Made by a program: the position numbers and the translations under genes. Below the pieces are notes generated by a model that did not search any database, had not been told where the DNA came from, and worked only from the letters and a program-made list of their open reading frames with translations. A stretch of DNA of 64,000 nt from Bacteroidaceae bacterium (GTDB taxonomy: Bacteria > Bacteroidota > Bacteroidia > Bacteroidales > Bacteroidaceae), in the NCBI GenBank assembly GCA_017503065.1, contig JAFVTT010000027.1, forward strand, positions 9,991 to 73,990, in the 5' to 3' direction. Positions 1 through 64,000 of this stretch are shown here, in pieces (position 1 is the first letter of the stretch; each line of letters opens with the position of its first letter).

Positions 1-75
1 GCAAGCATTGTTATGTTACGACTGTATTTCATTTCTTTCCTCTTTTAATTATAATTAAGGTGTAAAAACTCAGAA

Positions 76-963
76 TTAAAAATTATAAGTGAAAGTTACT
101 CCGCTAAAGTCTTTATATGCAACTGGAGTAAATTGTAGATTTCGGGGCTTCACCACTACACGCCTGGCGCCAGGCGCCACAATGGCGTCAATCAAGTTAT
201 AAACATAGATGGCAGCAGCCACACCAATACAACAATTTCGTGCAGTCTCATAGTTGTCCATTTTTGCCTTGTATTGTCTAGCAAAGTTAGGTTGACTATG
301 CATTTTCGACTCATAAGTTGCGCGTTCGTTTTCGGTGAAAATTATGCCGCCAATAGTTGCCACCTCGGCAGCAAGAATAGTAAGACCTTTTGCAGTACTG
401 CCTTTATACATTTGACCCCAACCGGGACAAATAGCAGAACGCCATAAGCCCCGAGCACCATACTGAGTGGTACGACGGAAATCATCAAAATACGCATTAC
501 TACCTACATTGGATACAGCAAACAACGTGTATAATTTAAACACTCTGATGCCGTTTTCTGTATAGACTTCATAATATTCATCTACTTTTTCACAATAAAT
601 TCCAACAGTCTCGTCTTCCGATTTTACACGCAATACATACTTTTCATTCTCAGAATAATCAGATATATTCCCTCCTGACATAGTTGTATTTGACACACTT
701 TCTAATTCTTCCGAAGTCTGAATGTTGAATTCTCTTTTAACATAACGAGTCAATTCAGCACGAGCAAGTAACTGTGAAGAACTTAAGTCCTGACCATTGT
801 CAACAGATACAACCTTGAATGAATAAGTGTTATTTAATGCTTGGGGAGTTTTTTTCAACCAAGCAGGTCGCACTTTATCCGACTTTATCACAGAAAAGGC
901 GGAAAAAGGTACTGCTGTCATTACCAACAGCAGTACACTCATTCTCAACAAAAAAATCTTCAT
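76..963 (-). CDS. Exported DUF5683-like membrane protein
   Basis: A 295-residue protein with an N-terminal hydrophobic signal segment (about residues 5-24). The C-terminal half (about residues 170-270) carries a Trp/Gly-rich stretch, SAICPGWGQMYKG, followed by two hydrophobic segments; this arrangement is typical of the Bacteroidetes DUF5683 family, whose function is not known. The first half shows no domain I recognise. The start lies 5 bp downstream of the stop of the lipoprotein gene, so the two are almost certainly co-transcribed and may act together in the envelope. Function is unknown; the family assignment is from motif memory only. Confidence 0.75.
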   Translation of the reverse strand: MKIFLLRMSVLLLVMTAVPFSAFSVIKSDKVRPAWLKKTPQALNNTYSFKVVSVDNGQDLSSSQLLARAELTRYVKREFNIQTSEELESVSNTTMSGGNISDYSENEKYVLRVKSEDETVGIYCEKVDEYYEVYTENGIRVFKLYTLFAVSNVGSNAYFDDFRRTTQYGARGLWRSAICPGWGQMYKGSTAKGLTILAAEVATIGGIIFTENERATYESKMHSQPNFARQYKAKMDNYETARNCCIGVAAAIYVYNLIDAIVAPGARRVVVKPRNLQFTPVAYKDFSGVTFTYNF

Positions 964-968
964 GGTTA

Positions 969-1619
969 TTATTGCATTGTTGCACCTTTGTAATCACCCA
1001 TAGCCTCTTTAATCTCTTCCTGGAATTTCTTTTCATTGAAGTCTATGCGTGCCTTTTCCTCTTGAGTCAATTTTTCATTGAAAACCTTTGTGATCTTTGC
1101 AGCCATTTCAGCTACACTCTCTTGATATTCTACACATACATGAATTTCCCATTGATTATTAGGAGTTTTATAACGAGTCTTTTTCACGATGGGAGCACCT
1201 TTAATCAATTCCTTAGCCCATCCTGCCTCACGATCTCCTGCTCCTGCAGATTGGTCGGTTACATAAGCACTTGAAGCTTCATCAGCCGAGAAAAGTTCCT
1301 TTGCATCTGCATAATTCTTTGTGGCAGTTTCGACACACTGCTGTAACGCTCTTGCTAAATTAGCACGAGCATTCAACTGAGCTAAATTTGTAGCGGTAGC
1401 TACCTTGAAATGTGTTCCTACTCCAGAGGCTCTTTTGGCTGGAGCTTCAAACGCATAGTCATCACATGGTTCACTCGCTACAGCAATATTCTGCGAAATC
1501 TGATTATTATCAACCGGTACAGTTGTTGCTACAGGAACATAAGTCACTTGCTTAGAACCACCGCATGATTGAATTAACACCGCTAATGCAATCATTCCTA
1601 AAACAGAAAACTTTTTCAT
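969..1619 (-). CDS. LPP20-like lipoprotein
   Basis: A 216-residue protein with a lipoprotein signal (lipobox LIQSC, Cys at about residue 19) followed by a domain with a charged helix pattern. The stretch ATATNLAQLNARANLARAL resembles the LPP20/LPP-type lipoprotein family, in which a conserved Ala/Arg helix is typical. It is first gene of a two-gene operon with the DUF5683-like protein. The only good promoter element I see lies about 310 bp upstream (TAAATTTG on the minus strand at 1933-1940), implying a long leader. Cellular role unknown. Confidence 0.7.
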   Translation of the reverse strand: MKKFSVLGMIALAVLIQSCGGSKQVTYVPVATTVPVDNNQISQNIAVASEPCDDYAFEAPAKRASGVGTHFKVATATNLAQLNARANLARALQQCVETATKNYADAKELFSADEASSAYVTDQSAGAGDREAGWAKELIKGAPIVKKTRYKTPNNQWEIHVCVEYQESVAEMAAKITKVFNEKLTQEEKARIDFNEKKFQEEIKEAMGDYKGATMQ

Positions 1620-2259
1620 AACTAAAAATGTTTTGCTATCCCAATCCCCTAAAGAAAGCTGTTTATATATAAATAAGGTGTGGGAACTATATCTGCCTTA
1701 TCCTAATATCTGGCTTCTCGCATTGCCAATGGAACAGATAAGACAATAGCCCACACCAATATGACAATAACCCACACCTATTGTGACGGGTATGTATCAA
1801 ATGATGTGGTGCTACTGCTATCATCTTCGTTCCATTCAAACTTTGCGAGAATTTGATATTAGAAGATAATTTCAATAACACCTTTTCGTTAAAGTCATTC
1901 TGCACCACCGCTGCAGTTGCTGAACGATGGTGCAAATTTAGCAAAAAGATGTGATATATAGACTTAGAAACTGAAAAATATTACTTTATGATAGTCTTTT
2001 GTCGTTTGCTATTATAAATATATTCTATTTCTGCAAATTGTATAGTAAACACTAAAAACACTCATTTAATGGATGTGTGCCGTTGCTTAATATATTGATT
2101 TTGATACAAATCATAAAGACTGATGCTTTCATATAATTTTGGTTGACTTCTTGGTTGACTTTTCGCGTCAACCATAGCGTCAACCGGAGGAAAGCATCAA
2201 TGATTTACAAAAAGAAAAAAGCATCAGTAACTGATTCAGTACTAACGCTTTTTCTTAGG
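1620..2259. other. Intergenic leader region, no supported gene
   Basis: AT-rich stretch between the lipoprotein gene and tRNA-Pro. A minus-strand TAAATTTG lies at 1933-1940 and could start a leader of about 300 nt. Within that leader, AATAAGGTGTGGG (about 1671-1683) and CCCACACCTATT (about 1770-1781) are inverted repeats able to pair at long range, with a third CCCACACC copy between them. A small minus-strand open frame (1687-1944) has no recognisable features and I do not call it. Confidence 0.5.
1933..1940 (-). promoter_or_regulatory. Promoter -7 element of the LPP20/DUF5683 operon
   Basis: TAAATTTG on the minus strand fits the Bacteroidetes TAnnTTTG consensus. No clear TTTG -33 element is visible at the usual distance, so this is moderate evidence. 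Confidence 0.45.
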
Positions 2260-2332
2260 TCGGGATGACAAGACTCGAACTTGCGACCTCGCGCCCCCCA
2301 GACGTGTGCGCTACCAACTGCGCTACATCCCG
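2260..2332 (-). tRNA. tRNA-Pro (GGG)
   Basis: On the minus strand a 73-nt cloverleaf can be drawn: acceptor CGGGATG/CATCCCG, D arm GCGC...GCGC, anticodon loop CTGGGGG giving anticodon GGG, T arm GCAAG-TTCGAGT-CTTGT, discriminator A. The C1-G72 end is typical for proline tRNAs. The anticodon stem has one A-C mismatch at its second pair. CCA is not encoded. It diverges from aroA. Confidence 0.93.
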
Positions 2333-2389
2333 TTCCTTTATGTTTTGTGCTCCCGATTTCTCGTTTGCGATGCAAAGGTATGACTTTAT

Positions 2390-2421
2390 TTTGTATTCTC
2401 CAAATAATTTTTGTAATTTTG
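2390..2421 (+). promoter_or_regulatory. aroA promoter
   Basis: TTTG at 2390-2393 and TAATTTTG at 2414-2421 are separated by 20 bp, an excellent match to the Bacteroidetes vegetative promoter. Transcription would begin near 2428, which excludes the in-frame ATG codons further upstream as starts of aroA. Confidence 0.75.
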
Positions 2422-2447
2422 CACGTAAAATAAGGAAAATTCTCCAG

Positions 2448-3695
2448 GTGAACGTGAAAATACGGATATTTGCTCCGGGTATCTTGCATGCGGAAATAAA
2501 ATTGCCGGCAAGCAAGAGTATCAGCAACAGGGCATTAGTAATACTGGCTTTAAGTGGTGGCACCGGGCCAATAGACAATGTGTCCGATTGCGACGACAGC
2601 CGTGTGGTGCAGGATGCATTGCGGCACATGCCACCGGTAATAGACATAAAGGCTGCCGGTACCGCCATGCGCTTCATGACCTCGTTTCTGGCAACGGTTT
2701 CGGGTGAGCACGTTATAACCGGCACGGAACGCATGCGCAACCGCCCCATTGCGGTACTCGTTGATGCGCTAAGGTCTTTGGGTGCAGACATCCGCTATGA
2801 AGAGAAGGATGGTTTCCCACCGCTCAGAATACGCGGCAGGGAGTTGGCGGGAGGCAGGATTTCATTGCCCGGAAATGTCAGCAGCCAGTATATAAGTTCC
2901 CTGCTGATGGTTGCCCCCACACTAAGGCAAGGACTTGTTCTGGAACTGACGGGAGAGGTGATAAGCCGTCCGTACATAGACATGACACTGGCCATCATGC
3001 GCCAGTTCGGCGCCAAGGCTCAGTGGAACGGCGAAAGGGAAATCCGCGTGGAGGCGGTGCCCTATTCCCACATACCTTATTATATAGAGAGCGACTGGAG
3101 TGCCGCTTCATACTGGTATGAAATGGTGGCGCTGTCCGGTGACGATGAGGCGGAGGTTGTGCTTCCGGGCCTTTTCCGAGACAGCCTCCAGGGCGATTCG
3201 GCCGTGGCTGAACTGTTCTCACACCTTGGCGTGGAGACAAAGCATGACGGCAATTCCGTCTACCTTGCCAAGAAGGCGTGCGATAGCGAGCCGTTTGTAT
3301 GCAATATGGTCAACCAGCCGGACCTGGCACAAACCGTAGCGGTGACATGCTGCATGCTGGGAAAACACTTCCGCATCTCCGGTTTGCAGACACTCAGGAT
3401 AAAGGAGACCGACCGCATAGCGGCATTGCAGAAGGAATTGGGCAAGTTGGGTTATCTGATTGGCGTGGAGGGAGACGACACCCTGTTCTGGAACGGGGAG
3501 ACGGGTACGGACACGACGGGTACGGAAGACATTGCCATTGACACCTACGAGGACCACCGCATGGCCATGGCCTTTGCCCCCGTGGCACTGAAACGAGATA
3601 GCATTACAATAAACAATCCGGAGGTAGTAAGCAAGTCCTACCCCTCATTCTGGGAGGACATGAAGAAGGCCGGATTCAAACTGGCACGAGTATGA
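2448..3695 (+). CDS. aroA: 3-phosphoshikimate 1-carboxyvinyltransferase (EPSP synthase)
   Basis: Catalyses transfer of the enolpyruvyl group of phosphoenolpyruvate to shikimate-3-phosphate in the chorismate pathway. With a GTG start at 2448 the protein is 415 residues, the normal size. The open frame extends upstream to 2265 but that part runs through the promoter and overlaps the tRNA, so it is not coding. A purine-rich AAGGAAAA lies about 10 bp upstream of the GTG; GTG at 2454 is the alternative. Visible signatures are LPASKSISNRAL (Lys about residue 23), GTAMRF and, near the C-terminus, DHRMAMAFAPVAL. The stop overlaps the start of the following small gene by 4 bp. Confidence 0.93.
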   Translation: MNVKIRIFAPGILHAEIKLPASKSISNRALVILALSGGTGPIDNVSDCDDSRVVQDALRHMPPVIDIKAAGTAMRFMTSFLATVSGEHVITGTERMRNRPIAVLVDALRSLGADIRYEEKDGFPPLRIRGRELAGGRISLPGNVSSQYISSLLMVAPTLRQGLVLELTGEVISRPYIDMTLAIMRQFGAKAQWNGEREIRVEAVPYSHIPYYIESDWSAASYWYEMVALSGDDEAEVVLPGLFRDSLQGDSAVAELFSHLGVETKHDGNSVYLAKKACDSEPFVCNMVNQPDLAQTVAVTCCMLGKHFRISGLQTLRIKETDRIAALQKELGKLGYLIGVEGDDTLFWNGETGTDTTGTEDIAIDTYEDHRMAMAFAPVALKRDSITINNPEVVSKSYPSFWEDMKKAGFKLARV

Positions 3696-4024
3696 GCGAC
3701 AAGGAAGTAACAGAAGGTGGCGACGGAGTGGTTATACCTGATGCCGAATGTTGCGGCATGCACGAGACATGCGAGAAGGACAGCCTTCTGGCAGCCGTGA
3801 GCAAGGATGTGGAATATTACGACGACGAAGAACTAGACCGCTTTCGCGGCATAGCCTCCGACGAGTTCCTGCCTCCTGAAATAGAAGAATTCCGCTATGT
3901 CCTCTACACCATGCGCGAGGACGAGGTGGCCGGGTGGGTACGCTCCCTGCAACTGCGCCAGGTGGAGTTGCCCGACGAGCTGAAGGACGAAGTTTTCCTG
4001 ATAATCGGCGAGCGCCGGCAATAA
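3692..4024 (+). CDS. Small acidic conserved protein downstream of aroA
   Basis: A 110-residue acidic protein starting in an ATGA overlap with the aroA stop, so translationally coupled to it. No signal peptide or membrane segment. The C-terminal half (about residues 55-108) is predicted helical, with patterns such as EIEEFRYVLYTMREDEVAGWVRSLQL. I recognise it only as a protein often found between aroA and the porW-like gene in Bacteroidales. Function unknown. Confidence 0.8.
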   Translation: MSDKEVTEGGDGVVIPDAECCGMHETCEKDSLLAAVSKDVEYYDDEELDRFRGIASDEFLPPEIEEFRYVLYTMREDEVAGWVRSLQLRQVELPDELKDEVFLIIGERRQ

Positions 4025-4155
4025 ACAGACAGGGAAGTACGTTATAGTTAAGGCGGCTGACGATTAGCGATTAACGGACGTGTCCCTACAATATACCACC
4101 AGAAACAATCCTCCCAACCCATAGGGGAACGAATGGACAAACCTTTAAGACACAG

Positions 4156-7056
4156 ATGACAGGAAATGCAATGAAGTCATGGTTACTGGCGGCAGTATCC
4201 GTACTTGCCCTCGTGTCGTGTTCTACAAAGAAGAACACGCCCATGACTCGTTTCTACCATTCCATGACGGCCCATTATAATATAATGTATAATGGAGAGG
4301 TGGCCTTCGAGAAGGGACAGGATGCACAGACCGACGGCCACAGGGATGACTACAATAGCCTGCTCCCCATGTACATCAGCACCAACAAGAGCACTGCCGG
4401 CATGGGCAAGGGCAACTATGCCACCGCCATAGAGAAGTGCGAGAAGGCCATAAAACTGCACAGCATCAAGAAGAAGCCCAAACTGAAGCCCGGTCAGAAG
4501 CGCACCCAGGAAATGAAGGATTACCTTGCGCGCAAGGAGTTTAACCCATATCTGTGGCGTGCATGGATGATGATGGGCGAAAGCCAGTTCAACAGGGGTG
4601 AGTTCATAGAGGCGGCTTCGACATTCAACTACACCATACGCCTCTACTCCACACAACCGGAAGTGGCCAACCTGGCCCGTGCGTGGCTGGCCCGGTGCTA
4701 TGTGGCATTGGATTGGCCTTACGATGCCGAGGATGTGCTGCGCAAGATGCAGAGGGACAGCCTTGACTTCAGGACCCAGCAGCAGTACGACAACAGCCGT
4801 GCGGCATGGCTCATACAGACAGGGCAGTACGAGGAGGCCATACCCTTGCTCAAGAAGACCATCGGCAGGCAAAAGGGCAGCATAGCCCGCGCCCGCCTCA
4901 ACTTCCTGCTCGGGCAGTTGTGCCGCGAAACGGGACAGCGCGAGGAGGCATACGATGCCCTGAAGAAGGTTATCCGGGCCAACCCACCCTATGAGATGAG
5001 CCTCAATGCCCGTGTACTCCAGTCGGAAATGGCCAGCACCACGCAGACACGCAAGATGATACGCAAGTTGCAGCGCATGGCCAAGAGCGGCAAGAACAAG
5101 GAGTATGCCGACCAGATTTACCTGGCCATAGGCAACATATACCTGAATGCAGGGGATTCCCTGCGCTGCACCTATGCCTGGGAGGATGGTCTGAAGGAGA
5201 GCAAGGGCGGAAGTGCCAAGGCTACATTGCTCTTGCGTCTGGCCACTCTGTACTGGGAACAGGAGGACTATGCAGAGGCGGCACGCTGCTACAAGGAGTG
5301 CCTTTCCTCTCTGGACAAGGAGCACGACGAATACAAGGAGGTGGAGCAAAGGGCAAAGTCGCTGGAGGGCCTTGCCGAACCTCTTGCCGACATAGAACTG
5401 CAGGACAGCCTGCAACTTCTGGCCAAGTTGCCCGAGGCCGAGCGGGTGGCTGTTGCCGAACGCCTGGCAAAGGAATACATCAAGAAGGAGGAGGAGGAGG
5501 CAAAGCGGAATGCCGCAAACGGCACTTCTGGCAACAATGCAATGGTTTCCCAAGGTACTGCCCAGCAACAAAGCCAGAACGCCAACAGGCAGATGGAGCA
5601 GGACAAATCCGGGCAGGGCTGGTATTTCAGCAACCCCAATACCGTGCTCCAGGGCAAGAACGCCTTCTTCCGCAAGTGGGGCAAACGCAGGAACACCGAC
5701 TACTGGCGATGGGCCGACAAGAGCGGTTTTGCCGTGGACGGAGAGATGCCCGAGGGACTGGCTGAACTGATGGAGGCCGAGGAAGGGGAAGACACCGGCA
5801 CTGACTATGAGGAAGAGGAACTCAACGACAGCGTGGAGAACGACCCCAGAAACAAGGCCTTCTACCTGAAGCAGATACCCGTAACGGAGGAGCAGATGGC
5901 CGCATCACACCAGATACTGAGCGACGCCCTGTTCCAGGTCGGCGTGTTGGAGCAGGAGAGACTTGGCAACTTCCCCCTGGCACGCAAGACCTTGCTCCGA
6001 TTCATTGGAGACTATCCCGAGCACGAAAAGGTTGCCGATGCCTGCTACCACCTTTTCCTGATAGGCGGACGTATGGGCTTGACGGAGGAGTCCGGCTATT
6101 ACCGCCAGAAGGTGGTGAGCGAATATCCGGACAATGCCTATGCCCAGTTGCTGGCAAACCCCAGATACGAACTCATTGCACGCGGAGGCCGCCATCTCGA
6201 GGACTCCATCTATGCCGCTGCCTACACGTCGTATCTGAAGAACGACTACGAGCACGTAAAGGAAAGTTATGCCTTCTCCACCGAGAACTACCCGGAGGGC
6301 AGGCACAGGGCACGGTTCATGTTTGTCCATGCCATGAGCCAACTGTATTCCGGAGACAGGGACGGTTTCCTTGCCTCGCTCAAGGAACTGACGGAGAAAT
6401 ACTCCTCGGAGGAAATAGCCAAACTGGCAGCCGAGATAATGAAGGGGATAAACGAGGGACGCCTGCTGAACGATGAGCGCTGGGAGGCCAGCGACATCTG
6501 GGCAAGGCGGGGCAGTGCCGCCTCATCGGACAGCACCGCCACGGCCGACACGCTGAAGGCTGACCGCCTGGGCAAGTTCGCCTTCGTACTGGCCTACCCC
6601 AAGGGAGCGTTGGACGAGGACCAACTGCTCTTCGAGGTGGCACGCTACAACTTCACCTCCTTTATGGTGCGCAACTTCGACCTGGAGATAAGCGACCTGG
6701 GCGACATCAGCATGCTGGCCGTGAAGGGCTTCGTCAGTTACGACGAGGTGCATGCCTATGTGCAGGATTTGTATTCCGACAAACACATGGCCACCATACT
6801 GGAGGGCATACGCACATTGCTTATACTGGAGGACAACCTCAATCTCCTGGGCACGAAGTACAGTTTCGAGGACTACAGCAAGTTCTATGACGAGAACTTC
6901 GCCCCCATACAGATACCCGAGGAACTACGCATAGACAACGGCACGGTAATCCGTGGTGAGGACGAGGTAGACTATTCCGAGGAGGAGGAAGAAGCCCCCG
7001 ACCAGGAAGAGGAACAACTGGAAGAAGACGAAGACGACTTCCCCTTCGGATTCTGA
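4156..7056 (+). CDS. porW: PorW/SprE-like TPR lipoprotein
   Basis: A 966-residue protein with a lipoprotein signal (lipobox LALVSC; Cys 22, or Cys 17 if the ATG at 4171 is used). The opening FYHSMTAHYNIMYNGEVAFEKG and the following tetratricopeptide repeats are typical of PorW (Porphyromonas) / SprE (Flavobacterium), an outer-membrane lipoprotein linked to type IX secretion and gliding. The region around residues 450-560 is low-complexity, and the C-terminus is strongly acidic (runs of Glu/Asp ending DDFPFGF). It is followed, after a repeat-filled gap, by a porX-like gene, the expected neighbour. Many Bacteroidales without a full type IX system keep a homologue, so the name gives ancestry rather than proven function. 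Confidence 0.82.
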   Translation: MTGNAMKSWLLAAVSVLALVSCSTKKNTPMTRFYHSMTAHYNIMYNGEVAFEKGQDAQTDGHRDDYNSLLPMYISTNKSTAGMGKGNYATAIEKCEKAIKLHSIKKKPKLKPGQKRTQEMKDYLARKEFNPYLWRAWMMMGESQFNRGEFIEAASTFNYTIRLYSTQPEVANLARAWLARCYVALDWPYDAEDVLRKMQRDSLDFRTQQQYDNSRAAWLIQTGQYEEAIPLLKKTIGRQKGSIARARLNFLLGQLCRETGQREEAYDALKKVIRANPPYEMSLNARVLQSEMASTTQTRKMIRKLQRMAKSGKNKEYADQIYLAIGNIYLNAGDSLRCTYAWEDGLKESKGGSAKATLLLRLATLYWEQEDYAEAARCYKECLSSLDKEHDEYKEVEQRAKSLEGLAEPLADIELQDSLQLLAKLPEAERVAVAERLAKEYIKKEEEEAKRNAANGTSGNNAMVSQGTAQQQSQNANRQMEQDKSGQGWYFSNPNTVLQGKNAFFRKWGKRRNTDYWRWADKSGFAVDGEMPEGLAELMEAEEGEDTGTDYEEEELNDSVENDPRNKAFYLKQIPVTEEQMAASHQILSDALFQVGVLEQERLGNFPLARKTLLRFIGDYPEHEKVADACYHLFLIGGRMGLTEESGYYRQKVVSEYPDNAYAQLLANPRYELIARGGRHLEDSIYAAAYTSYLKNDYEHVKESYAFSTENYPEGRHRARFMFVHAMSQLYSGDRDGFLASLKELTEKYSSEEIAKLAAEIMKGINEGRLLNDERWEASDIWARRGSAASSDSTATADTLKADRLGKFAFVLAYPKGALDEDQLLFEVARYNFTSFMVRNFDLEISDLGDISMLAVKGFVSYDEVHAYVQDLYSDKHMATILEGIRTLLILEDNLNLLGTKYSFEDYSKFYDENFAPIQIPEELRIDNGTVIRGEDEVDYSEEEEEAPDQEEEQLEEDEDDFPFGF

Positions 7057-7143
7057 GAACGGAAATCTGCGAGTAAGCGAGAGCAATCAAACTTGTTTGA
7101 ATTGCCGAGCGGAAGCAGATTCGACGGAGTCAAAACGGAAAAC
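7057..7143 (+). repeat. Dispersed 3'-flank repeat, copy 1
   Basis: Begins at the base after the porW stop codon. It has an outer inverted repeat AATCTGC (7064-7070) / GCAGATT (7115-7121), the blocks AAGCGAGAGCA and TGCCGAGC, an inner palindrome CAAAC-TT-GTTTG, and ends with AAAACGGAAAAC. The same blocks recur at 13280-13372 and 63786-63893, each time just 3' of a plus-strand gene. Confidence 0.75.
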
Positions 7144-7151
7144 GGAAAACT

Positions 7152-7203
7152 TCGGAGTCCTCGGAGAACTCGGAGTCCTCGGAGTATTCAGAGTATTCAG
7201 ACC
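7152..7203. repeat. 9-bp tandem array (TCGGAGTCC type)
   Basis: Six consecutive 9-bp units without indels: TCGGAGTCC, TCGGAGAAC, TCGGAGTCC, TCGGAGTAT, TCAGAGTAT and a truncated TCAGACC. It lies between the porW-like and porX-like genes. Slippage or unequal exchange is the likely origin. Confidence 0.85.
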
Positions 7204-7217
7204 TCATCCGCTCCTCT

Positions 7218-7249
7218 CTACCCCTAGGGGTAGTCCCCCGTAGGGGGGA
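7218..7249. repeat. Adjacent GC-rich palindromes
   Basis: CTACCCCTAGGGGTAG (7218-7233) is a perfect palindrome and is followed at once by TCCCCC-gta-GGGGGGA (7234-7249). Neither has a T-run after it on the plus strand, so a terminator role is uncertain. Confidence 0.55.
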
Positions 7250-7260
7250 GGGGGTATGAT

Positions 7261-7311
7261 ATAACCGCTCATCCGCTCATCCGCTCCCCGCTAACCGCTA
7301 ACCGCTAAAAC
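7261..7311. repeat. 7/8-bp CCGCT tandem array upstream of porX
   Basis: Units CATCCGCT, CATCCGCT, CCCCGCT, AACCGCT, AACCGCT follow each other and end a few bases before the porX-like start. A related array precedes the second yitT gene (13381-13435). Confidence 0.7.
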
Positions 7312-7320
7312 AAAGACATT

Positions 7321-8886
7321 ATGGCATACAGACTCTTATGGGTTGACGACGAGATAGACCTGCTCAAGGCGCACATGCTCTTTCTGGAAAAGAAAGGCTA
7401 CGATGTGGACACCGCCAGCAACGGTTATGACGCACTGGACATGTGCCAGAAGGAGAACTACGACCTCATCCTTCTGGACGAGAACATGCCTGGCCTGAGC
7501 GGATTGGAAACCCTCTCCCGCATAAAGGACCTGCACCCCACGGTACCCGTGGTGATGGTCACGAAGAGCGAGGAGGAGGACATCATGAACCAGGCCATCG
7601 GGGCAAAGATATCCGACTACCTCATCAAACCCGTCAATCCCACACAGATACTTCTTTCACTCAAGAAGAACATACACAGCCGAGAAATAGTCAGCGAGGC
7701 CACGCAGACGGCCTACCAGCAGAACTTCGGACGGCTGAGCATGCAGATAAACGACTCACTCACCATGCAGGACTGGATGGACGTGTACCGCACACTGGTC
7801 CGCTGGGAACTGGAACTGCAGGACGTTGCCGCCGAGATGAAGGAGATGCTGGCCATGCAGAAACGCGAGGCAAACAACGAGTTCTGCAAGTTCGTGCGCA
7901 AGAACTACATGAAGTGGATGGAGACTCTGGTGCGCCACGAACAGGACGAAAAACGCCCCCTCATGAGCCCCGACATCTTCAAGACTCAGGTATTCCCCGC
8001 CCTGGACAAGGGCGAGAAGGTCTTCTTCATAGTCATAGACAACTTCCGATGGGACCAGTGGAAGATGCTTCAGCCCGAAATGGCAGAACTCTTCAACGTA
8101 GAGGAAAACATGTATTGCAGCATACTGCCCACGGCCACACAATATGCCCGAAACGCCATCTTCTCCGGGCTAATGCCCATAGAGATAGAGGCCATGTTCC
8201 CCGACCTCTGGGTCGACGAGGACTCCGAGCAGGGCAAGAACCTCAACGAATCCCCCATGGTGCGGACACAGTTGGAACGCTTCCGCCGACGCAACACATT
8301 CTCCTACCACAAGATAAACGACTCTGCCGGTGCCGAGAAGTTCGTGCAGCAACTGCCCACCCTCCTCCACAACGACCTCAACATCGTGGTGCTCAACTTC
8401 ATAGACATGCTCAGCCATGCCCGAACGGAAAGCCGCATGGTGCGCGAACTGGCCAACAGCGAGGCGGCATACCGCAGCATCACGCAGAGTTGGTTCCGCC
8501 ATTCGGCAGTGTCCGAACTCTTCCGCACGCTGGCATCCATGGATTGCCGCATAGTCCTGACCACCGACCACGGTTCCGTGCGTGCCAACAACCCCGTGAA
8601 AGTGGTGGGCGACAAGAACACCAACACCAACCTGCGCTACAAACTGGGCAAGAACCTTGCCTACAATGCCAAGGAGGTCTACGAAATCCGCGACCCCCGC
8701 AAGGCAGGCCTGCCAGCCCCCAACATCAGCACGGCCTACATCTTTGCCCAGAACCAGGACTTCCTTGCCTACCCCAACAACTACAACTACTACGTCCAGT
8801 ACTACCGCGACACCTTCCAGCACGGAGGCATCAGCCTGGAGGAGATGCTCGTCCCCCTGATTTCCCTGCAAGGCAAGAAAAGGTAA
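7321..8886 (+). CDS. porX: PorX-like response regulator with PglZ domain
   Basis: A 521-residue cytoplasmic protein, the usual length for PorX. Residues 1-120 are a receiver domain with the acidic pair DDE at 9-11, phosphoacceptor Asp 53 (LILLDENMPG) and conserved Lys in YLIKPVN. Instead of a DNA-binding domain, the remainder (about 160-521) is a PglZ/alkaline-phosphatase-like domain with VIDNFRWDQW, LPTATQYARNAIFSGLMP and TTDHGSVR, matching metal-ligand positions of that fold. In Porphyromonas and Flavobacterium PorX partners the kinase PorY and affects type IX secretion; here no porY is seen. Placed downstream of the porW-like gene, as in several Bacteroidetes. Confidence 0.9.
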   Translation: MAYRLLWVDDEIDLLKAHMLFLEKKGYDVDTASNGYDALDMCQKENYDLILLDENMPGLSGLETLSRIKDLHPTVPVVMVTKSEEEDIMNQAIGAKISDYLIKPVNPTQILLSLKKNIHSREIVSEATQTAYQQNFGRLSMQINDSLTMQDWMDVYRTLVRWELELQDVAAEMKEMLAMQKREANNEFCKFVRKNYMKWMETLVRHEQDEKRPLMSPDIFKTQVFPALDKGEKVFFIVIDNFRWDQWKMLQPEMAELFNVEENMYCSILPTATQYARNAIFSGLMPIEIEAMFPDLWVDEDSEQGKNLNESPMVRTQLERFRRRNTFSYHKINDSAGAEKFVQQLPTLLHNDLNIVVLNFIDMLSHARTESRMVRELANSEAAYRSITQSWFRHSAVSELFRTLASMDCRIVLTTDHGSVRANNPVKVVGDKNTNTNLRYKLGKNLAYNAKEVYEIRDPRKAGLPAPNISTAYIFAQNQDFLAYPNNYNYYVQYYRDTFQHGGISLEEMLVPLISLQGKKR

Positions 8887-9033
8887 GAGCAAACACTTTT
8901 GTCTCAAATCGGACCTATTTGGAGTTAAGGTTAGCGGGCAGTAATATTTTATATCATACTACCCCTCCGAAGAGCTCGCCCCTGTCTCAGGGGGAGAGTC
9001 AAGAACCGTGACGTTGTTATTCAACAAACAGGA

Positions 9034-9069
9034 AATCCGCAGTACCTCGCCATTGGGGTACTGCGGATT
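9034..9069. terminator. Perfect 13-bp hairpin
   Basis: AATCCGCAGTACC (9034-9046) and GGTACTGCGGATT (9057-9069) form a perfect stem with a 10-nt loop. On the minus strand it is followed by TTCCTGTTTG, and it lies just beyond the relic BspA gene end, so it may be that gene's old terminator; it could also stop porX transcription. Confidence 0.55.
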
Positions 9070-9123
9070 ATTGTTCAATATTACAACATGTTACATTGTA
9101 ACATAGTCTCACTTTATTATTCT

Positions 9124-9375
9124 CTACTCATTAAGGGTAACAATCTGGCCAAAACTGTTCCAAGACTCAGCTGCCCTATAACTGTCAATGGAAGAAGCAG
9201 GGACATGAAGGATGGCATATCCTATATATGAACCATCAAAAGCATAGTATCCTATAACAGGCACTTTTCTGCATAGCAATGAACATCAAGACGTTTAGAG
9301 TAATGAAGGAAAGTACAATTCCCTATGCTTGTAACACCAAGGACGAATTGAGATTATCGGCTGATTTGTGAGCAG
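9124..9375 (-). pseudogene. Relic C-terminus of a BspA-like leucine-rich repeat protein
   Basis: Reading the minus strand down to the TAG at 9124-9126 gives VPASSIDSYRAAESWNSFG followed by QIVTLNE, the usual C-terminal end of BspA/LRR_5 surface proteins (LHVPA...YKAA..WK.FG.I). Upstream, in a second frame, come VTSIGNCTFLHYSKRLDVH and CYAEK, matching VTSIG..AF....L..VYCYAEKVP. The two frames meet near 9274, where one G of AAGGTG appears lost. A further stop or shift lies near 9350. The 5' part of the gene is gone. No other gene fits in 8887-9469. Confidence 0.75.
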
Positions 9376-9433
9376 CAGATGTTTTTTCTGGCGTTTTTTA
9401 TCCTGGCATCCTTATAAATCAGGATTTTTTATG

Positions 9434-9441
9434 TAACTTTG
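9434..9441 (+). promoter_or_regulatory. leuS promoter -7 element
   Basis: TAACTTTG fits TAnnTTTG and lies 28 bp upstream of the leuS ATG. A -33 TTTG is not evident at the right distance. Confidence 0.55.
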
Positions 9442-9469
9442 TACCAAAATAAATATCCGAATAATAATA

Positions 9470-12310
9470 ATGAGAGACTACGATTTTAGAAAGATTGAAG
9501 AGAAGTGGCGTGCCCAGTGGGTTGCCAACAAGACATACCACGTGGAAGAGGACGGGAAGAAGGAGAAATTCTACGTCCTGAACATGTTCCCCTATCCCAG
9601 CGGTGCGGGGTTGCACGTGGGACATCCCCTGGGCTACATAGCCAGCGACATATATGCACGCTTCAAGCGCCAGCAGGGCTACAATGTGCTGAACCCCATG
9701 GGCTATGACTCATACGGCCTGCCTGCCGAGCAGTATGCCATACAGACGGGACAGCACCCCGAGAAGACCACCTTCCAGAATATTGACCGCTACCGCGAGC
9801 AGTTGGACAAGATAGGTTTCTGCTTCGACTGGGACCGCGAGGTGCGCACCTGTGCCCCCGGTTACTACCAATGGACACAGTGGGCATTCCAGAAGATGTT
9901 CAACTCATACTTCGACACCTCCCTTGGCAAGGCTCAGCCCATAGACCTACTGATTGCCCGTTTCGAGTCAAAGGGCACAGAGGGAATCACAGCCTCCTGC
10001 ACCGACGAGCTCTCGTTCACGGCAGAGGAGTGGAAGGCCATGAGCGAGCAGGAGAAGAGCCAGACGCTGATGAACTACCGCATAGCCTTCCTTGGCGAGA
10101 CAATGGTGAACTGGTGCCCCAAGTTGGGCACGGTGCTGGCCAACGATGAGGTTATCGACGGTGTGAGCGAGCGTGGCGGATACCCCGTGGAGCAGAAGAA
10201 GATGCGTCAGTGGTGCCTGCGTGTCAGCGCATATGCCCAGCGCCTGCTGGACGGCTTGCAGACAATAGAGTGGAGCGAGAGCATAAAGGAGACACAGAAG
10301 AACTGGATAGGCCGAAGCGAGGGTGCCGAGGTGCAGATAAAGGTGGCAGACAGCGACATAGACTTCACCATATTCACCACACGTGCCGACACCATGTTCG
10401 GTGTTACCTTCTTCGTTCTTGCCCCAGAAAGCGAACTCGTAGCACAACTCACCTCTGCCGAGCAGAAGGAGGAGGTGGACAAGTACCTGACCTACGTGAA
10501 GAGCCGCACCGAGCGCGAGCGCATGATTGACCACACGGTTACCGGTGTGTTCTCCGGTTCATACGGCATCAATCCCATCACCGGCGACAAGTGCCCCATC
10601 TACATTGCCGAATACGTGCTTTCGGGCTATGGTACCGGTGCCATCATGGCGGTGCCTGCCCACGACTCACGCGACTATGCCTTCGCGCGCCACTTCAACC
10701 TGCCCATCATCCCATTGGTGGAGGGTGCCGACGTGAGCGAAGAGAGTTACGATGCCAAGGAGGGCATAGTGATGAACTCTCCCATGGAGGGCAAGACTTC
10801 CTTCAAGGGCTTCAGCCTGAACGGCCTGACCGTGAAGGAGGCCATAGAGGCAACGAAGAAGTTTGTCAGCGAGAACGGTCTCGGACGCGTGAAGGTGAAC
10901 TTCCGTCTGCGCGATGCCATCTTCTCACGCCAGCGCTACTGGGGCGAACCCTTCCCCGTGTACTACAAGCAGGGCATACCCTGCATGATTCCCGAGGAGT
11001 GCCTGCCCGTGGAACTTCCCCAGGTGGAGAACTTCCTGCCCACAGAGAGCGGCGAACCTCCTCTGGGCAATGCACAACTCTGGGCCTGGGACGAGGCTAA
11101 CCGCAAGATTGTGGACAAGGCCCTCATCGACGAGAAGACGGTATTCCCCATAGAACTCTTCACCATGCCCGGCTTTGCCGGTTCCAGCGCATACTACCTG
11201 CGCTACATGGACCCCAACAACGGCAAGGCTCTGGTAAGCGAGGAGAATGCCAACTACTGGCAGAACGTGGACCTCTACGTGGGCGGCAGCGAGCATGCCA
11301 CCGGCCACCTCATCTACTCCCGCTTCTGGAACAAGTTCCTCTTCGACCTGGGCATCAGCAAGAAGGAAGAACCCTTCCAGAAACTCATCAACCAGGGTAT
11401 GATTCAGGGACGAAGCAACTTCGTCTACCGCATAAAGGACACCAACACCTTCGTAAGCCTGGGCCTTAAGGACCAGTACGAGACAACACCCATCCACGTG
11501 GACGTGAACATAGTGAAGAACGATGTTCTGGATGTGGAGGCCTTCAAGGCATGGCGCCCCGAATACGAGACCGCCGAATTCATCCTGGAGGACGACAAGT
11601 ACATCTGCGGATGGGCCGTGGAGAAGATGTCCAAGAGCATGTTCAACGTGGTGAACCCCGACATGATAGTGGAGCGCTACGGTGCCGACACCCTGCGCCT
11701 GTATGAAATGTTTCTGGGCCCCGTGGAGCAGAGCAAGCCCTGGGACACCAACGGCATAGACGGATGCCACCGCTTCCTGAAGAAGTTCTGGCAACTGTTC
11801 TGGGACAAGAACGGCAACCTGCAGGCAGATGCCTCAGAACCTACGGCCGACAATATGAAGTCCCTGCACAAACTCATCAAGAAGGTGACGGCCGACATAG
11901 AAGAGTTCTCCTACAACACCTCCATATCCGCCTTCATGGTGGCCACCAACGAACTCACCGCACAGAAGTGCCGAAGCCGCGAGGTGCTGGAGAAGATGGT
12001 TGCACTGATTGCACCTTTCGCACCCCACGTGGCAGAGGAACTCTGGGAGGCTCTTGGCAAGGATGGAAGCGTATGCGACGCCGCATGGCCCGAGTTTGAC
12101 GAAAAGTACCTTGTGGAGAGCAGCGTTCAGTTGGGCGTACAGTTCAACGGCAAGGTTCGCTTTGCCATGCAGTTCCCTGCCGATGCCACACCTGAAGAGA
12201 TGGTGCAGATGGCACTCTCCGCACCCGAAGCACAGAAACATCTGGAGGGCAAACAGATAGTGAAGACCATAGCAGTGCCCAAGCGTATCGTAAACATAGT
12301 GGTAAAGTAA
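9470..12310 (+). CDS. leuS: Leucyl-tRNA synthetase
   Basis: Charges tRNA-Leu with leucine. A 946-residue class I synthetase; the family's usual size is 820-970. The HIGH motif is HVGH at residues 49-52 ([16 protein letters not shown]) and the KMSKS motif is at about residues 719-723. Between them is the CP1 editing domain (about 230-430), containing [18 protein letters not shown] and the [10 protein letters not shown] segment. The C-terminal anticodon-binding and Leu-specific domains are complete. A yitT-family gene follows 24 bp after the stop and may be co-transcribed. Confidence 0.97.
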
Positions 12311-12334
12311 GATTAACACACACAAACCTGTCTT

Positions 12335-13270
12335 ATGAAGACAAAGATCACCCTGGCCGAGCAGCGGGAGAAACTACAAGGCCGCCTACGCAAGTATCAC
12401 ATCCTTGACCTCATAAAGGATTTGATTTTCATAAACCTCGGTATGGCCATCTACGACGTGGGATGGGCTCTGTTCCTCCTGCCCTACAAGATAACTACCG
12501 GCGGTGGTGCCGGTCTGTGCGCCATCGTCCAATACGCCACAGGTATACCCATGCAATACAGCCTGCTCGTGGTAAATGCGCTGTTGCTCCTGCTGGCATG
12601 GTGGCAACTGGGGCCTAAGTTTACGCTGAAGACCCTTTATGCCGTGCTGTCGCTCACATTCTATCTGGAAATAGGACAGGACATAGTTTCCGACCAGGCA
12701 AACGGTCTGTGGCAGGTGCTCGGCGAGAACCAGGAGGGCATGGCATGCATCCTGGGCGCCACACTCAACGGCATAGGCATAGGCATGGTGTTCATGAGTG
12801 GCGGAAGCACCGGAGGCTGGGACATACCTGCATCCATCATCAACAAGTACAAGAATGTGAGCATAGGCCGCGTGCTGCTGTACCTCGACCTCTTCGTCAT
12901 AGGTAGTTGCTACTTCCTGTTCCATAGCTGGCAGATGGTGGTATTCGGCTATGTCACCCTTGTGGTCTACACCTTTGCCGTGGATGCCATGATAAACTCA
13001 TCCAAGCAGGACATCCAGTTCACCATCTACACAAAGCACAACGACCTCATGGTGGAAAGCATACGCACCCATACTGGGCATACGGCCACGCTACTCTTCG
13101 CCGAGGGCGGATTCACTCACAACCAGATGAAAGTAGTGGTGACCATAGTACACAAGAGCGAACAGGTGGAAATGTTGCGCCTGATACGCGACACCGACCC
13201 CGATGCCTTCGTCACCTTCCACCGCGTAGAAGGAGCCTTCGGCAAGGGATTCAACGTTATAAAAGCATAA
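12335..13270 (+). CDS. YitT family membrane protein (first paralogue)
   Basis: A 311-residue integral membrane protein of the YitT/DUF161 family with a C-terminal DUF2179 cytoplasmic domain. About five hydrophobic segments occupy residues 30-215, including the family signature FMSGGSTGGWDIPASIINKY. The C-terminal domain (about 225-310) ends DPDAFVTFHRVEGAFGKGF. Substrate and role are unknown for the family. It follows leuS closely. A second paralogue lies 190 bp downstream, so the pair arose by duplication; they share the GGSTGG..I.ASIINKY..(I/V)S(I/L)GR block and the ending VEG.FG.GF(N/D).IK. Confidence 0.9.
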   Translation: MKTKITLAEQREKLQGRLRKYHILDLIKDLIFINLGMAIYDVGWALFLLPYKITTGGGAGLCAIVQYATGIPMQYSLLVVNALLLLLAWWQLGPKFTLKTLYAVLSLTFYLEIGQDIVSDQANGLWQVLGENQEGMACILGATLNGIGIGMVFMSGGSTGGWDIPASIINKYKNVSIGRVLLYLDLFVIGSCYFLFHSWQMVVFGYVTLVVYTFAVDAMINSSKQDIQFTIYTKHNDLMVESIRTHTGHTATLLFAEGGFTHNQMKVVVTIVHKSEQVEMLRLIRDTDPDAFVTFHRVEGAFGKGFNVIKA

Positions 13271-13279
13271 GTACAAACT

Positions 13280-13372
13280 GAAATCTGCGGGTAAGCGAGA
13301 GCAGAGAAAATGTATTTACTCTGCCGAGCGGGAGCAGATTCAAGACCGCGAAGCGGGATTAAAACGGAAAAC
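13280..13372 (+). repeat. Dispersed 3'-flank repeat, copy 2
   Basis: Starts about 10 nt after the stop of the first yitT gene. Outer inverted repeat AATCTGC (13282-13288) / GCAGATT (13334-13340), inner stem GCAGAG/CTCTGC, the blocks AAGCGAGAGCA and TGCCGAGC, then GACCGCGAAGCGGGATTA and AAAACGGAAAAC. Strong block-by-block match with copies at 7057 and 63786. Confidence 0.75.
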
Positions 13373-13380
13373 TAACCTTA

Positions 13381-13435
13381 TCGCTCGCTAATCCGCTCAT
13401 CTGCTAACCGCTAACCGCTCATCCGCTCACCCTTA
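13381..13435. repeat. 7/8-bp CCGCT tandem array upstream of the second yitT gene
   Basis: Units TCGCT, AATCCGCT, CATCTGCT, AACCGCT, AACCGCT, CATCCGCT, then CACCC. Same unit family and same position relative to the next gene as the array at 7261-7311. Confidence 0.65.
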
Positions 13436-13460
13436 ACTGTTAACCTTTAAAATAAGCCAT

Positions 13461-14354
13461 ATGGAGAAGATTACTATGCATGATATCATTCCTTCCAGCA
13501 AGGACCTGTTTCTCATGGCATCGGGCCTGCTGATATTTGCCATCGGATACTCATGCTTCATCCTGCCCTACGAGATGACCAGCGGAGGTGTTTCCGGTAT
13601 AGGCGCACTGATATTCTATGTCAGCGGTTTCCCTCCCTCCTATACCTACTTCATTGTCAACGTGGCACTGCTTCTCTTTGCCCTAAAGATACTTGGCCTG
13701 AAGTACACGGTAAAGACCCTGATTGCCACAGCTATGGTGTCTCTGTTCATTGACTTGGGCCAACGTCTGGTACCTGTAGACGAAATGGGTAACATGTACA
13801 AGATGGTGGGTGAAGAGAAGTTCATGGCCTGTGTGCTGGGTGGTCTTACCGAAGGTCTTGGTCTGGGTCTTGTCTTCCAGTCCGGAGGCAGCACCGGAGG
13901 TTCGGACATCATTGCCTCCATCATAAACAAGTACAAACCCATAAGCTTGGGACGCGCCCTGCTAATGGTGGACATTTTCATCGTGGGCATGAACTGGTTC
14001 GTCATCCGCGATATGGAAACCCTGGTAATGAGTTACTGCATGATGTTCATTGCCATCAACATGGTAGACTATGTCGTCAACGGTGCACGCCAGAGCGTAC
14101 AGTTCATCATCGTTTCCGATAAGTACGAGGAGATAGCCACGCGCATAAACCACGACCTGCAAAGAGGATGTACCATCCTGGATGGTCATGGATGGTACAG
14201 CAAGCAGAAGAAACCTGTCCTGCTAGTTCTGGCCAAGAAATTTGAACGCAAGGATATCTTCGACCTTATTCACAGAGTAGACCCCAAAGCCTTTGTCTCC
14301 ATGTCCAATGTGGAAGGCGTCTTCGGCGAAGGTTTCGACCCTATTAAGAAATAA
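13461..14354 (+). CDS. YitT family membrane protein (second paralogue)
   Basis: A 297-residue YitT/DUF161 membrane protein with C-terminal DUF2179 domain. It has about five membrane segments in residues 15-200 and the block FQSGGSTGGSDIIASIINKYKP. The C-terminal part ends DPKAFVSMSNVEGVFGEGF, paralleling the first copy. ATG at 13461 follows the short sequence AATAAGCCAT; there is no strong Shine-Dalgarno, as usual in this phylum. Transported substrate unknown. Confidence 0.9.
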   Translation: MEKITMHDIIPSSKDLFLMASGLLIFAIGYSCFILPYEMTSGGVSGIGALIFYVSGFPPSYTYFIVNVALLLFALKILGLKYTVKTLIATAMVSLFIDLGQRLVPVDEMGNMYKMVGEEKFMACVLGGLTEGLGLGLVFQSGGSTGGSDIIASIINKYKPISLGRALLMVDIFIVGMNWFVIRDMETLVMSYCMMFIAINMVDYVVNGARQSVQFIIVSDKYEEIATRINHDLQRGCTILDGHGWYSKQKKPVLLVLAKKFERKDIFDLIHRVDPKAFVSMSNVEGVFGEGFDPIKK

Positions 14355-14474
14355 TGGAAAGGGGAAAACGGAAAACTAAGAATGTCTTGCCATAGAGGTT
14401 AGCATCATTCCGTTTTCTCCTTCCCATTCAATTAAGTTTTCACATTTAACATTTCCGTTTTCCGTTTAACTAGC
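14355..14474. terminator. Imperfect hairpin between yitT and rdgB
   Basis: GGAAAGGGGAAAACGGAAAAC just after the stop (within 14357-14380) can pair with the TTCCGTTTTCTCCTTCC stretch near 14409-14425. A further CCGTTTTCCG block precedes rdgB. The arrangement could be an intercistronic hairpin; the AAAACGGAAAAC piece is also the tail of the dispersed 3'-flank repeat. Confidence 0.4.
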
Positions 14475-15086
14475 ATGGTTTTCGCGACAAACAACGAACA
14501 CAAACTGCGCGAGATACGCCAGATACTCGGCTCGCAAATAGAGATACAATCCTTGGCCGATATAGGTTGCACAGAGGATATTCCAGAAGACAGCGACACA
14601 CTGGAGGGCAACGCCCTGCAGAAAGCCCGCTATGTGGCCGAGAAATACGGAGTGGACTGCTTTGCCGACGACACCGGCCTTCATGTCGATGCGCTGGATG
14701 GCGCACCTGGAGTATACACCGCCCGTTTCGGCACCATGAACGGATATGGCGACAGCCACGACTCCACCGCCAACATCCGTTGCCTCCTTGCCAAGATGGA
14801 AGGCAAGGAAAACCGTACCTGCCGTTTCCGCACCGTCATAGCACTGGTAAGGCATACTACAAAGTCAGGCAACTCAGAACCCCAACTTGAAGAATACCTC
14901 TTCGAAGGCATAGTGGAGGGTAGGATAGTACATGAACTCCGTGGCGAGAACGGTTTCGGCTATGACCCCGTCTTTGAAGTGGAGGAAAGCGGTCTCACCT
15001 TCGCAGAAATGGGACCCGAAGGCAAAAATGCCGTTTCTCACCGCGCGCGTGCCGTTGCCCGTCTGGCAGCGTTCCTGCTGATGTAA
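14475..15086 (+). CDS. rdgB: Non-canonical purine NTP pyrophosphatase (RdgB/HAM1)
   Basis: Hydrolyses ITP, dITP and XTP to monophosphates, cleaning the nucleotide pool. A 203-residue protein of normal length. Family motifs seen: [11 protein letters not shown] near the N-terminus, [23 protein letters not shown] (general-base Asp in the DDTG loop), and [20 protein letters not shown] followed by K..VSHRARA at the C-terminus. Complete. The fimbrillin-like gene follows within 40 bp. Confidence 0.95.
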
Positions 15087-15124
15087 GTCGATATTTGCAA
15101 CAAACTTTCAAAGGACATACCGCC

Positions 15125-16579
15125 ATGAAACACTCTATCTATTCAATCATTCTAACCTTGTTCCTTACGATTGTTGCCTCATGCAGCCAAGTTGATTTCT
15201 CGGAAACGGTGGAAGAGGGTGGCAATAAATCCTTGTCTTCTGTACGCATACTTACCCGTGGCGCATCAGCATCGACAGACATTTATCCTCTTCGCATATA
15301 TGCATTTAATGATGATGGTGCCTTACAGGAGTCACAGATCATACACTCGTCTGCTGAACCCATACATCTCACGTTGCCAACTGGTACTGACATGCGTATC
15401 GTTGCCATGGTTGCAGATGAAACCACATACACAATCCCTGAAAATCCGACATCCTCTTCCTTGCTCACTACCAAAGACCCGCAACTGCCAGAAAACACTC
15501 CTGCCTCTGTCAAGGAACTGGCCAACGGATATGTCACATCCAATCCCTTGCAGATGGGGTTTGCGGATATCTGTCCCACAGCAGCCAATGCCACTGTCAG
15601 CCTGCAAATGTACTATCAGATGTCTTCTGTGAATATAGTGCTCTCCGGACTCCCTGATGAATGTACCTCTGCATACGTAAGCATATCCTCCCCCGCTTAT
15701 GCCATCACCATGAATGGAGAACTTACAGACAACCAGAAGACCTGTATCCCACTGGAATACGATTCCAGCAGGGAAGAATGGACTTCAGGAGAAGCCTACC
15801 TATTCCCAACAACCGGAACACAGACAAATTTCACGATATCATACAACGACAACGAAAGCGAACACTTTGCCGTTGTAAGTTACATGTCGCCACTCAAGCC
15901 AGGAACGCCGTATATCCTTCAGGGCACCTTGTCGACAGAGGGATCCCTTGTCGTATCAGGCAGTGTAACTGCATCACAATGGGGTGAACCTGTGAATATG
16001 AATTTCACCTTTTCACCAGACAACTCCACTGTTGTCTCCCCTGACAGGGAATCTTCATCCAATGGTTCTGGGGAATCAGATACTTATCCGACATATACGG
16101 TGGAGTCCATCCCCGAGGCCCTTTCCTTATGGGACGGACACATTATTGCCAGCGTTACTCCTGACGAGGCATCACCCGCTTCTTCGGCAATTCTTCTGCT
16201 CCTTTCTCTGGAAGACTATGGCAATGTCACCTCTGCCTACAATGCAGAGACCCCCACTCAGGCTACCGGTATAGCTGCTAACTACACGGAATTCGGCCTC
16301 TCATCATGGAACATTCCCACTGAAGAGGAGGCCCGCAAGCTCCGCAATGCATATCTTAGCGATGCAACACTATTTGACAATCTCCTCACGGAAGCAAAAG
16401 CCTCACCTATTGTTCTCAACGACGATAAAGGCAACAACATTCGCTATCTGTGCGATGAGGCCAAAAGCACATATAGTTTTAAAGCAGGCAACAGCTATAA
16501 TCCAATCAAGGAGGCTGGCGCCAAAGTCACCACATACCACCTTCGTCTAATCAAGAAAGTTAGGGTCAAGTTGCAATAA
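15125..16579 (+). CDS. FimB/Mfa2-like fimbrillin-family lipoprotein
   Basis: A lipoprotein of about 484 residues from the ATG at 15125 (signal peptide with lipobox IVASC). An in-frame ATG at 15095 would place extra residues before the signal and is unlikely. Residues 40-300 resemble FimB/Mfa2-type fimbrial anchor or fimbrillin-like proteins of Bacteroidales (PLRIYAFNDDG, then beta-rich sequence with YLFPTTGTQ and LKPGTPYILQGTL). The C-terminal part, containing SSWNIPTEEEARKLRNAY, is seen in surface lipoproteins of this group. Such proteins form or cap surface pili, commonly matured by an Arg-type protease after lipidation. No adjacent major fimbrial subunit is present, so a solitary surface lipoprotein is possible. 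Confidence 0.65.
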   Translation: MKHSIYSIILTLFLTIVASCSQVDFSETVEEGGNKSLSSVRILTRGASASTDIYPLRIYAFNDDGALQESQIIHSSAEPIHLTLPTGTDMRIVAMVADETTYTIPENPTSSSLLTTKDPQLPENTPASVKELANGYVTSNPLQMGFADICPTAANATVSLQMYYQMSSVNIVLSGLPDECTSAYVSISSPAYAITMNGELTDNQKTCIPLEYDSSREEWTSGEAYLFPTTGTQTNFTISYNDNESEHFAVVSYMSPLKPGTPYILQGTLSTEGSLVVSGSVTASQWGEPVNMNFTFSPDNSTVVSPDRESSSNGSGESDTYPTYTVESIPEALSLWDGHIIASVTPDEASPASSAILLLLSLEDYGNVTSAYNAETPTQATGIAANYTEFGLSSWNIPTEEEARKLRNAYLSDATLFDNLLTEAKASPIVLNDDKGNNIRYLCDEAKSTYSFKAGNSYNPIKEAGAKVTTYHLRLIKKVRVKLQ

Positions 16580-17067
16580 GGCCACGGCCTGTCAGAACTC
16601 CTGCTGCCATAACCGTTACCGGCAAGTGTATTGGTGTATGCAAGGTGTAGCGATAGTGTGCATAAAATGATTCCTGAATTTGTTTAGTGGCATGGTGGTG
16701 TGATGTATCGCTTTTGTCATCGGTAATGGTAAACTTTACCATCGGTAATCGTTCACCGAACGAACGGTAATGATTCGTATGCGTCATCATGGAGGCAAAA
16801 ATCAACTGCAATAAGAGCGAAACATTACCAGCGTGAAGCCCATCAATACTCCTATAGGGGCGGAAATGCCCCTTTAACCCAAATCGGTCATTAGACTGTT
16901 ATGCGCTAATGAAACCGTCTTTTTGTCATCTGTTTCGTCGCTTCTCGGTTACAATGGAACCCCATTGCGCCCTCAATGCGACAAAACACCCGTTCAAAAA
17001 TAACGGCTATTATCATCATAACGCTAATGACCGATTTGGGTTTAAAGAATGATTGTATGCCTTGTGA
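16580..17067. other. Intergenic region between convergent genes, repeat-rich
   Basis: No supported gene. At 16711-16775 there is a cluster of GGTAA/TTACC inverted repeats, including GGTAAA-C-TTTACC, with the 11-mer ACCGATGACAA on the minus strand. From 16876 to 17042 lies the hairpin element described separately. A minus-strand open frame (16566-16811) covers the repeat cluster and has no protein features. Confidence 0.5.
16876..17042. repeat. AACCCAAATCGG hairpin element, expanded copy
   Basis: Perfect 19-bp inverted arms AACCCAAATCGGTCATTAG (16876-16894) and its complement (17024-17042). Compared with the compact copy at 50195-50243 it holds 118 extra bases (16912-17029), flanked by an 8-bp direct repeat CGCTAATG (16904-16911 and 17022-17029). 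The extra segment has its own nested stems: GTCGC/GCGAC (16937-16941/16978-16982) and CAATGG/CCATTG (16952-16957/16962-16967). Confidence 0.8.
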
Positions 17068-18240
17068 TCACCCCACTATCCATTTGCCTATTTGGGGTAT
17101 GCGTCGGACGAGGGCACAGAGAACAGATAATGCCACAAAAGATATGATTGCCGGCAAAAGCATCTCCAATGGAGTGGTCCATATACCGAGTATGCCGTCT
17201 GCTCCTGTACCGAGAGAGGTTCTTATCCACGAAGACACCGGTACCAGGAGAAGCAAATGGCACAAATACATGCCATAACTGGCTTCGGATATCGGGAGCA
17301 GTATCCTCGTGTAGAAACTCCCCATACAATTAAACTTCCTGAAGAGCAGTACCCATCCTGTGGCCATCAGTACCACTCCTATGCTATCGTTCAGCCAGGG
17401 ACCTTCCCAAAAGGAGGCTATGGCTATGGGACCTGATACAGGAAAATTGCCACCGGCATCGTTGCTGACATTGCAGAAGAATCCGACAGAACATATAGCG
17501 AATCCTGCCACAAACAGGGGGAGAGCAAAGCCGAGAGTCCTACGCCATGACAACTCGCCTACAAACCGACGGAAATACAGGCCGAGAAGCATGTAACCGA
17601 TGAAACCGCTGAAATAGTAGAATGTTCCATACATGTTCCAACCGGCTTCGCCCCAAAGGGGATACTTGGCTGGGTTGGGGATGCCAGAAGGTCCGTATAT
17701 AAACGGAGGCATGCCACCCAGCCAATTGCGGATTAGGGGAATCGTAGTCGTGAAGAGCCATATCGCAAGATAAACCCGCAGTTCGGTCTTCTGCACCTTC
17801 TCTGCCCATGGAGACAACAAGGGCATGAGTGCATAAAGACCTATCAGCATGTAGACAAACCACAAGTGTCCGGCCGCATAATTGAAATTAAGAAGCAAAT
17901 CCCTGAAATCCCGTATCGGTTCACCCCATACCAAAGCGTAGACAACAGTCCAGAAAAGAAATGGGATGAGTACTCGGACTGCCCTTTTGCGGACAAATTT
18001 GCCTGAGGAATAGTGCAGGGGGAACAGGAGATAACTTGAAGCGACAACAAAAAGAGCCACACTTGCCCTTACCAGCGAATTTATGACAGACAGCCATACT
18101 GCATCGGATTGTGAGAGGAGTAACGTTCCCTCCCCTCCATAATAGAACGGTTCGCAACAGTGTGTAACCATAACAAAAAAGCATGCTGCGACGCGCATCC
18201 AGTCTATCCAGACCTCTCGCTTGGTATCTTTCCTTTCCAT
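17068..18240 (-). CDS. Membrane acyltransferase (acyltransferase 3 family)
   Basis: A 390-residue integral membrane protein from the ATG at 18240; the frame is open 25 codons further upstream, but MERKDTKREVWIDWMRVAACF is a typical start for the family. It has about ten hydrophobic segments and the N-terminal His in VTHCCEPFYYGG, the conserved catalytic-type histidine of O-acyltransferases that modify surface sugars. It sits 61 bp downstream of a Crp-type regulator on the same strand, probably in one operon. Substrate not deducible. Confidence 0.8.
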   Translation of the reverse strand: MERKDTKREVWIDWMRVAACFFVMVTHCCEPFYYGGEGTLLLSQSDAVWLSVINSLVRASVALFVVASSYLLFPLHYSSGKFVRKRAVRVLIPFLFWTVVYALVWGEPIRDFRDLLLNFNYAAGHLWFVYMLIGLYALMPLLSPWAEKVQKTELRVYLAIWLFTTTIPLIRNWLGGMPPFIYGPSGIPNPAKYPLWGEAGWNMYGTFYYFSGFIGYMLLGLYFRRFVGELSWRRTLGFALPLFVAGFAICSVGFFCNVSNDAGGNFPVSGPIAIASFWEGPWLNDSIGVVLMATGWVLLFRKFNCMGSFYTRILLPISEASYGMYLCHLLLLVPVSSWIRTSLGTGADGILGIWTTPLEMLLPAIISFVALSVLCALVRRIPQIGKWIVG

Positions 18241-18301
18241 TACAACAATTATTGTATGAGGCAAAGGTAAGGACTTTGCATGAGAAAGAATTTGTCCTAT
18301 G

Positions 18302-18901
18302 TCAATTTCTCCCATTACGATACAGGGACTTGGAGCGCAACCTGCTTAATGTGGGCAAGGTGATACCAAGGTAGGAGGCAATGTAACCAAGATTGCACCT
18401 TTGGCAAATGCTGGGGAACTGCTTTATGAAGTTAAGATAGCGTTCAGCGGCAGAAAGGGAGAGCCTGTCCTTGTGCGACTGGTGGAGCCTGCGGTATTCG
18501 TTCTGATGGATGATACGCCCCCAGTTGCAGAGTTCCAAGTTGGTTTCGAACAAACGGTTCATGTCGCTTATTGAAATCCTGAATGCCTGGACTGGTTCCA
18601 GGGTCTCGGCATATTCCTGGCTTGGCATACCGTAATATAGTTCATCCATACTGAATACGGCATGTCCCTCCACGGAAAACGAGGTGTTGATTTCAACCCC
18701 GTTTACAAGCCAGTAGTGCCTTAGGAGTCCCTGCTCTATAAACCATACGTAACGAAGCCTCTTGCCTTCCTCCAGAACATGTACATGCTTGTCAATACAA
18801 CAGGATTCAAGGCATGACGCCAACGCAACGGCCGTTTCCTGGCTGACAGGGGCCACTTCTCTCATCTTCTGAAGGAACGTACTTTCCAGAAATGTCTTCA
18901 T
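18302..18901 (-). CDS. Crp/Fnr family transcriptional regulator
   Basis: A 199-residue protein with an N-terminal cyclic-nucleotide-binding-like beta barrel (about residues 25-120; the segment HVLEEGKRLRYVWFIEQGLLRHY) and a C-terminal helix-turn-helix (CNLGYIASYLGITLPTLSRLRSK, about 168-190). The Bacteroidetes members of this group usually lack cAMP contacts, and the ligand is unknown. Linked to the downstream acyltransferase gene, which is a plausible target. Confidence 0.85.
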   Translation of the reverse strand: MKTFLESTFLQKMREVAPVSQETAVALASCLESCCIDKHVHVLEEGKRLRYVWFIEQGLLRHYWLVNGVEINTSFSVEGHAVFSMDELYYGMPSQEYAETLEPVQAFRISISDMNRLFETNLELCNWGRIIHQNEYRRLHQSHKDRLSLSAAERYLNFIKQFPSICQRCNLGYIASYLGITLPTLSRLRSKSLYRNGRN

Positions 18902-18979
18902 ACAGGTATTTGGGGTTAATTATGCTACAAAGATACACAATTCACGTTTTTTGCCGAGAGGTTGGATGAAAATTCTCGC

Positions 18980-19018
18980 AAAAACAAAAAGGTTCCCCAC
19001 CTGTGAGGATGGGGAACC
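18980..19018 (-). terminator. Rho-independent terminator of pckA
   Basis: On the minus strand GGTTCCCCA, a 10-nt loop and TGGGGAACC are followed by TTTTTGTTTTT. Located 33 bp past the pckA stop codon; a textbook terminator. Confidence 0.92.
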
Positions 19019-19050
19019 GGATATAGAGGATTATTATCCTTGCTTTGGAA

Positions 19051-20652
19051 TTACAGCTGGGGACCAGCGGCAACGAGAGCCTTACCAGCCTCGTTGGTGG
19101 TGTACTTGGCGAAGTTCTTGATGAAGCGAGCAGCCAAGTCCTTAGCCTTCTCCTCCCACTCAGCAGCAGTAGCGTAAGTGTCGCGAGGATCGAGGATAGC
19201 GGGATTTACGTTGGGCAGAGCGGTGGGAACCTCGAAGTCGAACAGAGGAATCTTCTTGGTCTCAGCCTTCAGGATGCTGCCGTCCAGGATAGCGTCGATG
19301 ATACCGCGTGTATCGGGAATTGAGATACGCTTGCCGGTACCGTTCCAACCAGTGTTAACCAAGTAAGCCTTGGCACCTGATACGTTCATCTTCTTAACCA
19401 GCTCCTCAGCATACTTTGTGGGGTGCAGCTCCAGGAATGCCTGGCCGAAGCAAGCAGAGAATGTGGGAGTGGGCTCGGTGATACCGCGCTCTGTACCAGC
19501 CAACTTGGCGGTGAAACCGCTCAGGAAGTAGTACTGGCACTGCTCGGGAGTCAGGATAGAAACGGGAGGCAGTACACCGAATGCGTCGGCAGACAGGAAG
19601 ATAACGTTCTTGGCTGCGGGAGCAGAGCTGCCGGGCTGGATGTTGTTGATGTGGTTGATGGGGTAAGAAACGCGGGTGTTCTCGGTAGCGCTCTTGTCGT
19701 TGAAGTCGATAGTGCCGTCCTCGGCAACGATAACGTTCTCCAGAAGAGCGTTACGCTTGATGGCGCCGTAGATGTCGGGCTCGTGCTCCTTAGACAGACC
19801 GATAACCTTAGCATAGCAACCACCCTCGAAGTTGAAGATACCGTTGTCGTCCCAACCGTGCTCGTCGTCACCAATCAGACGGCGCTTGGGGTCGGTAGAC
19901 AGAGTGGTCTTACCGGTACCAGACAGACCGAAGAAGATGGCGGTGTTCTCGCCGTTCATGTCGCAGTTTGCAGAGCAGTGCATAGAAGCGATGCCCTGGA
20001 GAGGCAGGTAGTAGTTCATCATAGAGAACATACCCTTCTTCATCTCACCACCGTACCAGGTGTTGATGATAACCTGCTCGCGGCTGGTGATGTTGAATGC
20101 TACGCAAGTCTCAGAGTTGATACCCAGTTCCTTCCAGTTCTCAACCTTAGCCTTAGAAGCGTTGTAAACAACGAAGTTAGGCTCGAAGTTGGCCAGTTCC
20201 TCAGCAGTGGGTTGGATGAACATGTTGGTAACGAAGTGTGCCTGCCATGCTACCTCAACGATGAAGCGTACAGCCATGCGGGTGTCTGCGTTAGCACCGC
20301 AGAAGCAGTCAACCACATAGAGGTTCTTGTTAGAAAGTTCCTTCTTGGCGATATCCTTCAGAGCAGCCCAAGCCTCCTCGGTGATGGGCTTATTGTCGTT
20401 CTTGTAGTCATCAGAAGTCCACCATACGGTATCCTTAGAGTTCTCGTCCATAACGATGAACTTATCCTTAGGAGAACGGCCGGTGTAAACGCCAGTCATC
20501 ACGTTGACAGCGTCCAGCTCGGTGTTCTGACCCTTCTCGTAACCCTCGAGGCCAGCCTTGGTCTCCTCAGCGAACAACTGCTCATAAGAGGGGTTGTGTG
20601 CAATCACGGTTGAACCGGTGATGCCATACTGTGTCAAATCTAATGTTGCCAT
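19051..20652 (-). CDS. pckA: Phosphoenolpyruvate carboxykinase (ATP)
   Basis: Interconverts oxaloacetate and phosphoenolpyruvate with ATP/ADP. In Bacteroidales it works mostly in the carboxylating direction, feeding the succinate branch. A 533-residue protein of normal length, with the P-loop [11 protein letters not shown] (about 240-250), the substrate-binding RSPKDKFIV near the N-terminus, and GDDEHGWDD. Single-gene unit with its own promoter (20699-20706) and terminator. The codon use looks strongly biased, as expected of a highly expressed gene. Confidence 0.97.
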
Positions 20653-20698
20653 TGTCTGATAGTTTATTAAGTTTGGTTTATGATATTTCTTTCCGTTG

Positions 20699-20706
20699 CA
20701 AATATA
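20699..20706 (-). promoter_or_regulatory. pckA promoter -7 element
   Basis: TATATTTG on the minus strand matches TAnnTTTG, 46 bp upstream of the pckA start. The -33 element is weak. Confidence 0.6.
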
Positions 20707-20768
20707 GCAAATAATAACGAGAACACATAGAAAATTTTAATAATAAATTGCGCTCAACCTCCTTTTTG

Positions 20769-21134
20769 CTATCTTAATATTGCAACAATAGCATCCTTTT
20801 GGTCCTGCGATACTTCATTGTTCTGCAAAAGGAATTCAACGAAGCGCACCACGTCACCATCGAAATAATCCTCGCAGGCCTTCTCCATAACCCTCTGGCA
20901 ATACTCCTCCTTTGTTATCCGGGGAGTGTAATATTGCATGGAACCCACACGGTCCATCTTACAGAATCCCTTGCGGACAAGTATCTTCATGAAGGTGGCG
21001 GTTGTGGTATAGGCAGGTTTGGGTTCCTCGAATCCTTCCTGTATGTCACGGACAAAACCTCCCTTGGTGGGAAGGGCCCAAAGGTTCAGCATGCACTGAA
21101 ACTCCGAGCGGGTCATAAATCTCTTGTCTGTCAT
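20769..21134 (-). CDS. BlaI/MecI/CopY family repressor
   Basis: A 121-residue winged-helix repressor with the usual BlaI layout: N-terminal DNA-binding part (about 1-75, with TTTATFMKILVRKGFCKMDRVGSMQYYTPRITKEEY) and a C-terminal dimerisation helix region. The usual partner, a BlaR-type membrane metalloprotease/TonB-domain protein, is absent from both sides, so it is an orphan. An inverted repeat brackets its promoter and suggests autoregulation. The target genes are unknown. Confidence 0.88.
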   Translation of the reverse strand: MTDKRFMTRSEFQCMLNLWALPTKGGFVRDIQEGFEEPKPAYTTTATFMKILVRKGFCKMDRVGSMQYYTPRITKEEYCQRVMEKACEDYFDGDVVRFVEFLLQNNEVSQDQKDAIVAILR

Positions 21135-21149
21135 TATAATTTAAAATAA

Positions 21150-21203
21150 TGTGTTGTTATCATGCCGTCTTTTGCAATGCAAATTTAGCACAATAACAAC
21201 ACA
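21150..21203 (-). promoter_or_regulatory. Promoter and candidate operator of the BlaI-type repressor
   Basis: TGTGTTGTTAT (21150-21160) and ATAACAACACA (21193-21203) are perfect 11-bp inverted repeats 32 bp apart. Between them, minus-strand TAAATTTG (21180-21187) is a good -7 element, and the outer repeat falls where the -33 element should be. An autoregulatory operator is a natural reading. Confidence 0.6.
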
Positions 21204-21285
21204 TAGAGCCGTGCCCTTATATATTCCTAAACACTATCGTATCATATTTAACGATATTTTAGCATCCAGAGGGCGAAATTAACGA

Positions 21286-23238
21286 CTATTTCTTTTTCTT
21301 CTTCTCCTCTTCGCGCTCCTTGTTGCGCTCACGGGGCGTCTTCTTCTTGTCGCCCTTCTGCTTTATAAGAGTCTGAGGTTTCTGCTCCATAACAGGTATG
21401 CCATAGACGTCCCATTCCTGCTCTACGTCCCAACCGGCACGGACATTCATGGGTTTGGGGAAGTAAGAGACCTGCTCAGGCTGACGGCTGCTTTTGAACT
21501 CTCCCACGTCCCATATACCATTGCCGTTCCTGTCGGCAAAGCAGCGCATATAGTATGTGTCGGGTCTGAGGTAATAGAACTCGGTTACACCGGAAGCGGA
21601 GGCCTTCTGCTGGGTTACTACCTTGTCGGAACTGTTGAGCAGCTGTACCATCATACAGGTGTCGGGAGAGATGAGGTTTACTATCAGTGTGCCGTATTCC
21701 TCTAGTTTGCGCACCTGGATTTCGCTCTTCTTTTTTTTGTTTGTCGTGCCCATGACACCCATAATGGTAGCGGAGTCTACGGTAAGGCTGTACTTGTATT
21801 CGGGCTGCCACTCCGCATAGACGGTATAGGACTTGGCGTTGTGCGGGGTGGGGAGCACGAGGAAGGGCTCTTCGTAGAGATTGGAGTCACGCACCATATA
21901 CAAATGTATGCGTGATGTATCTATGGTGCTGATAGGCTCATCCACCTGAATGACTATGTTCTTGTTGGGGTCCAGTGCACCGGAGGGATTTATCTTCAGG
22001 TCCAGATACTCATGCTCATAGGGATTTTCTTCTGGTGGAAGCGGAGTCTTGCTCTTCTTTGCCCTCTTCTCGCGGTTCTTATTCCAATCGTCTATGTTCT
22101 TCTGGCGCTCCTCGCTGATCTTTGCCCATCCCTTGCGTGCAACGAGCATGAATGTGTCCGTGCGCCACGTCAAGTTGCCCAAAGTATCGGTATCCAGGCT
22201 ACGCATCTCCATCTCCAGGCTATCGGTACTATGGGTAAATGCCGTATCGGTAATCCAGTAGGTCAGCGTATCGTTCTTTTCACTGGCCTCTAACACCAAA
22301 CAGGAGTCGTTGAAATTTAACCCTCTGATGACAGGCAGAGTGTCCACCGGAGCGGTGAAGTACAGGCGGAACCAGTCTGGTTCGGGACGCTCAGCCTTTA
22401 AAAGATGCAAGTCGGGCTTGCCCTCAAGGAAAGAACGCAGGACGATGTCGTCCGGGAAATAGTGCGTGTACGGCACCACCCTGATGGAGTCGTAGTATAT
22501 GGAGTCTCGCCAGCAGGTGTCCATCCTGAGGTCAGGTTTGCTCGTTGGGATATAGATAGCCGTGTCAAAGGCTATCGCCTCGGATTTCTGACTGAAACGG
22601 TAGTTGCCATCGCCATCGTTGAGGGCGAAAATGCGGTATTTGCCCGGTGCTATGCCCTTGATGGTGAATTGTCCGCTACCGTTGGTACGTGAAACGCGCA
22701 CAAGGGATTTGGTACGGAAAAGACTGTCATCGTATGTACTATCGGCATGATACAGACCAACTAGCATTCCCTTGACTGGTTCCAGATTCTCGGCGGCAAG
22801 GACATGGCCGGACATCTCCATTGTGTCAATGACCGGGCCGGTACTGAAACTATAAGTGTAGAAACCCATGGGATTGCCCTCGTTGTTGTCCTCGATGGCA
22901 TCGCTGAAGTCTACGGTATAGGTAATGTCGCTCTGCAGGGAGTCAAACAGAGTGACCTTTATCTTCTTTCCTGCCGCACGCACATTGGCAACCTCCAGTT
23001 GGGGAGGAGATATGACAACCTTTTCGTTGGCATTGGCCAGTTTCACGAACTCATTGAAGAATATGCTTATCTTCTGCGACTTCACGTTGACAGCCTTGTC
23101 AGCGGGACTGGCACCGATGACTACTGGCGGTTCTTCGTCGTATCGGCCACCGTCGGGACTACCGATATTGGCACAAGACACGATGGTAAGCATCGTGGTG
23201 AGCAGTATCAGAAACAATATGGTAAATCTACGCATCAT
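21286..23238 (-). CDS. Lipoprotein with Ig-like domain
   Basis: A 650-residue protein with a lipoprotein signal (lipobox TIVSC, Cys about 22). Residues 35-135 form an SbsA-type Ig-like (Big_5) domain: PPVVIGASPADKAVNVKSQ, ISIFFNEFV, and YTVDFSDAIEDNNEGNP. After it comes a carboxypeptidase-regulatory-like beta domain (GQFTIKGIAPGKYRIFALND, about 190-225). The C-terminus is very basic (runs of Lys/Glu). Last gene of the acpP operon, 10 bp after the GH3 gene. Role unknown; a surface or periplasmic scaffold is likely. Confidence 0.8.
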   Translation of the reverse strand: MMRRFTILFLILLTTMLTIVSCANIGSPDGGRYDEEPPVVIGASPADKAVNVKSQKISIFFNEFVKLANANEKVVISPPQLEVANVRAAGKKIKVTLFDSLQSDITYTVDFSDAIEDNNEGNPMGFYTYSFSTGPVIDTMEMSGHVLAAENLEPVKGMLVGLYHADSTYDDSLFRTKSLVRVSRTNGSGQFTIKGIAPGKYRIFALNDGDGNYRFSQKSEAIAFDTAIYIPTSKPDLRMDTCWRDSIYYDSIRVVPYTHYFPDDIVLRSFLEGKPDLHLLKAERPEPDWFRLYFTAPVDTLPVIRGLNFNDSCLVLEASEKNDTLTYWITDTAFTHSTDSLEMEMRSLDTDTLGNLTWRTDTFMLVARKGWAKISEERQKNIDDWNKNREKRAKKSKTPLPPEENPYEHEYLDLKINPSGALDPNKNIVIQVDEPISTIDTSRIHLYMVRDSNLYEEPFLVLPTPHNAKSYTVYAEWQPEYKYSLTVDSATIMGVMGTTNKKKKSEIQVRKLEEYGTLIVNLISPDTCMMVQLLNSSDKVVTQQKASASGVTEFYYLRPDTYYMRCFADRNGNGIWDVGEFKSSRQPEQVSYFPKPMNVRAGWDVEQEWDVYGIPVMEQKPQTLIKQKGDKKKTPRERNKEREEEKKKKK

Positions 23239-23248
23239 CTTGTATCGT

Positions 23249-24754
23249 TCAGTTAAACACCAGCATTTCCTCTATGTGGACTCTGTTGTTGGACAGGCGT
23301 GGCACCTTGTGCTGTCCTCCCAACTTGCCCTTGGAAGCAAGCCAATCATGAAAAAGTCCCTTGCGTGCAGCAATGAGTTCCAGAGACTGGAGGGTGATGT
23401 CCTTGTATCTCTTGGCCTCGTAGTCGGAATTGACATGTTGCAGGGTTTCGTCCAGGATACGTGCGAACAGGACTAAGTCTTCCGGTTCCTTGGCGAACTC
23501 CACTAACCACTGATGGCGGCACTTGCCCTCTCCGTCCATGAAGACGGGGGCTGCCGTGTATTCCAACACCTGTGCACCTGTCTGGCGGCAGGCTTCGGCC
23601 AGGCCCACTTCGGCATTGTCTACAATCAGCTCTTCGCCGAAGGCATTTATGAAGAACTTGGTGCGCCCTGTTATTACGATCTTGTAGGGATTGGTGCTGG
23701 TGAATCGCACGGTGTCGCCTATCATATAGCGCCACAAACCGCTGGACGTGCTTATGAGCATGGCATAGTTCCTGCCCGTCTCCACTCCCCAAAGAGGCAC
23801 GACGTGAGGATTGGGGTTCTCCAACTCATCCATGGGGATGAACTCGTAGAAGACACCATAATCCAGCATCAGACTCATGGAGAGGTCGGAGGGGTCGTCC
23901 TGAATGCCGAAGAAGCCTTCGCTGGCATTGTAGGTCTCCATGTAGTGCATGTTGGCGGACGGTATCAGTTTCCTGTACTGCTCGCGATACGGTGTGAACG
24001 CCACGCCACCATGGAAGAACATTTCCAAGTTTGGCCACACTTCGGACAGATTGTCCTTGCCAGTAATCTCCAGCACACGGTTCATCACGGAGAGCATCCA
24101 CGAAGGCACGCCACTGAGGTTGGAGACGTTCTCCTTGATGGCCTCGTGTGCGATGCGGTCGCGCTTCAGTTCGAAGTCGGACAACAAGGCGGTCTCCTTC
24201 TTGGGAACACGTACAAGGTTGACTAGGGGATTGATGTTTTCTATCAGGATGGCGCTGAGGTCGCCCACTAATGAGTTCTTAAGATTGTAGTTGGGCGCAT
24301 GGCTGCCACCAAGAATCAGGGCCTTGCCGTCGAAGATGCGGCTCTGGGGATTGTTACCCAAGTACCATGCCACGGCATCCCTGCCTCCTGCATAGTGGGT
24401 ATCTTTGAGACCGTCCTGACTGACAGGGATGAACTTGCTCTTGTCGTTGGTGGTTCCGCTGGATTTGGCATACCACCGCACCTGCCCCGGCCAAAGGACA
24501 TCCCTTTCGCCCTGGCGCATACGGTCGATTGCCTGCTTCAGGTCCTCATAGGTATTCACGGGTGAGGACGCGGCAAAGTCCTCGTATGTGCGCAGGGATG
24601 CAAAGCCGTGCTCTCTTCCCCACTCTGTCCGTTCAGCCTTGGAGGTCAGACGTCTGAGCACCTGCATCTGCAACTGCTCCGCTTGTGTCCGGTACTTGCC
24701 CAGCGCATTTCTCCTCAGCGCAAACAGGGGACGTACTATCGGTGTTATTGCCAT
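23249..24754 (-). CDS. GH3 auxin-responsive promoter family protein
   Basis: A 501-residue member of the GH3 family, adenylate-forming enzymes that in plants conjugate amino acids to acyl substrates. Bacterial members are common in Bacteroidetes but their substrate is unknown. Visible signatures are YAKSSGTTNDKSKFIPVS (ATP-binding loop, about 115-132), YNASEGFFGIQDD (about 280) and YMIGDTVRFT (about 340). Its start lies inside the 3' end of rnc, overlapping by 122 bp in another frame. Confidence 0.9.
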   Translation of the reverse strand: MAITPIVRPLFALRRNALGKYRTQAEQLQMQVLRRLTSKAERTEWGREHGFASLRTYEDFAASSPVNTYEDLKQAIDRMRQGERDVLWPGQVRWYAKSSGTTNDKSKFIPVSQDGLKDTHYAGGRDAVAWYLGNNPQSRIFDGKALILGGSHAPNYNLKNSLVGDLSAILIENINPLVNLVRVPKKETALLSDFELKRDRIAHEAIKENVSNLSGVPSWMLSVMNRVLEITGKDNLSEVWPNLEMFFHGGVAFTPYREQYRKLIPSANMHYMETYNASEGFFGIQDDPSDLSMSLMLDYGVFYEFIPMDELENPNPHVVPLWGVETGRNYAMLISTSSGLWRYMIGDTVRFTSTNPYKIVITGRTKFFINAFGEELIVDNAEVGLAEACRQTGAQVLEYTAAPVFMDGEGKCRHQWLVEFAKEPEDLVLFARILDETLQHVNSDYEAKRYKDITLQSLELIAARKGLFHDWLASKGKLGGQHKVPRLSNNRVHIEEMLVFN

Positions 24755-25553
24755 TGTCTTCTATTGTTTTAACTTCCAGCACCTTGGTTCTCAGTGCGTT
24801 GTTCTTGTTCAGTTTTGCAAGGGCTTCCTTAGAGGCCTGCTGGTGGCTTTCCTTCTTGCTGTAGCCTATGCCACGACCGCACTCCACTCCAGATATCAGC
24901 ACACGTGTGAGGAAGCGGGGTGACATTGTAACTTCCTCCTTACTTTCCTCCAGGAGTTCAAATTCGGCATTGACATGATATTTCTGGCACCACTCCAATA
25001 GGCGGCTCTTGAAGTTCGACTCCTTGTATGCTATTCTGTCGAGGTTGATGTACTTGCCAAGGATACGGTTACGGACGAACCATTTGCAATATTCATAGCC
25101 ACGGTCAAGATATACCGCACCTACAAGTGCTTCGAAAGCATTACCCGCCATGTAACTGTTGTGGGTACGTCCCATAAGGTCGCTGCGTATCAGGTCAGTC
25201 AGGCCCATCTCGTCGGCCAGATGACCGAGTGTCTCACGCTGGACAACCTTACTCCGCACGCTGGTAAGGAAACCTTCTCTTTTGCCTTGGAAGTGGTTAT
25301 AAAGGATATCGCCCACCACGGCATCCAGGATGGCATCGCCCAGATACTCCAGACGCTCGTTGTTGGAAAGGCGGCCTTTTCCCTCCTTCACCGACATGCT
25401 CTTGTGTGTCAGGGCCTGGCGGTAAAGGTCTATCTTCCTCGGGTAGAAGCCCAGGATACCGTAAAAAGAACGATAAAGCTGCCTGTCGCGTCGGAAAGGC
25501 AACCTTATCGCATCTATTATATTTCCTGCTTTCACAGATATAACTTCTGTCAA
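24633..25553 (-). CDS. rnc: Ribonuclease III
   Basis: Cleaves double-stranded RNA in rRNA and mRNA processing. A 306-residue protein, longer than the usual 220-250. The nuclease signature NERLEYLGD is at residues 65-73 and the catalytic Glu at 141 (GNAFEALVGAVYLD). The dsRNA-binding domain is about 179-249. The last 50 residues are low-complexity, with no known domain, and residues 267-306 are encoded in DNA that also encodes the GH3 N-terminus. Third gene of the acpP-fabF-rnc operon, an order common in Bacteroidales. Confidence 0.94.
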   Translation of the reverse strand: MTEVISVKAGNIIDAIRLPFRRDRQLYRSFYGILGFYPRKIDLYRQALTHKSMSVKEGKGRLSNNERLEYLGDAILDAVVGDILYNHFQGKREGFLTSVRSKVVQRETLGHLADEMGLTDLIRSDLMGRTHNSYMAGNAFEALVGAVYLDRGYEYCKWFVRNRILGKYINLDRIAYKESNFKSRLLEWCQKYHVNAEFELLEESKEEVTMSPRFLTRVLISGVECGRGIGYSKKESHQQASKEALAKLNKNNALRTKVLEVKTIEDNGNNTDSTSPVCAEEKCAGQVPDTSGAVADAGAQTSDLQG

Positions 25554-25587
25554 ACCAAGGGAACAACATCCCCTGATTACGATTACA

Positions 25588-26853
25588 TTATTCTACGTAC
25601 TTCTTGAAGATGACACAAGCATTGTGTCCGCCAAAACCGAAGGTGTTGCTCAGGGCGGCACGAACCTCACGCTTCTGGGGCTGGCCGAAGGTGAAGTTCA
25701 GGTTGTAGTCTATCTCGGGATCCTCGTCGCCCTCCTCGTGATTGATGGTGGGAGGAACGATGTCCTCCTTGACGGACATCACGCTGGCCATTGCCTCTAT
25801 AGCACCGGCTGCACCGAGAAGGTGTCCGGTCATGGACTTGGTGCTGCTGATGTTCAGTTTGTAGGCGTGCTCACCGAAGAGCGACTTGATGGCCTTCACC
25901 TCGCTGATGTCACCTACGGGAGTACTGGTGCCGTGAACGTTGATGTAGTCGATGTCCTCGGGCTGCATGCCGGCATCTTCCAGGGCGTTCTGCATCACCA
26001 GTATTGCCCCCAATCCCTCGGGATGGGAAGCGGTGATGTGGTGTGCGTCGGCACTCATGCCTGCACCTACCATCTCGGCATATATCTTGGCACCGCGGGC
26101 CTTAGCGTGCTCCAGTTCCTCGAGAATCAGACAGGCACTGCCCTCTGCCATCACGAAACCGTCGCGGCTGGCGCTGAAGGGTCGGCTTGCCGTCTGGGGA
26201 GAATCATTGCGGGTGCTCAAGGCGTGCATTGCCACGAAACCGCCCACACCGGCACATGTGATTGCCGCCTCGGCACCACCGGTCACGATGACGTTTGCCT
26301 TGCCCAGGCGAATCAGGTTGAATGCATCAGCCAGGGCATTGGTACTGCTGGCGCAAGCACTGGAGGTAATGTAGTTGGGACCGTGGAATCCGTATTTGAT
26401 GCTGATGTGGCCGGCACAGATGTCGGCAATCATCTTGGGCACGAAGAAGGGGTTGAACTTTGGACCGATGGTCTCAGCCGTTTTCGCATAGGACGTAACC
26501 TCCTCCTCGTATGTCTTCATGCCGCCGATGCCGACACCCATTACCACACCCACGCGGTTCTTGTCCAGGGCCTCTATGTCCATGGCGCTGTCCTCCACGG
26601 CCATCTGGGCCGCAGCCAATGCGTAGTGGCAATAGGGGTCCATCTTGCGGGCTTCCTTGCGATCGATATATTTGGTGACGTCGAAGTCCTTCACCTCACA
26701 GGCGAACTGTGTCTTGAACTTCTCTGCATTGAAACGTGTGATGGGGGCTGCTCCGCTGACACCTGCCAGCATGTTCTGCCATGTCTCCTCGGCAGTATTA
26801 CCGATAGGCGTAACGGCACCCATACCGGTAACGACAACTCTCTTCAATTCCAT
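25588..26853 (-). CDS. fabF: 3-oxoacyl-[acyl-carrier-protein] synthase II
   Basis: Condenses malonyl-ACP with acyl-ACP in fatty-acid elongation. A 421-residue protein of normal length. The active-site Cys is at about 167 (ITSSACASS), with the His residues in NVHGTSTPVGD (about 310) and SMTGHLLGAAGAI (about 347). The C-terminal NTFGFGGHNACVIF is also conserved. Downstream of acpP by about 90 bp and upstream of rnc by 34 bp. Confidence 0.97.
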   Translation of the reverse strand: MELKRVVVTGMGAVTPIGNTAEETWQNMLAGVSGAAPITRFNAEKFKTQFACEVKDFDVTKYIDRKEARKMDPYCHYALAAAQMAVEDSAMDIEALDKNRVGVVMGVGIGGMKTYEEEVTSYAKTAETIGPKFNPFFVPKMIADICAGHISIKYGFHGPNYITSSACASSTNALADAFNLIRLGKANVIVTGGAEAAITCAGVGGFVAMHALSTRNDSPQTASRPFSASRDGFVMAEGSACLILEELEHAKARGAKIYAEMVGAGMSADAHHITASHPEGLGAILVMQNALEDAGMQPEDIDYINVHGTSTPVGDISEVKAIKSLFGEHAYKLNISSTKSMTGHLLGAAGAIEAMASVMSVKEDIVPPTINHEEGDEDPEIDYNLNFTFGQPQKREVRAALSNTFGFGGHNACVIFKKYVE

Positions 26854-26940
26854 ATAAAAGGGAAATAGTTGCCCAGTGGCTTACCTCTTGAGGAAGACCA
26901 CCCGACAACTATTATAGATTAAGTAGTGTAAAACTTCAGA

Positions 26941-27174
26941 TTACTTATTGCTTTCAATATAAGCGATAGCGTCAGCTACGGTTGAGATCTTCTCAGCCTT
27001 GTCATCGGGAATAGTGATATCGAAAGTCTTCTCGAACTCCATGATCAGTTCTACTGTATCCAAAGAGTCTGCACCAAGGTCGTTGGTGAAGCTTGCCTCG
27101 GGCACTACGTCTGCCTCGTCTACACCCAACTTGTCTACAATAATCTCCTTAACTTTTGCTTCAATTTCAGACAT
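26941..27174 (-). CDS. acpP: Acyl carrier protein
   Basis: A 77-residue acidic carrier of growing acyl chains. The phosphopantetheine attachment Ser is Ser 37 in [10 protein letters not shown]. The open frame continues upstream to 27231, but that part overlaps the promoter -7 element; the ATG at 27174 gives the family's normal length and start ([12 protein letters not shown]). First gene of the fatty-acid/rnc operon. Confidence 0.97.
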
Positions 27175-27228
27175 ATTCTTTACGTTTAAGTTAATTGTAC
27201 TCTTTTTGTCTTTCTCTAATTCTGGGTG

Positions 27229-27236
27229 CAAAGTAA
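27229..27236 (-). promoter_or_regulatory. acpP operon promoter -7 element
   Basis: TTACTTTG on the minus strand, one mismatch from TAnnTTTG, about 55 bp before the acpP start. Confidence 0.45.
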
Positions 27237-27408
27237 AGACTTTTTAAGGATATTAGCAAGAAATTGAAGTAAAAACTTCGCTTTTGTGCTCATTTTAGGA
27301 CAATCTGTGCACTTAATGAAGGCAAATTACCCACATGAAGGCATTCCTGCACGTACAGAACATATACAAGGAAGACAATTTACAACACAAAGAAATACAC
27401 CCATTTAT

Positions 27409-27439
27409 TTTGAAGTAAGCACACATATTCGTATCTTTG
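27409..27439 (+). promoter_or_regulatory. dsbD promoter
   Basis: TTTG (27409-27412), 19 bp, TATCTTTG (27432-27439). The surroundings TTTATTTTG...ATTCG-TATCTTTGCAC closely parallel the metK promoter at 59364-59402. Confidence 0.75.
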
Positions 27440-27465
27440 CACGCAGAAAAACATAGAAAAGAAAA

Positions 27466-29493
27466 ATGGCAAAGCGTATTTACACCTTATTTATTATTAT
27501 AATGGGAGCCTTGGGATGTATGGCCCAGATGGCAGAACCCGTTAAGTTCAGTGTCAGCGAGAAGATAAATGCCAACGGGCAGTTGGAAATCTCCTTCCAG
27601 GGCACGATAGAAAGCGGTTGGCATGTCTATGGTTCCAATTTCGAGGACGGAGGCCCCCAACGCGCTATGGTTACTCTGGAAAAGAGCAACGGTGTGAAGC
27701 AGGCAGGAGGTCTGAAGACCATAGGCGACGTCCATCGCGGACAGGACCCCATGTTCATGATGGAGGTGGAAACCGTTGAGGACAAGGTGACCTTTGTACA
27801 GACGTACGAACTGACGGGAGGCGAATACGACATTGCCGGATACCTGACCTACGGAGCATGCAACGACCAGAACTGCCTGCCTCCCACCAGCGTGGACTTC
27901 AGTTTCAAGGGCAAGAATGCCCAGGGTGCACCTGTTTCCAACGCTGCTGACAACCAGGCAACAACAGAACCTCTCCCCATTGACGAAACACAGAAAGCAG
28001 AAGAGGCAACAACATCCGACGACAAACCTTTGGCTGAGGTCAATGACCTATGGGCTCCTGTCACTGAGCAGCTGCAATCCGATGACAACGTTGCCAGCCA
28101 GGCAGACACTTCGCTCATTTGGATATTCTTCATGGGCATAGTTGGCGGCCTGCTCGCCCTGCTCACCCCCTGCGTGTGGCCCATCATACCGATGACCGTG
28201 AGTTTCTTCCTGAAGCGCAGCAAGGACAACCGCCGCAAGGGCATACAGGACGCCATCACCTACGGCATCTCCATAATTGTCATCTACGTTGGTTTGGGCA
28301 TGCTCGTGACTATGTTCTTCGGAGCCAGCGCCTTGAACGCCATGAGCACCAACGCCATCTTCAACATCTTCTTCTTCCTCCTGCTCGTGCTATTCGGCCT
28401 GAGTTTCCTGGGCGGTTTCGAACTGACCCTGCCATCCTCATGGAGCAATGCCGTGGATTCCAAGGCGGAAAAGACCACCGGTCTGCTCAGCATCTTCCTG
28501 ATGGCATTCACCCTTACCCTGGTAAGTTTCTCATGCACAGGCCCCATTATCGGATTCCTATTGGTTGAGGTGGGCACCAGCGGTTCCATACTCGCTCCCA
28601 CCATGGGTATGCTTGGATTTGCCGTTGCCCTGGCCCTGCCATTCACCCTGTTCGCCCTCTTCCCCACCATGCTGAAGAGCGCACCGCGCAGCGGCAACTG
28701 GATGAACAACATCAAGGTTATGCTCGGTTTCCTGGAACTTGCCTTCTCGCTGAAGTTCCTCTCCGTAGCCGATCTGGCATACGGCTGGGGCATTCTGGAC
28801 AGAGAGGTGTTCCTATGCCTGTGGATTGTCATCTTTGCCATGATGGGCCTCTATATGCTGAATATCATACGCCTGCCCCACGACGAGGATGAATACGACG
28901 AGGAGGGCAACGTCGTTACCCGCCCGCGCACCGGCATAACCCGACTGGCCATAGGCATGGCATCGCTTGCCTTCGCCCTCTACATGGTCCCCGGTCTCTG
29001 GGGCGCTCCCTGCAAGGCCGTCAGCGCCTTTGCACCGCCGGTGAACACACAGGACTTCAACCTTCACAGCCAGGAGGTCAATCCCAAGTTCGACGATTAC
29101 GACATGGCCATGGCATACGCCAAGGAGAAGAACATGCCCGTCATGCTCGACTTCACCGGCTACGGTTGCGTGAATTGCCGCAAGATGGAGGCAGCAGTTT
29201 GGACAGATCCCGAGGTTGCCGACATCATCAACAACAAATACGTCCTCGTTACCCTGCATGTGGACGACAAGACTCCCTTGGCAGAACCCATCATCGTCAC
29301 CGAAAACGGTCAGGAACGCAAACTCCGCACCATTGGCGACCGCTGGAGTTACCTGCAGCGCTACAAGTTCGGAGCCAATGCCCAACCCTTCTACGTCCTG
29401 CTCAGTCCCGATGGCAAACCTCTGGCTCCGAGCTATAGTTTCAACGAGGATGTGCCTTCATATCTTGAATGGCTCAATAGCGGCTTGAAGTAG
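27466..29493 (+). CDS. dsbD: Thiol:disulfide interchange protein DsbD
   Basis: Carries reducing power across the inner membrane to periplasmic thiol proteins. 675 residues: signal peptide (1-20), DsbD N-terminal Ig-like domain (about 25-140, with CNDQNCLPP), a linker, about eight membrane helices (215-520) with conserved Cys in LLTPCVWPIIPMTVSFF and SFSCTGPIIGF, and a C-terminal thioredoxin-like domain (about 545-675) with the CVNC motif at Cys 568/Cys 571. All redox pairs look present. Transcribed alone from its own promoter. Confidence 0.93.
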   Translation: MAKRIYTLFIIIMGALGCMAQMAEPVKFSVSEKINANGQLEISFQGTIESGWHVYGSNFEDGGPQRAMVTLEKSNGVKQAGGLKTIGDVHRGQDPMFMMEVETVEDKVTFVQTYELTGGEYDIAGYLTYGACNDQNCLPPTSVDFSFKGKNAQGAPVSNAADNQATTEPLPIDETQKAEEATTSDDKPLAEVNDLWAPVTEQLQSDDNVASQADTSLIWIFFMGIVGGLLALLTPCVWPIIPMTVSFFLKRSKDNRRKGIQDAITYGISIIVIYVGLGMLVTMFFGASALNAMSTNAIFNIFFFLLLVLFGLSFLGGFELTLPSSWSNAVDSKAEKTTGLLSIFLMAFTLTLVSFSCTGPIIGFLLVEVGTSGSILAPTMGMLGFAVALALPFTLFALFPTMLKSAPRSGNWMNNIKVMLGFLELAFSLKFLSVADLAYGWGILDREVFLCLWIVIFAMMGLYMLNIIRLPHDEDEYDEEGNVVTRPRTGITRLAIGMASLAFALYMVPGLWGAPCKAVSAFAPPVNTQDFNLHSQEVNPKFDDYDMAMAYAKEKNMPVMLDFTGYGCVNCRKMEAAVWTDPEVADIINNKYVLVTLHVDDKTPLAEPIIVTENGQERKLRTIGDRWSYLQRYKFGANAQPFYVLLSPDGKPLAPSYSFNEDVPSYLEWLNSGLK

Positions 29494-29508
29494 GCGCAGG
29501 ACAGCCCT

Positions 29509-29620
29509 CGGTGGCGGTAAAATCCACCGCCACCGATGATAAAACTCACCGCCAGTGGCCGTTAATTTTACCGCCACCGATGACAAGGGCACACTCTCGC
29601 GATGACAAGGGCGTGTCCTC
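29509..29620. repeat. GC-rich inverted and direct repeats downstream of dsbD
   Basis: GGTGGCGG-taaaatcca-CCGCCACC forms a hairpin. The block ACCGCCACCGATGA occurs twice (29525-29538 and 29570-29583), and GCGATGACAAGGGC repeats part of it. The 11-mer ACCGATGACAA also occurs at 16713-16723 on the minus strand. Confidence 0.6.
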
Positions 29621-29651
29621 CCGACATATAGCAGAAATGTATGCCAAAAAG

Positions 29652-29678
29652 AAAAGGGAGACTCAGCGTCTCCCTTTT
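29652..29678. terminator. Bidirectional terminator between dsbD and HU
   Basis: AAAAGGGAGAC-TCAGC-GTCTCCCTTTT is a perfect 11-bp stem with a 5-nt loop and T-runs on both strands. It serves the convergent dsbD and HU genes. Confidence 0.9.
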
Positions 29679-29704
29679 CCATTACATTATATCTCTGATT
29701 GAAA

Positions 29705-29968
29705 TTACAAAGCCAAGTCAGAACCGGGCTTGAACTTCACAACGGTCTTTGCAGGAATCTCGAGAACCTCGCCTGTACGGGGGTTCTTGCCTGTACGTGC
29801 CGGACGCTCAGCGGGAGCGAATGTACCAAAACCTACGAGAGCAACCTTATCGCCTGCCTTTACGGCGTTTACGATAGCATTTGTCGTTGCATTCAGCGCC
29901 TTGGCAGCATCAGCCTTTGTCAAACCGGATTCAGCGGCAATGGCGTTAATCAAATCTGTCTTGTTCAT
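29705..29968 (-). CDS. HU family DNA-binding protein
   Basis: An 87-residue nucleoid protein that bends DNA as a dimer. Complete HU fold: N-terminal helices (MNKTDLINAIAAESGLTKADAAKAL), the hallmark GFGTFAPAERPARTGKNPRTGE (about 47-68) and the DNA-binding beta arm around residues 52-76. Single-gene unit with a good -7 element at 30023-30030. Confidence 0.95.
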   Translation of the reverse strand: MNKTDLINAIAAESGLTKADAAKALNATTNAIVNAVKAGDKVALVGFGTFAPAERPARTGKNPRTGEVLEIPAKTVVKFKPGSDLAL

Positions 29969-30022
29969 AATATTAGTTATTAAGTTTATATATAGGAGTT
30001 TCGCTTACATGCTTTTCCTACG

Positions 30023-30030
30023 CAAATATA
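30023..30030 (-). promoter_or_regulatory. HU gene promoter -7 element
   Basis: Minus-strand TATATTTG fits TAnnTTTG, about 55 bp before the HU start. Confidence 0.6.
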
Positions 30031-30114
30031 GATATTCTGCACAATGCAAGCAAGTTTTAGAATGAAAAAAAACTATAATTCTCTAAAAAAAGCACATTAC
30101 ATTACCGAAAAACC

Positions 30115-30144
30115 TTGATTAGTGCCTAAAAAAGCGTACCTTCG
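30115..30144 (+). promoter_or_regulatory. Rhomboid gene promoter
   Basis: TTG (30115-30117), 19 bp, TACCTTCG (30137-30144), one mismatch in the -7 element. Confidence 0.45.
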
Positions 30145-30177
30145 TGACCTAATTCAAGAATATTAGAAGTTTTAGAC

Positions 30178-30927
30178 ATGAATATGATGCCTCCCGTAAC
30201 CAAAAACCTTCTCATCATCAATGTTCTCTGCTTCCTGGGCATGTACGTTGCTGAACTGCATGGCGTAGACCTGAACGGCATGTTAGGACTGCACTTTTTC
30301 CTGGCAGACAATTTCATGCCATACCAATTGCTGACTTACATGTTCATGCACGGTAATCTCGAACACATTTTCTTCAACATGTTTGCAGTGTGGATGTTCG
30401 GACGCATCATAGAACAAGTAATGGGCAGCAAGCGTTTCCTGTTCTATTATCTGGCATGCGGCATCGGAGCTGGTTTGATACAGGAACTGGTACAATGGCT
30501 CAACTACATAAGTCTGGAGCATGCAGACATAGCCCGAATGGGAACCGACCTGGTGAAGGGTACCTATGTTATCCAGAACGGCATGGCCGTTGACATCAAC
30601 CATTGGAACACAGTGGGTGCCTCTGGAGCCGTGTATGGTATCCTGCTGGCATTCGGCATGATATTCCCCAACGAACGCATGTTCATTTTCCCCATACCAG
30701 TGCCCATCAAGGCAAAACTCTTTGTCATCGGATATGCCGTAATAGAACTGCTTATGGCACGTAGCAACGATGGTGTCGCACACTATGCCCACTTGGGAGG
30801 CATGCTTGTAGGACTGCTCATCCTGCTCATCTGGACAGATGCCGGACGTGGAGGTCCGCTGGACAAGATCCGGAGCATCTTCCGCCGCAAGCCCAAGAAC
30901 AACTTCCACGTTTACAGAAAGAACTGA
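30178..30927 (+). CDS. Rhomboid family intramembrane serine protease
   Basis: A 249-residue membrane protease that cleaves transmembrane substrates. Six or seven hydrophobic segments. The catalytic dyad is Ser 149 (GASGAVYG) and His 205 (VAHYAHLGGM), with the conserved HGNLEHIFFNMFAVWMFG segment at 58-75. Compared with GlpG there is a longer loop between the HxxxN segment and the GxSG motif (about residues 105-145). The EEP-domain gene begins 7 bp after its stop, in one operon. Confidence 0.92.
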   Translation: MNMMPPVTKNLLIINVLCFLGMYVAELHGVDLNGMLGLHFFLADNFMPYQLLTYMFMHGNLEHIFFNMFAVWMFGRIIEQVMGSKRFLFYYLACGIGAGLIQELVQWLNYISLEHADIARMGTDLVKGTYVIQNGMAVDINHWNTVGASGAVYGILLAFGMIFPNERMFIFPIPVPIKAKLFVIGYAVIELLMARSNDGVAHYAHLGGMLVGLLILLIWTDAGRGGPLDKIRSIFRRKPKNNFHVYRKN

Positions 30928-30934
30928 CACGGAA

Positions 30935-32032
30935 ATGACCGCAGAAACATTCACCTCCAAGGTGAAACGCGGTGCTCACGTCATGCTGGTAAGCATCATG
31001 GCAGGGGCCAATATTGCCACCATCATCCTGATGTGGGCAACGTGCCTTTCCACAATTCTCCCGCCTGCCGTTCATCCCAGGCTATCACAAGCAGGCCTGC
31101 TTTTCCCTGTTTTCTTGGGGTTGGACATCCTGTTCCTGTTTGCATGGGTCATTGTCTCGTGGAAATGGACACTCCTCCCCGTTTTGGGGATATTGGGATG
31201 TTGGAACTATACACGCGAATACTACCCCGTCAACCCCTTTGAAGATGCACCCACAGAGAGTTATGGGATTTTGTCCTTCAATGTGGCAGGTCTTTCAAAC
31301 GACTCTGCCAACGGATTCAACGGTTGGAGATCCACGGAATACATCGCCAATAGCGATGCAGACATAATATTTCTGCAGGAATGTCCGCAATCGGGGACAG
31401 TATTTGCCACACTAAAGCATAAGATGGACTCCCTCGGCTACAAGATGCAATCCGACGGTGCACTGCACATATACTCCAAGTGGCCGTTCGTAGGAGAACC
31501 AGTGTACAAGAAATCCTTGGCTTACGGCAACGGTTCTTTTGCCTGTATGATAAATCTCGACGGGGACACCGCCATTTTGGTAAACAACCACCTGCAGAGC
31601 AATGCCATAACTCCTGAGGAGAAAAGCGCATACGGAGATGCCATAGAGCACTACGACCAGGAGAAGATGAAAGCAAGCGGCAAGGTACTGTTGTCGCGCC
31701 TCAGCACGGCTGCCGCCAAAAGGGCCGAGCAAGCCGATACCGTATGCGACCTCATAACAAAATACAGCCAATACACCGCCATAGTGGCAGGCGACATGAA
31801 CGACACCCCCATTTCGTACACCTACCAGAAGATAGCCAAGCTGCTAGACAATGCATTTGCCAAGAGTGGGAACGGATTGGGCGTCTCGTATAGCCAGAAA
31901 GGATTTCCAGTCAGAATTGACCACATTTTCGTTAGCAAGGACCTTGCAACGTCCTCAACGCATATTGACGACAAAATCAACTCGTCCGACCACCGTCCCA
32001 TCGTTACACGGGTGTATAAATCAGCAAAATAG
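30935..32032 (+). CDS. Membrane-anchored endonuclease/exonuclease/phosphatase domain protein
   Basis: A 365-residue protein from the ATG at 30935 (a longer frame reaches into the rhomboid gene but is not credible). Residues 15-100 hold three membrane segments; residues 108-365 are an EEP-fold metal-dependent hydrolase with ILSFNVAG, DIIFLQECP, NNHL, VAGDMNDTP and a final SSDHRPIV. The domain therefore lies at the membrane, probably on its periplasmic face. Substrate could be a nucleic acid, phosphoester or lipid; the sequence does not decide. Confidence 0.88.
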   Translation: MTAETFTSKVKRGAHVMLVSIMAGANIATIILMWATCLSTILPPAVHPRLSQAGLLFPVFLGLDILFLFAWVIVSWKWTLLPVLGILGCWNYTREYYPVNPFEDAPTESYGILSFNVAGLSNDSANGFNGWRSTEYIANSDADIIFLQECPQSGTVFATLKHKMDSLGYKMQSDGALHIYSKWPFVGEPVYKKSLAYGNGSFACMINLDGDTAILVNNHLQSNAITPEEKSAYGDAIEHYDQEKMKASGKVLLSRLSTAAAKRAEQADTVCDLITKYSQYTAIVAGDMNDTPISYTYQKIAKLLDNAFAKSGNGLGVSYSQKGFPVRIDHIFVSKDLATSSTHIDDKINSSDHRPIVTRVYKSAK

Positions 32033-32063
32033 GTCATTATAGGACTTTTTTCCGCGCATAACC

Positions 32064-32094
32064 TTGGCACATCAGAAAAAAAGTCATACATTTG
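32064..32094 (+). promoter_or_regulatory. secDF promoter
   Basis: TTG (32064-32066), 20 bp, TACATTTG (32087-32094), a good Bacteroidetes promoter about 70 bp upstream of secDF. Confidence 0.65.
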
Positions 32095-32163
32095 CATGCT
32101 TTTAGAGCCAAAACGATACAGGAATATTAACTAATCAACAAATAATTAACATCTAAAACAAAA

Positions 32164-35100
32164 ATGCAAAACAAAGGATTTGTAAAGGCTTTTGCCATTC
32201 TGCTGACCTTGGTTTGTGCCTTTTATCTGAGCTTTTCGTTCGTAACAAGTCATTACGACGGCAAGTACCAGGAGAAGATGCAGACAGAGGGCAAGGAGGC
32301 TGCTGACCGTTACATGGACTCCCTCAACACACATGACATCTACCTGTGGTCATGGAACCTGAAGGAGTGCCGCGAAATGGGTATCGGCCTGGGTCTTGAC
32401 CTCAAGGGCGGTATGAATGTAATCCTCGAAGTCAGCGTGCCCGATGTAATCAAGGCTTTGGCTGACCACAAGGAAGACACCGACGAGACCTTCCGCTATG
32501 CAGTGGAGAAGTCTGCTAAGGAGGCTACAGAAAGCCAGAGTGACTTTATTACCCTGTTCGTTAAAAACTTCAAGGAGATGGCTCCCGAGCGCACCCTCGC
32601 CGAACTGTTTGCCACACAGCAACTTCGCGACAAGGTTTCGCCCAAGAGCACAGACAAGGAAGTTGAGAACGTTCTGCGTACCGAACTGAAGAGTGCTATT
32701 GACAATAGCTACAACGTTTTGCGCACCCGTATCGACCGCTTCGGTGTGGTACAGCCCAACATCCAGGCTCTGGAAGGCCAGGAAGGCCGCATCATGGTGG
32801 AAATGCCTGGTGTGAAGGAGCCCGAGCGCGTCCGCAAGTTGTTGCAGGGTTCTGCCAACCTGGAGTTCTGGGAGACCTACAACTCTCAGGAAATCACTCC
32901 TTTCCTGGTACAGGTAGACAGCAAGTTGGCTTCCGTCCTCAACGTTGACGAGGAAACCGCTTCTGCCGAAGAGACCAATGAGGTTGCCGCTACAGATTCT
33001 ACCGAAAAGAAGGCCGACCTGGCATCTGCTATTGCCGAGAACAGCGCCAGCAATGCCAACGCAAGCGATGCAGAGTTGGAGCGCATGAAGAAGCAGCATC
33101 CCCTGCTGAGCAAGTTGCAGCTGACTCAGGGCGCTTATGGTTGTGTAGTAGGTTTTGCACACAAGCGCGACATGGAGGCTATCAGCGAACTGCTCGCAAC
33201 TCCCGAAGCCAAGGACATCCTTCCCTCTGACGTTCAGCTCAAGTGGGGTGTCAAGGGCGTAGGCGAAGGCGAGGGCTCCGACTGGTACGAACTTTATGCC
33301 ATCCGCGTGACAGAGCGCAATGGCCGTGCTCCTTTGGAGGGTGATGTTATCACCGATGCCAAGGACGAATTCGACAAGAACGGTCGTCCCTGCGTAAGCA
33401 TGCAGATGAACGTGGATGGTGCTCGCCGTTGGGCTGCATTGACCAAGGCCAACCTGCACCGTAGCGTTGCCATTGTTCTTGATAATAATGTATATAGCGC
33501 TCCCGAAATAAAGGACGAGATTACTGGCGGTAACAGTGAGATTAGCGGTAACTTTACAGCCGAGGACACACGCGACCTTGCAAACGTGCTGAAGTCTGGT
33601 AAGATGCCTGCTCCTGCCAAGATCGTGAGCGAGGAGATTGTTGGTCCCACACTTGGTGCCGAGTCTATCCGTCTGGGTGTTTGGAGCTGCCTTATCGCAT
33701 TCGTCATCCTGATGGTGTACATGATTTCAATGTACGGTCTTGTTCCCGGCATGATTGCCAACGGCGCCCTGCTGCTGAACCTGTTCTTCACCGCAGGTAT
33801 CCTGACCAGTTTCCAGGCTTCTCTGACCATGAGCGGTATCGCCGGTATGGTTCTGACTCTGGGTATGGCCGTGGATGCCAACGTGCTTATCTACGAGCGT
33901 ACCAAGGAGGAACTGAAGAGCGGCAAGAAACTTCGCGAAGCATTGAGCGCAGGTTACAGCAACGCTTTCAGCGCTATCTTTGACTCTAACCTGACAAGTA
34001 TCATCACCGGTATCATCCTTTACAACTTCGGTACAGGTCCTATCAAGGGCTTCGCTACCACTTTGATTATCGGTATCGTTGCCAGCTTCTTCACCGCCGT
34101 GTTCATGACACGTCTGGTGTATTCAGCCGCCATGGAGCGTGGCTGGTGGCAGAACCTCAAGTTCAAGACCCCCATCGGCAACTGGATCAGTTTCAAGGAT
34201 CCCGCATACAAGTTCATGGCTGCCTACAAGAAGAGTTTCACATTCTTCGGTATTGCTGCACTCGTTGCAATATGCGGTATGTTCTTCCGCGGTTTCAGCA
34301 AGAGCATTGACTTCACCGGTGGCCGCAACTTCGTGGTAATGTTCGAGAAGCAGGTAACTGCCGAGCAGGCAAACGCTCTCCTTGCAAATGCCTTTGAGGG
34401 TAGCAACATCAGCGCCATTGCCCTTGGTACAGACGGTAACACCCTGCGTATCAGCACCAACTACCGTATCAACGAGGAAGGTACTGAGGTAGACAGCGAG
34501 ATAGAGGCCAAGTTGTTTGAGGTTCTTAAAGGTGGCGGCCTGCTTGCTCAGGATCTGACTCTGGAGACCTTCATCAACCGTGACGTTCGTACCGGCGGTT
34601 CTATCATCAGCAGCCAGAAGGTTGGTCCCTCTGTGGCTGAAGACATTACATACGGTGCTATCTGGAGTGTGATTCTGGCCATTATCGCCATATTCATCTA
34701 CATTCTGGTTCGCTTCCGCAACGTTGCCTTCTCTATAGGTTCTATCGTTGCACTGGTTTCCGACGTCATCCTCATCCTTGGTGCGTATGCTCTGTTCTGG
34801 GGTCTCATGCCTTTCAGCATGGAGATTGACCAGACCTTCATCGGTGCTATCCTGACCGCTATCGGTTACTCTATCAACGATAAGGTGGTGGTATTCGACC
34901 GTATCCGTGAGGAACTGGGCCTGCATCCCACACAGGACCGCTTTGACCTGTTCAACCGTTCGGTTAACAATACATTGAACCGTACCATCAACACCTCTGT
35001 ATCCACATTCATCGTACTGGCCGTAATCTTCCTGATCGGCATCATCGGTGGTGGTGCAGGCAGCATTATCAGCTTCAGCTTCGCTATGATACTCGGTGTG

Positions 35101-35181
35101 GTATTCGGTACATTGAGTTCAATCTTCATTGCCGCTCCCACAGCCTACCTGTGCCTGAACAAGACCAGCAAGAAGAAGTAA
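32164..35181 (+). CDS. secDF: Protein translocase subunit SecDF (fused)
   Basis: Uses the proton gradient to help Sec-dependent export on the periplasmic side. A 1005-residue fusion of SecD and SecF, the usual form in Bacteroidetes. N-terminal membrane helix (7-27), large periplasmic P1 region with LGLDLKGGMNVILEV and RIDRFGVVQPNIQ, an insert of low complexity (about 255-310), then SecD helices with GMAVDANVLIYERTKEEL. The SecF half begins about residue 690 (FSKSIDFTGGRNFVV) and has GYSINDKVVVFDRIREEL. Both conserved Asp-containing helices are intact. Confidence 0.96.
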   Translation: MQNKGFVKAFAILLTLVCAFYLSFSFVTSHYDGKYQEKMQTEGKEAADRYMDSLNTHDIYLWSWNLKECREMGIGLGLDLKGGMNVILEVSVPDVIKALADHKEDTDETFRYAVEKSAKEATESQSDFITLFVKNFKEMAPERTLAELFATQQLRDKVSPKSTDKEVENVLRTELKSAIDNSYNVLRTRIDRFGVVQPNIQALEGQEGRIMVEMPGVKEPERVRKLLQGSANLEFWETYNSQEITPFLVQVDSKLASVLNVDEETASAEETNEVAATDSTEKKADLASAIAENSASNANASDAELERMKKQHPLLSKLQLTQGAYGCVVGFAHKRDMEAISELLATPEAKDILPSDVQLKWGVKGVGEGEGSDWYELYAIRVTERNGRAPLEGDVITDAKDEFDKNGRPCVSMQMNVDGARRWAALTKANLHRSVAIVLDNNVYSAPEIKDEITGGNSEISGNFTAEDTRDLANVLKSGKMPAPAKIVSEEIVGPTLGAESIRLGVWSCLIAFVILMVYMISMYGLVPGMIANGALLLNLFFTAGILTSFQASLTMSGIAGMVLTLGMAVDANVLIYERTKEELKSGKKLREALSAGYSNAFSAIFDSNLTSIITGIILYNFGTGPIKGFATTLIIGIVASFFTAVFMTRLVYSAAMERGWWQNLKFKTPIGNWISFKDPAYKFMAAYKKSFTFFGIAALVAICGMFFRGFSKSIDFTGGRNFVVMFEKQVTAEQANALLANAFEGSNISAIALGTDGNTLRISTNYRINEEGTEVDSEIEAKLFEVLKGGGLLAQDLTLETFINRDVRTGGSIISSQKVGPSVAEDITYGAIWSVILAIIAIFIYILVRFRNVAFSIGSIVALVSDVILILGAYALFWGLMPFSMEIDQTFIGAILTAIGYSINDKVVVFDRIREELGLHPTQDRFDLFNRSVNNTLNRTINTSVSTFIVLAVIFLIGIIGGGAGSIISFSFAMILGVVFGTLSSIFIAAPTAYLCLNKTSKKK

Positions 35182-35201
35182 GACACTCATCGGTACACCT
35201 T

Positions 35202-35273
35202 ATATATATATATAATAGGGTGTGCCACTCCAATACAAACTATCACCCTAAGGGGTGCTCCTTAGGGTGATAG
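35202..35273. other. Two consecutive hairpins upstream of tRNA-Arg
   Basis: First, ACACC (with part of an alternating TA run) and GGGTGT enclose a TATATATATATA stretch (about 35190-35225). Second, CTATCACCCTAAGG (35240-35253) and CCTTAGGGTGATAG (35260-35273) make a perfect 14-bp stem with loop GGTGCT. No T-run follows on the plus strand, so the second may be a processing or read-through structure rather than a terminator. Confidence 0.6.
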
Positions 35274-35277
35274 TGAT

Positions 35278-35349
35278 GCCCCTGTAGTTAAATGGATAGA
35301 ACGAAGGTTTCCTAAACCTTTGATCCGGGTTCGATTCCCGGCGGGGGTA
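35278..35349 (+). tRNA. tRNA-Arg (CCT)
   Basis: A 72-nt cloverleaf: acceptor GCCCCTG/CGGGGGT (with G-U pairs), anticodon stem AAGGT/ACCTT, loop TTCCTAA giving anticodon CCT, T arm CCGGG-TTCGATT-CCCGG, discriminator A. Decodes AGG. The korA start is 22 bp downstream. Confidence 0.95.
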
Positions 35350-35371
35350 CAACTTTATTATTTTTAAGGCT

Positions 35372-37207
35372 ATGAACATAACTGAAAGAGAATCAGTGGT
35401 TGTTCGCTTTTCTGGCGACTCCGGTGACGGCATGCAGCTTGCAGGCAATATATTTTCCACCGTATCCGCAACAGTGGGAAACAGTATCAGTACTTTCCCT
35501 GACTATCCGGCCGACATTCGTGCCCCGCAAGGTTCACTGACAGGTGTCAGCGGTTTCCAAGTACACATTGGCGCATCTCAGGTTTACACTCCCGGTGACC
35601 TGTGCGACGTGCTGGTGGCTATGAATGCCGCCGCGCTGAAGACACAGTACCGCTATGCCAAGTCAGATGCTACAATAATCATCGACACAGACAGTTTCGG
35701 CCCCAAGGATCTTGAGAAGGCACAGTTCCAGGGCGAGGATTACCTCGGCGAGATGGGCATCGACCCCGACCGTGTAATCGCATGCCCCCTGACCACAATG
35801 GTAAAGGACTGCCTTGCAGATACAGGCATGGACATAAAGAGCATCAACAAGTGCCGCAACATGTTTGCTTTGGGTCTTGTATGCTGGCTCTTTGACCGCG
35901 ACCTGAACGTTGCATTCAACTACCTGAAGGAAAAGTTCGCAAAGAAACCTGCCATCGCAGAGGCCAACATCAAGGTTATCCAGGCAGGTTACGACTACGG
36001 ACACAATACGCACTCCAGCGCTACCAACGTGTACCGCATAGAAACCAAGAACAAGGTTCCCGGACGATACATGGACATCACGGGCAACAAGGCTACGGCA
36101 TACGGTTTCATTGCCGCCGCCGAGAAGGCCGGTTTGAAACTTTACCTCGGTTCATACCCCATCACTCCCGCTACGGACGTTCTGCATGAACTCTCCAAGC
36201 ACAAGAGCCTTGGCGTGACAACCGTACAGTGCGAGGACGAGATTGCAGGTTGTGCCTCCAGCATCGGTGCATCTTTTGCCGGTGCCCTGGCAGTTACAAG
36301 CACATCAGGCCCAGGCATGTGTCTCAAGAGCGAGGCCATGAACCTTGCCGTCATCATGGAACTGCCCCTGGTTATCCTTGACGTTCAGCGCGGCGGCCCT
36401 GCTACGGGTCTTCCCACAAAGAGCGAGCAGACCGACCTGTTGCAGGCTCTCTTCGGACGTAACGGCGAAAGTCCCATGCCCGTATTGGCAGCAACAAGTC
36501 CTACCGACTGCTTCGAGGCTGCCTACGAGGCTTCAAAGGTGGCTCTGGAGCACATGACTCCCGTGATTCTGCTTACAGATGCATACGTTGCCAACGGTTC
36601 AGGCGCATTCCGTCTGCCCGACCTGAACGCATACCCTGCCATCAATCCTCCTTACGTGCCCGAGGAAATGAAGGGAACATGGACTCCCTACATGCGCAAG
36701 GAGAACGGCACACGCTACTGGGCAGTTCCCGGACGCGAAGGTTTCGCTCACATCCTTGGAGGTCTGGAAAAGGACGACAAGACTGGCGCCATCAGCACCA
36801 ATCCTGAGAATCACGACCTGATGACACGCAAGCGTGCACAGAAGATAGCCAACATTCCCGTACCCGACCTTGAGGTACTTGGCGACAAGGACGATGCAGA
36901 ACTGCTGATCGTCGGTTTCGGCGGTACATACGGACATCTGCGTGCTGCCATGGACGAGATGAGGGCAGCAGGCAAGAAGGTTGCCATGACACAGTTCCGT
37001 TACATCAATCCCCTGCCCAAGAATACTGCAGAAGTAATGAAGAAGTATCCCAAGGTGGTTGTAGCAGAACAGAACATGGGACAACTGGCCGGCTGGCTGC
37101 GCATGAAGGTGGACGGTTTCTGCCCTGCACAGTACAATGAAGTAAAGGGACAGCCCTTCAAGGTTGCAGAACTCGTGGAGGCTTTCAATACCATTATTAA
37201 CAAATAA
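35372..37207 (+). CDS. korA: 2-oxoacid:ferredoxin oxidoreductase, fused gamma-alpha subunit
   Basis: With KorB it oxidatively decarboxylates a 2-oxoacid, probably 2-oxoglutarate, to the acyl-CoA with ferredoxin as acceptor, or runs in reverse. A 611-residue fusion: the gamma domain (about 1-190) starts VVVRFSGDSGDGMQLAGNIFS; the alpha domain (about 200-611) has GSYPITPATDVLHEL and VQCEDEIAGCASSIGASFAG. No ferredoxin-like subunit is in this window. The beta subunit follows after 16 bp. Substrate assignment comes from the family's usual annotation in Bacteroidales. Confidence 0.92.
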   Translation: MNITERESVVVRFSGDSGDGMQLAGNIFSTVSATVGNSISTFPDYPADIRAPQGSLTGVSGFQVHIGASQVYTPGDLCDVLVAMNAAALKTQYRYAKSDATIIIDTDSFGPKDLEKAQFQGEDYLGEMGIDPDRVIACPLTTMVKDCLADTGMDIKSINKCRNMFALGLVCWLFDRDLNVAFNYLKEKFAKKPAIAEANIKVIQAGYDYGHNTHSSATNVYRIETKNKVPGRYMDITGNKATAYGFIAAAEKAGLKLYLGSYPITPATDVLHELSKHKSLGVTTVQCEDEIAGCASSIGASFAGALAVTSTSGPGMCLKSEAMNLAVIMELPLVILDVQRGGPATGLPTKSEQTDLLQALFGRNGESPMPVLAATSPTDCFEAAYEASKVALEHMTPVILLTDAYVANGSGAFRLPDLNAYPAINPPYVPEEMKGTWTPYMRKENGTRYWAVPGREGFAHILGGLEKDDKTGAISTNPENHDLMTRKRAQKIANIPVPDLEVLGDKDDAELLIVGFGGTYGHLRAAMDEMRAAGKKVAMTQFRYINPLPKNTAEVMKKYPKVVVAEQNMGQLAGWLRMKVDGFCPAQYNEVKGQPFKVAELVEAFNTIINK

Positions 37208-37223
37208 GCAATAGGACATTATC

Positions 37224-38231
37224 ATGGCAACATATACAGCTCAGGATTTCAAGAAGGGACAGCCAAGATGGTGCCCCGGTTGTGGTGACCACTTCTTCCT
37301 CGCCTCCCTGCACAAGGCTATGGCCGAGATAGGCGTTGCACCTGAAAACATTGCAGTAATCTCCGGCATCGGCTGCTCCAGCCGTCTGCCCCACTATATG
37401 GCGACTTATGGCATGAACACCATACACGGTCGTGCCGCCGCCATTGCAACCGGTTGCAAGGTGGCCAACCCACGCCTTGCCGTATGGCAGGTTAGCGGCG
37501 ACGGCGACGGACTTGCCATCGGTGGCAACCACTTCATACATGCCAACCGCAGGAACATTGACCTGAACATGATTCTGCTGAACAACCGTATCTATGGTCT
37601 TACCAAGGGCCAGTACTCTCCCACCAGTCCCCGCGGTTTTGTCAGCAAGAGCAGTCCCTATGGTACTGTGGAAGACCCCTTCCGCCCTGCAGAACTTTGC
37701 TTTGGCGCCCGCGGACATTTCTTTGCCCGTGCCGTAGCCACCGACGCACCTGGCACCATAGAGATACTGAAGGCAGCCTATAACCACAAGGGTGCTTCTG
37801 TTTGTGAAATCATGCAGGACTGCGTTATCTTCAACCATGGCACTCACGACAGCATCTATGACAAGGCCGGACGTGCCAAGAACACCATATACGTGAAACA
37901 CGGCCAACCTCTGGTGTTCGGCGAGAACAACGAGTATGGTCTCGTTCAGGAAGGTTTTGGCTTGAAGGTGGTGGAGATCGGCAAGGACGGCATCACCGTG
38001 GACGACATCCTCGTTCACGATGCCAAGTGCGAGGACAACACCCTGCAACTTAAACTTGCCCTGATGGGCAATGACGACGGATTCCCCGTAGCGCTTGGTG
38101 TTATCCGCGATGTAGAGGCTCCCACCTACAACGATGCCGTGGAGGCTCAGATAGAAGAGGTGAAGGCACAGAAGAAGTATCACACCTTTGCCGAACTGCT
38201 CGAGACAAACGACATCTGGGAAGTAAAATAA
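37224..38231 (+). CDS. korB: 2-oxoacid:ferredoxin oxidoreductase, beta subunit
   Basis: The 335-residue thiamine-diphosphate and FeS-binding subunit. Cysteine motif WCPGCGDHF (about 13-21) and a later Cys at GIGCSSR for the cluster; the ThDP motif GDGDGLAIGGNHF followed by NNRIYGLTKGQYSPTS (about 92-130). The C-terminal half ends with the helical segment VEAQIEEVKAQKKYHTFAEL. Paired with the fused gamma-alpha subunit immediately upstream. Confidence 0.94.
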   Translation: MATYTAQDFKKGQPRWCPGCGDHFFLASLHKAMAEIGVAPENIAVISGIGCSSRLPHYMATYGMNTIHGRAAAIATGCKVANPRLAVWQVSGDGDGLAIGGNHFIHANRRNIDLNMILLNNRIYGLTKGQYSPTSPRGFVSKSSPYGTVEDPFRPAELCFGARGHFFARAVATDAPGTIEILKAAYNHKGASVCEIMQDCVIFNHGTHDSIYDKAGRAKNTIYVKHGQPLVFGENNEYGLVQEGFGLKVVEIGKDGITVDDILVHDAKCEDNTLQLKLALMGNDDGFPVALGVIRDVEAPTYNDAVEAQIEEVKAQKKYHTFAELLETNDIWEVK

Positions 38232-38321
38232 CCCCCTAAACCCATAAAGCCCTAAGGACTCTAAGGCCCCTAAAGACCTTAAAGACCCTAAGGACATTAA
38301 GGACATTAAAGACCCTAAAGA
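38232..38321. repeat. 9-bp tandem array filling the korB-tyrS gap
   Basis: Ten successive 9-bp units without indels, consensus CCCTAARGA: CCCCCTAAA, CCCATAAAG, CCCTAAGGA, CTCTAAGGC, CCCTAAAGA, CCTTAAAGA, CCCTAAGGA, CATTAAGGA, CATTAAAGA, CCCTAAAGA. The array starts right after the korB stop codon and ends 8 bases before the tyrS ATG. Confidence 0.92.
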
Positions 38322-38329
38322 ACAATTAA

Positions 38330-39631
38330 ATGAATTTTGTTGAAGAACTGAAATGGAGAGGTATGCTCCATCAGATGATGCCCGGCACTGAAGAAATGCT
38401 GGCATCAGGACAGCAAACAGCATATTTGGGCATAGACCCCACCGCCGACTCTCTTCACATCGGCCATCTCTGCGGTGTGATGATGCTCCGCCACTTCCAG
38501 CGTTGCGGCCACAAGCCCCTGGCACTCGTAGGCGGTGCAACAGGCATGATTGGCGACCCCAGCGGCAAGAGCCAGGAGCGCAACCTGCTGAACGAGGAGA
38601 CACTGCGCCACAACGTGGCATGCATCAAGGAGCAGTTGGCACGTTTCCTGGACTTCGATAGCGATGCACCCAACAAGGCAGAACTGGTAAACAACTACGA
38701 CTGGATGAAGGACTACTCCTTCCTCGACTTTGCTCGCGAGATAGGCAAGTGCATTACCGTGAACTACATGATGGCGAAGGACAGCGTAAAGCGCCGCCTG
38801 AACGGCGAGTTCCAGGACGGTATGTCATTCACCGAGTTCACATACCAGTTGCTGCAGGGCTACGACTTCCTGCACCTGTATCAGGAGAAGAACTGCCGTC
38901 TGCAGATGGGCGGTTCCGACCAGTGGGGCAATATCACAACCGGCACGGAACTTATCCGCCGCAAACTTGGCAGCGAGAACAGCGCATTCGCCCTGACATG
39001 CCCCCTCATCACCAAGGCCGACGGCAAGAAGTTCGGCAAGACCGAGAAGGGCAACATCTGGCTTGACCGCAACCGCACCACACCCTACGCTTTCTACCAG
39101 TTCTGGCTGAACGTAGGCGATGAGGATGCCGAGCGCTACATAAAGATATTCACATCCCTGGACAAGAATACCATAGACTCTCTGGTAGAGCAGCACCGCC
39201 AGGACCCCGGCACGCGTGTCCTGCAGAAGCGCCTGGCAGAAGAGGTGACGTGCATGGTTCACTCACGCGAGGATTACGAGGCCGCCGTCGAGGCAAGCAA
39301 CATCCTCTTCGGCAAGGCCACCAAGGAGAGCCTTGCGAAGTTGGACGAAGCAACCCTGCTGGACGTGTTCGCCGGTGTTCCCCAGTACGAGGTAAGCCGC
39401 GACCTGCTGGCCGGTGAGGGCATCAAGGCAGTTGACCTGCTGGCCGGCGAGACGGCATGCTTCCCCTCAAAGGGCGAGATGCGCAAACTTACCCAGGGAG
39501 GCGGCGTGTCCATCAACAAGGAAAAACTCTCTGCCTTTGACCAGATGGTGACGGAGGCCGACCTGCTCAACGGCAAATACCTCCTTGCCCAGCAAGGCAA
39601 GAAGAAGTATTTCCTGCTCATTGTAAAATAG
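38330..39631 (+). CDS. tyrS: Tyrosyl-tRNA synthetase
   Basis: Charges tRNA-Tyr. A 433-residue class I synthetase of normal length. HIGH-type motif [13 protein letters not shown] (about 41-53), tyrosine pocket [25 protein letters not shown] (about 182-206), KMSKS-type motif KFGKT (about 233-237), and a C-terminal S4 RNA-binding domain (about 370-433). It lacks any intergenic promoter; the gap from korB is entirely a tandem repeat. Confidence 0.97.
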
Positions 39632-39750
39632 GTTCCTCATGCTCCCTTGGAGGAACAACCTATAAGAGAATAACGGTACATAAAGATTATTTGGCTCGTT
39701 GAAAAGAAAAATAAATCCTGTTAACAGACGCGTAACTGAATATTTTTTTG

Positions 39751-39758
39751 TACCTTTG
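39751..39758 (+). promoter_or_regulatory. tRNA-Gln promoter -7 element
   Basis: TACCTTTG after a TTTTTTTG run, 42 bp upstream of tRNA-Gln. A good -7 element; the -33 region is weak. Confidence 0.6.
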
Positions 39759-39800
39759 CAACCGCAAATGTAAGTCCACGGACTATGATTTGTATAGGAT

Positions 39801-39871
39801 TGGGCTATGGTGTAATGGTAGCACAAGACATTTTGGTCGTCTTTGTTCTGGTTCGAAACCGGATAGCCCAA
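39801..39871 (+). tRNA. tRNA-Gln (TTG)
   Basis: A 71-nt cloverleaf: acceptor TGGGCTA/TAGCCCA, anticodon stem AGACA/CGTCT (closing A-C mismatch), loop TTTTGGT giving anticodon TTG, T arm TCTGG-TTCGAAA-CCGGA, discriminator A. The genome continues CCA directly after it. Confidence 0.93.
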
Positions 39872-39879
39872 CCACCATC

Positions 39880-39912
39880 AAGGGAGGTCGCCCCAAGGCG
39901 CACCTCCCTTTT
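39880..39912 (+). terminator. Terminator after tRNA-Gln
   Basis: AAGGGAGGT (39880-39888) pairs with ACCTCCCTT (39902-39910), with an inner CGCC/GGCG stem, followed by TTTT overlapping the stem end. It lies between tRNA-Gln and miaB, only 15 bp before the miaB start. Confidence 0.8.
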
Positions 39913-39926
39913 ATGCTGATAAAGAC

Positions 39927-41240
39927 ATGAAGAAACTCCTCATAGAAACATACGGATGCCAGATGAACGTGGCCGACAGCGAGGTCGTGGCCTCCATCAT
40001 GGGCATGGCCGGTTATGAAGTGTGCGAGCAACTGGAGGATGCCGATGCCGTATTCCTGAACACATGCAGTGTGCGTGACAATGCGGAGCAGAAGATCCTG
40101 TCGCGCCTGGAATTCCTGCACAGCCAGCAGAGGAAGCGCGATGGCAACCACACCCTTATCATCGGTGTGATAGGTTGCATGGCAGAGCGTGTCAAGGAGA
40201 GACTTATCCAGGAATACGGCGTGGACCTCGTGGCAGGTCCCGACAGTTACATGGCCCTGCCCGACCTCATAGCACAGGCAGAGTGCGGACACAAAGCCAT
40301 AGACGTGGAACTTTCCCTTACCGAAACCTATAGCGACATCATACCGCAACGCCTCCACACGGGGCACATAGGCGGTTTTGTGAGCATCATGCGCGGATGC
40401 AACAACTTCTGCCACTATTGCATCGTGCCCTACACCCGAGGACGCGAGCGCAGCCGCGATGTGGAAAGCATACTGAAGGAGTGCCACGACCTGCAGGCAA
40501 GGAACTTCAAGGAGGTTACCCTGCTCGGGCAGAACGTGAACAGTTACAAGTACGAGGATACCGACTTCCCCAAACTCCTGCGCCTTGTTGCCCAAACCGT
40601 TCCCAACATGCGCGTGCGGTTTACCACCTCACATCCCAAGGACATGAGCGACGAGACTCTGCGCGTCATTGCCGAAGAACCCAACGTGTGCAAGCACATA
40701 CACCTGCCGGTACAGAGCGGAAGCAACAGGATACTGAAACTGATGAACCGCAAGTACACCCGCGAATGGTATCTCGACCGCGTGGCGGCCATACGCAGGA
40801 TCATTCCCGATTGCGCCATATCAACGGACATCTTTGCCGGATACTGCAGTGAGACGGAAGAAGACCATCAGGACAGCCTGAGCCTGATGCGCCTGTGCCA
40901 GTACGACTCTGCCTTCATGTTCAAGTACAGCGAGCGCCCGGGCACCTATGCCAGCAAGCACTTCCCCGACGACATCAGCGAGGAGGTGAAGATACGCCGC
41001 CTGAACGAACTCATTGCCCTCCAGAACGAACTTTCTGCCGAGTGCAACCGCCAGTGCGTGGACAAGGAATACGATGTCCTGCTCGAGGGCACCAGCAAGC
41101 GTAGCCGAGAGCAGTTGTTCGGACGCACGGAGCAGAACAAGGTGGTCATCATCGACCGAGGCAACCACCGCATAGGAGAGACCGTCAAAGTCAGGATTAC
41201 GGAAAGTTCCAGTGCCACCCTTAAAGGCATTGCTATATGA
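39927..41240 (+). CDS. miaB: tRNA-2-methylthio-N6-dimethylallyladenosine synthase
   Basis: Radical-SAM methylthiotransferase that turns i6A37 into ms2i6A37 in tRNAs. A 437-residue protein. The N-terminal domain has three cluster-binding cysteines (TYGCQMN, LNTCSVR, VIGCMAE), and the radical-SAM motif CNNFCHYC is at about 155-162. The C-terminal TRAM domain covers about 375-437. First gene of a seven-gene cluster; ftsX overlaps it by 4 bp. No promoter is apparent between the preceding terminator and its ATG, so expression may rely on read-through from tRNA-Gln. Confidence 0.96.
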   Translation: MKKLLIETYGCQMNVADSEVVASIMGMAGYEVCEQLEDADAVFLNTCSVRDNAEQKILSRLEFLHSQQRKRDGNHTLIIGVIGCMAERVKERLIQEYGVDLVAGPDSYMALPDLIAQAECGHKAIDVELSLTETYSDIIPQRLHTGHIGGFVSIMRGCNNFCHYCIVPYTRGRERSRDVESILKECHDLQARNFKEVTLLGQNVNSYKYEDTDFPKLLRLVAQTVPNMRVRFTTSHPKDMSDETLRVIAEEPNVCKHIHLPVQSGSNRILKLMNRKYTREWYLDRVAAIRRIIPDCAISTDIFAGYCSETEEDHQDSLSLMRLCQYDSAFMFKYSERPGTYASKHFPDDISEEVKIRRLNELIALQNELSAECNRQCVDKEYDVLLEGTSKRSREQLFGRTEQNKVVIIDRGNHRIGETVKVRITESSSATLKGIAI

Positions 41241-42097
41241 GAAAGAAGACGATACTACGCTGGCAGTTCCTGACCAGCACCATCAGCACTACAATGGTTC
41301 TGCTATTGTTGGGCACGCTTGTCCTCTTTGTGCTTACCGCCAAGGAGATACGCGACTATGTGCATCAGGATCTGACGGTGACCGTTGTGCTGGCCGACGG
41401 AACCACCCCAACCGCGGCTCACGAACTGGAGCACCAAATAGCGGAAAAGGCCTACATACACCACATCAACTACATCAGCAGCGAACAGGCATTGCAGGAG
41501 CAGGTGGAGGCCATGGGCATTGACCCCAGCGAATTTCTGGACAAGAACCCGTTCAGCATATCCATGGAACTGAGGCTGAAGTCCGCCTATGTGTGCAGCG
41601 ACAGCCTGAAATGGATAGTGGACGAACTCCAGCAACAAAAAGCCGTCATTGACGTCATCTACCAGAAGGAACTGGTGGAGAGTCTGAACCGCAACCTCAA
41701 CACCATCACCGTCATCCTGCTGGCCATCACCGCCATGCTGTCCGTCATCAGCATCAGCCTCATCAACAACACCGTGCACCTCAGCGTCTACAGCCGGCGC
41801 TTCGTCATCAACACCATGAAACTGGTGGGTGCCAGGTGGAGTTTCATCCGCAGGCCCTTCCTGTTGCGGAGTCTTGGCATAGGCCTCATATCTACAATCA
41901 TCGCAGACGGCATACTTGTATCCCTCATCCTCTGGATGATACGCTTTGACAACGAACTGGCACAATTCGTTCCGCAACGTAACATCATCATCATGGCGGC
42001 CAGCGTCCTTTGCTTTGCACTTGTCATCACGCTTTTCTGCACCTACATCAGCGTAACGCGCTTCCTGAGGATGCGCGAAAGCGACCTGTACAAATAA
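41237..42097 (+). CDS. ftsX: Cell-division permease-like protein FtsX
   Basis: A 286-residue FtsX family protein that, with the ATPase FtsE, activates peptidoglycan hydrolases at the division site. Cytoplasmic tail, membrane helix (about 17-40), an extracytoplasmic domain (about 45-160) and three further helices with SISLINNTVHLSVYSRRFVINTMKLVGA typical of the family. ftsE is not adjacent, as is usual in Bacteroidetes. Start is coupled to the miaB stop (ATGA). Confidence 0.92.
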   Translation: MRKKTILRWQFLTSTISTTMVLLLLGTLVLFVLTAKEIRDYVHQDLTVTVVLADGTTPTAAHELEHQIAEKAYIHHINYISSEQALQEQVEAMGIDPSEFLDKNPFSISMELRLKSAYVCSDSLKWIVDELQQQKAVIDVIYQKELVESLNRNLNTITVILLAITAMLSVISISLINNTVHLSVYSRRFVINTMKLVGARWSFIRRPFLLRSLGIGLISTIIADGILVSLILWMIRFDNELAQFVPQRNIIIMAASVLCFALVITLFCTYISVTRFLRMRESDLYK

Positions 42098-42121
42098 TAA
42101 AAACTTATTCCACAAATCATA

Positions 42122-42346
42122 ATGAACAATCTTGCATTCAACAAAAAGAACTACATCCTGCTGGCCATAGGCATGGCCATAATCATTGCAGGCTTAATAC
42201 TGATGAGCGGCGGCGGCAGTACAGAAGAGGCCTTCAATCCCGAGATATTCAGCGCACGCCGCATCAAGGTGGCTCCTGCCGTATGCTTTGCAGGCTTCAT
42301 CTTCATCATCTTCGGCATAATGGCAAAAAGTAAGGACAAGCAATAA
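42122..42346 (+). CDS. DUF3098 family small membrane protein
   Basis: A 74-residue protein with two membrane helices (about 11-30 and 50-66) and the conserved middle segment EEAFNPEIFSARRIKVAP. It belongs to the Bacteroidetes-specific DUF3098 family, which regularly sits between ftsX and uppP. That placement suggests an envelope or division-linked role, but the function is not known. Confidence 0.88.
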   Translation: MNNLAFNKKNYILLAIGMAIIIAGLILMSGGGSTEEAFNPEIFSARRIKVAPAVCFAGFIFIIFGIMAKSKDKQ

Positions 42347-42355
42347 GACACAACT

Positions 42356-43201
42356 ATGACTATCTTGGAAACCATCATCATCGCCATAGTGGAAGGACTT
42401 ACCGAGTTCCTGCCCGTCTCCTCCACCGGCCACATGATCATTGCGCAGAACCTTCTGGGTGTCGAAAGCACCGAGTTTGTAAAGGCCTTCACCTTCATCA
42501 TCCAGTTCGGTGCCATCCTTTCCGTGGTGGTCCTGTACTGGAAGCGCTTCTTCCAGTTGAACCACACGCCTGCACCGGAAGGGGCAGGTTGCATGAAACG
42601 TTTCCTGCACACCTTCGACTTCTATTGGAAACTCTTCGTCGCCTTCATCCCTGCCGCAGTGCTGGGCCTCCTGTTCAGCGATGCCATCGATGCCATGCTC
42701 GAAAGTGTGGCGGTTGTGGCCGTGATGCTCGTACTCGGAGGCATCTTCATGCTGTTCTGCGACAGGATTTTCAATAAGGGAAGCGAGGACACCCCCTTCA
42801 CCGAGAAGCGTGCCTTCATGGTAGGCCTGTTCCAGTGCATATCCATGATACCAGGCGTATCCCGCTCCATGGCCACCATCGTGGGCGGCATGTCGCAGGG
42901 TCTCACCCGCAAGGCAGCGGCAGAGTTCTCCTTCTTCCTGGCCGTGCCCACCATGTTCGGAGCCACGCTCTACAAGATGTACAAGATTCTCAAAACCGGT
43001 GGCACGGAGATGCTCATGGACAACATGACCACCCTTGTCGTGGGCAACGTCGTGGCCTTCATCGTGGCCATGCTTGCCATAAAGGGGTTCATCAAGTACG
43101 TACAGAAATACGGTTTCAAGGCATTCGGCTGGTACCGCATCATTGTTGGCGGCATAATCCTCGTGATGATGGCGGCCGGTTTCGACCTGGAAATCATGTA
43201 A
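42356..43201 (+). CDS. uppP: Undecaprenyl-diphosphate phosphatase
   Basis: Recycles the lipid carrier for cell-wall synthesis by dephosphorylating undecaprenyl diphosphate; high activity gives bacitracin resistance. A 281-residue membrane protein of the BacA/UppP family with the motifs [14 protein letters not shown] (about 15-28) and [13 protein letters not shown] (about 165-177). Fits with its neighbours in envelope growth and division. Confidence 0.95.
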
Positions 43202-43229
43202 TCACCACCCCCTTAATCCTGCATACAGA

Positions 43230-43937
43230 ATGGACTTCAAGACAGGAACCATACTTTCCTTCGACAAGCCCCTCACCTGGACCTCATTCGGCCTAGTCAG
43301 CAAGGTGCGCTATCTCCTGTGCCAGCACATAGGGGAGAAGAAACTGAAGGTGGGGCATGCCGGCACCCTCGACCCCCTGGCCACAGGCGTACTCATCATC
43401 TGCACGGGCAAGGCCACCAAGCAGATAGACACCCTCCAGGCAAAGACCAAGGAATACGTGGCCACACTGCAGTTGGGCGCGACGACACCGAGTTTCGACC
43501 TGGAGACCCCGGTGGACGCCACCTTCCCCACCGGGCACATCACCGAGGAAAGGGTGAATGAGGCACTTGCCAAGTTCATCGGCCGCATAGAGCAGATACC
43601 GCCCTCATACTCCGCCTGCAAGGTGGACGGCAAGCGTGCCTACGACCTGGCACGCCAGGGCAAGGAGGTGGAACTGAAGCCCAAGGTGCTGGTCATCGAC
43701 GAGATAGAGTTGCAGGACTTCAACCCACAAACCATGCAGGCAACCATCCGTGTGGTATGCAGCAAGGGAACCTACATCCGCGCCCTGGCACGCGACATCG
43801 GCCTGGCTCTGGACAGCGGCGCACACCTCACCGCCCTGCGGCGCACACGCATAGGCGACTACAAGGTGGAGGAATGCCACACCTTGGAAACCTTCCGGCA
43901 ATGGCTGGAGACATTACCCAATCCCACAGACAAATAA
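43230..43937 (+). CDS. truB: tRNA pseudouridine-55 synthase
   Basis: Makes pseudouridine 55 in the T loop of tRNAs. A 235-residue protein with the catalytic Asp in GHAGTLDPLATGVLIICTG (about 47-65), IPPSYSACKVDGKRAYDLAR (about 129-148) and CSKGTYIRALARDIG (about 175-189). The C-terminal PUA domain is short or missing, as in many Bacteroidetes. Part of the miaB-folK cluster. Confidence 0.95.
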   Translation: MDFKTGTILSFDKPLTWTSFGLVSKVRYLLCQHIGEKKLKVGHAGTLDPLATGVLIICTGKATKQIDTLQAKTKEYVATLQLGATTPSFDLETPVDATFPTGHITEERVNEALAKFIGRIEQIPPSYSACKVDGKRAYDLARQGKEVELKPKVLVIDEIELQDFNPQTMQATIRVVCSKGTYIRALARDIGLALDSGAHLTALRRTRIGDYKVEECHTLETFRQWLETLPNPTDK

Positions 43938-43952
43938 CACCATACAACATAT

Positions 43953-45065
43953 ATGAAACTTTCCCAGTTCAAGTACCGTCTCCCGGACGAGCGCGTTGCA
44001 CAGTATCCGTGCGAATTCGGCCCCGACGAGGAGCGCCCCTATTTCCATCGCGACGATTGCCGTCTGATGGTCGTACATGCCAAGAGCGGAGTAATCGAGC
44101 ACCGCGAGTCGTTCCGCGACATCATCAACTTCTTCGACGAGAAGGATGTCTTCGTATTCAACGACACCAAGGTTTTCCCCGCACGCCTCTACGGCAACAA
44201 GGAGAAGACCGGTGCCAAGATAGAGGTGTTCCTGCTGAGGGAACTGAACGCCGACATGCGCCTGTGGGACGTGCTCGTGGACCCCGCCAGAAAGATACGT
44301 ATAGGTAACAAACTCTACTTCGGCGAGGACAACAGCATGGTGGCGGAAGTAATAGACAACACCACCAGCCGCGGACGCACACTGCGCTTCCTCTACGACG
44401 GCCCTCACGATGAGTTCAAGCACGCCCTCTACTCCCTCGGCGAGGCCCCCCTGCCTAGGGAAATCATCAAGCGACCCTCAGAACCCGAGGACATGGAGGA
44501 CTTCCAGACAGTCTTCGCCAAGAACGAAGGCGCCGTCACCGCACCCACCGCAGGCATGCACTTCTCCCCCCAACTGCTGAAGATGATGGAGATAAAGGGC
44601 ATCGAGCAGGCCTTCGTAACCCTGCATTGCGGACTCGGATGCTTCCGCAGCATAGACGTGGAGGACCTCACCAAGCACAAGACCGACAGCGAGGAGATGC
44701 ACGTAACCCAGGAAGCCTGCGACATCATCAACAATGCCAAGCAAAACGGCCGGCGCATCGTTGCCGTGGGAACAACGGTACAGAGAGTGCTGGAAACAGC
44801 CGTCAGCGCCGACAACAACCTCAAACCCTACGACGGATGGACCAACAAGTTCATCTTCCCGCCGCACGACTTCCGCATTGCCGATGCCATGGTGGCCAAT
44901 TTCTACACTCCCCTCAGCACCATGCTCATGCTCACCGCCGCCTATGGCGGATACGACCTGGTGATGAAGGCCTACAAGGAAGCCATGCGCTACAACGAAA
45001 GCGACCCCAAGCGCCGCTACCGCTTCGGCACCTTCGGCGATGCCATGCTCATCCTCAACGACTAA
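43953..45065 (+). CDS. queA: S-adenosylmethionine:tRNA ribosyltransferase-isomerase
   Basis: Transfers and rearranges the ribose of SAM onto preQ1-tRNA to form epoxyqueuosine. A 370-residue protein. Signatures: [15 protein letters not shown] (about 68-82), [14 protein letters not shown] (about 193-206), [21 protein letters not shown] (about 229-249) and GTTVQRVLE. Family length is about 340-360. Its neighbours truB and miaB also modify tRNA. Confidence 0.95.
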
Positions 45066-45080
45066 CCGCACACATCACAG

Positions 45081-45500
45081 ATGACACACAAACTCTACCT
45101 TGCCCTCGGTTCCAACCTCGGCAACAGGGAAGAGAACATACGCAGAGCCCTCGCACTCATCGATGAGCGCGTGGGCTCTGTCTACAGAGTCTCCTCCCCC
45201 ATGGAAACCGACCCCGTGGGGTTCTCCAGCCCCAACAAGTTCATAAACCTCGTATGCCTCGTGCACACCATGATGTCCCCCATGTCCTGCCTGCGCGAAA
45301 CGCAGAAGATAGAGCAGGAACTCGGACGCACGCAGAAGACCCTTTGCACCGACGGCCAACTCCTGCACTCCGACCGCACCATCGACATAGACCTCCTCAC
45401 CTACGACGACATCACCATGGACACCCCGGAACTTACCCTCCCCCACCCCCGCATGAAGGAGAGGGACTTCGTTATGCGCCCGCTGGAGGAAATTTCTTGA
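45081..45500 (+). CDS. folK: 6-hydroxymethyl-7,8-dihydropterin pyrophosphokinase
   Basis: Pyrophosphorylates hydroxymethyl-dihydropterin in folate synthesis. A 139-residue protein, somewhat shorter than the usual 155-160 but with the key motifs ALGSNLGNREENI (about 7-19), the QKIEQELGR segment and RTIDIDLLTYDD (about 96-107) followed by LPHPRMKERDFVMRPLEEI. Last gene of the cluster; convergent with pstB, 42 bp away. Confidence 0.93.
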   Translation: MTHKLYLALGSNLGNREENIRRALALIDERVGSVYRVSSPMETDPVGFSSPNKFINLVCLVHTMMSPMSCLRETQKIEQELGRTQKTLCTDGQLLHSDRTIDIDLLTYDDITMDTPELTLPHPRMKERDFVMRPLEEIS

Positions 45501-45542
45501 GACAAACAGGAGGGTGCAGAGTGCTTCAAGCATCAGGTCACT

Positions 45543-46310
45543 TTATCCCATCTTTCCCGTCAGGTAAGCCTTGGTGCGCTCGTCCGAGGGGTTGGAGAAC
45601 ATGGTGGCGGTATCGCCATACTCCACCAGTTCGCCCAGGTACATGAACATGGACTTGGATGATATTCGCATCGCCTGTCCCATGTTGTGGGTAACGATGA
45701 GGATTGTCACCTCCTTCTGGAGTTCCTGCATCAGTTCCTCTATGTGTGCCGTTGCTATGGGGTCGAGGGCAGAGGTGGGCTCGTCCATCAGCAGCACATC
45801 GGGTTTCATGGCCAGGGCACGGGCAATGCACAAACGCTGCTGCTGTCCACCGGAAAGGAACGTTCCCTTCTTGTTCAGCACGTCCTTCACCTCGTCCCAC
45901 AGGGCAACGCTCCTGAGACAACGCTCCATGGTGGCATCCCTCTCGCTCTTGGAGAGGCTTATGCCGTTCAGAGTGAAGCCCGAAAGCACATTGTCGTAGA
46001 TGCTCATGGTGGGGAACGGGGCAGGACGCTGGAACACCATGCCCACCTTGCGGCGCACGTCGATTGGCTGCATGGCAAGGATATTCTCGCCGTTCAGTAG
46101 GATTTCCCCGTCGACACGGATGTTGGGATAGAGGTTGTGCATGAGGTTTGCCGCACGCAACAGGGTTGACTTTCCGCATCCCGAAGGTCCCATGATGGCG
46201 GTGATGGTGTTTCGCTCTATTGCGGCCGACACGTACTTGACCGCCATTGTCTGCCTGGTGTATGACACACAGGTCTTCTTGAATTCAAGTATGGGTTTTA
46301 CTGGTTCCAT
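45543..46310 (-). CDS. pstB: Phosphate ABC transporter ATP-binding protein
   Basis: ATPase of the high-affinity phosphate importer. A 255-residue protein: Walker A GPSGCGKSTL (about 38-47), signature LSGGQQQRLCIARALA (about 151-166), Walker B VLLMDEPTSALDP (about 171-183). Overlaps the end of pstA by 13 bp. Last gene of the operon; phoU, often next to pstB, is absent here. Confidence 0.96.
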   Translation of the reverse strand: MEPVKPILEFKKTCVSYTRQTMAVKYVSAAIERNTITAIMGPSGCGKSTLLRAANLMHNLYPNIRVDGEILLNGENILAMQPIDVRRKVGMVFQRPAPFPTMSIYDNVLSGFTLNGISLSKSERDATMERCLRSVALWDEVKDVLNKKGTFLSGGQQQRLCIARALAMKPDVLLMDEPTSALDPIATAHIEELMQELQKEVTILIVTHNMGQAMRISSKSMFMYLGELVEYGDTATMFSNPSDERTKAYLTGKMG

Positions 46311-47164
46311 TTCTTTGCAAGGTATTTGGCAATGAGATTTAATGTTAGTACGAAGAGGAGCAGAAAAAGGGAGGCTCCCCAGATGAGTTCCTGCAGGTTG
46401 GGGTCATTGAAGAACTCCCATATGAGCAGGGGTACGGCCGAGATGGGTTTGTCCACCGACCAGCGTATCAGCGAGCATCCGAGGGCAGTGAACATGAGGG
46501 GTGCCGTTTCGCCTATGACACGGGAGATGGCAAGCAGCACGCCGGTGAAGATGCCTCCGAAGGCTGCCGGCAACTGCACCCTCAGCATTACGCGTGCATT
46601 GTTTCCTCCCAGGGCCAGGCCTGCCTCCTTGAGCGATGCGGGGAGTATCTTCAGCGTTTCCTCGGTGGAGCGTATGATGAGCGGAAGCATCATTATGAAG
46701 AGTGCCACGCTGCCGGCTATGGCCGAGTAGCCCTTCATGGGAACCACCACCCAGATGTAAGTGATGATGCCTATGATGACCGACGGCGTGCCCTGCAGGA
46801 GGTCGGTAAGGTAACTCACCGTCTGCGCAAAGCGGCTTTTCTGGTTCTCTGCCAGGAAGGCACCGCACAGGATGCCGGTGGGAACGGCAAACAGTACGGC
46901 CATGCCCAGCATTATCATTGTTCCTATGATACCGTTGGCAATGCCTCCCGGGATAGGTTCTCCTGCCTCTATGGCCTTCATGGCCCTGTAGGCGGTGGGG
47001 GTGGCTTCCGTAAAGAACGACCACGAAAACTGGTCATATCCGCGCAACAGCACCTCCCCCAGGATGGCCAGCAGGGGAACTGCCGTCAGTGCGGCCAGCA
47101 GGCATACCGCCCACGTCATAAGCCTGTCCTTCAGCAGGCGGTTTTTTGTGTTCAGTGTAGTCAT
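46298..47164 (-). CDS. pstA: Phosphate ABC transporter permease PstA
   Basis: A 288-residue inner-membrane permease with six hydrophobic segments and the EAA-type loop AGLALGGNNARVMLRVQLPAAFGGIFTGVLLAISRVIGETAPLMF (about 185-230, conserved part GETAPL). Operates as a heterodimer with PstC. Located between pstC (3 bp upstream) and pstB. Confidence 0.94.
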   Translation of the reverse strand: MTTLNTKNRLLKDRLMTWAVCLLAALTAVPLLAILGEVLLRGYDQFSWSFFTEATPTAYRAMKAIEAGEPIPGGIANGIIGTMIMLGMAVLFAVPTGILCGAFLAENQKSRFAQTVSYLTDLLQGTPSVIIGIITYIWVVVPMKGYSAIAGSVALFIMMLPLIIRSTEETLKILPASLKEAGLALGGNNARVMLRVQLPAAFGGIFTGVLLAISRVIGETAPLMFTALGCSLIRWSVDKPISAVPLLIWEFFNDPNLQELIWGASLFLLLFVLTLNLIAKYLAKKWNQ

Positions 47165-47167
47165 AAT

Positions 47168-48025
47168 CTAAGATATTCTTGCTCGTTTGATCATAATCTT
47201 GCCCACCATGTTTATAAGGGCGGTGATAAGGAACAGGACAAGTCCTATGGCAATGAGCGAGGACAGGCGCAGGTCGCTGGCCTCTCCGAACTGGTTGGCT
47301 ATGACGGATGCCATGGAATTGCCCGTGGAGGTGATGGATTCGGGGATGTTGTTGGTATTGCCTATGAGCATGGTCACGGTCATTGTCTCGCCCAAAGCGC
47401 GTCCTATGGCCAGCACGTAAGATGAGAATATGCCCGAACCTGCCACGGGGAAGACTACCTTGCGCACCACCTCGGCATGCGTGGCGCCAAGACTGTATGC
47501 ACCCTCCTTCAGGTCGTTGGGCACCATCTTTATGAACTCGGCACTGAGCGACGAGGCGTATGGTATGATCATGATGGCCAGCACCAGCGAGGCGGTAAGG
47601 ATGCCCGACCCCTGCTCGGAGATGTCCAGCGCCATGATGACGGGGCGCAGGGTGTAGAATCCCCAAAGGCCGTAGATGATGGAGGGGATGCCTGCCAGCA
47701 GGTCGGTAACGGTGCCCAGTACGGCAGCCACCCGCGTGTCCCTGAAATACTCTCCCACGAACAGCGCCACGGGCAGGGAGAAGGGGATGCAGAAGGCGAG
47801 TGCCAGCAGGGTTGTCATCAGCGTGCCCGTGATGAAGGGCAAGGCACCGTATTGTTCGGCTCCATCGGTATAACTCCACTCGGAGGAAGTGAGGAAACGG
47901 AAGAAGCCGAAATACTCGAAAGCCTCGTAAGCGTCAGTGACGAGGGCGTAAACCACGCCCCCGCACACTACAGGTACTACCAATGCCGCTATAAAAAGGA
48001 ATCCTCTGTATAGTTTGTCATTCAT
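47168..48025 (-). CDS. pstC: Phosphate ABC transporter permease PstC
   Basis: A 285-residue permease with six hydrophobic segments, the loop EGAYSLGATHAEVVRKVVFPVAGSGIFSSYVLAIGRALGETMTVTML (about 172-218, with GRALGETM the family hallmark). Somewhat shorter at the N-terminus than the enterobacterial protein. Thirteen base pairs downstream of pstS. Confidence 0.94.
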   Translation of the reverse strand: MNDKLYRGFLFIAALVVPVVCGGVVYALVTDAYEAFEYFGFFRFLTSSEWSYTDGAEQYGALPFITGTLMTTLLALAFCIPFSLPVALFVGEYFRDTRVAAVLGTVTDLLAGIPSIIYGLWGFYTLRPVIMALDISEQGSGILTASLVLAIMIIPYASSLSAEFIKMVPNDLKEGAYSLGATHAEVVRKVVFPVAGSGIFSSYVLAIGRALGETMTVTMLIGNTNNIPESITSTGNSMASVIANQFGEASDLRLSSLIAIGLVLFLITALINMVGKIMIKRARIS

Positions 48026-48038
48026 AGTTTCATGATTG

Positions 48039-49097
48039 TTACAGTATTGTCATTCCGTCATAGGTAACCGTCTGCAGGTTCTTCATGCTCTGCTCTCTGG
48101 CCTTTTCCGGAAGGGGTGCATAGTGCACCTCGGGGGCAATGCCCTGTGCCTCGTCGGAGAGTATGTAATTCAGCAGGTCCATGGTGGCAAGCGCCTGCTC
48201 CTTGGTACGGTCGGAATAGTTCTGCTCCTTGTAGATAATCATCCACGTGAATGTGGAGATGGGGTATGCACCTGCCGCATCGGCATTGGTGATGGAGCAA
48301 CGGGTATCTGCCGGTATCTCGCCAGAGGCTGCGGCGGAAATGCTTTCTGCAGAAGGCTCTACAAACTCACCCTGCATGTTCTGTATCTTGGCATAGGCTA
48401 TCTTCTGTGCAAAGGCATACTCGGAACCAACATAACCGATGGAGTTCTTTGTCTGCTTGATGATACCTGCCACGCCGGGATTGCCCTTGGCCGCCTGGCC
48501 TGAGGGGAAGTTGACGGATTTGCCCGTACCGAACTTCTCTTTCCACATGGGGCTTGCCTTCGTGAGATAGTCGGTGAACACAAAGGTGGTGCCGGAACCG
48601 TCAGAGCGGAAAACGGGGATGATTGCCTCCTCGGGCAGTGCTATGCCGGGGTTCAGCGCCGCCAGACGCTCATCATTCCACATCTTTATATTGCCGGCAA
48701 AAATATCGGCAATCACCTCGCCTGAAAGGTTGAGTTCGCCCACTCCATCAAGATTGTAGGCAAGAACCACCGCACCCATGCATGTGGGCACGTGAATCAC
48801 CTCGGGCATATCTGCCATCTCCTTGTCGGACAGAAAAGCATCGCTGCCTGCAAAGTCCACGATCTTGTCGCGCAGGTTGCGCACTCCGCCACCCGAACCT
48901 ATGCCACCGTATGCCACGGCATCGCCGTTGACCTGGGCAAACTGCTCGAACACCACATTGTAGAAAGGCAGGGGGAAGGTGGCACCTGCACCGGAAAGTT
49001 CCTGTGCCTCACGTCCACCGGCAGAGGTATTGCCTCCGCATGATGCCACCACCATGGCAAGCAGCATCATTACAACTGAAAATACATTCTTTTTCAT
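48039..49097 (-). CDS. pstS: Phosphate-binding lipoprotein PstS
   Basis: The substrate-binding component of the Pst importer. A 352-residue lipoprotein (lipobox MVVASC, Cys about 20). The mature domain begins with ELSGAGATFPLPFYNVVFEQF and contains GIGSGGGVRNL and FAGSDAFLSDKEM and RSDGSGTTFVFTDYL, which are the phosphate-contact loops of the family. Second gene of the operon, 29 bp after the porin gene. Confidence 0.94.
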   Translation of the reverse strand: MKKNVFSVVMMLLAMVVASCGGNTSAGGREAQELSGAGATFPLPFYNVVFEQFAQVNGDAVAYGGIGSGGGVRNLRDKIVDFAGSDAFLSDKEMADMPEVIHVPTCMGAVVLAYNLDGVGELNLSGEVIADIFAGNIKMWNDERLAALNPGIALPEEAIIPVFRSDGSGTTFVFTDYLTKASPMWKEKFGTGKSVNFPSGQAAKGNPGVAGIIKQTKNSIGYVGSEYAFAQKIAYAKIQNMQGEFVEPSAESISAAASGEIPADTRCSITNADAAGAYPISTFTWMIIYKEQNYSDRTKEQALATMDLLNYILSDEAQGIAPEVHYAPLPEKAREQSMKNLQTVTYDGMTIL

Positions 49098-49126
49098 CTG
49101 TTTAATCTTTGTTTATGTATTAGACA

Positions 49127-50110
49127 TCAGATACCGAAGTAGCAACTTACGTATGCCGAATAGCGGTTGTCCGCACCGTCGGCCTTGAGCATGCTCATGC
49201 GGAAGTTGGGAGCCACCTTTATGTACTTCCATATCTTGAACTGCGCGCCCAGGATGGCGGCCGACTCGTCCTTGCTGACGTTCCACTTGTCCTTGGAATA
49301 GACATCGTCGAAACGTGCATAGAGGTCCACGTACTTGGAGAGTTTTGCAGAGGCAAACACCGAATAGCCGTACTGGTCGGCATCCTGCTTGTAGGAGGCG
49401 TTCCACATGTGGTTGTACTCAGCACCCACGGTGAACTTCTCCGTCTTGTAACCCATGAAGGCGGCCATGTTCACGATGTTCTTCTTGCCATCCTCGGCGG
49501 CTTCGTTCAAGCCTCCGTACAGGCGAATCTGGAAACCTTTCACCGGTGTCAGTGTCACGCCAAGACCATAGTTGAAACCGTCGTTCACCTGAATCTTCTT
49601 GTATCCCTCGCCGTTCACTATGATGGCGTCGGCAGAAATCCAGTCGGCGAACTTGTAGGATGCAGACAAACCGAGGTCGGCACTGCTTCCGAACTTATAC
49701 TGGTCCTGGAAGGACTTCATGATATAGCGGTAGCCCCAGAACTTTTCCTGGAAGTTGAACTGAGTGGTGGAGATGAGACCGCCGTTCAGTGTCAACTTGT
49801 TCTTCTTCCACGAAACCATAGCATTCTTGATGTACACGATGCGATGATAGTCGTCCACCTTGGAGGACTTGCCTATGTCCACCACACCCTTCACGGAAAG
49901 TCCCTTGCCGAAATTGTGCTCGTAGCCAAGGTAACTTCTGTCCAACTCGAAACCGCGGTCGTCATTGTCAGCACCGAAACCCGTGTGCAGATTGGTGAAG
50001 ACCTGCAGAATCACTTTGCCTTTCGGCTCCTCTTTCACTTTGGTATCCTGGGCCTGTGCCACGATACCCATGCCGGCCAATGCCAGGGCAATAAACATTT
50101 TTTTCATCAT
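49127..50110 (-). CDS. Outer-membrane porin of the phosphate operon
   Basis: A 327-residue protein with a cleavable signal peptide (about 1-20, ending AQAQ) and a beta-barrel-like sequence with alternating hydrophobic residues ending in aromatic SYVSCYFGI. Similar to the OprO/OprP-like phosphate-selective porins that Bacteroidetes place before pstS. First gene of a five-gene phosphate operon and next to the PhoB-type regulator; this context makes phosphate uptake across the outer membrane the likely role. Selectivity is inferred from context. Confidence 0.8.
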   Translation of the reverse strand: MMKKMFIALALAGMGIVAQAQDTKVKEEPKGKVILQVFTNLHTGFGADNDDRGFELDRSYLGYEHNFGKGLSVKGVVDIGKSSKVDDYHRIVYIKNAMVSWKKNKLTLNGGLISTTQFNFQEKFWGYRYIMKSFQDQYKFGSSADLGLSASYKFADWISADAIIVNGEGYKKIQVNDGFNYGLGVTLTPVKGFQIRLYGGLNEAAEDGKKNIVNMAAFMGYKTEKFTVGAEYNHMWNASYKQDADQYGYSVFASAKLSKYVDLYARFDDVYSKDKWNVSKDESAAILGAQFKIWKYIKVAPNFRMSMLKADGADNRYSAYVSCYFGI

Positions 50111-50138
50111 ATTGTTCTGTCCTTTTGTTTGGACACCG

Positions 50139-50174
50139 CAAAAGTAGGGGTATAATGTTTCAATATTGTTTCAA
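50139..50174 (-). promoter_or_regulatory. Pho-box-like promoter of the phosphate operon
   Basis: On the minus strand TTGAAAC-AATA-TTGAAAC-ATTA: two 7-bp direct repeats (50168-50174 and 50157-50163) with 4-bp AT spacers, i.e. an 11-bp period, exactly the layout of a PhoB box. It ends 11 bp upstream of the -7 element TACTTTTG (50139-50146) and takes the place of the -33 element, as at activator-dependent Pho promoters. Confidence 0.7.
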
Positions 50175-50194
50175 AAAAGTTAGGCTTTGGTTAA

Positions 50195-50243
50195 AACCCA
50201 AATCGGCCATTAGACTGTTATGCGCTAATGACCGATTTGGGTT
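50195..50243. repeat. AACCCAAATCGG hairpin element, compact copy
   Basis: Arms AACCCAAATCGGCCATTAG (50195-50213) and CTAATGACCGATTTGGGTT (50225-50243) pair with one mismatch around an 11-nt loop. Same element as 16876-17042, without the extra 118 bp. It lies in the divergent promoter region between the porin gene and the regulator. Confidence 0.8.
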
Positions 50244-50323
50244 TATAGCGACACAGGCACACGGTATATGTTACATTTTTATTAAATCTCCCGGCAGATG
50301 GCGCAAGGTATGCTTTTTATCAC

Positions 50324-50331
50324 TATTTTTG
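50324..50331 (+). promoter_or_regulatory. Response regulator promoter -7 element
   Basis: TATTTTTG matches TAnnTTTG, 38 bp upstream of the regulator start. No Pho-box-like repeat is seen in front of it. Confidence 0.5.
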
Positions 50332-50369
50332 CACCGTGATAGCATTGTATATATAAATAAGGTACGGGC

Positions 50370-51065
50370 ATGACAACAAAGCGCATACTGATAGTGGACG
50401 ACGAGGAGACGTTGTGCGAGGTGCTGAAACTGAACCTGGAGAACGAGGGCTATGACGTGGACACGGCCTTCAGTGCCGAACAGGCCATGACCTACAACCT
50501 GAAGTCCTATTCGGTTGTCCTGCTGGATATTATGATGGGCGAGATAAGCGGGATAAGGATGGCCAAGATGATGAAGGCGGATGTCTCCACGGCAGACATA
50601 CCCATAATCTTCTGCACGGCACGTGACACTGAGGACGACATGGTAATGGGGCTTAACCTGGGGGCGGACGACTATATCGTCAAGCCCTATACCATACGCA
50701 ACGTGATTGCACGCATCAGAAGCGTGCTCAGACGTACGTCAGGGCACAAGACGCCACAGGTGCAAACGAAGACAAACACCCTTGTGGTGGAGGGCCTGCA
50801 CCTCGACCTGGAGTTCAAGCGTTGCCTGGTGGACGGCACCGAGGTGAAACTGACCAGAAAGGAATTCGAGTTGCTTGCCTACCTCATCTCCCACCGCGGG
50901 CGTGTGTGCAGTAGGGAGCAGATCCTGAGCCGCGTGTGGAGCGACGAGGTGGTGGTGCTCGACCGCACCATTGACGTCAACATCACCAGATTGCGCTCCA
51001 AGATAGGTCCCTATGGGGCATACATCGTCACCAAATCAGGTTATGGCTATGGCTTCCGCGATTAG
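50370..51065 (+). CDS. OmpR/PhoB-type response regulator
   Basis: A 231-residue regulator: receiver domain (1-120) with DDE at 10-12, phosphoacceptor Asp 53 (VVLLDIMMGEISG) and Lys in YIVKPYT; C-terminal winged helix (about 135-231) with RKEFELLAYLISHRGRVCSREQIL and VDVNITRLRSKIG. Divergent from the phosphate operon, and the repeat in front of that operon looks like a PhoB site, so I read it as the PhoB equivalent. A sensor kinase follows with overlap. Confidence 0.9.
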   Translation: MTTKRILIVDDEETLCEVLKLNLENEGYDVDTAFSAEQAMTYNLKSYSVVLLDIMMGEISGIRMAKMMKADVSTADIPIIFCTARDTEDDMVMGLNLGADDYIVKPYTIRNVIARIRSVLRRTSGHKTPQVQTKTNTLVVEGLHLDLEFKRCLVDGTEVKLTRKEFELLAYLISHRGRVCSREQILSRVWSDEVVVLDRTIDVNITRLRSKIGPYGAYIVTKSGYGYGFRD

Positions 51066-52497
51066 ATTTTCCTACCATAGGCGGCTCTTCCTGATGCTGC
51101 TCTCCTTTTCATGGACGATAATCCTCCTGTCCATAGGGTTCCAGTACATGAGGGAGAAGCAGTACAAGTCCGACTTCCTCAGCGCTCAACTCCAGCAGTA
51201 CAACCGCCACCTGCTTGAAACCGTGGAGGAGGGCCTGCCCTACGAGGAGTACATCGCCCAGCACGAAAAACCGTTCGACAACCTGCGCGTATCCATAATA
51301 ACCCTGTCGGGGGCGGTGGTGTACGACAACATGATTCCCCTGGATTCGCTGGACAACCACATCGGGCGTCCCGAGATAGCGGAGGCATACAAGCACGGCA
51401 GCGCCTACCACATCGGGCGCCAGTCGGCAAGCGACGGACGCGAGTACTTCTACTCCGCCACACGCGGCCAACGTGTCATCGTGCGCACGGCCATACCATA
51501 TTCCGCCACACTGAAGGAAATGCTCAGCGCCGATATGACCTTCCTTGGCGTGATGATAACCATAAGCCTCATCATGAGCATAATAGCCTACTTCACCACC
51601 CGACCTCTGGGCAAGACCATAGAACGCCTGAACCGCTTTGCCGCCAAGGCTGAGCGTGGCGAGGCCTTCGACGAGGGGGAAGCCTTCCCCAACGACGAGT
51701 TAGGTTCCATCTCCAAGCATATCGTCAGGCTCTACACACGCTTGCAACAGACCATCAGGGACAGGGATCTGGCACATGAATCTGCTATGCGCGAGGAGCA
51801 GGAGAAGATACGCATAAAACGCCAACTGACCAACAACATCAACCACGAACTGAAAACCCCCATAGCCTCCATACAGGTGTGCCTGGAAACACTGCTCTCC
51901 GGCATCAGCCTCACGGAAGAGAAACGTCAGGAACTTATCGGAAGATGCTACACCCACAACGAGCGTCTGCGCCGCCTGCTGGCAGACGTAGCGCTGATTA
52001 CCCGCATGGAGGACGGAAGCCAACTCATCGGTTCCGAACCCGTGGTGCTGAACGACATCATAAGCGAGATAGCGGAGGAACTGGAAATCCTTCCGGAGGA
52101 GGAAAGCATGCAACTGCATAGCAACCTCGACACCCCCGTGACGATAAACGGCAATCCCTCGCTGATAGGTTCCATCTTCCGGAACCTCACGGAGAATGCC
52201 ATAGCCTACTCGGGAGGCAGGAACATATACATCACGCTCATGGAAAAGACAGAGGACAGTTGCGCCATACGCTTTGAGGACGACGGCACGGGTGTGGGCG
52301 AGGAACATCTGCCGCGCCTCTTCGAGCGCTTCTACCGCATAGACAAGGGCCGTTCCCGCAACATGGGAGGGACAGGCCTGGGCCTGGCCATAGTAAAGCA
52401 TGCCGTCCTCTTCCACGGCGGAAACATAACCGCCAGCAACCGCAAGGAGGGAGGCCTGAGGTTTGACATCCAACTGAAAAGCATCGGCAAACAATAA
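51049..52497 (+). CDS. Sensor histidine kinase (PhoR-like)
   Basis: About 482 residues with the ATG at 51049, which overlaps the regulator stop by 17 bp; an ATG at 51043 is equally possible. Membrane helix near residues 9-28, extracytoplasmic sensor region, second helix (about 155-180), HAMP, then the phospho-accepting His 266 in NHELKTPIASIQ. ATPase boxes: FRNLTENAIAYSGG (N), FEDDGTGVGEEHLPRLFERFYRID (G1/F) and GGTGLGLAIVKHAV (G2). Likely senses phosphate status, from context only. Confidence 0.9.
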   Translation: MASAIRFSYHRRLFLMLLSFSWTIILLSIGFQYMREKQYKSDFLSAQLQQYNRHLLETVEEGLPYEEYIAQHEKPFDNLRVSIITLSGAVVYDNMIPLDSLDNHIGRPEIAEAYKHGSAYHIGRQSASDGREYFYSATRGQRVIVRTAIPYSATLKEMLSADMTFLGVMITISLIMSIIAYFTTRPLGKTIERLNRFAAKAERGEAFDEGEAFPNDELGSISKHIVRLYTRLQQTIRDRDLAHESAMREEQEKIRIKRQLTNNINHELKTPIASIQVCLETLLSGISLTEEKRQELIGRCYTHNERLRRLLADVALITRMEDGSQLIGSEPVVLNDIISEIAEELEILPEEESMQLHSNLDTPVTINGNPSLIGSIFRNLTENAIAYSGGRNIYITLMEKTEDSCAIRFEDDGTGVGEEHLPRLFERFYRIDKGRSRNMGGTGLGLAIVKHAVLFHGGNITASNRKEGGLRFDIQLKSIGKQ

Positions 52498-52762
52498 CCG
52501 CCACGCAAACGTATTCCGCAAGTTTACCGCCCACCAAACGATAATTTCCTTAAGGGCTTAATATGATATTATTGAACCCAGCCTGTTTAGTTGGGGGGTA
52601 TTAGAAAAGCCAATCTGCCTCGCCATTCAGATGTACATTCCATTGGTAATAAAGATAAACCCGAATCGGGTTTAATCAGAACTACACTATGCAAAAGTTA
52701 CAAGAACGATACGTATAAGCAAAAACAGCACTTCCTATAAAATAAATCCAATATTGTGGAGT

Positions 52763-52828
52763 ATTGTACCAAGCATTGCGTAGCATTGTACTAAATGTTA
52801 AGTATAATTGTACTCAGTATTGGGTACA
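52763..52828 (+). repeat. Three 22-bp direct iterons (ATTGTAC type)
   Basis: ATTGTAC begins at 52763, 52785 and 52807, exactly 22 bp apart; within each unit a weaker second half (ATTGCGTA, TGTTAAGTA, ATTGGGTA) starts 10-12 bp later. A half unit (ATTGTGGAGT) precedes the first, and one more ATTGTAC lies at 52890-52896 at the orphan promoter. Confidence 0.75.
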
Positions 52829-52890
52829 ATTATATAAACATGTATTTCACATATTTATTTCCTTGTCTTAATACTTTTAGTAAGCGTACA

Positions 52891-52919
52891 TTGTACTTTA
52901 GCACAAAAGACTATTTTTG
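52891..52919 (+). promoter_or_regulatory. Orphan promoter
   Basis: TTG (52891-52893), 18 bp, TATTTTTG (52912-52919). No open reading frame of substance starts within the next 500 bp, so it may drive a non-coding RNA or be the leftover promoter of a lost gene. Confidence 0.4.
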
Positions 52920-53126
52920 CCCCTTTCCTCTATTGTCAAAAATAATTGCTTGAAGGAACGGTATCATAAATCATGAATCATGAAATAGTATGATGATAAG
53001 CATGATTTCTACTTTTGAGAGGGATGAATCCTAATGACAAGAACGCTTCCCCGTGTTCCTTAGTGTATATCTCAATGTAGTGACGCTGCGTGCAGCGTCC
53101 GTTTTGTTTGTCGTTCTCGGACGCTG

Positions 53127-53218
53127 CACTCACTTATTCGTAACATTGACCTGTCGGCCTACGGTTCGTCGGTTATTCGCCTTCGCTCATCAAGCTACGC
53201 AAGTCGGGAATAAAAGTT
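53127..53218 (+). repeat. Promoter-repeat, solitary degenerate copy
   Basis: CTCACTTATTCGTAACATTG, then ACCTGTCGGCCTA, and at the end CGGGAATAAAA: the same start and end blocks as the units upstream of metK. Here TACCTTTG has become TAACATTG. The relic regulator sequence begins immediately after it. Confidence 0.65.
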
Positions 53219-53289
53219 TACCAAAATTGCGATTCTTCAGGCAATTTAGGCTAATACGCAAGGCAACCGTGAGTATTGTCATGCTCTAA
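53215..53289 (+). pseudogene. Relic C-terminus of a second TPR/HTH regulator
   Basis: The sequence reads KVYQNCDSSGN and, after a one-base frame change, FRLIRKATVSIVML then a stop. The intact regulator at 54556-56208 ends KVYKKDGSSSDFDHLVRRTMSVALF (two blocks, stop at the same place). The bases after both stops (TCTAAGAT..TGATAAACA) also match. This is therefore the tail of a decayed duplicate. Confidence 0.7.
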
Positions 53290-53317
53290 GATATTGATAA
53301 ACAGATGGTAACGCAAC

Positions 53318-53334
53318 GGCAATTCTTGGCAACT
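53318..53334 (+). promoter_or_regulatory. Candidate operator, acyltransferase copy
   Basis: GGCAATT-ctt-GGCAACT, two half-sites with 10-bp period, 41 bp upstream of TAATTTTG (53376-53383). Same pair and spacing as at 54484-54500 and 56237-56253. Confidence 0.6.
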
Positions 53335-53375
53335 AAAACAATAGAGGTAATGCAGATGTTTTTTATATAATTCAA

Positions 53376-53383
53376 TAATTTTG
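53376..53383 (+). promoter_or_regulatory. Acyltransferase promoter -7 element (duplicated promoter)
   Basis: TAATTTTG. The surrounding 160 bp are homologous to the BspA-like gene's promoter at 56205-56360. After it the relic start ATG AAA TAG TTG TTG TTC TTA (53408 on) parallels ATG AAA AAG TTG TTA TTC TTA of that gene, with a stop at codon 3. Confidence 0.6.
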
Positions 53384-53438
53384 CATCGGTAACTGAAAAC
53401 TTATATTATGAAATAGTTGTTGTTCTTACTGGTGACTA

Positions 53439-54380
53439 ATGAAGAAATATATATTACAGTTGGACTATTTGAAAAGCATCTTTATCATTTTGATGATTTT
53501 ATTTCATTTGGTTTATATTGGTGATACTTATCCTTATTTGAAGAAGGTCGTTTATACATTCCACATGCCTATCTTTCTTGTACTTTCAGGTTACTTGTCA
53601 AGGACAGACAAGAGTATAAAACAATTCACTGTGAATTTTTGGTGGCTTTTCCTGCCATATTCCATTATGGAGTTTGGGTATGTCCTTGTTGCCTCTATTA
53701 TACCTGTCAGAGAACAAATTGGTGATTTGAGTATCGTCAATATTATTAGAACGATTCTAATAGAACCAGTCGGTCCGTATTGGTATTTGCACACATTGCT
53801 GTTGTGCAGAACAGTACATTTTACCATTGTCAGATTGTTTCAACGAAAAGTGGATGATTTTGGACTTCTGATTATTCTCGGACTTTGTTTTTGGGGAATC
53901 TCGCAAGTTGCCGGTCTTATCGTATTCTCTTATTCAATGTTCTTTTGGGTTGGTGTTAGTTTGCGTGTTTTAAACTTTGATTTCCTAACATGGTTTTCTC
54001 CTTCTGCATGGAGTGTCGTTCCTTTAGTTGTTCTTTGCTGTTCCCCGGAAAACATAGGCGGATTTAATTTGGCTGGATGTGCCATCGTCTACTTAATGGT
54101 TAGTTTTTTGCTTTGGGCATACACCATTCTGCCTTCGTCGGTTGTAAGGGTCTGCATGCATGTTGGCAAAAACACTTTGTGCCTGTTGCTGTTTTCTCCT
54201 ATTTTTACCATGCTTTCCCGAATGTATCTGCCGCTATTTATGTTTGAACCAACGGGCATTTGCTTTGCTTCGTTTACGATTGTGTTTACTATTGCCGGTT
54301 GTTTTGCTATTACTTGGTGTATGGATAAACTTAAGATTTCCCCTTGTTTTTTTGGACAGAAAAAGATGTTGAAGATTTAG
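53439..54380 (+). CDS. Membrane acyltransferase (acyltransferase 3 family)
   Basis: A 313-residue integral membrane protein, slightly shorter than usual for the family, with about nine or ten hydrophobic segments. The N-terminus LDYLKSIFIILMILFHLVYIG carries the conserved His of O-acyltransferases, and VVYTFHMPIFLVLSGYLSR is the second family block. It probably transfers an acetyl or similar group onto a surface sugar. Clearly AT-rich compared with neighbours outside the island, suggesting acquisition by transfer. It sits behind a duplicated operator/promoter with the regulator gene downstream. Confidence 0.82.
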   Translation: MKKYILQLDYLKSIFIILMILFHLVYIGDTYPYLKKVVYTFHMPIFLVLSGYLSRTDKSIKQFTVNFWWLFLPYSIMEFGYVLVASIIPVREQIGDLSIVNIIRTILIEPVGPYWYLHTLLLCRTVHFTIVRLFQRKVDDFGLLIILGLCFWGISQVAGLIVFSYSMFFWVGVSLRVLNFDFLTWFSPSAWSVVPLVVLCCSPENIGGFNLAGCAIVYLMVSFLLWAYTILPSSVVRVCMHVGKNTLCLLLFSPIFTMLSRMYLPLFMFEPTGICFASFTIVFTIAGCFAITWCMDKLKISPCFFGQKKMLKI

Positions 54381-54483
54381 AATAATCAAATAAAACCATT
54401 AAACTATGCACGCAATTATATAGCGGCATCAGAATCTTATATGCTTAAAAGATAACAGTTTAAACCCTCAAGAAACTTAGATT

Positions 54484-54548
54484 GGCAACTTCTGGCAACT
54501 ATTTCAGAGCCTATATTCAATCTGTTGGCAATTTTTTGTATAACTTTG
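54484..54548 (+). promoter_or_regulatory. Operator and promoter of the TPR/HTH regulator
   Basis: GGCAACT-tct-GGCAACT (54484-54500), a perfect direct repeat with 10-bp period, 40 bp upstream of TAACTTTG (54541-54548), which lies just 7 bp before the ATG. Suggests autoregulation. Confidence 0.6.
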
Positions 54549-54555
54549 CCATGTC

Positions 54556-56208
54556 ATGACCAAAAGAAAAGTTTGTTTATTATTATTATCCCTGCTGCTT
54601 TTTGCCTGCGGTAAGGGTGGCGACTATGAGCAGATGCGTAAGCAACTGATGAAGGCAAAGACCCAAAATGAAAACTATGAGCCGTTCTCATCAGACAGTA
54701 TGATGCTGCGTGTGGCAGATTATTTCGACCGCAACGGCACTGCCAACGAAAAAATTATGGCCCACTATCTGTTGGGGTGCGTATATCGCGACCTTGGCGA
54801 CATGCCTCGTTCACTTGAATGCTATCATCAGGCAGTAGGCAAGGCCGATACCACTGACGCCGATTGCGACTACCTTTTGCTTGGAAAGGTGCACGGGCAG
54901 ATGGCATACATATATAATAAGGAACTTCTTCCGCAATATCAGTTGGAGCAGTCGTGCCTTTGTCGCCGCTATTCACTGCTTGCCGGCGACACGTTGGCAG
55001 CCATAAGGGCAGAAGACTTCAGTGCCTCTGCCTATTATCTGTTGGACAACGCCGATTCGTGCATTGCCATTAAGGAACGGTGTGCTGAACTTTATCTTGT
55101 ACATGGCGAGAATCTGCGCTTTGCCGAAGCACACTCAGCTCTCACGGCTTTCTACTTGGAAAGCGGAGCTGTGCAGAAAGCGGCGACCTCTTTGGCAAAG
55201 ACAGAACAAACCAAGGAGTTCTTCCTGCCTAATGGCAATGTGATAGGCGGGCGTGAGATTTTCTATTATAATAAAGGACTGCTCCATCTGGCAGAGGGCG
55301 ACACAGAGAAGGCTGAACAATGCTTCCGACGCCTGGCTGTTGTGGCTGATACCAATGTAAACAAGCGTATTGCCGCAGCCCGAGGACTCGCCCTATTGTT
55401 TGAAAAGAAGGGTATGGCAGATTCCACGGCAAAATATGCCATGATGGCTTATGCGCTGAACGACACAATCAACCAGCGGCTGATGCAGTCGGCACTGCCA
55501 ACGATGCAAGCCCTCTACGACTACTCACGATATAAAGACGAAGCATCAAAGAAATCGCAAGAGGCGGCGCACACCAAGATGCTGGTGCTGATACTCGTGG
55601 CAGTGCTGTTGGCAACGGTATTCGTGGCGTATGTCTTCATCAGTAAGACAAGGAGAAGAAAGCAAGAAGAACTGGCGCAACAACAGCATCAGTACGAAAT
55701 GAAGATGGCGCTGCTGTCAAAGGCTAAAGACGACCTTGATGCTCTGTTGGCTGAGAGTGAGGAGCGCAACAGGCAACTCATAGAACAGAAGACGACAGAG
55801 ATAGAGAACTATAAAAGACAGATAGCAGCATATAAGAACGACGGAAGAACGGCAGAGGAAAGAGTCGTCTGCTCATCTGTGGTCAAGCGCTTTCTGCAAA
55901 TGGGCAAGATGGCTACGGAACCTACTGATACCGATTGGGAGGAGTTGCGCAAACTGATAAACATGGAACTTCCCGAGTTCTACGGCATAATGAACGTCAA
56001 CGGGCAATTGCCAATGGTGGAATATCACATCTGTATATTGATAAAATTAGGATTCGGAATCAAGGAAATGTGCAATCTGACGGGCTTCGACAAATATAAA
56101 ATGTCGAAAACACGCCGCCAATTGTTGCAAAAGGTTTACAAAAAAGACGGTTCTTCGAGCGATTTCGACCATTTAGTAAGGAGGACAATGAGCGTTGCGC
56201 TGTTCTAA
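54556..56208 (+). CDS. Membrane-anchored TPR regulator with C-terminal HTH
   Basis: A 550-residue protein: lipoprotein-like signal (LLLFACGKG, Cys about 18), tetratricopeptide-type helices (about 40-325), a membrane helix (342-363), a coiled coil (about 370-430) and a C-terminal winged/HTH-like domain (about 440-535) with YHICILIKLGFGIKEMCNLTGF followed by DKYKMSKTRRQLLQKVY. This layout is common for Bacteroidetes membrane-tethered transcription factors that sense in the periplasm and bind DNA in the cytoplasm. The shared direct repeats in front of it and its neighbours suggest it acts on those promoters. Ligand unknown. Confidence 0.8.
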   Translation: MTKRKVCLLLLSLLLFACGKGGDYEQMRKQLMKAKTQNENYEPFSSDSMMLRVADYFDRNGTANEKIMAHYLLGCVYRDLGDMPRSLECYHQAVGKADTTDADCDYLLLGKVHGQMAYIYNKELLPQYQLEQSCLCRRYSLLAGDTLAAIRAEDFSASAYYLLDNADSCIAIKERCAELYLVHGENLRFAEAHSALTAFYLESGAVQKAATSLAKTEQTKEFFLPNGNVIGGREIFYYNKGLLHLAEGDTEKAEQCFRRLAVVADTNVNKRIAAARGLALLFEKKGMADSTAKYAMMAYALNDTINQRLMQSALPTMQALYDYSRYKDEASKKSQEAAHTKMLVLILVAVLLATVFVAYVFISKTRRRKQEELAQQQHQYEMKMALLSKAKDDLDALLAESEERNRQLIEQKTTEIENYKRQIAAYKNDGRTAEERVVCSSVVKRFLQMGKMATEPTDTDWEELRKLINMELPEFYGIMNVNGQLPMVEYHICILIKLGFGIKEMCNLTGFDKYKMSKTRRQLLQKVYKKDGSSSDFDHLVRRTMSVALF

Positions 56209-56236
56209 GATGCTGATAAACAAACAGTAGCGCATT

Positions 56237-56301
56237 GGTAATTTATGGCAACTAAAACAACAAGGGAAGCAGTGTCGATGTTATATAATTTAATAATTTT
56301 G
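56237..56301 (+). promoter_or_regulatory. Operator and promoter of the BspA-like gene
   Basis: GGTAATT-tat-GGCAACT (56237-56253), 40 bp upstream of TAATTTTG (56294-56301). The entire region 56205-56360 aligns with 53283-53440. Confidence 0.6.
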
Positions 56302-56327
56302 CCTCAGAAACTAAAAACTGATATAAT

Positions 56328-58025
56328 ATGAAAAAGTTGTTATTCTTATTGGTGTTGATGGTTTGTATGCCACAAATAATAATGGCAGACAATTATCTGA
56401 TTGATGGAAGAACTTGGATTTACGAGAAATATTCGCTTTCCGATTCGGGCGAAAAGAAAATAGAAGAGTTTAGCATAACGGTTGGCGGCAATACTTTATT
56501 TGAAAACCGGTGGTGCAAGAGTCTTGTCTATTCAGATGGTGGCAAGACAATTCTGGCAGGCGTAGCATATGAGACCGAGGACGGCAAGGTGAATATTTAC
56601 AATACCTTGCAAATGGACAATGCCTATTTCCTGCATGAAGGCTGGATGTGTACCCATGATTTTGGCTTGCATGAGGGAGACAAAGTGCCGTTTATTTATG
56701 GCTTTGAAAAAACGCCTTATATTGTTGGCAGGATAGATTCAATAGATGTAAAGGGCGAGATACGCAAACGATGGAATGCTGTAATCGAAGAGTCAGATAG
56801 TTGTGCAACCTTTTCGGTTGTTGAAGGAATTGGCAACAGCAAGTATGGTATTTATGCTTTTTGTTCTCTTGAACGAGATCGTTATCCATTATACTCTTTC
56901 GTGTCGTGCTATCAGGGCAACAGATGTATTTTCGAGGCAAAAGATTTTAACTTGAGCTCTCGGTCAGACAGTTATGTCAGTGTCTATATCCCGCAATCGG
57001 CAGAAAGCTATTTACTTAATACACTAGAGCAGCTGCTTACTGACAGCCAGAAAGAAAAAATGGTAGGTCTTGCTATTTGTGGTTATCCCCAAACATCAGA
57101 TTTTGAATATATACGTGACAATCTTCTGCCGCAACTGGAGCATCTCGACCTATGCCATGCAGAAGTCGATACAATGCCAGAAAGGGCTTTCGACACAACA
57201 TTGTCCGAGAATAATGCGACGGCAAAGTACATAATACTGCCAAAGACGCTGACGCATCTGAGCGACAACGCACTGTGCGTTTATCCTAACAAGGTTACAT
57301 ATGAGGTTACGGGTAGGTTTCCTTCGTTGGGAAAGAACATATATTCGCATGATGGAAGACCGTCAAACAATATCTTTATATTACCGTCGCAAGGCAACGA
57401 ATACCTGACGCTACACACTATTGACCCAACAGACGGTTCATCAGGACCAGTGAGAGGACTGTTGCCGATGAAGCAGACGAAAGAAGAAGGCGACTCGCTT
57501 GGCGGTTCAGTGGTAGTATCAATGGATGGCAATACATTGTATTATGTAAATCCTACGGCGTGTCATAAATATGCCATACCTCAGAATATAACAGGGATTT
57601 ACTCTAATGCAATGGAGAACAAACGCTTGCAGGCCTCGTTCAATATTCCTGAAAAAGTAGATACCATTGGCGACAGGGCATTCTATGGTTTGCAGATTGT
57701 GCAAACAAGGAACTCATCGCCAGTGTATTATATGTCGTGTAGCAAGAACACGCCGCCACTCATTGGCAATGAAGTTTTCGACAAGTCGTCGCTGGTTACT
57801 GGCAACCATGTGTTCTATGTAGGCAAAGAAAGCGTAAGCATTTATAAGAACACTAACGGTTGGGACAAGTTATGCTATGGAAATCTTGACGATGTGTGTG
57901 GTCTTGAGGGAGTTGAGACTGCCAGAGAACTATCACCATATTATTACGATCTGCAAGGGCGACGCATTATCAATCCAATAAAAGGATTGTATATACATAA
58001 TGGCCAGAAGGTGATTGTGAGATAA
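56328..58025 (+). CDS. BspA-like leucine-rich repeat surface protein
   Basis: A 565-residue exported protein (signal peptide 1-20). The N-terminal 200 residues resemble a beta-rich domain found in Prevotella/Bacteroides surface proteins. LRR_5/BspA-type repeats follow (for example VDTMPERAFD, KTLTHLSDNALCVYP and NIPEKVDTIGDRAFYGL), then the family closing block VFYVGKESVSIYKNTNGWDKL. The last 26 residues, YYDLQGRRIINPIKGLYIHNG and then QKVIVR, are a short C-terminal tail seen on many Bacteroidales exported proteins and similar to the end of type IX sorting domains. BspA proteins bind host matrix or other bacteria. Co-transcribed with the methyltransferase. Confidence 0.82.
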   Translation: MKKLLFLLVLMVCMPQIIMADNYLIDGRTWIYEKYSLSDSGEKKIEEFSITVGGNTLFENRWCKSLVYSDGGKTILAGVAYETEDGKVNIYNTLQMDNAYFLHEGWMCTHDFGLHEGDKVPFIYGFEKTPYIVGRIDSIDVKGEIRKRWNAVIEESDSCATFSVVEGIGNSKYGIYAFCSLERDRYPLYSFVSCYQGNRCIFEAKDFNLSSRSDSYVSVYIPQSAESYLLNTLEQLLTDSQKEKMVGLAICGYPQTSDFEYIRDNLLPQLEHLDLCHAEVDTMPERAFDTTLSENNATAKYIILPKTLTHLSDNALCVYPNKVTYEVTGRFPSLGKNIYSHDGRPSNNIFILPSQGNEYLTLHTIDPTDGSSGPVRGLLPMKQTKEEGDSLGGSVVVSMDGNTLYYVNPTACHKYAIPQNITGIYSNAMENKRLQASFNIPEKVDTIGDRAFYGLQIVQTRNSSPVYYMSCSKNTPPLIGNEVFDKSSLVTGNHVFYVGKESVSIYKNTNGWDKLCYGNLDDVCGLEGVETARELSPYYYDLQGRRIINPIKGLYIHNGQKVIVR

Positions 58026-58104
58026 CGGAATAACAATATTTTTACTGACACCCCTGTTTGTGCATCCCGAATTTGGAGTGCACAGGGGATGTCGTGTGCA
58101 AAAA

Positions 58105-58920
58105 ATGATTATGCAGGAAAGACATATTAATAGGAAGCAGTACTTTGAAGAGCAGGCAGCAACCTCAAAGAAATATTATCTTAAAGAGACAGATTACTTT
58201 GTAAAGCTAAGGTCTGGCATTCGTGTTCTTGAAGTAGGATGTGGCGAAGGTGGCAACCTACTGCCTTATGCAAAGGCAGGTTGTCTGGTAACAGGTATGG
58301 ACTTAGACCCGACCCGCATACGGCAGGCTAATAGCTTTTTCAAGGAGCATGGTATGCCAGGAACGTTTATTTGTGGCGATTTTTTAGAGGCAGAACAGCC
58401 CGTTTCCGAAGATGGACGCTACGATATTGTGCTGGTGCACGACGTGATAGAACATATAAATCAGCTGGACAAACCGAAGTTTATGATGCAGATAAGGCAT
58501 TTCATGAGGACAAACAGTATTGCCTTCTTTGGTTTCCCTGCTTGGCAGATGCCCTTTGGCGGTCATCAGCAAATAGCCAAGGGCTTTGTTTCGCGGGTGC
58601 CTTTTATCCATTTGCTGCCGGAAAATATTTATGCGAAGTTGTTAAGGATTAGTGGCGAGAGTGAACAGTGTGTCAGCGAACTGCTCAGTATCAAACATAC
58701 GCAAGTAACGATAGAACTGTTTGAACGCCTATGTGCTGAAACCGACATGTTGGTTGCAAAGCGCACGCTTTGGTTTGTTAATCCTCACTACGAACAAAAG
58801 TTCGGATTGCACCCGCGTCGGCTGTGGAAATGGCTTGCAGCATTAGCCTACGCACGCAATTATTTCACCACATCAGCATTTTATCTGCTTAAGAGTTTGC
58901 CGCGAGGAGAAAATAAGTAA
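58105..58920 (+). CDS. Class I SAM-dependent methyltransferase
   Basis: About 271 residues from the ATG at 58105 (58111 is an alternative; a GTG at 58060 opens the frame further). Rossmann-fold methyltransferase (Methyltransf_11/23 type): motif I VLEVGCGEGGNLLPYAKAG, acidic motif II in TGMDLDPTRI, and VLVHDVIEHI as post-motif. The C-terminal third is distinct and may set substrate specificity. It starts 80 bp after the BspA-like gene and has no visible promoter, so it belongs to the same unit. Target unknown; a glycan or lipid is plausible. Confidence 0.8.
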   Translation: MIMQERHINRKQYFEEQAATSKKYYLKETDYFVKLRSGIRVLEVGCGEGGNLLPYAKAGCLVTGMDLDPTRIRQANSFFKEHGMPGTFICGDFLEAEQPVSEDGRYDIVLVHDVIEHINQLDKPKFMMQIRHFMRTNSIAFFGFPAWQMPFGGHQQIAKGFVSRVPFIHLLPENIYAKLLRISGESEQCVSELLSIKHTQVTIELFERLCAETDMLVAKRTLWFVNPHYEQKFGLHPRRLWKWLAALAYARNYFTTSAFYLLKSLPRGENK

Positions 58921-59131
58921 CAATGCATCCTGAAACGATGATCAGTAGATGTTGAGCGGTGAACGCTGAACATGGCATAATATGGCGAAAGACATGGCAA
59001 TGTCTTGGCCGATACAATACGTTCTCTGCCCTTTGCCGTCGTATTGTCCGAGTCCTCGCGTCGTATTATCCAAGTGCGGTCCTCTCGTCTATGTCTTCTT
59101 AAATAAAACACATGCACCTCGTAATTCGGAT
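58921..59131. other. Non-coding stretch with short direct repeats
   Basis: No supported gene. CGTCGTATTGTCC (about 59037-59049) and CGTCGTATTATCC (about 59059-59071) are near-identical direct repeats, and GATACAATACG at 59011 is a partial inverse. Purpose not apparent. Confidence 0.4.
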
Positions 59132-59402
59132 GTCGTTTTTCGCTCACTTATTCGTAACATTGACCTGTCGGTCGAAGGTACTTTCGTTGACCTGTGGTCT
59201 TCCTCCTCCTTACAAGGCATAGCATGCAAGCATACTCTGCTCTTGTTTCGTTCGTCGGTTCGGAAATAAAAACAAAAAGACCTTTTTGCTTTGTATTTCG
59301 CTCACTTATTCATACCTTTGGCTTTCGGCCTAAATTACTCACGTTCGGAAATAAAAATAAAGATTTATTTTGTATTTCGCTCACTTATTCGTACCTTTGC
59401 AC
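59132..59402 (+). repeat. Array of promoter-carrying repeats upstream of metK
   Basis: Three units share the block CTCACTTATTCGTACCTTTG or close variants: 59141 (TAACATTG variant), 59301 (TACCTTTG, preceded by TTTG 19 bp upstream) and 59380 (TACCTTTG, again with TTTG 19 bp upstream). Units end CGGAAATAAAAA and are linked by TTTGTATTTCG. The last linker, GAAATA...TTTATTTTG-TATTTC, is palindromic. A further copy is at 53127-53218. Confidence 0.75.
59369..59399 (+). promoter_or_regulatory. metK promoter
   Basis: TTTG (59369-59372), 19 bp, TACCTTTG (59392-59399): an ideal Bacteroidetes promoter. A second identical arrangement lies 79 bp upstream (59290-59320). Transcription should begin near 59406, just ahead of the riboswitch. 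Confidence 0.75.
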
Positions 59403-59418
59403 ACGATTTCAATAAACA

Positions 59419-59468
59419 TGTGGATAGATTTGGGCTGCTTGCAACCACAGAAAAAAATGCTAAAAGGA
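59419..59468 (+). ncRNA. Probable SAM-II riboswitch in the metK leader
   Basis: TGTGG (59419-59423) pairs with CCACA (59445-59449) as stem P1; the loop holds GATTT and TTGCAA, and the 3' part is GCTAAAAGG (59459-59467). These are the conserved blocks of the SAM-II (metA) motif, known from alphaproteobacteria and Bacteroidetes. It begins about 13 nt after the expected transcription start and precedes SAM synthetase, the ideal target. The metK ATG is about 100 nt further on, so the mechanism (translation or termination) is not clear from sequence. Confidence 0.7.
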
Positions 59469-59564
59469 AAGACCTGCTAACATCGACAACAGGACTTTGA
59501 CGCATTCCGCCCTATTTCTTTCCCCATACATTATTAATTAATAACACATTTAATTATTAAAACT

Positions 59565-60824
59565 ATGGGTTACCTATTTACTTCCGAATCAGTTTCCGAG
59601 GGCCATCCCGACAAGGTGGCCGACCAGATCAGCGATGCCGTGCTGGACAAACTGCTTGCTTTCGACCCCGAGTCTAAAGTGGCTTGCGAGACTCTCGTAA
59701 CTACAGGTCAGGTGGTACTGGCCGGAGAAATCAAGACTCAGGCATACGTTGACCTGCAGCGCATTGCACGCGAAGTCATCAACCGCATCGGTTACACCAA
59801 GAGCGAATACATGTTCGAGGGCAACTCCTGCGGTGTGTTCAGTGCCATACACGAGCAGAGCAGCGACATCAACCGTGGTGTGGAGCGCGAGGAGCGCGAG
59901 AACCAGGGTGCCGGCGACCAGGGCATGATGTTCGGCTATGCCACCAACGAGACAGAGAACTACATGCCCCTGAGCCTGGACCTGAGCCACCGCCTGTTGC
60001 GCGTGCTGGCAGACATACGCCGTGAGGGCAAGGTGATGACCTACCTGCGTCCCGACTCCAAGAGCCAGGTTACCATCGAGTACAGCGACGAGAACATACC
60101 CGTGCGCATAGACACCATCGTGGTAAGCACCCAGCACGACGAGTTTGCCAGCGACGAAGCCATGCAACAACAGATACGCCACGATGTCATCAACATTCTC
60201 ATTCCCCGCGTGAAGGAGACTATCACCAACAAGAACATCCTGGCCCTCTTCAACGACGACATCACCTATCACGTGAACCCCACCGGCAAGTTCGTCATCG
60301 GCGGACCTCACGGCGACACAGGCCTGACTGGCCGCAAGATCATCGTGGACACCTATGGCGGCAAGGGCGCACACGGTGGCGGTGCATTCAGCGGCAAGGA
60401 CCCCTCAAAGGTGGACCGTTCGGCCGCATACGCCGCACGCCACATCGCCAAGAACATGGTGGCGGCAGGAGTGGCCGACGAGATGCTGGTGCAGATTTCA
60501 TACGCCATCGGTGTGGCTCAGCCCGTGAGCATATGCGTGGATACCTACGGACGTGCCAAGGTGCAGATGACCGACGGAGAGATTGCCGAGAAGATAAAGG
60601 GCATCTTCGACCTGCGCCCCTATGCCATAGAGCAGCGCCTGAAACTGCGCAACCCCATCTACGAGGAGACCGCAGCCTACGGACACATGGGACGCGAGCC
60701 GCGCATCGTGACAAAGACCTTCGACTCCAACTACAACTGCGGCAAGAAGACCGTGGAGGTGGAACTCTTCACCTGGGAGAAACTGGACTATGTAGACGAA
60801 ATACGCAAGGCATTCTCCCTGTAA
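59565..60824 (+). CDS. metK: S-adenosylmethionine synthetase
   Basis: Makes SAM from methionine and ATP. A 419-residue protein; motifs include [21 protein letters not shown] (about 4-24), [16 protein letters not shown] (GAGDQG, about 117) and the phosphate-binding [25 protein letters not shown] (about 266-290; GGGAFSGKD is the family's second signature). Longer than the E. coli enzyme (384) by an insertion typical of Bacteroidetes. Behind a strong repeat-borne promoter and a SAM-II-like leader. Confidence 0.97.
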
Positions 60825-60840
60825 ACACACATAAGCCAGC

Positions 60841-61419
60841 ATGAAAAGTATATGCATATACTGCGCCAGCAGCGACAAGATTCCCGAGAAGTATTTTGAA
60901 GCGGCAAGGGAACTGGGACGCCTGATGGGCGAAAAGGGCATGACGCTGGTGAACGGAGCAGGCAACATGGGTCTGATGCGTGCCGGTGCCGATGCGTGCA
61001 TGGAGGCAGGCGGCAAGGCCATAGGCATCATCCCCACGTTCATGATAGAGGAGAACTGGCACTACCGGGAAATGACCGAACTGATAGAGACCCCCGACAT
61101 GCACACCCGCCAGCAGAAGATGGCGGAAATGTCCGATGCCGGCATAGTGCTGGCAGGAGGTTTCGGCACACTGGCAGAGTTCAGCGAACTCGTCACGTGG
61201 AAGCAGTTGGGCATACACCTGAAGCCCATCATCCTGCTGAACACCGACGGCTACTACGACGAACTGATATCCTTCCTGCAAAAGGGAATGGAGGAGAACT
61301 TCCTGCGCGAAGAACACCTCAGGACCTTTGCCGTGGCATCCACTCCGCAGGAAGCCCTGGATCTGGCCATGAGCACCCCCATGTGGGACACCAACGTGCG
61401 CCGCTTTGCAAAATTGTAA
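60841..61419 (+). CDS. LOG family (TIGR00730) Rossmann-fold protein
   Basis: A 192-residue member of the family of cytokinin riboside 5'-monophosphate phosphoribohydrolases, which hydrolyse nucleoside monophosphates to base and ribose phosphate. Visible: IYCASSDKIPEKYFEAARELG, VNGAGNMGLMRAGADACMEAGG, and AGGFGTLAEFSELVTWKQLG, which corresponds to the PGGxGTxxE motif with Ala replacing Pro. Bacterial substrate is uncertain. Probably co-transcribed with metK, 16 bp upstream. Confidence 0.88.
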   Translation: MKSICIYCASSDKIPEKYFEAARELGRLMGEKGMTLVNGAGNMGLMRAGADACMEAGGKAIGIIPTFMIEENWHYREMTELIETPDMHTRQQKMAEMSDAGIVLAGGFGTLAEFSELVTWKQLGIHLKPIILLNTDGYYDELISFLQKGMEENFLREEHLRTFAVASTPQEALDLAMSTPMWDTNVRRFAKL

Positions 61420-62424
61420 ATGACACTACGCAACGACACGACCAGCACACAATACAGCACACCCAGTACAGGAGACAACGTCCCCGAGTACTGGGTGACA
61501 CGTGTCGTAAGGCAGATGAAGGGTTGCTCCCCTGCCAAAATAGACTCGGTAATACAGGCCAACCTGCCTCCAAGAAAGATAAAGTGGAGCCAAAGGCCCG
61601 ACACGCTGGAGATACCGGGGCTGGAGGGGCGCATAGCATACACCGTGAATCTGCCCAACTGCTATGAACTGGGCTTTTTCAAGGGGAATGCCCTGCTACA
61701 TCCCGAACTTGCCGTCAAACCACAGGGAATACCCACAGAACCGGCATCGCATACAATACAGGACAGCATAATCAGCACAAACATAATACTGTGCCTCCTA
61801 TTGCTTTCCATCATAGTCAACCGTACACATTCCTTCCTGGGCCAGCAGGCACACGGCTTTTTCCTGTCCCCAAAGCACAACAACGGCCACACGGATGCAA
61901 ACATAACCATGGGCTACGGGTATGTACTGCTTGCCAATACCGTACTCAGCGCCACCGGAGGCATGCTGTTCATGCACTATGCACAGGAACAATACAACCT
62001 GTTCATGTGTCCGTTTCCTTCCTACCTGCTGCTGGGGGTATACACGGGCATTTTCGCTCTGTTCGTTCTTGCAAAAAAGGCATTGTCCGCCTTCATAAAC
62101 TGGATATTTTTTGATAAAACAAGCAGACAGGAATGGAGGGATTCCTACAACTTCCTGCTCATACCGGAAGCCGCCGCGCTACTGGTTCTCTGTGCCGTAG
62201 CGACATTCCTGCACCTGCCCCAGGAAACGGTACTCTACTCCGCAATTCTCCTGATAGGCATCTTCAAGATTACATTATTATATGAGACATACACCACATT
62301 TCTATTCAAAATATATGGTTTTCTGCATTTATTGTCGTACCTTTGTGCCCTTGAAATCGTCCCCCTCTTATTACTGTGGGTGATTTTAACGGGTGTTACG
62401 GAGCATTTGACAATAACGTTTTGA
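61420..62424 (+). CDS. DUF4271 family membrane protein
   Basis: A 334-residue protein starting at the base after the preceding stop codon. The first 110 residues are polar; then follow about six or seven membrane segments (residues 118-330). It belongs to the Bacteroidetes DUF4271 family, usually encoded beside the uroporphyrinogen-III synthase-like gene as here. Function unknown. Confidence 0.85.
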   Translation: MTLRNDTTSTQYSTPSTGDNVPEYWVTRVVRQMKGCSPAKIDSVIQANLPPRKIKWSQRPDTLEIPGLEGRIAYTVNLPNCYELGFFKGNALLHPELAVKPQGIPTEPASHTIQDSIISTNIILCLLLLSIIVNRTHSFLGQQAHGFFLSPKHNNGHTDANITMGYGYVLLANTVLSATGGMLFMHYAQEQYNLFMCPFPSYLLLGVYTGIFALFVLAKKALSAFINWIFFDKTSRQEWRDSYNFLLIPEAAALLVLCAVATFLHLPQETVLYSAILLIGIFKITLLYETYTTFLFKIYGFLHLLSYLCALEIVPLLLLWVILTGVTEHLTITF

Positions 62425-62436
62425 CATAGAAAAATA

Positions 62437-63180
62437 ATGATAAAGAAGATACTGGTTTCACAGCCCAAACCCTCTTCGGAGAAGTCTCCCTACTTCGATA
62501 TTATGCGCAAGCATGACGTGGAACTGATATTCCGCCCCTTCATCAAGGTAGAAAGGCTGAGTCCGCGCGAATTCAGGGCACAACGCATAAATATCCTTGA
62601 CCACACGGCAGTTATCTTTACCAGTCGTCATGCCATAGACAACTTCTTCCTTCTATGTCAGGAAATGCGCGTAGAGATTCCTGAAGACATAAAGTATTTC
62701 TGCATCACCGAGACAATCTCGCACTACATACAGAAATACGTGCAGTACCGCAAGCGCAAGGTGTTCTTCGGAGATACAGGCAAGATTGCCGATCTCATGC
62801 CAATGATCCAAAAGCACAAGAACGACAAGTACTTCATCCCGCAAAGCGATGTTCACAGCAGCGAACTGTCAGAACTGCTCGACTCTAAGGGAATATCATA
62901 TACCAGCGGTGTAATGTACCGCACGGTAAGCAACGACTTCACAAGCGAAGAAGAGTTTGACTACGACATGCTCGTCTTCTTCAGCCCAAGCGGAATACAG
63001 TCACTGCTGAAGAATTTCCCCGACTACGCCCAAGGCGAAACCGCTATTGCCACATTCGGTCCTGCCACGGCAAAGAGCGTTACCGACGCAGGATTGCGAC
63101 TGGACCTGCAGGCACCCACACCTGAATATCCCAGCATCACAGCCGCTCTGGATGCATACCTGAAACAGCACAATGGATAA
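62437..63180 (+). CDS. hemD: Uroporphyrinogen-III synthase family protein
   Basis: A 247-residue HemD-fold protein that would close the tetrapyrrole ring in haem or cobalamin synthesis. Typical segments: FTSRHAIDNFFLLCQ (about 67-81), a linker, and the second half VFFSPSGIQSLLKNFP with ATFGPATAKSVTDAGL near residue 205-220. HemD sequences diverge strongly and no other haem gene is adjacent, so the name rests on fold and on the usual annotation of this locus in Bacteroidales. Confidence 0.8.
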   Translation: MIKKILVSQPKPSSEKSPYFDIMRKHDVELIFRPFIKVERLSPREFRAQRINILDHTAVIFTSRHAIDNFFLLCQEMRVEIPEDIKYFCITETISHYIQKYVQYRKRKVFFGDTGKIADLMPMIQKHKNDKYFIPQSDVHSSELSELLDSKGISYTSGVMYRTVSNDFTSEEEFDYDMLVFFSPSGIQSLLKNFPDYAQGETAIATFGPATAKSVTDAGLRLDLQAPTPEYPSITAALDAYLKQHNG

Positions 63181-63559
63181 TGGCTTTGGCCTGAAGAAAG
63201 CGGAGAGACTTTGCAGCAAAAAGGCTATAGATGCGCTCTTCACGGGAACTGACAGCAAATCCCTGTCGGCCTATCCTATACGCATCGTGTACAGATATAC
63301 CGAGGAAGCGGGCATCCGCATCCTCGTTTCTGTTTCCAAGAAGCGCTTCCGACATGCCGTGGACAGAAATAGGGTAAAGCGCCAGATCAGAGAAACATAT
63401 AGACTGAACAAACATATTCTGGAAATCATCGCCTGCTCGTCAACCGGCATGGACATAGCCTTTATATGGCTTACAGACAAGCACCTGCCATCATCGTTGA
63501 TTGCCACCAGAATGACAACCCTACTGGAAAAGATTGCAAAAGCAGAGGTAACACCATGA
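63173..63559 (+). CDS. rnpA: Ribonuclease P protein component
   Basis: A 128-residue basic protein that supports the RNase P RNA in tRNA 5' processing. The signature [16 protein letters not shown] is at about 64-79, preceded by [12 protein letters not shown]. Overlaps hemD by 8 bp at the start and yidD by 4 bp at the end. Confidence 0.95.
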
Positions 63560-63786
63560 ACCCCATACTTAGGTTTCTGAGCCAAATCCTGATTCTGCCC
63601 ATACGGTTCTATCAGACATGCATATCGCCACTGACACCGCCATCGTGCAGATTTACCCCCACATGCAGCCAGTATGCTGTGGAGGCATTGCGCAAGCATG
63701 GCCCGTTCAAAGGCATGTACCTTGCCATCCGCAGAATACTGAGATGCCACCCCTGGGGAGGACACGGTTACGACCCGGTACCGTGA
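63556..63786 (+). CDS. yidD: Membrane protein insertion efficiency factor YidD
   Basis: A 76-residue protein beginning at the ATG at 63556 (ATGA overlap with rnpA); upstream extension of the frame overlaps rnpA and is not credible. Family blocks: [33 protein letters not shown] (its conserved Cys residues at [10 protein letters not shown]) and [14 protein letters not shown]. Assists YidC-dependent insertion; here yidC is not adjacent. Confidence 0.95.
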
Positions 63787-63893
63787 GAACGGAAAACGGA
63801 ACCGACGCAGAAAGCGAGAGCAGAAGCAAAATTTATTTTGATTATGCCGAGCAACAAGGAGGAAAAGACCGCAAAGCGGGATTAGAACGGAAA
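63786..63893 (+). repeat. Dispersed 3'-flank repeat, copy 3
   Basis: Starts at the end of the yidD stop codon: GAACGGAA, AAGCGAGAGCA, an AT-rich inner palindrome AAAATTTATTTT, TGCCGAGC, then GACCGCAAAGCGGGATTA and GAACGGAAA. Same blocks and order as the copies at 7057 and 13280, more diverged in the outer stem. Confidence 0.7.
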
Positions 63894-63962
63894 GGAGAGA
63901 ACGGAGAACTTAGAGCAATCGGGTTGACCAGACTAACAATAAATAAACAAACAACACATACA

Positions 63963-64000
63963 ATGGAATTCAACAAAATCACTGCTGCCGAGGCTGCTGC
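63963..64000 (+). CDS. Start of a gene running off the window (possibly acetyl-CoA hydrolase/transferase)
   Basis: ATG at 63963 opens a frame MEFNKITAAEAA to the window end. The FNKITAAEAA opening resembles the start of acetyl-CoA hydrolase / succinyl-CoA:acetate CoA-transferase family proteins of Bacteroidales. With twelve residues visible this is only a guess. Confidence 0.4.
   Translation, partial: MEFNKITAAEAA

What the first reader, a model, noticed from the sequence alone, without database searches (positions are those of the whole stretch)
53215..58920. A small self-regulated surface-protein regulon with a shared 17-bp operator
Three promoters in this island carry the same element: GGYAAYT-N3-GGCAACT, two half-sites with a 10-bp period, at 53318-53334, 54484-54500 and 56237-56253. 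Each lies 40-41 bp upstream of a TAnnTTTG box. They precede a membrane acyltransferase, a membrane-tethered TPR/HTH regulator and a BspA-like surface protein followed by a methyltransferase. Seen directly: the repeats and the fixed spacing. Inferred: the regulator binds them, controls itself and switches on adhesin plus surface-modifying enzymes together.
Basis: partly seen in the sequence, partly recalled or inferred. Interest (0 to 1): 0.8.

Follow-up and report, generated by a model that had tools for sequence, protein, structure and literature searches.

The report
Membrane regulators with private direct-repeat operators
A gut bacterium's membrane-anchored sensor protein appears to have its own DNA landing site, a short sequence repeated one helix turn apart that marks its own gene and a neighbouring surface-protein gene, and many related sensors carry differently spelled versions of the same arrangement, which may help decode how these bacteria control what they display.

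Summary
The three elements and their spacing are real: 0 mismatches, 57-58 bp from element start to TAnnTTTG. They are not three independent promoters: sites 1 and 3 are duplicates (75% identical), and site 1 is the relic of a dead regulator/surface-protein unit. A relative (L036, regulator 89% identical) lacks the acyltransferase and keeps only a tail of the methyltransferase, yet keeps the operator at all three places, each 57 bp before a box. In that whole genome a loosened operator occurs 4 times: 3 here, 1 inside a gene. So the core is regulator plus BspA-like protein; the 'adhesin plus modifying enzymes' regulon is weak.

The larger result: the regulator belongs to a big family (lipobox, TPR domain, membrane helix, LuxR/NarL-like HTH). 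Adjacent promoters carry direct repeats of 7 nt or more at a 10- or 11-bp period: 33 of 112 replication promoters versus 1 of 98 remote controls. Half-sites differ between paralogs, correlate with the HTH domain and lie in helical phase with the -7 box. Of 48 recovered targets, 35 look like small secreted DUF3244-like proteins. I found no description of this in the papers searched. Binding and activation are inferred.

The parts
53212..53289 (+). Relic of the 3' end of a second regulator copy (pseudogene tail, aligned TAA at its end)
   Evidence: aligns with the regulator 3' end before site 3; also present in L036 from 7999
53318..53334 (+). Operator 1, GGCAATT CTT GGCAACT
   Evidence: exact match; counterpart GGCAATCTTTGGCAACT in L036
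53376..53383 (+). -7 box TAATTTTG of promoter 1
53408..53416 (+). Relic gene start ATGAAATAG of a dead BspA-like copy
   Evidence: aligns with the start of the intact BspA-like gene
53439..54380 (+). Membrane acyltransferase, accessory: absent from L036 at this place
   Evidence: PF01757 E=2.8e-22; L036 joins relic and regulator promoter directly
54484..54500 (+). Operator 2, GGCAACT TCT GGCAACT (regulator's own promoter)
   Evidence: conserved in L036
54541..54548 (+). -7 box TAACTTTG of the regulator promoter
54556..56208 (+). Regulator, 550 aa: lipobox, TPR domain about 21-284, predicted membrane helix ~342-364, long helix, HTH
   Evidence: Pfam TPRs; AlphaFold2 mean pLDDT 88; hydropathy; C18 nearly invariant in the 39-row alignment
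55579..55647 (+). Predicted membrane helix of the regulator (residues ~342-364)
   Evidence: hydropathy maximum 3.07 at 344-362
56014..56139 (+). LuxR/NarL-like HTH of the regulator (residues 487-528)
56237..56253 (+). Operator 3, GGTAATT TAT GGCAACT
   Evidence: L036 has GGCAATATTTAGCAACT, 57 bp before TACATTTG
56294..56301 (+). -7 box TAATTTTG of the BspA-like gene
56328..58025 (+). BspA-like LRR surface protein, 565 aa (main target)
   Evidence: LRR_5 26.8 bits, just under the 27.7 cut-off in the window, 28.2 in L036; 85% identical to the L036 copy from residue 19
58105..58920 (+). Methyltransferase downstream, no operator match of its own; only a 94-bp match at its 3' end in L036
   Evidence: PF13649 E=8.2e-15

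Best explanation
The 550-aa protein is a one-component membrane-tethered transcription factor. Its TPR domain lies in the periplasm (signal sequence with lipobox), one helix crosses the inner membrane, and a LuxR/NarL-like HTH reads DNA from the membrane. Two HTH domains bind side by side on one face of DNA at two half-sites one helix turn apart (GGYAAYN-N3-RGCAACT). From there, in helical phase with the -7 box, they contact RNA polymerase and activate the neighbouring surface-protein gene and the regulator's own gene. The operator is private: paralogs in the family have their own half-site spellings, matched to the HTH. Shown: operators, spacing, conservation in a relative, family-wide 10/11-bp repeats, phase, HTH-operator correlation. 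Inferred: topology, binding, dimer geometry, activation rather than repression, autoregulation, ligand.
For: Exact sites and spacing in the window. In L036 the operator is kept at all three places, each 57 bp before a TAnnTTTG; the BspA-like promoter there has strongly diverged flanks (12 of 28 and 33 of 66 positions identical in register, no BLASTN match longer than 12 nt). In that 3.3-Mb genome only 4 loose matches exist, 3 of them here and 1 inside a gene (reversed control 2). Family: exact lag-10/11 repeats of 7 nt or more before TAnnTTTG in 19 of 56 discovery and 33 of 112 replication promoters (27 of 67 downstream, 6 of 45 before the regulator), against 1 of 98 remote control promoters (Fisher 1.6e-9 for replication); in the replication set other lags give 0-3. 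Other genera of the same family: lag 10 5 and lag 11 11 of 66 promoters; g26/g27: 1 and 8 of 62. First half-site 47-49 or 57-59 bp from the box in 63 of 78 sites, R 0.79. Half-site distance correlates with distance of the C-terminal domain over 63 regulators (Mantel r 0.31, 0 of 5000 permutations; TPR domain alone r 0.27, 0 of 5000; C-terminal given TPR 0.18, 0 of 2000; TPR given C-terminal 0.08). In 4 of 4 pairs of a regulator's own and a target promoter the repeats agree (0.94-1.0); L280 is a further case in another genus.
Against: No binding or expression data. 45 of 123 regulators show no such repeat of 6 nt or more at a qualifying promoter within 700 bp (118 of 123 had a box to test). Loci picked with the BT3442 model across the order hardly show it (of 45 promoters, 2 at lag 10 and 1 at lag 11 at 7 nt or more, other lags up to 2). 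Promoters of other genes inside regulator loci are also enriched (15 of 103); several look like divergent genes read from the same repeat. In the g26/g27 set lag 16 gives 4 (one simple-sequence locus) and lag 22 gives 3. Correlation with the C-terminal domain partly reflects shared descent. In L036 the BspA-like operator also has a second box, TAAATTTG at 40 bp. Sites 1 and 3 in the window are duplicates. Nine other within-locus site pairs mostly disagree.
Confidence: 0.78

Rival explanations
1. The repeats are only shared descent: one promoter was duplicated with its gene, and the regulator's own element is a coincidence.
For: Sites 1 and 3 are clearly duplicates.
Against: Site 2 has no BLASTN match longer than 9 nt with them, and the L036 BspA-like promoter none longer than 12 nt with site 3, yet both keep the element at 57 bp; remote controls show 1 of 98.
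Confidence: 0.07
2. Another factor, such as the neighbouring response-regulator-like ORF (50370-51065) or a global regulator, reads the repeats.
For: Response-regulator-like and histidine-kinase-like ORFs lie upstream (by eye, no domain search); direct repeats are used by other regulators too.
Against: Half-site spelling differs from locus to locus and correlates with the adjacent regulator's C-terminal domain; remote promoters lack the repeats.
Confidence: 0.08
3. The regulator represses rather than activates: it sits on the operator and is released by a ligand.
For: Nothing in the sequence excludes it; one class of operators lies close to the -33 region.
Against: Operators end about 29-42 bp upstream of the -7 box and are spaced in helical phase, a geometry I would expect of activators; SusR, a membrane-tethered regulator of the same general kind, activates (PMC3878776).
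Confidence: 0.2
4. A coordinated surface-remodelling regulon (adhesin, acyltransferase, methyltransferase).
For: Operator 1 ends 105 bp before the acyltransferase start, and the methyltransferase follows the BspA-like gene on the same strand.
Against: Both enzymes are missing or reduced in L036 while regulator, operators and BspA-like gene stay; operator 1 is part of a relic.
Confidence: 0.2

Closest known systems
SusR and SusR-like regulators of Bacteroides (PMC3878776: passages and section 7 read)
   Same: Membrane protein with periplasmic sensor and cytoplasmic HTH; direct-repeat sites whose spelling follows the regulator
   Different: Predicted SusR sites lie 67 or 77 bp apart centre to centre and serve glycan-use genes; here 10-11 bp apart, before small secreted or BspA-like proteins. 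NCBIfam SusR model far below its cut-off (19.5 of 480 bits)
BT3442 family (NCBIfam NF053779) with BT_3441 (PMC2954219: passages read)
   Same: A TPR protein next to a secreted Ig-like-fold protein (BT_3441 is called a homologue of BVU_0276, 3d33); that 3d33 is a DUF3244 protein is recalled
   Different: Described there only as a multi-domain TPR protein, perhaps interacting with the MACPF protein; the passages seen do not call it a regulator. Loci picked with this model do not clearly show 10/11-bp repeats. The window protein is not matched by the model. 3d33 is not among the six structures that the profile of the small targets finds at E<=1
LuxR/NarL-type DNA-binding domains (DosR, NarL, VraR, LiaR, DegU)
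   Different: No receiver domain, membrane-tethered, no Pfam GerE match; direct half-sites differ between paralogs
HTCS direct repeats of Bacteroides (PMC3878776 passages)
   Same: Direct-repeat operators whose logo follows the regulator
   Different: AraC-type HTH, about 21 bp between tandem sites, hybrid two-component systems

Membership tests
SusR family (NF058541) | Model score at or over the curated cut-off (480 bits) | tested here: not met
   19.5 bits, E=4.6e-4
SusR family (NF058541) | Direct-repeat site with 67 or 77 bp between centres | tested here: not met
   10-bp period in the window; published spacing from PMC3878776
SusR family (NF058541) | Periplasmic sensor, membrane helix, C-terminal cytoplasmic HTH | tested here: inconclusive
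   Agrees by prediction only; topology not measured
BT3442 family (NF053779) | Model score at or over 940 bits | tested here: not met
   Window regulator not listed at E<=0.1; 12 of 39 relatives match at E<=0.001; of five relatives scored singly three reach 33-74 bits and two are not listed
LuxR/NarL HTH superfamily | HTH fold of the GerE type | tested here: inconclusive
LuxR/NarL HTH superfamily | Pfam GerE model match | tested here: not met
   No GerE among families at E<=0.1 for the window protein or among the 18 families listed for 39 members at E<=0.001, where three other HTH families match one member each
BspA-like LRR_5 surface proteins (PF13306) | Score over the gathering cut-off of 27.7 bits | tested here: inconclusive
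   26.8 in the window, 28.2 in the L036 orthologue
DUF3244 (PF11589), for the window's target | Domain match | tested here: not met
   Not listed for the 565-aa protein at E<=0.1. Small targets elsewhere: 14 of 35 at E<=0.01; the three that match when scored singly stay under the 25-bit cut-off (15.8-24.7)

The most novel reading that the evidence does not exclude
Bacteroidaceae (family inferred) carry an expanded family of self-cognate transmembrane one-component switches, up to 14 model matches per genome, in which regulators own a private one-turn direct-repeat operator in front of a small secreted Ig-like (DUF3244-type) or BspA-like protein. That product, once exported, may be the ligand or reporter read by the regulator's periplasmic TPR domain: a large set of insulated, individually addressed surface-signalling loops whose DNA code is readable from sequence.
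Probability: 0.25. Interest if true: 0.82.

Novelty: new variant of a known kind. Interest (0 to 1): 0.63.

Why it matters
Regulators that sense outside the cell and touch DNA directly are hard to assign to targets. Here the operator can often be read from sequence beside the gene, the spelling correlates with the HTH, and the geometry is fixed, so many uncharacterised TPR proteins of gut bacteria become predicted transcription factors with named target promoters. It would also turn DUF3244-type secreted proteins (the domain name occurs in two papers of the library searched) into products of dedicated sensors.

Tried and rejected
Rejected: site 1 as an independent regulon member (relic). Rejected: that the 565-aa protein or the longer L036 N-terminus holds a DUF3244-type domain (only weak, short matches with the small-protein profile). 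Not pursued: RRNPP membership; two Rap chains appear among the TPR fold matches, but those regulators are cytoplasmic (recalled). Potempin A matches the small secreted proteins only at E=0.13-0.15: a lead. The 77-80 bp class before some regulators was first read as a third activator position; by eye it is mostly the divergent gene's operator read backwards. A DNA search for the promoter stretch in 139 genomes of the genus gave only short matches in 4. Loci picked with the BT3442 model: no clear enrichment. The homologue search (281 proteins, 120 listed, none with a name) gave no annotation. Literature: 5 papers; 3; broad; 2 with DUF3244; 1 with BT3442; 0; 15 with TAnnTTTG, listing of 8 only. 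None of what I saw describes this operator arrangement; subscription papers are mostly not held. Seen: PMC3878776 passages and section 7; PMC2954219 passages; PMC10434189 passages; the rest listings only.

Rows dropped and choices made: one search left out five sites with doubtful register (L129, L152, L149, L195, L136) and the second, low-scoring regulator of L180 (78 to 72), then reduced 72 regulators to 63 at 75% identity of the C-terminal domain. Searches dropped promoters over 70% identical; one search dropped only identical ones, so one repeat can count from two boxes there (L293, L279). One of the 20 'other genera' loci (L276) is of g27. The 78 sites are the best site per regulator, preferring 44-66 bp from the box, and are not deduplicated, so the phase statistic overstates independence. 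Test promoters include every box in the downstream gap, remote controls the last box before an ORF. Replication loci were taken roughly in score order from the list, skipping loci already used and several partial matches (80 loci). The 35 of 48 targets called small and secreted were chosen by eye from N-terminus and C-terminal motif; no signal-peptide program was run; one of the 48 is itself a regulator (L180). The 4-of-4 agreement is from 13 within-locus pairs; the other 9 range from 0.35 to 0.59, apart from one overlapping pair (L140, 1.0).
Full report
WHAT IS IN THE WINDOW. The pattern GGYAAYTNNNGGCAACT occurs at 53318-53334, 54484-54500 and 56237-56253, each without mismatch, and nowhere else in the window at up to two mismatches; with that tolerance shuffles give 1.65 hits on average and 23 of 100 reach three. 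TAnnTTTG boxes start 58, 57 and 57 bp after the element starts. The genes are an Acyl_transf_3 membrane protein, a TPR protein, a BspA-like LRR protein just under the LRR_5 cut-off, and a methyltransferase.

SITES 1 AND 3 ARE DUPLICATES, AND SITE 1 IS A RELIC. The stretch 53212-53434 matches the stretch around site 3 at 74.6% over 228 columns, covering the regulator's 3' tail, the promoter and the first codons of the surface protein; in site 1 the start reads ATGAAATAG. The window therefore keeps the remains of a tandem regulator/surface-protein unit, and the acyltransferase now follows that dead unit's promoter. Site 2 has no BLASTN match longer than 9 nt with either.

A RELATIVE SEPARATES CORE FROM CARGO. 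L036 (JAFQQY010000035.1, titled Prevotella sp. RGIG2070, goat colon) encodes the regulator at 89% identity. There the relic runs straight into the regulator's operator with no acyltransferase between, and of the methyltransferase only a 94-bp stretch at its 3' end matches. Direction of change cannot be told. The L036 surface protein is 85% identical from residue 19 on but has a different, longer N-terminus and a strongly diverged promoter: in register with the operator, 12 of 28 positions to the left and 33 of 66 to the right are identical, and BLASTN finds nothing longer than 12 nt. It still carries GGCAATATTTAGCAACT 57 bp before TACATTTG (another box, TAAATTTG, lies at 40); the other two L036 sites are also at 57. 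In the whole 3.3-Mb genome GGYAAYNNNNRGCAACT has 4 matches (2 for the reversed control); 3 are these, the fourth is inside an ORF with no box at that distance. In the nearest held genome, G001, the five one-mismatch matches lie inside open frames, none with a TAnnTTTG in the 140 bp from the site on its own strand; G001 has other ORFs at this spot before metK.

A FAMILY-WIDE ARRANGEMENT. Forty-two regulators (the window, two named contigs and 39 loci of unnamed relatives found among 61 genomes) gave 58 adjacent promoters with a TAnnTTTG box. In the 80 to 25 bp before the box, exact direct repeats of at least 7 nt occur at lag 10 in 9 and lag 11 in 12, against about 0.5 expected, and at 0 or 1 for all other lags from 5 to 21. 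With the same box, stretch and threshold I then took 80 further loci of the genus. After removing promoters over 70% identical, 33 of 112 replication promoters have such a repeat at lag 10 or 11 (27 of 67 downstream of the regulator, 6 of 45 before it), 19 of 56 discovery promoters do, and 1 of 98 promoters in 21 remote regions without a family match does (Fisher 1.6e-9 for replication). Fifteen other lags in the replication set average 0.6, at most 3. Promoters of other genes inside regulator loci show 15 of 103; several look like divergent genes served by the same repeat. Per regulator, 78 of 123 have a repeat of 6 nt or more at a qualifying promoter within 700 bp and 66 of 123 one of 7 nt or more; 5 had no box to test.

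PHASE AND SPELLING. Aligning the best site per regulator gives a loose half-site [GA]T[GC][AT]AnT that points at the promoter; the window's GGCAACT fits except for G at the second place. The first half-site starts 47-49 bp (22 sites) or 57-59 bp (41 sites) from the box, of 78: one helix turn apart, R 0.79 (sites not deduplicated). Spelling differs between paralogs and correlates with the C-terminal domain: over 63 regulators the Mantel correlation is 0.31 (0 of 5000 permutations); for the TPR domain it is 0.27 (0 of 5000). Allowing for the TPR domain the C-terminal correlation is 0.18 (0 of 2000), against 0.08 the other way round. So part of it is common descent. By eye in that output, regulators with a Trp-Arg-Trp recognition helix go with TGAAAC, and those with a Tyr/Phe-Ala/Ser ... 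Arg-x-Arg helix with GTCA-type repeats. In the four loci with separate repeats at the regulator's own and a target promoter, the repeats agree (0.94-1.0; random pairs 0.51 on average, 95th percentile 0.78); nine other within-locus pairs mostly do not.

BREADTH. In 20 loci from other genera of the same family the arrangement recurs (lag 10: 5, lag 11: 11 of 66 promoters at 7 nt or more, other lags up to 2), and in 20 loci of genera g26/g27 at lag 11 (8 of 62; lag 10: 1; lag 16: 4 from one simple-sequence locus; lag 22: 3), with other spellings such as TGCGTAC and CCGCACA. It does not clearly hold in 22 regulators from 20 loci picked with the BT3442 model across the order, a few of them of the same family (lag 10: 2, lag 11: 1 of 45). 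133 of 139 genomes of the genus have a family match at E<=0.001, up to 14 matches per genome, some partial.

TARGETS. Of 48 targets recovered outside the window, I picked 35 by eye as small (105-139 aa) proteins with signal-like N-termini and a shared C-terminal motif; 14 of the 35 hit DUF3244 at E<=0.01, and the three that match when scored singly stay under its cut-off. The window's BspA-like protein is a less usual target. The pairing of a TPR protein (BT_3442) with an Ig-like-fold protein (BT_3441, homologue of 3d33) was mentioned for B. thetaiotaomicron, without a regulatory reading in the passages seen (PMC2954219).

MECHANISM. I take the regulator to be an activator that binds as a side-by-side pair on one face of the DNA next to RNA polymerase, at its own promoter and at the BspA-like gene. 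Operators, spacing, conservation, phase and correlation are shown. Topology, binding, activation, autoregulation and the signal are inferred. The predicted SusR sites (67 or 77 bp between centres; PMC3878776 section 7) are a different geometry, so this may work like SusR but is not a SusR by the tests run.

LIMITS.

Noticed in passing
L049 7366-10964 against window 53072-58964: In the nearest held genome the spot between a conserved stretch (window 52668-53072) and metK holds different ORFs (338, 394, 211 and 139 aa): a variable locus.
   Followed up: partly
L253, promoter of the 117-aa ORF downstream of the regulator: TTTTGTCCATATC occurs twice about 21 bp apart (two helix turns) before the box, a possible two-turn version of the arrangement in a BT3442-model locus (by eye).
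   Followed up: no
L067, L086, L087, L088, L186, L187 C-termini: A group with tryptophans in the recognition helix (VTVWRW type) goes with TGAAAC half-sites (by eye).
   Followed up: partly
A3 small secreted target proteins: Weak profile matches among solved structures: 4g5a (E=0.0018) and Tannerella potempin A (E=0.13).
   Followed up: no
L129 divergent promoter: Four perfect GTGAAGTTTTT units in a row at 11-bp period before the box: an amplified operator.
   Followed up: no
window 58025-58105: An imperfect inverted repeat (CCCCTGT...ACAGGGG) without a T run lies between the BspA-like gene and the methyltransferase (by eye).
   Followed up: no
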